From the NCBI GenBank assembly GCA_905215145.1, contig CAJMOW010000086.1, positions 1-6,102 of the forward strand: 6,102 nt of DNA. Direction: 5' to 3'. Each line of letters opens with the position of its first letter. Positions within the stretch are counted from its first letter, which is position 1. Position numbers and translations under genes: made by a program. Origin of the DNA: an uncultured bacterium (GTDB taxonomy: Bacteria > Bacillota_I > Bacilli_A > RF39 > UBA660). This document shows positions 1-6,102 of the stretch, one piece after another. Under the pieces are notes generated by a model, which worked only from the letters and a program-made list of their open reading frames with translations, ran no database searches and had not been told where the DNA came from.

Positions 1-7
1 GACATAT

Positions 8-44
8 AAAAACCTCGTTTCTATTTTGTCCAAGAAACGGGGTT
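8..44 (-). terminator. Rho-independent terminator after the XRE regulator gene
   Basis: On the minus strand an 11-bp stem (AACCCCGTTTC at 44-34 pairing with GAAACGAGGTT at 21-11, one G-T wobble) encloses a 12-base loop and runs into five T's (12-8). It starts 37 bases past the stop of the regulator gene and faces the right way to end it. The plus strand lacks a T-run directly after the stem, so termination in that direction is less likely. A separate 12-bp perfect palindrome (ATCATATATGAT) sits at 48-59 between the gene and this hairpin. Confidence 0.85.
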
Positions 45-80
45 CATATCATATATGATCTTTTTTATAAAATTACTTAA

Positions 81-641
81 TTAGCACTTTCCACTGTTAT
101 CTTCAAAATATGATTCAATGTATTTTACTAAAACTTTAGCTTTGTTAAACTGTTTATCTTTAACAACATTTATAATATAATCACTACCACTTGCATCAAC
201 AATATTATCATCTTTATCATATTCTATTAGATAAGTATACTTTTTACCATTAAGTTGACAATTAAGAAGAATAGTTTGGTTTTCTTTTAAAGTTATTGAG
301 TTTTTTTTGATACCAAACATAATATTTATGAAAATTATAATACCAAAACCAACAACAAAGATTATTCCAAAGATTTTTAATATCTTAATTATTATCTTGG
401 CAAGTTTTTCTGTATTATTTATTTTTTCCACTAACACTTGTTTAATCTCATTATTCAATAATTCATCAATGCTAACATTAAGTGCTTTAGATAATAATTT
501 TAACTGGGTCGGATTAGGAGCAGTTTCACCTAATTCCCAATTTGATATTGTTTGCCTGGTAACATTAATCTTTTCTGCTAATTGTTCTTGTGAAAGTTTG
601 CAATCTTTTCTTAGTTTGAAAATATTATCTCCTAACTTCAT
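81..641 (-). CDS. XRE-family transcriptional regulator with one membrane segment
   Basis: The 186-aa protein has an N-terminal Cro/C1-type helix-turn-helix (about residues 3-62), seen as LSQEQLAEKINVTRQTISNW followed by the usual NPTQLKLLSKALNVSIDELL-type end. A short charged linker leads to one strong hydrophobic segment (about 83-111), then a roughly 75-residue polar C-terminal domain rich in beta-type sequence and lysine. The DNA-binding part should be cytoplasmic and the tail outside the membrane, though topology is inferred. The start at 641 is chosen because AAGGAG lies 8 bases upstream (655-650); an in-frame upstream start at 665 would put that site inside the gene. It is transcribed in the same direction as the nrd operon but is separated from it by a terminator and about 200 bases, so it is probably its own unit. 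XRE proteins with a membrane tail are common in Bacillota. The target genes and signal are unknown. Confidence 0.85.
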   Translation of the reverse strand: MKLGDNIFKLRKDCKLSQEQLAEKINVTRQTISNWELGETAPNPTQLKLLSKALNVSIDELLNNEIKQVLVEKINNTEKLAKIIIKILKIFGIIFVVGFGIIIFINIMFGIKKNSITLKENQTILLNCQLNGKKYTYLIEYDKDDNIVDASGSDYIINVVKDKQFNKAKVLVKYIESYFEDNSGKC

Positions 642-649
642 TCTTATTT

Positions 650-655
650 CTCCTT
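650..655 (-). promoter_or_regulatory. Ribosome binding site of the XRE gene
   Basis: AAGGAG on the minus strand, 8 bases before the ATG at 641. It decides between this start and an upstream in-frame start at 665. Confidence 0.8.
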
Positions 656-681
656 TCACTAACAATTATATATGTGTTAAT

Positions 682-718
682 ATTATATTTCTACCAAATG
701 TCTTTGGAATTTTGTCAA
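682..718 (-). promoter_or_regulatory. Possible promoter of the XRE gene
   Basis: On the minus strand there is a perfect -35-like TTGACA (718-713) and a perfect -10-like TATAAT (687-682), but they are 25 bases apart, too far to work as one pair. Either TATAAT is used with a poor -35 (ATTCCA at 710-705), or TTGACA is used with a poor -10 near 691-696. Position and direction fit the XRE gene starting at 641. The exact promoter is uncertain. Confidence 0.35.
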
Positions 719-722
719 AGAC
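700..722. promoter_or_regulatory. Inverted repeat in the XRE promoter region, candidate operator
   Basis: Perfect 7-bp arms GTCTTTG (700-706) and CAAAGAC (716-722) flank a 9-base spacer. The repeat covers the TTGACA element upstream of the XRE gene, so a protein bound there would block transcription. Autoregulation by the XRE protein is a natural guess, since such regulators often bind dyads at their own promoter, but nothing here proves which protein binds. Confidence 0.4.
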
Positions 723-770
723 TTTTAACAATTATAATACAAATAACTATTATTCTACATCACAAGACCC

Positions 771-802
771 AAAGTTATACTTATTGCAATACGTATAATT
801 TT
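771..802. promoter_or_regulatory. Long near-perfect palindrome, candidate operator
   Basis: The core 775-798 reads TTATAC, T, TATTGCAATA, C, GTATAA. The middle ten bases are a perfect palindrome, the six-base ends are perfect inverted repeats, and only the single T/C pair at 781 and 792 breaks the 24-bp symmetry. Three more complementary pairs (AAA at 771-773 with TTT at 800-802) extend it past one G/T position. It lies between the nrd operon terminator and the XRE promoter region. It has almost no GC and no clear T-run, so a protein-binding site is more likely than a terminator. Its ends match those of the inverted repeat at the nrdD promoter. Confidence 0.5.
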
Positions 803-815
803 GATTCATTTATAG

Positions 816-842
816 AAAAGGTGGGGATAATCCTCACCTTTT
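816..842 (-). terminator. Terminator of the nrd operon
   Basis: Arms AAAAGGTGGGGA (816-827) and TCCTCACCTTTT (831-842) surround a 3-base loop, with one non-canonical pair (G/T as plus-strand RNA, A/C as minus-strand RNA). On the minus strand the stem ends in a short T-run (819-816). It lies at the very end of nrdG: the stop codon (843-841) overlaps the first bases of the stem. No plus-strand gene precedes it, so its role is to end the leftward nrd transcript. Confidence 0.75.
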
Positions 843-1404
843 AAACAAACACATAACTACTTTCATGATCTAAAATATTATAATCATTTTGTTCATAATA
901 TTTTTCTACTAAGCAAACTTTATTTTGAATTAATGAATTTTTAACATCAATAATTCTTTGATTAGAAGAACCTCTAAATATTAAATCAAGGTTTCTTTCT
1001 TCTAAAATAAATTTTCCATCTATTAATACATCTATGTTATTTAAGAATTCTAAAATAGCTGGTTTCAATTTAGAAAGTGCTAAAAGTTGTTCAAATGTAT
1101 AACCAGTATAACACCAAATATTTAAACCAATTTTCTTAGCAAATTTTGCTATTTCTAAACATTCTTTAGGTTGGCACATAGGATCACCTCCCGAGAATGT
1201 AATACCATCTTGATTTTTTAATTTAGAAACTTTTTGTTTTATTTCTTCTATATCTATTAACGCACCATCATTAAAATCATGAGTATCTGGATTATGACAT
1301 CCTTTACAGTTATGTGGACATCCTTGTGTCCAAATAACTGTTCTAATACCTTCTCCATCAACTATGCTATCTTGTTGTAAATCTGCTGCTAATCTAATTT
1401 TCAT
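841..1404 (-). CDS. nrdG: Anaerobic ribonucleoside-triphosphate reductase activating protein (radical SAM)
   Basis: The 187-aa protein is a NrdG-type radical SAM enzyme. It should use a [4Fe-4S] cluster and S-adenosylmethionine to make the glycyl radical on the class III ribonucleotide reductase, in the cytoplasm under anaerobic conditions. The CX3CX2C cluster motif is CPHNCKGC (C29, C33, C36), just after the family sequence DGEGIRTVIWTQGC. SGGDP (71-75) is the glycine-rich SAM-binding motif, and VLIDGKF (126-132) and FRGSSNQRIIDV (143-154) are typical NrdG segments. ATG 1404 is preferred over the in-frame TTG at 1413, because protein starts in this family begin close to this point and because the upstream stop and this start form TAATATG with one base between, which suggests coupled translation. 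There is no strong ribosome site of its own. It is the last gene of the operon, and its partner here is the two-part reductase upstream. Confidence 0.95.
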   Translation of the reverse strand: MKIRLAADLQQDSIVDGEGIRTVIWTQGCPHNCKGCHNPDTHDFNDGALIDIEEIKQKVSKLKNQDGITFSGGDPMCQPKECLEIAKFAKKIGLNIWCYTGYTFEQLLALSKLKPAILEFLNNIDVLIDGKFILEERNLDLIFRGSSNQRIIDVKNSLIQNKVCLVEKYYEQNDYNILDHESSYVFV

Positions 1405-1405
1405 A

Positions 1406-1576
1406 TTATGCAACTTCTTTTTCTTTTTTCATTAATTCTTTTATACCAGTATGTTTAACACGATCATGTTCTTCTGCTCTTTTACCATTGTTAAAACGTT
1501 TAACATCACCTGCTAAATAACCAGTAACTCTTCTTATTCTTTCAAAACCAACGCCTTCGCCTACTATTTTTTCCAT
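1406..1576 (-). CDS. Stand-alone glycyl radical domain of class III ribonucleotide reductase (split NrdD, C-terminal piece)
   Basis: This 56-aa protein matches the C-terminal glycyl radical segment that normally ends NrdD: FERIRRVTGYL, then RFNNGKRAEEHDRVKH. G19 in RVTGYL is the expected radical glycine, which NrdG would activate. The rest of NrdD is the gene just upstream, whose ORF stops 29 bases before this one, in another frame. The start at 1576 is supported by AGGGAG (1590-1585) 8 bases before the ATG; an in-frame TTG at 1594 would overlap that site. A TAA in this frame at 1603-1601 lies downstream of the stop of the large ORF (1608-1606), so a single base error cannot fuse the two. The protein would have to insert its loop into the barrel of the large subunit, much as GrcA (YfiD) replaces the damaged end of pyruvate formate-lyase. 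Identity of the domain is clear from sequence; function as a separate subunit is inference. Confidence 0.85.
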   Translation of the reverse strand: MEKIVGEGVGFERIRRVTGYLAGDVKRFNNGKRAEEHDRVKHTGIKELMKKEKEVA

Positions 1577-1584
1577 TTTAATAT

Positions 1585-1590
1585 CTCCCT
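1585..1590 (-). promoter_or_regulatory. Ribosome binding site of the glycyl radical ORF
   Basis: AGGGAG on the minus strand followed by 8 bases and the ATG at 1576. It lies in the 29-base gap between the two nrdD pieces and is the main sign that the small ORF is translated on its own. Confidence 0.75.
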
Positions 1591-1605
1591 TCAATTTATA
1601 TTAAT

Positions 1606-3906
1606 TTATTTTTGTATTTTTTCTAGTGGAATACTTTCAAATTCCCTTCTTCCACAACATGGGCAAACATCACCAATTACGCCAACATATCCACATACTG
1701 GATCTCTATCAACAGGGTGATTTATTGCACCATAACCAATTCCAGATTCTTTCATAAGTCTTATAACACTTTCAAACGCTTCCAAATTTGAAGCAGTATT
1801 TCCATCTAATTCGATATAAGAAATATGACCGCCATTTGTTAAATAATGGTATGGAGCTTCTTTTTTTATTTTATCTGAAATACTTATATTGTAATAAACA
1901 GGAATATGGAAAGAGTTTGTATAATATGCTCTATCTGTTACTCCTTTAATTCTTCCATATAATGCTTTATCAATTCCAACAAATCTTCCAGATAAGCCTT
2001 CTGCTGGAGTAGCAATTAAAGTAAAGTTCAAATTATATTTTCTTGAATATTCATCAGTTTTATTTCTCATAAAATTAATTATTTCAAGACCTAATTCTTG
2101 TGCTTCTTCACTTTCACCATGATGACTTCCAATAAGAGCTTTTAAAGTTTCTGCTAAACCTATGAAACCAATTGTTAAACTGCCATGTTTTAAAATTTTT
2201 CTAAGTCTATCAGTTGGTTTTAATTTATCACCATCTGTCCATACTCCTTGTTCTAATAAAAATGGGAAATTATAACATCTTTTATTACATTGGATTTCAA
2301 ATCTTTCTAGCAATTGATCTTTTACTAAATCCATTACATCAGATAGTTCTTGATAGAAAGCTTCCATATCTGCTTTTTCTCTTTCTTTTAAACAAATACC
2401 ATGTTTAATACCAATTCTTGGTAAATTTATGGAAGTAAATGATAAATTTCCACGACCACCTGTTGTTTCGTTATCAGGATCAGTAACATCACTCATTACT
2501 CTAGTACGACATCCCATATATCCAACTTCAGTTCTAAAATCACCTTCTTTATAGAATGGTAAATTATGTGGTGCATCCAAAAATGAGAAGTTAGGAAATA
2601 ATCTTTTTGCAGATACTTTGATTGCTAATTTAAATAAATCATAGTTTTTATCTTCTTTGTTATAGTTAACTCCCTCTTTCACTTTAAATATAGATACTGG
2701 GAATATAGGAGTTTCTCCTTTTCCAAGCCCTTGTTCAGTTGCAAGTAAGAAGTTTTTTATGACCATTCTTCCTTCTGTAGATGTATCCGTTCCAAAATTT
2801 ATTGAAGAAAATGGAACTTGAGCTCCTGCTCTTGAATGCATTGTATTTAAATTGTGTATAAATGCTTCCATTGCTTGATATGTAATTCTATCAGTTTTTT
2901 GTAAAGCTTTTTCATAACTTTTTCTAAAAAGTCTTTCGATTGCTTTAGATTCTTTATAATAGTTTTTAAACATTTCTATATCTAAATCAATTGAATTAAT
3001 TTTATCTACATCTTTTACTATTTTATCTATATTTACAAAGCTAAGTAAATCACTGTAATCTAGTAAATCATAAATTTGTTGTTTCAATTGCTTTTTAAAT
3101 GTTTTTAACACACCAGGTGCCATATAATAATCAAATGCTGGAATTGATTGTCCACCGTGTTGATCATTTTGATCTGATTGAATTGCTATAGCAGCAAGTG
3201 CACTATAAGACATAATATCATTAGGGCTTCTCAAATGACCATGTCCTGTTGAAAAACCATTTTTAAATAATCTATCAAGTTCTATTTGCATACAAGTAGT
3301 AGTTCCCATTGGTAAGAAATCCATATCATGAATATGAATTGTTCCATTATCATGAGCTTCAGCAAATTTATGTTTCATTAAATAAGATTTAGCAAATTCT
3401 TTTGAAATTGTACTACCATATTGAAGCATTGTTCCCATTGCAGTATCCCCATCAACATTTGCATTTTCTCTTTTAGCATCTTCTTCTTTCGCTGATTTTA
3501 ATCCAAGGCCTTCTATTGATTTTAAAAACTTATGTGTTTTCTTTTCATCAAAGAAAAGTTTTCTAGAATTAGCTCTTCTTTCTCTATATTGTGAAAATGA
3601 ATCATATACATCTTCATATCCTTTTTTTTGAAGAACATCTTCAATCATATCTTGAATAGTTTCAATTTTAATTTTTTCTGAATCCTTATATTCTTTTTCG
3701 ATTCTACCTACAACAGCTTGATATACTTTTTGGATATCTTTTTCAGTATATTTTTTTTCTTTTGATTCTGATAATTCTTCATCAACCTCAACACTATCAA
3801 ATCCTTTTTTAATAGCAAGAGCAATTTTTGAACCATCAAAGTCAACTTTTTTTCCATCCCTTTTTACTACCTTAATATTAAGTGTAATATCATCTACATT
3901 AGTCAT
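1606..3906 (-). CDS. nrdD: Anaerobic ribonucleoside-triphosphate reductase, large subunit lacking the glycyl radical segment
   Basis: The 766-aa protein reduces ribonucleotides to deoxyribonucleotides for DNA synthesis without oxygen. An N-terminal ATP cone (about 10-105; KVVKRDGKKVDFDGSKI) gives allosteric control. The catalytic barrel follows, with IHIHDMDFLPMGTTTCMQI (C205, likely active-site cysteine), NTMHSRAGAQVPFSSINFGTDTS (354-376) and VGYMGCRTRVM (C466, expected thiyl cysteine). Near the end PVCGYVGVIGDVCPCCGR supplies zinc-site cysteines C738, C748, C750 and C751. The family normally continues into FxRIxRVTGYL, but here the ORF ends at K766 after ESIPLEKIQK; that segment is the next ORF. 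ATG 3906 is chosen because AGGAGG (3919-3914) lies 7 bases upstream; the open frame extends further but starts upstream would include the promoter. It is the first gene of a three-gene operon with the glycyl radical ORF and nrdG. Identification is certain; how it works without an attached radical site is inferred. Confidence 0.95.
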   Translation of the reverse strand: MTNVDDITLNIKVVKRDGKKVDFDGSKIALAIKKGFDSVEVDEELSESKEKKYTEKDIQKVYQAVVGRIEKEYKDSEKIKIETIQDMIEDVLQKKGYEDVYDSFSQYRERRANSRKLFFDEKKTHKFLKSIEGLGLKSAKEEDAKRENANVDGDTAMGTMLQYGSTISKEFAKSYLMKHKFAEAHDNGTIHIHDMDFLPMGTTTCMQIELDRLFKNGFSTGHGHLRSPNDIMSYSALAAIAIQSDQNDQHGGQSIPAFDYYMAPGVLKTFKKQLKQQIYDLLDYSDLLSFVNIDKIVKDVDKINSIDLDIEMFKNYYKESKAIERLFRKSYEKALQKTDRITYQAMEAFIHNLNTMHSRAGAQVPFSSINFGTDTSTEGRMVIKNFLLATEQGLGKGETPIFPVSIFKVKEGVNYNKEDKNYDLFKLAIKVSAKRLFPNFSFLDAPHNLPFYKEGDFRTEVGYMGCRTRVMSDVTDPDNETTGGRGNLSFTSINLPRIGIKHGICLKEREKADMEAFYQELSDVMDLVKDQLLERFEIQCNKRCYNFPFLLEQGVWTDGDKLKPTDRLRKILKHGSLTIGFIGLAETLKALIGSHHGESEEAQELGLEIINFMRNKTDEYSRKYNLNFTLIATPAEGLSGRFVGIDKALYGRIKGVTDRAYYTNSFHIPVYYNISISDKIKKEAPYHYLTNGGHISYIELDGNTASNLEAFESVIRLMKESGIGYGAINHPVDRDPVCGYVGVIGDVCPCCGRREFESIPLEKIQK

Positions 3907-3913
3907 ATAACTT

Positions 3914-3919
3914 CCTCCT
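3914..3919 (-). promoter_or_regulatory. Ribosome binding site of nrdD
   Basis: A perfect AGGAGG on the minus strand, 7 bases before the ATG at 3906. It fixes the start of the large subunit and rejects upstream in-frame starts. Confidence 0.9.
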
Positions 3920-3921
3920 AC

Positions 3922-3944
3922 TTTATACAACTTAATTGTATAAA
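3922..3944. promoter_or_regulatory. Perfect inverted repeat over the nrdD -10 box, candidate operator
   Basis: Nine-base arms TTTATACAA (3922-3930) and TTGTATAAA (3936-3944) are perfectly complementary around the 5-base spacer CTTAA. The repeat contains the -10 box of the nrd promoter (3940-3935) and the predicted transcription start, a classic repressor position. It does not fit the NrdR box pattern (ACAC...GTGT type), so the usual ribonucleotide reductase repressor is not the obvious binder. Its TTATAC/GTATAA ends recur at 775-798 near the XRE gene. Confidence 0.65.
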
Positions 3945-3963
3945 AAAAGAATGTCAAAGTCAA
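3935..3963 (-). promoter_or_regulatory. Promoter of the nrd operon
   Basis: On the minus strand TTGACT (3963-3958), a 17-base spacer and TACAAT (3940-3935) form a near-consensus sigma-A-type promoter. The start of transcription would be near 3928, giving a 5' leader of about 22 bases that contains the AGGAGG. A second TTGACA directly follows the -35 but is only 11 bases from the -10, so it is not the one used. Confidence 0.75.
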
Positions 3964-3983
3964 TAAAAATTCGACATTTTTTT

Positions 3984-3997
3984 CAAACATTTGTTTG
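3984..3997. promoter_or_regulatory. Short palindrome upstream of the nrd promoter
   Basis: Arms CAAACA (3984-3989) and TGTTTG (3992-3997) surround TT. The centre is about 62 bases before the predicted nrdD transcription start, a spacing often used by activators. In such A/T-rich DNA a 6-bp-arm repeat can arise by chance, so this is a weak candidate. Confidence 0.25.
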
Positions 3998-4240
3998 CCT
4001 ATTTTCAGTAGCCCTTATTTTTCAACATTTTTCCAAAAAAATTATTTTTTTAATTTTACACTTTTTATATTTTTTAATTTTTTTACATTTTTTCAAAAAG
4101 TGTTTTTTTACATTTTTATTGTTTTTTCGTTTAAAAATAATATAAAACTATTTTTTTGTTTAAAAAAAGTTTTTTGTATTTTTTCAGTTTTTAGATTTTT
4201 TCAAATATGAATATTTTGATTTTTTTTGAATAAAATTTAA

Positions 4241-4248
4241 AAGGTGAT
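4241..4248 (+). promoter_or_regulatory. Ribosome binding site for the leader ORF
   Basis: AAGGTGAT lies 3 bases before the ATG at 4252. It is the only good ribosome site near the 131-aa membrane protein gene, whose own start at 4281 has just a weak GAG in front. Confidence 0.6.
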
Positions 4249-4251
4249 ATT

Positions 4252-4284
4252 ATGTTTTCTAGCAAAAATTTGAGATTTAAATGA
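4252..4284 (+). CDS. Possible 10-aa leader peptide coupled to the membrane protein gene
   Basis: The reading frame encodes MFSSKNLRFK and stops at TGA. That TGA overlaps the ATG of the next gene as ATGA (4281-4284), the usual form of translational coupling. It owns the only clear Shine-Dalgarno site in the area. Two readings are possible: a real short leader whose translation delivers ribosomes to the next gene, or the original N-terminus of the membrane protein cut off by a one-base frameshift (or read error) just before 4281. The peptide has no regulatory codon run, so amino-acid attenuation is not suggested. Confidence 0.35.
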   Translation: MFSSKNLRFK

Positions 4285-4676
4285 ATTCAAATCCTAACGA
4301 TAAAACAAATGAAATTAAATATATAGATTATCAAGTAATTATATCTATCATAAGTATTATTGTTATTATTATTTCGATCACTTTATTATATAATGAGCAA
4401 GCATATTTAAAAACAAAAAAATATATAATACCACCTAAATCAGCTAGAAATTTATCTATATTTAATAGAAGTTTGGCACTATTTACTGCAATTGCATTTT
4501 TATATATTAATTATCAACTATATACTATTTCAAAAAATGAAAATGAGGACTTAAAGCCTTATCAATTACAAATATCTGCATCTATTTTAACAACTATTGC
4601 AGCTTTAATCGTCTTATATGTTTCTGCAACTTCTTCAACTGAAAATATTCCAGATGTAGAAAATCCTATAATATAA
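4281..4676 (+). CDS. Uncharacterised small membrane protein
   Basis: The 131-aa protein is not recognised. A polar N-terminus (residues 1-16) is followed by three hydrophobic segments: about 17-37 (rich in Ile, Ser and Val), 65-83 and 95-115. Between the first two is a basic stretch with KTKKYIIPPKSARN, and the C-terminal tail is acidic (ENIPDVENPII). No signal peptide cleavage site, catalytic motif or cysteine is visible, so it is most likely an integral membrane protein with three spans. It is read away from the nrd operon and converges on the yfhO-type gene, with a shared terminator between them. Its translation probably depends on the short ORF at 4252, because its own ribosome site is weak. 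The N-terminus is uncertain for the same reason. No function is proposed. Confidence 0.75.
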   Translation: MNSNPNDKTNEIKYIDYQVIISIISIIVIIISITLLYNEQAYLKTKKYIIPPKSARNLSIFNRSLALFTAIAFLYINYQLYTISKNENEDLKPYQLQISASILTTIAALIVLYVSATSSTENIPDVENPII

Positions 4677-4680
4677 TCAA

Positions 4681-4709
4681 AAAACACTTAATCTTAGGTT
4701 AAGTGTTTT
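4681..4709. terminator. Bidirectional terminator between convergent genes
   Basis: A perfect 11-bp stem (AAAACACTTAA at 4681-4691, TTAAGTGTTTT at 4699-4709) encloses a 7-base loop. The plus strand ends in TTTT and the minus strand in a longer T-run (TTTTTT). It starts 4 bases after the stop of the membrane protein gene and 6 bases past the stop of the yfhO-type gene, so it serves both. Confidence 0.9.
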
Positions 4710-4715
4710 AACTAT

Positions 4716-6102
4716 TTAATTTTTATTAACTCTTTTTTTTCGTTCAGAATAAATAGCATATCCAAGCAATGCTATAGAAAGCATACTAACACACATTCCT
4801 GATGTAAAACCTCTAGGAATATATTCAAATTCTATAGTATGTTCACCACTATCTAATGTAAGGCCAATAAATGTATCCATAATAACATCATATTCTACTT
4901 TTCTACCATCAATATATATATTCCATCCATTATCTACTGGAATTGAAGTATATAAAATTTGATTTGAGTCGCTTACATTTATTTTACCTTTAATATAATT
5001 TGTTTTAAATTCTTCCATTTTAAATGAATCATTTGAATTAAGAAGATTTATTTTTTCTTTAAACTCTGTTTCATTAAATGTACTAAATACATAATCAGTT
5101 ATTTTTAAATCATCCTCTAGTAAAATTATTTCTAACGATACTTTATCGCCTTTTTTATAATTACCAAGTTCCAAAATATTATATCTATAACTATTTTCTT
5201 CTTCCGTATCTATTATACTTTCACCATTTAATAATATATCTACTTTTTTATTATAATCAGATGATATATATGCATATAATAATCCGTCATATTCTACATT
5301 TATATCGAAAGTAATAGATGCATCTTTATTTAAATTAACTTTTTTATATTCTTTATATTTTGTTACTTTTTCATTTTGTTTAACATTATTTAAAGTTATA
5401 TTAAAGTTATTATTTTCAAATACATTTTTATTTGTATTAGTCATAGTATTTAATATCAAATTTTGATTATTAAAAGGTTCTAACTTATTTAACTTCATAT
5501 CTAGTACATTACCATCAACCATAAACATAAATGGTAAATAATTATTATTTTTATATAAATTAATATTATTTTCTGTTTTTAATAATTGATAATAAGGTAA
5601 CTTTCTTTTTGAAAGTACATATTTTATATTAAATAAACTATTTGTAACTGGTGTAGAACCTAAATAATTTGTTATATAAAATCTATTAAATATTCCTAGG
5701 TAGTCACCTAACAATTTATTATTTTTTGATTCATATGTAGAACTAAAATGTGATATTCCATTATAATTTAATAACATTGGATCATTTGTTGAATAATTAG
5801 TTTCACTTTCTAATCTATAAAAACTAGAATCATCTTTTTTTATAAAATTTATTATTTCACTATAATTATTTACAAAATCAACATATTCATTTCTTGAAAA
5901 ATATTTAATATTTACAACAACTAATAAACTATTTATAAACATTTCTATTACTACTAGTATAATTATAAAAATATTCAAGTTTTTATTTTTTCTATAATAA
6001 AAATATAAAGAATAAATTAATAACAATACAAAAGTTCCAATTATTTTATAAAATGATTGTTGTGTATAAACAAATTTATCAACAGCTATAGTTATGATAA
6101 AT
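4716..6102 (-). CDS. YfhO-family membrane protein, C-terminal part (5' end outside the window)
   Basis: The visible 461 residues are the C-terminal half of a YfhO-type protein; the frame stays open to the right edge, so the true start lies beyond 6102 and a TTG at 6026 is not a credible start. Two membrane segments near the left of the fragment (about residues 16-35 and 41-65) are followed by a long extracytoplasmic region with the family sequences DPMLLNYNGISHFSSTYES and LFNIKYVLSKRKLP, then a beta-rich domain. Near the end DNGWNIYIDGRKVEYDVI and SGEHTIEFEYIPRGFTSG are typical of YfhO, followed by a last membrane segment (about 435-452) and a lysine/arginine-rich tail that should face the cytoplasm. 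Full-length members have around 850 residues. In Bacillus subtilis and Listeria, relatives take part in glycosylating lipoteichoic acid at the outer membrane face. The exact sugar or polymer here cannot be told. Family assignment is firm, role is inferred. Confidence 0.88.
   Translation of the reverse strand, partial: FIITIAVDKFVYTQQSFYKIIGTFVLLLIYSLYFYYRKNKNLNIFIIILVVIEMFINSLLVVVNIKYFSRNEYVDFVNNYSEIINFIKKDDSSFYRLESETNYSTNDPMLLNYNGISHFSSTYESKNNKLLGDYLGIFNRFYITNYLGSTPVTNSLFNIKYVLSKRKLPYYQLLKTENNINLYKNNNYLPFMFMVDGNVLDMKLNKLEPFNNQNLILNTMTNTNKNVFENNNFNITLNNVKQNEKVTKYKEYKKVNLNKDASITFDINVEYDGLLYAYISSDYNKKVDILLNGESIIDTEEENSYRYNILELGNYKKGDKVSLEIILLEDDLKITDYVFSTFNETEFKEKINLLNSNDSFKMEEFKTNYIKGKINVSDSNQILYTSIPVDNGWNIYIDGRKVEYDVIMDTFIGLTLDSGEHTIEFEYIPRGFTSGMCVSMLSIALLGYAIYSERKKRVNKN

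Follow-up and report, generated by a model that had tools for sequence, protein, structure and literature searches.

Ribonucleotide reductase is an essential enzyme. In its class III form (NrdD), oxygen cleaves the polypeptide at the radical glycine and thereby destroys the enzyme. In the fused NrdD enzymes of known structure, from Prevotella copri, phage T4 and S. thermophilus, the ATP-cone, catalytic barrel, zinc cysteines and radical loop belong to a single polypeptide, with NrdG encoded in the neighbourhood. Small proteins that copy the C-terminal radical region of a glycyl radical enzyme and carry a repeated segment have been described as GrcA (YfiD) and phage T4 Y06I, both of which serve pyruvate formate-lyase, a member of another enzyme family (PMC8683613). 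In that article, Andorfer and others count only two validated spare parts, both for pyruvate formate-lyase, and regard others as possible. Two obligatory polypeptides make up NrdJa/NrdJb, the split class II enzyme of Pseudomonas aeruginosa, which is a B12 enzyme whose small part mediates dithiol exchange and carries no radical (PMC4520616). The nrdD genes of some phages are also in pieces, split by introns or homing endonucleases; most cases are ascribed to inserted elements, and phiAS4 is left unexplained (PMC3653736). No earlier description of an NrdD with a detached radical subunit was found in the literature searched.

The locus analysed here lies in a window of 6,102 nt, the whole stretch of DNA examined, from an uncultured bacterium. 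It resembles fused NrdD in its ATP-cone, barrel, zinc cysteines, radical loop sequence and adjoining nrdG, but the radical glycine is on a separate 56-aa protein and a segment is repeated at the break. Unlike the interrupted phage genes, it has no insert, breaks at the radical domain and shows an arrangement conserved across an order of bacteria.

Organization of the split nrdD locus

The large ORF ends in ...DPVCGYVGVIGDVCPCCGRREFESIPLEKIQK followed by TAA at 1608-1606, and the small ORF starts with ATG at 1576-1574, a stop-to-ATG distance of 29 nt. The encoded 56 aa contain both RVTGYL and DRVKH, and the ATG of nrdG (1404-1402) follows the small-subunit stop after a single base (Table 1). 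Re-reading of the sequence upheld all the coordinates given for this split in a preliminary description, together with the TAA at 1603-1601 in the small-subunit frame and the AGGGAG site that it had proposed for the small gene. An inserted element or RNA family in the gap was rejected on its length (1-59 nt across 85 split loci) and on the lack of any Rfam match over the cut-off in the window. Predicted promoters and terminators were no more frequent in the operon than in shuffled sequence, and these predictions were set aside.

Table 1. Features of the split nrdD locus in the window
Feature	Position	Strand	Basis
NrdD large subunit, radical-less, 766 aa	1606..3906	-	ATP-cone residues 11-112 (PF03477); NRDD match residues 147-756
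AGGAGG, ribosome site of large subunit	3914..3919	-	sequence reading
Zinc-site cysteines CGYVGVIGDVCPCCG, residues 738-752, last conserved element of large subunit	1651..1695	-	pattern CGx..CPxC also in fused relatives
C-terminal tail of large subunit, ESIPLEKIQK, degenerate copy of small-subunit EGVGFERIRR	1609..1638	-	score comparison across 85 loci
TAA stop of large subunit	1606..1608	-	sequence reading
TAA stop in small-subunit frame, upstream of small start	1601..1603	-	sequence reading
AGGGAG, ribosome site of small subunit	1585..1590	-	sequence reading and counts in split loci
Small subunit, 56 aa, glycyl radical protein beginning MEKIVGEGVGFERIRRVTGYLAGDVKRFNNGKRAEEHDRVKH	1406..1576	-	PF13597 match; alignment of 39
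EGVGFERIRR of small subunit, repeats large tail	1529..1558	-	score comparison across 85 loci
Radical glycine codon, Gly19 of small subunit	1520..1522	-	sequence and alignment to PDB 8p23 loop
nrdG, radical SAM activase	841..1404	-	TIGR02491 158.4 bits, cut-off 126.1

The large subunit matched PF13597 (NRDD) with 625 bits over profile positions 1-533 of 562, and the small subunit matched the same family with 30.1 bits over positions 533-562, its sole Pfam match at E 0.001. One Pfam family is therefore shared out between the two proteins with no piece missing. The large subunit also scored 1004.9 bits against NF005497 and E 2.1e-171 against PDB 8p23, and by these profile and structure-sequence matches its barrel and ATP-cone are homologous to those of NrdD. 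The radical loop, which ordinary class III enzymes carry towards the C-terminal end of their single chain, was found on the small protein, where Gly19 aligns with the TGYL radical loop of P. copri NrdD (PDB 8p23); this glycine was invariant across 39 aligned small-subunit sequences. By sequence, the zinc site has the CGx..CPxC pattern of fused relatives of the same type, and the first of the four P. copri zinc cysteines is an aspartate in the window, as in most of those relatives. The adjoining activase exceeded the TIGR02491 cut-off for NrdG. Searches at E 0.001 returned 2498 short relatives of the small subunit, possibly including contig-end fragments. In the sources that name them, these relatives are called "hypothetical", with one labelled "anti-sigma factor".

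Distribution and conservation of the split

A search of related public genomes for the same split and for truncated NrdD homologues, proposed in the preliminary description, retained the 80 nearest NrdD loci, 76 of which break at the same place. Because so many related loci share it, the split in the window goes beyond chance. A continuous frame in relatives, which the preliminary description had named as counter-evidence, was absent from these 76 loci and present in four, including L069. The split was found in many bacteria, animal gut species among them. Overall, 110 loci were examined, of which 17 with other NrdD types were excluded from the split counts; nine fused loci belong to relatives in the same order of bacteria.

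Across 85 split loci, all three reading-frame relations between the large and small genes occurred (32, 27 and 26 loci), the small gene started with ATG in every case and a radical SAM ORF was next in line in all 85. No large subunit contained the glycine motif (0/85). A ribosome site preceded the small gene in 83 of the 85 loci, compared with 12.4 % of random positions, a count that leans upward since in-frame ATGs preceded by a ribosome site were favoured when starts were chosen; when a nearby ATG was taken without this preference, 75 of 77 had the site. The core of the small subunit had a pN/pS of 0.24 over 1825 pairs, indicating purifying selection; this value and the locus counts treat the sequences as if they were unrelated. 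The earlier proposal that the split is real and maintained is borne out by the shared position, the independent frames, the ribosome sites, the purifying selection and the conserved order with nrdG.

Genome-wide counts covered the genomes of 30 relatives, most of them metagenome assemblies; for the source organism only the window was read, and a second full-length nrdD is possible there. In 22 of the 30 genomes, no ribonucleotide reductase other than the split pair was detected, and no class I or class II match was found in any of the 30. The preliminary description had named another full-length nrdD in the genome, with this copy decaying, as evidence against the split: no other NrdD match was found in those 22 genomes, and another NrdD was present in the other eight.

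Phylogeny and origin of the split

On a tree of NrdD, the 42 split rows required two changes, with the fused L069 placed inside the split clade. These rows were kept from 82 by leaving out every second one, three of the 85 having been dropped earlier with the start set too late. A single split clade was not rejected (p-AU 0.396, with an additionally thinned outgroup and 64 rows). The large-subunit tail and the start of the small subunit gave a mean best repeat score of 23.96 over 85 loci, versus 14.15 for shuffled sequences (standard deviation of 20 shuffle means 0.32); the window scored 20. The best match was in the same register as in the window in 76 of the 85 loci and in another register in nine. 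The sharing of one segment by the large protein's end and the small protein's start suggests that the split arose when the 3' end was partly duplicated and the large copy then lost its glycine loop.

Stand-alone radical proteins and other relatives

Like GrcA, the 56-aa protein is small, separate and equipped with a glycyl radical domain. That domain is matched only by PF13597 and is not homologous to the pyruvate formate-lyase domain. GrcA backs up an enzyme that is itself complete, whereas the large NrdD lacks a glycine motif in the window, as it does in all the split pairs. Stand-alone radical-domain proteins of 90-110 aa, mostly beside intact NrdD, were detected in 18 genomes of related Bacilli, and these do accompany a glycine-bearing enzyme: 16 of the 18 genomes also encode fused NrdD of the same type. 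A closer analogue of GrcA for NrdD is this putative stand-alone spare. In 5 of the 18 genomes its gene lies directly behind a superoxide reductase gene, although three of these five (L157, L160 and L162) are close kin by NrdD. One genome with a stand-alone copy has a main NrdD that has lost its loop; loop loss was seen within one genus (G093 and G547). Several stand-alone radical proteins are annotated with the name of the whole enzyme. The N-terminal domain of the stand-alone protein was predicted as beta-alpha-beta-beta (pLDDT about 80), with no solved structure matching at E <0.1; splicing-endonuclease and ribosome-hibernation folds, the best matches at E 0.1-0.3, were given no weight.

Radical-less NrdD was also present in the 120 relatives listed for a contig-borne NrdD. 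An organism name was attached to eight of the 120 (Oscillospiraceae, Lachnospiraceae and Candidatus Faecousia), and the evidence for Clostridia consists of proteins named from that group. Phage contigs carried radical-less NrdD with a small radical gene near by, which in four of them was 1.7-2.1 kb from the large gene.

Proposed enzyme and alternative explanations

That the split is functional is supported by every sequence test run, and the two genes very probably encode a functional class III ribonucleotide reductase composed of two proteins. The ATP-cone, catalytic barrel and zinc site are on the large protein, and the radical glycine is on the 56-aa protein. NrdG, encoded next door, would put the radical on the small protein in trans, and a loop of the small protein would enter the barrel of the large one, like the glycyl radical domain of ordinary NrdD, and start thiyl chemistry there. 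Since the large subunits lack the glycine motif, the small protein should be obligatory, as both polypeptides are in NrdJa/NrdJb. The radical domain of P. copri NrdD, which is mobile and disordered with dATP (PMC11226230), is consistent with the two-protein reading. In S. thermophilus NrdD, however, the domain stays in place whichever effector is bound (PMC12662201), so mobility is not general. Also against this reading are the fused exceptions, with L069 inside the split clade, and the eight genomes with another NrdD. An AlphaFold2 model of a tethered chain (the L004 read-through) had a good barrel, but pLDDT was <50 at 731-742, 761-807 and 814-832, which covers most of the tail and small subunit, and the model therefore shows no docking. 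A C-terminal cysteine pair as an essential reductant shuttle was rejected: although 68 of the 85 large subunits have at least two cysteines in the tail, that of the window lacks any, and the pair is therefore not essential.

Joining of the two ORFs into an ordinary NrdD by readthrough or frameshifting is very improbable. The 27 same-frame pairs would allow it, and 14 of the 24 listed have a single stop, but the three frames are about equally common, gaps vary, ribosome sites stand at the ATG, 10 of the 24 pairs have 2-4 stops and the RNA fold of the window's joining region is ordinary (z 0.10); on these grounds it was rejected. A decaying gene or an assembly error has a negligible probability. 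Most relatives do come from assembled metagenomes, yet the split recurs at the same place, including inside a 1.26 Mb contig (L009), the small subunit is under purifying selection and the pair is mostly the sole enzyme detected, and this explanation too was rejected.

The two remaining alternatives concern what the split is for. It may be selectively neutral, a permanent heterodimer equal to fused NrdD that was fixed by chance after duplication and involves no exchange, which we consider to come close to an even chance without reaching it. The conserved order and spacing of large gene, small gene and nrdG fit a fixed stoichiometry, and the nine fused loci come from relatives in the same order of bacteria. 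Against neutrality, stand-alone copies are kept beside fused NrdD of the same type, some of them behind superoxide reductase genes, which suggests that a free radical subunit has a use, and the small gene is distant from the large one in the four phage contigs. Alternatively, the small subunit may be an expendable, oxygen-cut piece that is swapped while the 766-aa subunit is kept, by analogy with GrcA; this reading is tentative, at somewhat under an even chance, although such an exchange following oxygen damage would be plausible. The segment shared by the large tail and the small N-terminus parallels GrcA, which repeats a strand retained by the cut enzyme (PMC8683613), and a superoxide reductase gene adjoins the stand-alone version in some genomes. 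The kinship of three of those genomes weakens the latter point, and no feature of the window hints at oxygen.

Implications

A broader proposal, which we regard as possible rather than probable, is that the glycyl radical of NrdD is an exchangeable protein cofactor: a spare copy for oxygen-cut NrdD would have come first, the loop of the enzyme would then have been lost and the free subunit become obligatory, repeatedly in Bacilli, Clostridia and phages, and several large subunits, of host or phage, may draw on one activated small subunit. With an obligatory 56-aa radical subunit, the damage from oxygen cutting could be made good by renewing 56 of 822 residues, about 7 % of the pair's length. 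As a natural heteromer, the two-protein NrdD would make NrdG activation, docking and radical transfer separable for study. Together with the stand-alone systems, it would make the question of further spare parts directly testable.

Gene organisation of the split NrdD locus

NrdD is encoded in two pieces in the window, with the glycyl radical site on its own short protein, as the preliminary description had observed. The argument from the reading frames on which that description relied is correct: the frame of the large gene stops at 1608–1606, the frame of the small gene has a stop at 1603–1601, and the two are separate ORFs. The window has a G+C content of 24.7 %. With the NCBI anaerobic ribonucleoside triphosphate reductase model the large protein scores 1004.9 bits; it contains an ATP-cone and matches the Pfam NRDD profile to position 533, while the small protein covers positions 533 to 562, the profile end. 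In Prevotella copri NrdD, Gly711 bears the radical, within a domain that spans residues 676–739 (PMC11226230), and 34 residues of the small protein align with the end of that enzyme, radical loop included.

Features of the window (nucleotide positions)
Feature	Position	Strand	Remark
NrdD, large subunit, 766 aa	3906–1606	minus	first gene of tight three-gene row
Small radical protein, 56 aa	1576–1406	minus	middle gene of row
Codon of radical glycine	1522–1520	minus	equivalent to Gly711 of P. copri NrdD
nrdG	1404–841	minus	last gene of row
HTH regulator, longer C-terminal part	81–641		downstream of nrdG; RstR/Cro type matches below NCBI cut-off
YfhO-type membrane protein, C-terminal part	4716–6101		cut off by window end

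Conservation of the split

A check of related genomes, suggested in the preliminary description, found the same arrangement. Among the best 80 of at least 563 relatives in the genome collection, classed by zinc motif and radical motif, 76 loci were split at the same place and four had a fused NrdD (L040, L054, L055 and L069). Widening the sample by loci from 60 genomes of the same order gave 85 split pairs (the window counted) and nine fused loci; NrdD was of another type at 17 more. Across the 85 pairs the small gene was spread over the three frames relative to the large gene (32/27/26), lay 1–59 nt behind it (median 19) and always started with ATG; large-gene stop codons were TAA (46), TAG (38) and TGA (one). 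A ribosome site preceded 83 of the 85 small genes compared with 12.4 % of random places, with an ATG choice that favoured such sites, and 75 of 77 when ATGs were chosen without that preference. The glycine motif was found in none of the 85 large subunits, and a radical SAM ORF was next after the small gene in every pair. The 32-codon core of the small gene had a pN/pS of 0.24, with changes mostly at third positions (1825 non-independent pairs). When the class was sampled evenly, short-type small frames (55–81 aa) occurred in 12 of 296 genomes, all 12 belonging to this same order.

Two small subunits were longer, at 84 (L023) and 83 aa (L030), with a C-terminal extension resembling a second, degenerate DRVKH end. 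At least two cysteines (CxC, CC) were present in 68 of the 85 large tails, that of the window being without them; a redox role is possible. The genomes of L125–L130 have a fused NrdD; there the NrdD and NrdG frames stay open if TGA codes for tryptophan (table 4).

The split pair and other ribonucleotide reductases

No class I or class II ribonucleotide reductase model matched any of 30 genomes with the split, and the same search was positive in 11 of 14 control genomes. The preliminary description had held that another full-length nrdD in the genome, with this copy decaying, would speak against its reading. Among these relatives, a further NrdD is present in eight of the 30, and in the other 22, in assemblies that may be incomplete, no ribonucleotide reductase besides the split pair was detected. 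Because of these 22 genomes, which would otherwise be without a ribonucleotide reductase and are hard to put down to incomplete assembly, the split enzyme should work.

Origin of the split

A tree of 91 large subunits, reconstructed with the tail behind CPxC cut away, placed the fused members of this order mostly at its base. The 42 split rows all fell together; a single split clade was not rejected (p-AU 0.396). One fused row, L069, fell inside the split group, which could reflect re-fusion, a transfer or a second splitting.

The segment that opens the small protein recurs in the large tail, behind CPxCG. At locus L024, for example, the large tail has RKEGEGVPIERIREI and the small protein KKVGEGVKFERIRRI. 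The mean best score of tail against start was 23.96 (85 loci) versus 14.15 when the tails were shuffled (sd 0.32 among 20 means), and the best match was in the same register at 76 of 85 loci. One segment is present twice and therefore the break was not a simple cut; the arrangement resembles the outcome of a partial duplication. YfiD also repeats a strand kept by its cleaved partner, and rescue is prevented when that part of the partner is removed (PMC8683613). This shared feature of YfiD and split NrdD is striking, but a parallel only.

Radical-less NrdD was also found on phage contigs, with a small gene 1.7–2.1 kb further on (L195–L198) or an 87–114 aa radical frame 0–750 nt behind (L204, L206, L207, L209 and L210). 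Other phage relatives have a fused NrdD (L200–L203, L205, L211 and L213). The records of L176 and L181 showed no clear small gene, and none was found by motif in L199. In L214 (OP172808.1, Eggerthella phage EL753P1) the annotated nrdD is without the radical loop, and downstream a small radical frame has an interruption that separates its FERIRRI part from TGYL. L182, among the phage contigs, has a split NrdD followed by nrdG. The loop was absent from all of the best 120 of 7999 scored relatives of its large subunit (P0241–P0360); eight of these, large subunits only, carry the organism names Oscillospiraceae, Lachnospiraceae or Candidatus Faecousia (Clostridia families). Splits of NrdD like this one have thus arisen in, or spread to, several groups.

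Stand-alone radical proteins and loss of the loop

Stand-alone proteins of about 90–110 aa, which join an N-terminal domain of their own, of no recognised kind, to an NrdD-type radical C-terminus (L111–L124 and L224–L227), were found in 14 of 296 genomes of the class and 14 of 392 of the phylum (18 distinct genomes). Neither Pfam nor NCBIfam has a model dedicated to them. Sixteen of the 18 genomes also encode, at another place, a fused same-type NrdD with glycine loop (open frames of 419–807 aa); the exceptions are G093 and G141, and no further NrdD was found in G141. In five of the 18 (L120–L124) a desulfoferrodoxin (superoxide reductase) gene immediately precedes or overlaps that of the radical protein, the desulfoferrodoxin family being confirmed for L122 and assigned by sequence likeness for L120, L121, L123 and L124. 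Within a 43-genome family, the protein copies the end of one NrdD type; 20 of the 24 genomes with that type have it, as does one of the 19 others, with NrdD typed by match span, by eye, in related genomes. The stand-alone protein could be a spare part for NrdD.

In one genus of nine genomes, NrdD is fused in seven, and the radical loop is gone from the main NrdD of G093 (L234) and G547 (L247). The G093 protein ends in HGLERIPRINLESE, nrdG starts two bases behind, and a free radical protein is encoded on the contig at a distance of 1.38 Mb. The radical site of G547 reads TNYL, with asparagine at the glycine position, and the chain ends soon after; no free radical protein was found in this draft genome. 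Relaxed selection is an alternative explanation for both losses, because all nine genomes keep a second NrdD paralogue.

Proposed mechanism and significance

The radical domain of class III enzymes is at the C-terminus (PMC9669993; PMC9531940) and must flip out of the core for NrdG (PMC12662201). It is mobile in P. copri NrdD, where it is gone from the density with dATP bound (PMC11226230), and in S. thermophilus NrdD its place is independent of effector (PMC12662201). Because it has to leave and enter anyway, the radical domain lends itself well to being a free subunit. The split locus very probably encodes a two-protein class III ribonucleotide reductase, in which the small subunit, bound or free, would be activated by NrdG and its radical loop would dock in the large subunit. 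AlphaFold2 modelling of a tethered pair left the small subunit unplaced. Its exchange after oxygen damage, which the preliminary description had proposed by analogy with GrcA (YfiD), is a tentative reading with the odds slightly against it.

Phage nrdD in pieces is known, mostly via mobile elements (PMC3653736), and a split class II enzyme has been termed unique in free-living organisms (PMC4520616). Split NrdD is absent from the available text of PMC11528403, PMC12288474, PMC4390871 and PMC3019208, and searches of open-licence papers yielded no account of an NrdD whose radical site is borne by a second protein; subscription papers may contain one. In many bacteria, a 56-aa subunit that is apparently obligatory carries the radical of an essential enzyme. 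The split also opens the spare-part question to testing in an enzyme other than pyruvate formate-lyase.
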